Assembly (NCBI GenBank): GCA_028694115.1
Contig: JAQUUB010000151.1
Coordinates: 1 to 8,333 of the forward strand
DNA: 8,333 nucleotides
From: Lachnospiraceae bacterium
GTDB lineage: Bacteria; Bacillota_A; Clostridia; Lachnospirales; Lachnospiraceae
Reading direction: 5' to 3'
Under the pieces are notes generated by a model. That model was given only the letters and a program-made list of their open reading frames with translations. It ran no database searches and was not told where the DNA came from. A program made the position numbers and the translations under genes. Positions 1-8,333 of this stretch are shown here, piece after piece (position 1 is the first letter of the stretch; every line of letters starts with the position of its first letter).

Positions 1-272
1 GATATGAATGCCATAATCACGCTGAAGAGCATATGTAATCTTGTAAGCACCGAGGCGCTTATTATAATCTGCATAAATCTGAAGAATTGCTTTTGCAATA
101 TCCTGATTTTCCTTGGTGCGTTCAGCTGGTTTTGAATTGTAGTGCTTGTAATAGGTACTTCTGCTAACACCTAATACCTTGCATAGGATTTTGATATTAT
201 GCTAAAAACATAGCTTATGAACAGCTTCTAGTCGTTGCTTGAGTGTGGCGTGAAGATGGCAATCGCTTTTTT
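1..272 (-). pseudogene. IS3-family transposase OrfB, N-terminal fragment with in-frame stop
   Basis: In the -1 frame relative to orfA the minus strand reads through the A7 run into a typical OrfB N-terminus. The HTH_21-like segment includes VLGVSRSTYYKHY, then NQDIAKAILQIYADYNKR and LGAYKITYALQRDYGIHI, and the frame is still open at the window edge. The frame is broken by TAG at 204-202, within LCF*HNIKILCKVLG, where related proteins usually have a glutamate; a single G-to-T change from GAG would explain it. The catalytic DDE domain lies beyond position 1 and cannot be judged. IS3 OrfB is normally made as an OrfAB fusion by -1 frameshifting, and this stop lies about 24 codons after the shift site. 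It would therefore abolish the fusion transposase unless suppressed. It could also be a sequencing error, but the reading is clear. Confidence 0.75.
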
Positions 273-521
273 TAGTATTAAGAGTTCTTCTTCAAGTTGG
301 GCATTACGTTTTTGAAGATCCTTAACCTGTTTGGCAGTAAGAACTTCACCATCATCCGTTTTAACGGTTGAATATTGTTTGATCCAGCGTGTAAGAGCTG
401 TAAGTGATACTCCGTATTCTTTACAAAGTGTGGACTGGGCTTTGCCGCCGGATTGATAAAGGTTAACGAGGGTACGTTTAAAGTCCTCATCGTACCGATT
501 TCCAGTTTCATTTGTGGACAT
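228..521 (-). CDS. IS3-family transposase OrfA
   Basis: This 97-residue protein is the DNA-binding subunit of an IS3-family transposase, which recognises the terminal inverted repeats. Residues about 10-50 form a helix-turn-helix domain of the HTH_8/transposase_8 type, with recognition part CKEYGVSLTALTRWIKQY. Residues about 62-90 form a leucine-zipper coiled coil (LTAKQVKDLQKRNAQLEEEL) ending in LKKAIAIF, where the frameshift run is located. The length is normal for OrfA. The ATG at 521-519 is supported by AGGAGG at 536-531 on the minus strand with 9 bases of spacing. The gene itself looks intact, but its orfB partner has an in-frame stop. OrfA made alone is known to regulate transposition in this family and could still bind related ends in the genome. 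Confidence 0.9.
   Translation of the reverse strand: MSTNETGNRYDEDFKRTLVNLYQSGGKAQSTLCKEYGVSLTALTRWIKQYSTVKTDDGEVLTAKQVKDLQKRNAQLEEELLILKKAIAIFTPHSSND
266..273 (-). promoter_or_regulatory. Programmed -1 frameshift site of the left IS3 element
   Basis: The minus strand carries seven A residues followed by G (A7G, containing the canonical A6G slippery heptamer) at the codons for LKKA near the end of orfA. The orfB frame is the -1 frame and is open through this run, so slippage here would produce the OrfAB fusion. No strong downstream stimulatory stem is obvious. Confidence 0.75.
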
Positions 522-530
522 GAGTAGATA

Positions 531-536
531 CCTCCT
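531..536 (-). promoter_or_regulatory. Ribosome binding site of left orfA
   Basis: CCTCCT on the plus strand is AGGAGG on the minus strand, 9 bases upstream of the orfA ATG at 521. It fixes the start codon. Confidence 0.8.
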
Positions 537-540
537 TTTT

Positions 541-584
541 GTGTCTACTTAATTATAAGGGATAATTACTTTTCGTGTCCGCTT
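541..584. repeat. Direct and inverted repeats in the IS terminal region
   Basis: GTGTCTACTT (541-550) recurs as GTGTCCGCTT (575-584), matching at 8 of 10 bases. Between them lies a perfect 7-bp inverted repeat, TAATTAT (550-556) and ATAATTA (562-568), with loop AAGGG. The region is upstream of orfA and inside the element, so it may serve as transposase binding sites, or the small palindrome may modulate orfA expression. The role is inference; the repeats are visible directly. Confidence 0.5.
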
Positions 585-600
585 TTATAATATAGATCCA

Positions 601-770
601 ATATTGACCTGGTTACCGGTATGCAAGTAATGAGAAGCAAATAATGAAGCCGCTGAGGACGGCAAGCAGGAGATAGTAGTGCGCTTGGAGATTTTCGTGC
701 GCCTACGGGCGTGGCAAGTAAAAGCCCTTATAGGGGCGCAGCGTAAACCACCGGCAAGAAGTTCAATCTG
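601..770. other. GC-rich structured segment, possible remnant of an older mobile element or structured RNA
   Basis: About 170 bases are clearly richer in GC than everything around them. TGCGCC (698-703) pairs with GGCGCA (735-740), enclosing GGGC (707-710) and GCCC (724-727), so a nested hairpin is possible. CGCC/GGCG (700-711) and GCCC/GGGC (724-737) are alternative pairings. GGCAAG occurs three times (661, 713, 753). At its left edge a plus-strand frame reads IDLVTGMQVMRSK and ends in the double stop TAATGA at 642-647, consistent with the C-terminal tail of a gene cut by the IS3 insertion. At its right edge the segment ends AAGAAGTTCAA before AT-rich DNA. One possibility is the right end of an IS200/IS605-type element, where the end of a tnpB-like gene is followed by a structured right end. 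Another is a dispersed non-coding repeat. I cannot decide between them from the sequence. Confidence 0.35.
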
Positions 771-822
771 ATTTAAAAAATATCGATTTTTTGCTATTTT
801 TTGAAAAATTATTGGTAATTTG

Positions 823-851
823 TTGCTTTTTTTGGTATTATATACTATAAG
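823..851 (+). promoter_or_regulatory. Probable sigma-A-type promoter of the two-gene operon
   Basis: TTGCTT (823-828) and TATAAG (846-851) are separated by 17 bases. An overlapping alternative is TTGGTA (832-837) with TATAAA (855-860), also with 17-base spacing. The region 771-870 is extremely AT-rich with several T-runs, typical of clostridial promoters. Either choice gives a short leader of roughly 25-35 bases before the start codon at 893. No operator-like palindrome is evident here. Confidence 0.5.
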
Positions 852-872
852 TGTTATAAATTGTATTATTTT

Positions 873-879
873 AAGGGAG
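873..879 (+). promoter_or_regulatory. Ribosome binding site of the large ATPase gene, unusually distant
   Basis: AAGGGAG is the only Shine-Dalgarno-like sequence before the ATG at 893, but the spacing is 13 bases, longer than the usual 5-9. The frame is closed upstream by TAA at 872-874, and no in-frame start lies between that stop and 893, so the ATG is the first possible start. The long spacing may keep translation of this very large protein low. Confidence 0.55.
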
Positions 880-892
880 CTGTTTATATTAT

Positions 893-3800
893 ATGAATAG
901 AATTGAAGTTTTGATAAAAATACAGCGGATAATTGAAGGGTTAAAAAAAGAAACCGTACAAGTTGAAACAAGAATTAAAAATATTTTAGCATGCATTGAT
1001 AATGATGATTTCATATCTGAGTCGAACATTCAAGATGCAATTACTCATTTGAAAATGATTAATCAAATGCAGAAAGAATGTAAAGAAAATTATCTTGGTT
1101 TTATGGAATCCAAAGAATTCCCGGATAGCGTGATAAAGGTAATTACTGAGGTGCAAGATAAAGCAAAAACATTGTTTGCAAATCAGAAATACAAAAGTGC
1201 AATTGAAGTATTTTTTAGCTTGCATTCAGCACAGGCAGTGTGTGAGTCTGAGCTAAAAGATTTGAAACATGAACTAAGTATGGATGAAATTTTTAAACTT
1301 TCTGAAAAAGAATGTAAGGAAAAATACAATAAGTATCTAGATTTTGTCAATGCTTTTAAAGAATCAGATCCAGAAAAATTGTTGGACTATATTCAGAAAC
1401 TAAAACCGCATTTTGATGCAAGATTAGTGGTTGAAGTTATGCAGAAGAGTCTTTTTATGGAAGAAAACTCAATAACATGTAAAGAAGCTCATGAACAGAT
1501 TATTGCTGAAGAAGAACTACATATTTCTGATTATAAAAAGGACAACACAGCGGAAGAGTATACTAACGAAGAGCAGCCTGCTGAGAAACAAGAAAATACT
1601 GGTGATGAGACGCCGGAAGGAAATGCATATGAGCATAAAATTCATCGATTGATTGAAAATGAACACTTCATCACAGAGTCTGATTCCCAAAAGGCATACA
1701 AGACTTTTGGAGTAAAACTGTTTAAAAGCGACATTAATGGTTCGCTTAATGCTATTAGAGTTGCAATTCTAAGATGTGTTTTTAAATTTGAATGTGTAAC
1801 ATGTAAGATTCTGCAATTAGATATCCCATATGATAAGGCGCTTATTGAAAGAGAGAGTAAGTATTTAATTAACAAGGGATATTTGAAGGAATACATTATT
1901 GATGGCACGAATGCTTTATTTTGTTTGACAGCGAGAGGCTTAAAGGCATTTTCCACAAAGGATTCGGCTTCTTATTTGCAGCTTAGTTCACCAAAAACAA
2001 AAAAAGAGATATTATTTGATGGAATTGATAGTGCAATATTATATTTAGTGAGAGCTAAGGCGTTAGTCCATGCAGTAGAATCTTTAGATACTATAAAATT
2101 TTCCTGTAAAGAAATAATTTTTGACAAAACAATGATTTTATGCGTATGTGATAAGGATGCTTCAGAGTATGTGTACACCACAATTCTTAATCATGATATC
2201 ATGGCATGCGAGAAATTTCTTGAAGAAATTGGAGCTTTTATTGAAGGCATGGAGGATGTAGAGAGTTCACGTAGATATGTACTGGGCTATAATTCTGAAC
2301 ATTCACAAAATCTCAAGGCTATCTTAGCGAAAAAGCTGAGATGCGAGAATTTGGGTTGCTATGTTTTAAATGAAGACATATGGTATGAAATGGATGATCA
2401 CACACAGGAAGTTATTTCTGACAAAAACAATCAGTTGGAAATAGTAGAAGATGCTACACTGGTAATGAATGATAAAAGTTCCGAGGATGAACTTGTAGTG
2501 TCTGAACACAATGTAATCCGTGATGATGGGGATAAAGAAAAGCAAAATAGTAATGTGCCAGTAGATGAAATTGTTAGATTAGAAAAGGAAGAAACGTTAT
2601 TACAGAAGATACCTGAGTCAATGTTAAAGGAAGAAAATCATCATATTGGTGTCAAACCAGTTGATAATGCTGAAGCAATTAAGCAGTGCGTGGAACTCTT
2701 AAAACCAAAACAGGAAATTGTTGATGATTTTCAAAATATGATTTGTGAAGATAAGTTGTATTGTGCAACAGCTTATTTAAAGGCGGCTGCTGTTTGCGAT
2801 GCACAGATTTTACCTATTTATAGAAAGCTGGCATATGCAGTAAATGATCCATTGGAAAAGTGTAGCTATTCATCAGATGCACTCATGGGATTGTATTTTG
2901 ATGAAAGTTCAGTTTTAAATGATTATTTTTTGGCAGCGGCATTAGTACGAAATTATTTTATGGATCATATCGGGTATGATTATAGTATGCAGCAGTTGCA
3001 GTCAATGACTAAAGGAAGTGCTGTGTTGGCTAGATATACGAGTCTTAATAAAATTGCATATGATCTTTTCGAGTTTAAGAATAAGGTGCATAGTGGTATA
3101 GATAAATATGCTGATTATCGCGCAAAGGATAAAGTTAATTGGGACGAAAAATTAATCTCGACTAGAAATGAGGCAAAGGGACAATATGATGCATATGTTT
3201 TAGGACAGATTGTAGAGCGTGGTTCCCATAAGCGTTTTATTGAAACGCAAAAACTTATTTTTGCGAAAGAAGGAGATCTTGCCGCATATTTAAAAGTTGT
3301 TGTTGATAATGACAATGGATTTTTGGATTTAATGAAGGAATTTCTTCAGAGTATGTTCATAAAAACAGAGACGCTTATTGATCAAGTTAATATTGATGAC
3401 GATAAGATTAATGCATTTATTGACAGTTATTGGGCAAAGGCAGGTCAACAAATGATGGTTGTTCGGAAAACTTCAGACTTAATGGGGAGTTTTCGAATGA
3501 ATTTGTTTAAGCGAGTTCAGAAAGTTGTGAAGGTACTATGTGAATGGACAGTTCTGATGAAAAGTTCTGAAATTGATGAGGATGACAGAAGCTTTGCAAG
3601 TTACAAAAAAGTTAGAGATGTTCTGCTTGGCAATATGGATTCCATTATCGATACGCTTCAAGATGGGTCGGAAAAAAAACGTCTTAAAGAAGAAATTGTT
3701 GGCAGGAAAGTACTGTTGTTTACAATTTTAGAATTAAAGAAAAGACTTACTGGTGAGTATACAGAAGCTGAAAGTAAATATTTCTATATTGGTTTCTTAA

Positions 3801-6280
3801 GAAACACAAAAGTGCTTCTGAATGATGAATATCTTCCTAATATTGTTGAAAGAGTAAATGAATTACCAGAATTTTTTCCTTTAGAACGAATTTTTACTCA
3901 TTCACAAGAACCAGAAATTGAAGAAATTGAGCGTATTCAACAAATTTTTGATAGCGACGATGATTATGGAACCGCCCAGCTTCTTCTAAAGTATATAAAA
4001 AGTAAGGGAATAGATGAATCCGAGTTGGATATTCTTCAGTTGTCAATTGAGGAATCAATAAAAGGTGCTAAAAAACGTGCTGAATTAAGAAAAGATGAAT
4101 TCATTGAAAATCTTGAGTTGGCACAGAGTTATGGACAGATAGAAAACGCTCTTGAAGATAAGAAGGATATAATTCTTCAAAGCGTTAATGCGTGGTTTGC
4201 GCGATGTAGCGAAAGCGGTAATTTTGGTTTCTTTTATAGAATTCTTAAAGCATTCGATGACAAAATCAAAAAAGAGGCTAAAGGCAGAGCGGAAACAATC
4301 AGGGAGGAATTAGAAAGCTATTGCAGTATCTATCAAAATTTATTAGATAATGAACGTAGCAAGCAATGTATTACAAAAATTAAAAATATGATAGAGCAAC
4401 AGAATTATACTGTTGCGGAGGACTTGATTAACCGTTTAGTAAATGATGAAGTGGAATCCGAAATAGATTTACTCCAAAATGATTATTTACAGAAATTTAT
4501 GGATAGTCATGACTATAATTCAAAAAGAATACATGATACTGGACAGATGCTAAGTCGATTGGTTGATGCCAAGTCAAAAGCAAAAAAAGACATCAAAGGT
4601 GGTACTCGTTTAGTTGAGTACTGGCTTTCTAATGGTGGCCGGCTTGGCGTGCAGAAACTTGAAAATCTCCTTTTTACTCTGGGATTTGCTGTCGGAAAAA
4701 TTCAAGAGCAAAACAGAATCGCTGAAAAAATTGAAACCTATAATGTTTTCTTGAAGAAACCAGAGAATGGTCGAAGAAATAACTATAAACACCCAATAGC
4801 AGCTTTTGGTTCAAGAGCAGTTGAAGATGGGTTCCGCGTTGTTTGCCTATACGGAAAGTATGACGCAGATACTCTCTTAGCCACATTCAAAGAGATTGGC
4901 AATGCAAAGCACACATTAATTTTTCTTGATTTTGTATTGTCACTTAGTGAAAGACACCGCTTAGCACGGAAAATTAAAGCGGAAATTCCAGATAAAATTT
5001 TTGGAGTGGTAGACAGGGTTGTATTGATGTATTTGATTAATAATTACGAGGTGACATCAATAAATCAAATGTTAATGTCTATAATTATGCCATTTTCCTA
5101 TTATCAACCATATGTTGTTAAATCAGCGGATGTTATGCCACCAGAAATTTTTATTGGACGAAAGGACGAACTCAATAAAATTGAGGCGCCATTAGGGGTT
5201 AATATTGTATATGGGGGCAGACAGCTTGGTAAGTCTGCTTTACTGCGTATGGCTAAGACAGATATTAACTTTGATGAAAATGGCGATAGAGCAGTACTGG
5301 TTGATATAAAGGGGCTGGATTACAAAAAGGCTGCGCGTAAGGTTGCACAAGCTTTAACTGATGAACATGTGTTTACTCATAATGTTGATTCAGATGATTG
5401 GGATGAATTAGCGCGTGAGATCAAGAAACGCTTGATTTCTGCTAAAGAACAAAAGATTCCATATCTTCTGTTACTGATGGATGAGGCAGATGTATTTATT
5501 GAAAGCTGTGAAAAGGTGGACTTTCATCCTTTTGATGCTTTGAAGGATATTCAAAGTATTGGTCAGGGAAGATTTAAGTTTGTAGTTGCAGGGTTGAGAA
5601 ATATTGTTCGTTTCAAACGAAATATTGCGCTTGGAAACAATAGTGTTCTTACACATTTGTCATCCATTACTGTTAAACCATTTAATGTTATGGAAGCAAG
5701 AGAATTGTTGGAAATTCCGTTGTTTTATCTTGGATTGCGTTTCACGAAGGAAAAAGATGCGCTTGTTTCAATGATTTTAGCAACAACTAATTACTTCCCT
5801 GGGTTACTTCAAATGTATTGCGCTAAATTGTTAGAAGCAATGAAAAAGGGTGATTATGCAGGCTATAATGAAAAAGATACTCCGCCATATGATGTTCAGG
5901 AAAAACACATAAAGAAGGTTCTTTCAGAAGCTGGCTTCCAACAGGATATTCGCGAAAAATTTATGATAACGTTAAAAGTTGACGAGGATGATTATTATTA
6001 TGTTATTGCATTATTAACAGCATATTTATATTATATTGACAACGATAAAAACGGTTATTCTTCTGGGGACATTATTGAAGCCGCCAGAGAATTTGATGTT
6101 GCTAAAATCCACCATTTATCTATAGATAAATTAGCTGCGCTTATGGAAGAAATGAAAGAATTGAACGTGCTCCGGGTTACGATGAATGACAGGTACTTGT
6201 TCACAAGATACAGCTTTTTTCAAATGATGGGAACTAAAAATCAGATAGAGGAAGATATCATGAACTATATGGGGGAATAA
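893..6280 (+). CDS. Giant STAND/ORC-like P-loop ATPase, candidate defence or conflict-system sensor
   Basis: This 1795-residue cytoplasmic protein has no signal peptide or membrane segment. The order is: charged helical N-terminus (1-200); acidic linker (about 203-250); winged-helix-like domain (about 282-353, ending LTARGLKAF); alpha/beta segment (about 372-505); second acidic linker (about 506-610); long mostly helical, charged region (about 615-1290); alpha/beta segment with TLIFLDFVLS and VVDRVVLMYL (about 1314-1380); then the ATPase. The ATPase has IFIGRKDEL at 1419-1427, Walker A GGRQLGKS at 1441-1448, Walker B LLLLMDEAD ending at 1533, a sensor-like VVAGLRN at 1564-1570 and a lid containing FPGLLQMYC. 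A C-terminal winged helix follows (about 1721-1780). Both Walker motifs look competent. GR-x-x-EL before the P-loop and a winged helix after the lid are typical of the MNS/ORC/STAND branch of AAA-like NTPases, often conformational switches in conflict systems. I do not recognise a named gene. The role as sensor or motor for the downstream partner is inference; DNA binding through the winged helices is an alternative or addition. Confidence 0.9.
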   Translation: MNRIEVLIKIQRIIEGLKKETVQVETRIKNILACIDNDDFISESNIQDAITHLKMINQMQKECKENYLGFMESKEFPDSVIKVITEVQDKAKTLFANQKYKSAIEVFFSLHSAQAVCESELKDLKHELSMDEIFKLSEKECKEKYNKYLDFVNAFKESDPEKLLDYIQKLKPHFDARLVVEVMQKSLFMEENSITCKEAHEQIIAEEELHISDYKKDNTAEEYTNEEQPAEKQENTGDETPEGNAYEHKIHRLIENEHFITESDSQKAYKTFGVKLFKSDINGSLNAIRVAILRCVFKFECVTCKILQLDIPYDKALIERESKYLINKGYLKEYIIDGTNALFCLTARGLKAFSTKDSASYLQLSSPKTKKEILFDGIDSAILYLVRAKALVHAVESLDTIKFSCKEIIFDKTMILCVCDKDASEYVYTTILNHDIMACEKFLEEIGAFIEGMEDVESSRRYVLGYNSEHSQNLKAILAKKLRCENLGCYVLNEDIWYEMDDHTQEVISDKNNQLEIVEDATLVMNDKSSEDELVVSEHNVIRDDGDKEKQNSNVPVDEIVRLEKEETLLQKIPESMLKEENHHIGVKPVDNAEAIKQCVELLKPKQEIVDDFQNMICEDKLYCATAYLKAAAVCDAQILPIYRKLAYAVNDPLEKCSYSSDALMGLYFDESSVLNDYFLAAALVRNYFMDHIGYDYSMQQLQSMTKGSAVLARYTSLNKIAYDLFEFKNKVHSGIDKYADYRAKDKVNWDEKLISTRNEAKGQYDAYVLGQIVERGSHKRFIETQKLIFAKEGDLAAYLKVVVDNDNGFLDLMKEFLQSMFIKTETLIDQVNIDDDKINAFIDSYWAKAGQQMMVVRKTSDLMGSFRMNLFKRVQKVVKVLCEWTVLMKSSEIDEDDRSFASYKKVRDVLLGNMDSIIDTLQDGSEKKRLKEEIVGRKVLLFTILELKKRLTGEYTEAESKYFYIGFLRNTKVLLNDEYLPNIVERVNELPEFFPLERIFTHSQEPEIEEIERIQQIFDSDDDYGTAQLLLKYIKSKGIDESELDILQLSIEESIKGAKKRAELRKDEFIENLELAQSYGQIENALEDKKDIILQSVNAWFARCSESGNFGFFYRILKAFDDKIKKEAKGRAETIREELESYCSIYQNLLDNERSKQCITKIKNMIEQQNYTVAEDLINRLVNDEVESEIDLLQNDYLQKFMDSHDYNSKRIHDTGQMLSRLVDAKSKAKKDIKGGTRLVEYWLSNGGRLGVQKLENLLFTLGFAVGKIQEQNRIAEKIETYNVFLKKPENGRRNNYKHPIAAFGSRAVEDGFRVVCLYGKYDADTLLATFKEIGNAKHTLIFLDFVLSLSERHRLARKIKAEIPDKIFGVVDRVVLMYLINNYEVTSINQMLMSIIMPFSYYQPYVVKSADVMPPEIFIGRKDELNKIEAPLGVNIVYGGRQLGKSALLRMAKTDINFDENGDRAVLVDIKGLDYKKAARKVAQALTDEHVFTHNVDSDDWDELAREIKKRLISAKEQKIPYLLLLMDEADVFIESCEKVDFHPFDALKDIQSIGQGRFKFVVAGLRNIVRFKRNIALGNNSVLTHLSSITVKPFNVMEARELLEIPLFYLGLRFTKEKDALVSMILATTNYFPGLLQMYCAKLLEAMKKGDYAGYNEKDTPPYDVQEKHIKKVLSEAGFQQDIREKFMITLKVDEDDYYYVIALLTAYLYYIDNDKNGYSSGDIIEAAREFDVAKIHHLSIDKLAALMEEMKELNVLRVTMNDRYLFTRYSFFQMMGTKNQIEEDIMNYMGE
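6271..6276 (+). promoter_or_regulatory. Ribosome binding site of the second gene, inside the end of the first
   Basis: GGGGGA lies in the last codons of the ATPase gene, 6 bases before the ATG at 6283. The first gene stops at 6278-6280, so ribosomes ending there can restart two bases later. This indicates translational coupling and a fixed expression ratio for the two proteins. Confidence 0.7.
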
Positions 6281-6282
6281 AA

Positions 6283-7350
6283 ATGGATAAGCTATGGTGG
6301 GAAAAAATAACCAATGCCAATGTCTTTATAAATATGGTTGTTGATACGGTTTTGTCTGAAAAGAGTATAGTGCTTGTATTGCCGGATTATGTGCCGTGGT
6401 GTCAAAAATTATATGATACTATTGAAACGAAAATTTCAAAACAGAATTCAAAAAATTCTTTTGATTTTATTAATTCGCCTAAAGAGAATGTTGGTGAGTT
6501 TCTCCTTCACAAATACTGCAAAGAAGAAAAACGAGTTCAATATCGCCCAACTAAGACATATGCACGTTTTCTTGCTGAAAGCGATGATATTGTACTGAAT
6601 GATAGATATGTATGGGTTCAAAATATCCCTGAAAATTTATTTGATGGGTGGGTAGATTTTTTATCAGATTATCATAAAAATATGCGAAAAGATGTTTCGC
6701 CTGCAGTTTTTATCTTGGAAACAAACAATGAGACTTTGATGCGGAAAACAAAAAGAGGTATAAAAAAAATTGTCTATGATAAGCAGATGAATTTCTTTGA
6801 TACATATACTTTTTGTGCATTGGCAGTTTCTGGTATGTCCATAAAGATACATTTGAAAAACTATCTAGCTGAGTTGGTATCAAACATATGTGGAGATGAT
6901 ATTGAATTATGTGCACATTGCATTAAGCGTGGAAAGCAGTTTTTATTGAATCCGTTGTGTGTGATTTCTGATTTGAAGTTAAAAGAATTTCGAAGTAATG
7001 GCAGTAATTTTGAATTTGTTCTTGATGATGAAATTATTATTAACAAGCTAATCTGGAAAACACAAATCAAGACCATATTTCCCGTTATTGAAGATTATCG
7101 TGGCGAATTTATAGCAAAATACCGTTTAGATATTAATAAGCAGTTACCGATTAAAAATTCTAATGGAGAAGAGTTTACGGAACCAGAGGAAGTTGAAATT
7201 GGTACGTTACACTATATGGTAGTTAAAGATTTATTTACTGTTGAAGAAATACAAAATAATAAACTGTATCAGTTTAAGAAAGCTAGAAATACACTTGCGC
7301 ACTTAAAGGTATTAAATTTGGAAGAAGTTGATAGAATTTTAGGAGAATGA
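6283..7350 (+). CDS. Partner protein of the giant ATPase, with a C-terminal HEPN-like Rx4H motif
   Basis: This is a 355-residue soluble protein that I do not recognise by name. It opens with DKLWWEKI and a helix, followed by a hydrophobic strand SIVLVLP (28-34) and PW (38-39) where an ATPase would have its P-loop, but no GK[ST] is present. A second strand, SPAVFILETN (139-148), resembles the sensor strand of AAA-type folds. Residues about 187-230 form a helical lid-like part with several cysteines (C203, C210, C213, C226). The C-terminal 100 residues (about 256-355) begin IWKTQIKTIFPVIEDYR and end with FKKARNTLAHLKVL, in which R335 and H340 fit the Rx4-6H motif of HEPN RNases, with the usual polar residue after the arginine. 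The start is fixed by GGGGGA 6 bases upstream and by coupling to the preceding gene. My reading is a P-loop-less partner or effector controlled by the giant ATPase. The HEPN assignment is tentative, since RN-x-LAH also occurs as a purely structural helix. Confidence 0.85.
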   Translation: MDKLWWEKITNANVFINMVVDTVLSEKSIVLVLPDYVPWCQKLYDTIETKISKQNSKNSFDFINSPKENVGEFLLHKYCKEEKRVQYRPTKTYARFLAESDDIVLNDRYVWVQNIPENLFDGWVDFLSDYHKNMRKDVSPAVFILETNNETLMRKTKRGIKKIVYDKQMNFFDTYTFCALAVSGMSIKIHLKNYLAELVSNICGDDIELCAHCIKRGKQFLLNPLCVISDLKLKEFRSNGSNFEFVLDDEIIINKLIWKTQIKTIFPVIEDYRGEFIAKYRLDINKQLPIKNSNGEEFTEPEEVEIGTLHYMVVKDLFTVEEIQNNKLYQFKKARNTLAHLKVLNLEEVDRILGE

Positions 7351-7412
7351 TTGAGAGAGTTGAATTTTTGTGAAACTAAAAAATCTGATATAAAATATAG
7401 GAATAGTTTCTG

Positions 7413-7441
7413 AAGGGGAGAACCGATTTGGTTCTCCCCTT
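7413..7441 (+). terminator. Strong hairpin closing the operon, lacking its T-tract
   Basis: AAGGGGAGAACC (7413-7424) and GGTTCTCCCCTT (7430-7441) form a perfect 12-bp stem with the five-base loop GATTT, 62 bases after the stop of the second gene. The position and shape are those of an intrinsic terminator, but the sequence after the stem is ACCAGC rather than a run of T. The minus-strand exit (CAGAAAC) also has no T-run. The adjacent IS remnant begins exactly here, so the original T-tract may have been replaced. Termination efficiency is therefore uncertain. Confidence 0.6.
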
Positions 7442-8189
7442 ACCAGCATACTACAGGTATTTCATAAATTCCTCGATCCAGTTCATCTGGCGAATGAAAG
7501 GAATATAGGTTAAAATATTCATTTTTAAGTGTATTATAAAAACGCTCCATTGGCGCATTATCATATGGACAACCTGCACGGCTCATGCTTTGCTGCAAAC
7601 GATTTTTCTCGCAAAAATTATTGAAATCCCTTGATGTAAACCGGCTTCCTTGGTCGCTGTGAAAAATGATACCTTTTTCTGGCTTATGTCTTTTTAATGC
7701 GATTGTAAGCGTAGTTATCGCCAGTTCGGTGGTGATATGATTGCCATTTAGTGTCGCCACTACGGAACGATCATATAAATCAATTATTGTACAGTTATAG
7801 CGCATTGTTCCATCTTTTTGAGGAAGATACGTAACATCTGTACACCATATTTTATTTGGAGCATCTACTTTAAAGTTCTGGTTCAAAAGGTTTGGAAACG
7901 CTTTGTGGACAGTGCCTTTTACATAATCAGGTTTCCTTCTACGAACAACGGAACGTAGGCACAGTTCTTTCATATATTTGTAAACAGTTATGCAAGAATA
8001 ATTAATATTACACTGTTCAAAATAATCATGCATCATTCGATAGCCAGGGACACCATCATTTTTATGATAAATTTCAACGATTTTTCGCTCTACCCTTGCT
8101 TTGTCTTCGTGATATTGATATTTCCTGTTTTTTATGTAATTGTAGTAAGCATTCGGATAAATGTTGAATCTTCTAAGAAGCCATCTCAA
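7440..8189 (-). CDS. IS3-family transposase OrfB, C-terminally truncated
   Basis: This is the catalytic DDE subunit of an IS3-family transposase. Counting from the TTG at 8189, residues about 1-60 are an HTH_21-type region with KNDGVPGYRMMHDYF, followed by an rve integrase core. The core has D118 in IWCTDVTYLP, D179 in FHSDQGSRFTS and E215 in DNAPMERFYNTLKNE, giving the expected DD(35)E spacing. The frame is open further upstream to the slippery run at 8264-8270, as expected for an OrfAB fusion, so TTG 8189 is probably not the biological start. After GIYE (240-243) the family normally continues with about 30 residues containing a YN...RPH motif. Here only IPVVCW follows before TAA. All three catalytic residues remain, but the tail and the terminal repeat are lost, so the element is probably immobile. 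Confidence 0.85.
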   Translation of the reverse strand: MRWLLRRFNIYPNAYYNYIKNRKYQYHEDKARVERKIVEIYHKNDGVPGYRMMHDYFEQCNINYSCITVYKYMKELCLRSVVRRRKPDYVKGTVHKAFPNLLNQNFKVDAPNKIWCTDVTYLPQKDGTMRYNCTIIDLYDRSVVATLNGNHITTELAITTLTIALKRHKPEKGIIFHSDQGSRFTSRDFNNFCEKNRLQQSMSRAGCPYDNAPMERFYNTLKNEYFNLYSFHSPDELDRGIYEIPVVCW

Positions 8190-8230
8190 GCCGAATTCCT
8201 TATTGCTTTTCTGGATGAACTGGTACTGAG

Positions 8231-8333
8231 CTAATCGATTTCCTTCGCAAAGAACGCCGCCGCTTTTTTTAAGAAGGCATTTTCCTTTTGTGCCTCTGCA
8301 AGCTCTTTTCGTAGGCGTTTGATTTCTTCATAA
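8231..8333 (-). CDS. IS3-family transposase OrfA, C-terminal part (cut by the right edge)
   Basis: The minus-strand frame from 8332 reads YEEIKRLRKELAEAQKE, then NAFLKKAAAFFAKEID, and a TAG stop at 8233-8231. This is the leucine-zipper C-terminus of an IS3-group OrfA, which mediates dimerisation. The N-terminal helix-turn-helix lies outside the window. The A7G run at 8270-8263 falls in the LKKA codons, the usual place for the switch to OrfB. Nothing in the visible part is damaged. Confidence 0.85.
   Translation of the reverse strand, partial: YEEIKRLRKELAEAQKENAFLKKAAAFFAKEID
8263..8270 (-). promoter_or_regulatory. Programmed -1 frameshift site of the right IS3 element
   Basis: Seven A residues followed by G on the minus strand, within the orfA codons for LKKA. 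The -1 frame continues without a stop through RLAQYQFIQKSNKEFGLRW into OrfB, so the fusion frame is intact here, unlike in the left element. Confidence 0.75.

Follow-up and report, generated by a model that had tools for sequence, protein, structure and literature searches.

Four known systems come close in design to the gene pair described here. The nSTAND2 two-gene system, which is a prediction, is an operon of two STAND-type ATPases, one active and one eroded, and the eroded one bears effectors that vary, most often GT4 or a HEPN RNase (Kaur et al. 2021, eLife 70394, PMC8195603). In BREX the AAA+ domain of BrxC, an ORC-type ATPase, binds the inactivated AAA+ domain of BrxB; BrxB bridges BrxC to the nuclease PglZ, and its contact alters the ATPase and DNA-binding behaviour of BrxC (PMC13326643). 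The DUF499 ATPase of Type-1 BREX-related systems (Ava_2192) possesses an N-terminal Swt1-like HEPN domain (PMC3710099, PMC12839542). Finally, the pPIWI-RE systems comprise a triad in which the pPIWI-RE protein is accompanied by an REase and a DinG helicase (Burroughs et al. 2013, PMC3702460); the word ATPase is absent from that text.

The window, that is, the whole stretch of 8,333 nucleotides that was analysed, carries two intact + strand ORFs, one of 1795 aa at 893-6280 and one of 355 aa at 6283-7350. A sequence-only reading had described the second as starting 2 bases past the stop of the first and the whole as flanked by broken IS elements, and both statements hold: the spacing from the stop of the large gene to the partner start is 2 nt, with a G-rich, ribosome-site-like GGGGG at 6271-6275 before that start, and both flanks are IS3-family fragments. 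The layout is as follows.

228-521, minus strand: orfA of the left IS3 fragment (the fragment also has the start of an orfB)
893..6280, + strand: large protein, 1795 aa (ORF; 1177 homologues; model of residues 606-1795, mean pLDDT 87.4)
6283..7350, + strand: partner, 355 aa, degenerate AAA+ plus HEPN-like domain as predicted (ORF; 267 homologues; model mean pLDDT 93.6)
7414..7440, + strand: 11-bp hairpin behind the partner (z -4.44 for 7351-7440; 0 of 200 shuffles as stable)
7440-8189, minus strand: orfB of the right IS3 fragment, lacking the 3' end (matches positions 104-344 of a 369-position profile)

The left orfB has a stop inside and is then cut by the contig end, and the contig end likewise removes the orfA side of the right fragment. 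The promoter which the same reading had placed in front of the pair was not recovered as such, since the window holds 41 promoter-like sites against 34.7 +/- 5.1 in shuffles, which is the chance level; there is a single 9-of-12 promoter-like match at 812-841. Its hairpin is present and stable, but no T run stands behind it and the terminator scan lists nothing at 7414-7440.

We read this gene pair as a two-protein conflict module, probably directed against invaders, in which a trigger sensed by the ATPase leads to the release of a HEPN RNase, and would put the probability of this at roughly 0.6. What is observed is near-obligate adjacency, predicted folds, ATP motifs intact in one protein and a Walker A missing from the other, a conserved HEPN motif, a fast-changing N-terminus and patchy occurrence.

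Homology searches gave 1177 homologues of the large protein and 267 of the partner (E <= 0.001), of which 120 each are listed. The large protein reads, from its N-terminus, as a variable region, a helical body, an alpha/beta domain, an ORC/STAND-type AAA+ ATPase and a winged helix.

893..2707, + strand: fast-diverging N-terminal region, residues 1-605 (identity to relatives)
2708..4684, + strand: helical body, residues 606-1264 (AlphaFold2 model m0febe88af3a4)
4685..5092, + strand: conserved alpha/beta domain before the ATPase, residues ~1265-1400 (conservation, model)
5093..6277, + strand: predicted ORC/STAND-type AAA+ ATPase and C-terminal winged helix, residues 1401-1795
5213..5236, + strand: Walker A GGRQLGKS, residues 1441-1448 (motif and alignment)
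5468..5491, + strand: Walker B region ending DEAD, residues 1526-1533 (motif and alignment)

Residues 1-605 share 8-20% identity with 49 relatives, against 32-53% with 65 relatives for the rest of the protein, and the pairwise medians are 13.9% in the first ~600 residues versus 35.8% in the core. This region is a candidate sensor. Ten of 50 members have a TPR_12 match there (E<=0.1); the window's own N-terminal region has none at that threshold. Within the alpha/beta domain S1307 and D1374 are invariant across 66 sequences.

That the large protein has intact Walker A and B motifs, as had been seen from the sequence, is confirmed by their conservation in relatives. In a 34-member alignment G1441, G1442, Q1444, L1445, G1446 and K1447 of Walker A are invariant and R1443 nearly so, and D1530, E1531, A1532 and D1533 of Walker B are invariant too. 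The string G-x4-GK-[STA], sought anywhere in the protein, occurs in all 79 of the large ORFs tested (one per locus, L050 left out) and in all 120 homologues listed, and the Walker B pattern in 76 of the 79. Based upon the predicted model, the C-terminus is an ORC/STAND-type AAA+ ATPase with lid and winged helix; among solved folds, ORC/Cdc6 subunits come nearest, and the fold list also includes MuB, TnsC and chain 9zll_C of the solved BrxC-BrxB-PglZ complex. These matches, obtained with predicted models as query, show fold and not function. They agree with the earlier description of a STAND/ORC-branch ATPase with a long helical body. The whole protein has no match in Pfam, PADLOC or NCBIfam, and its relatives are mostly unnamed at source or called “hypothetical protein”, “AAA family ATPase” and similar; none of the libraries searched has a name for this large family.

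The partner falls into two parts.

6283..6981, + strand: residues 1-233, predicted ORC/STAND fold without Walker A at the P-loop position
7000..7347, + strand: residues 240-355, HEPN-like helical domain (HEPN_Swt1 in relatives; hhalign)
7285..7302, + strand: RNTLAH motif (R335, N336, H340), HEPN-type R-x4-H (homologue conservation)

As modelled, the N-terminal part is a degenerate copy of the AAA+ fold of the large protein. A G-x4-GK-[ST] string is present in two of 120 listed partners and in five of the 73 partners from the relatives' loci, where it falls just before strand 1 or far downstream and never at the P-loop position. The C-terminal domain is likely an RNA-cutting HEPN. Its RNxxxH is found in 119 of 120 listed homologues, the remaining one having RDxxxH, and as a sequence feature this bears out the suggestion that the partner is nuclease-like. 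The HEPN_Swt1 profile matches five of 30 partner members (best E 3.9e-4) and does not match the window protein; those matches with scores shown all lie below the curated cut-off, which we counted against the conflict-module reading. In hhalign the partner C-terminus aligns to HEPN with a probability of 79-88%, though over only 35-36 columns around the motif, a short span that was likewise counted against that reading; the N-terminal half, used as control, reached 0.4% against 79% for the C-terminal domain. The whole partner has no Pfam or PADLOC match, and its only NCBIfam match, to CmeU, was disregarded as an identity at E 0.25. Sequence searches of the PDB with the window proteins returned nothing beyond five matches (coiled-coil, design and regulator chains), which at E 0.1 or worse were taken as chance. 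The absence from PADLOC of a fitting model for either protein was likewise counted against a conflict module.

The ORC/Cdc6 folds, the presence of MuB and TnsC in the list and the winged helix behind the ATPase might also indicate a DNA-handling system akin to the ATPases of replication initiation (ORC) or of transposition (TnsC/MuB-like), in which the partner would be structural and its HEPN-like domain would serve for binding only. We consider this very improbable: fold likeness is silent on function, a near-invariant RNxxxH would hardly be needed for binding alone, and no recurrent recombinase or replication gene family adjoins the pair.

The check proposed from the sequence was whether homologues occur as adjacent pairs. 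Two peptide patterns, run against species genomes, picked out 107 relatives, and the 80 best of these were retained. In 79 of the 80 loci the large gene is followed immediately on its 3' side by the partner, so that homologues which are mostly unpaired were not seen. ORF calling found 73 of the partners and missed seven, four of them masked by longer opposite-strand ORFs; six-frame search recovered six, nearly whole in L009, L052, L061 and L066, as a piece at the contig end in L021, and split by a stop in L080, the large gene of which is broken too. In the unpaired exception (L042) the contig stops 211 bases past the large gene. The identities of the two proteins correlate at 0.93, a value uncorrected for shared ancestry.

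Besides the pair there is no constant neighbour: no family occurs in more than 11 of the 80 loci, and the family which reaches 11 is, by eye, an ABC ATPase. A neighbour sample was made by drawing 145 of 246 eligible ORFs (at most two on each side of the pair) at random and dropping two very long ones, which left 143; for the control, 20 regions of three genomes supplied 231 ORFs, of which 143 were used. The commonest Pfam families among the neighbours are ABC, GGDEF, ArsR and metabolic ones (first 25 of 165 listed), and among these 25 none occurs in more than five of the 143 proteins, which counts against the conflict reading. PADLOC families at E <= 1e-5 number 54 for the neighbours versus 32 for the small three-genome control, families and not proteins being counted; mad3, mad8 and AriA, which lead both lists (first 25 shown), we take to be generic models. 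Defence-model matches are thus few and do not clearly exceed those of the control, and this too was counted against the conflict reading. Likely true defence matches near the pair are single cases of Cas10, a DRT-type RT, PDC-S57 and PDC-M72A, with Vsr twice; among the control ORFs there are likewise DarG and several DISARM models.

The distribution of the gene pair is patchy. A partner match was obtained in five of 250 genomes of the Eubacterium ramulus family, two of the five being already-known holders, and in five of 150 genomes of the class of a Selenomonadaceae holder; these prevalence counts depend on the first-look filter of the search tool. In the latter five, one is the holder itself and three are distant or partial matches. 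Eleven genomes have one partner match each, but a Ruminococcus bin contains the pair twice (L022, L065). In a tree made by a quick method and labelled by MAG, rows of Lachnospiraceae, Oscillospiraceae and others are intermixed and one spirochaete row stands amid Bacillota. The mixed tree is compatible with transfer and is no proof of it. The viral contigs searched yielded no relative of the large protein and the phage collection none of either protein, and both results were counted against the conflict reading.

Plasmids do carry relatives of the large protein. A tblastn search of plasmid records gave 23, those listed having 24-30% identity over the ATPase end, and the core of a Thiodictyon relative as query gave 27 records, itself included. 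One could think of a toxin-antitoxin-like or plasmid-maintenance pair, in which the large ATPase would restrain a HEPN partner acting as toxin; two coupled genes, an RNase-like partner and plasmid-borne distant relatives would all suit such a device. It is distinctly unlikely in our estimation. Usual antitoxins are far smaller than a 1795-aa ATPase, which moreover has a fast-changing N-terminus, the partner has an AAA+ domain of its own, and a search of the plasmid collection with the window's partner gave no match.

The Thiodictyon core has 1319 homologues, a set whose overlap with the 1177 of the window protein is uncounted. The ATPase core is present in all 13 distant loci examined, and a profile built without those loci places a HEPN partner directly behind it in eight: Azospirillum, Salinibacter, Thiodictyon, Microvirga, Bradyrhizobium, Agrobacterium, Methylocystis and Streptomyces fungicidicus. 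A separate test of nine downstream proteins in distant loci found the HEPN domain in eight. Profile pC includes the eight distant sequences found, and the independent results are those of pFull and of the nine-protein test. Counted against the conflict-module reading were the five of 13 loci in which the HEPN partner is undetected (Brasilonema, two Streptomyces, Bosea and Euzebya) and the Azospirillum partner, which has RRGMAH where others have RNxxxH.

The front ends of these proteins, whose exchange was the least expected part of the analysis, include pPIWI-RE and sigma-70 regions. Azospirillum, Microvirga and Bradyrhizobium each have the core at the C-terminal end of a long frame (3153-3407 residues) with a pPIWI-RE RNaseH domain (RNaseH_pPIWI_RE in three of seven distant records), MID and X domains also being shown in the Azospirillum fusion, and the partners of these three have an extra AAA_33 domain. 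Sigma-70 regions stand before the core, in the same protein, in Brasilonema and in 11 of the 120 homologues listed for the Thiodictyon query; those fusion proteins which have an organism name are cyanobacterial. Across these fusions the front end is thus swapped, whereas the ATPase is retained, often together with its HEPN partner. The core might then be a general immune chassis, a live ORC/STAND switch and a dead-switch-HEPN effector with an exchangeable front sensor, the fronts being fast-changing and partly TPR-containing in Clostridia, guide-binding pPIWI-RE in Alphaproteobacteria and an entire sigma-70 factor in cyanobacteria. We offer this tentatively and would not bet on it; if true, it would mean an undescribed multi-phylum superfamily in which Argonaute-like or transcription-linked sensing is coupled to RNA cleavage.

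The sigma-70 fusions were counted against the conflict module, since they would suit regulation equally. In a device for regulated stress response or transcription control, and not immunity, the ATPase would read the cellular state and the HEPN partner would trim certain host RNAs; the Clostridia N-terminal consensus, which by eye is winged-helix-like, and neighbourhoods without clear defence genes point the same way. Patchy occurrence, the fast-diverging N-terminus and the pPIWI-RE fusions do not sit well with such a device, and there is no constant neighbour that could be its regulon, so that we regard it as unlikely.

If the pair is the conflict module that we favour, its target would presumably be phage or other mobile DNA. 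The fast-changing N-terminus of the large protein would sense the trigger, and the switch would be an ATP-driven rearrangement of its C-terminal AAA+ domain or assembly. Like BrxB on BrxC, the partner might use its dead AAA+ domain to dock on the live one of the large protein. The HEPN domain, presumably an active RNase, would then cut RNA once it is freed or dimerised in the assembled complex. Were this mechanism true, live/dead AAA+ pairing in the style of BrxC-BrxB would be used alone, with an RNase replacing PglZ, and PIWI-type sensing could be attached to such a pairing. Because it is compact and consists of two genes, the pair is directly testable.

The sequence-only reading could match the pair to no named system. 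This stands as far as Pfam, PADLOC and NCBIfam are concerned, which gave no match for the whole proteins apart from the single CmeU one at E 0.25, but a closely similar design, nSTAND2, has been published (PMC8195603). Apart from the nSTAND2 section of that paper, searches of the open PMC literature turned up no title, abstract start or passage on this family. Judged from the sequences, the pair follows the nSTAND2 plan but differs from the Pfam family of that name. As in the description of nSTAND2, there are two genes with one active and one inactive STAND-type ATPase, and the inactive member carries a HEPN-type motif (profile match 35-36 columns); the window large protein has ~1400 residues before its ATPase. 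GT4, an nSTAND2 effector, is absent among the family matches of 30 partner homologues. Neither window protein matches Pfam nSTAND2 (PF20702) at E<=1, and the profile against the ATPase part alone gave none at E<=10, a search in which HMMER filters drop weak matches. The profile found none in six genomes or records with relatives, where no control genome gave a signal and absence is thus not shown, none in 398 genomes of one phylum, again with no signal from a control genome, and one, below the cut-off, in 28 genomes of another phylum. It is possible that this family and the published nSTAND2 pairs share some members.

With BREX the pair shares a live AAA+ domain, a dead AAA+ partner and a nuclease-like part, with fewer components here. 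Unlike BREX, a HEPN on the partner chain stands in the place of PglZ, and the ATPase is C-terminal in the window protein whereas it is N-terminal in BrxC (PMC12839542). Membership of BREX itself was rejected on gene content, since neither PglZ nor a methyltransferase nor any other gene is recurrent beside the pair in the 80 loci. The DUF499 system has the same theme of a Swt1-like HEPN joined to an ORC-type ATPase; there the HEPN is on the active ATPase, together with a methylase and a helicase, whereas here it is on the inactive one in a system of two genes. The window protein has no PIWI part (no MID or RNaseH_pPIWI_RE by Pfam), unlike the pPIWI-RE systems; three plasmid relatives do carry pPIWI-RE domains before this ATPase core in one frame.

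Directly N-terminal to the ATPase, the large protein of the pair carries a conserved alpha/beta domain (residues ~1265–1400), in which S1307 and D1374 are invariant across the 66 sequences compared. This domain and the features flanking the two genes lie in the window as follows:

1–521, minus strand, IS3-family piece at the left contig end; the start of its orfB contains a stop
4685–5092, plus strand, conserved alpha/beta domain preceding the ATPase
7414–7440, stable 11-bp hairpin without a T run, between the partner gene and the truncated IS3 orfB
7440–8333, minus strand, IS3-family piece at the right contig end; its orfB lacks the 3' end

Instead of acting as a terminator, the hairpin may be part of the IS remnant, or of a small element with inverted repeats. 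The order of the two IS3-family pieces, orfB standing ahead of orfA along the minus strand, is not what a single element split by the pair would give.

Among the relatives, both the large gene and the partner gene are interrupted in one Clostridia contig (L080), and the module therefore seems to be in decay at this locus. Two diverged copies of the pair (L022 and L065), which fall in separate parts of the tree, were found in one Ruminococcus bin (UBA3665, DFJS01); this may reflect bin contamination. The Methylocystis partner (L096) is annotated in the record as a protein of 197 aa starting at 11865. This start looks too late, since the stop-to-stop frame opens at 11322 and runs to 12455 (378 codons).

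Among the more distant relatives, an extra AAA_33 domain is seen in the partner genes of four loci (L085, L090, L091 and L092). In the partners of the three cores fused to pPIWI-RE domains it is C-terminal and above the cut-off; in the Agrobacterium partner the AAA_33 match is below it. Besides the fused pPIWI-RE RNaseH domain, plasmid NZ_CP054617.1 (L085) carries a second, separate one at 573516–574289, located in a 955-residue frame.
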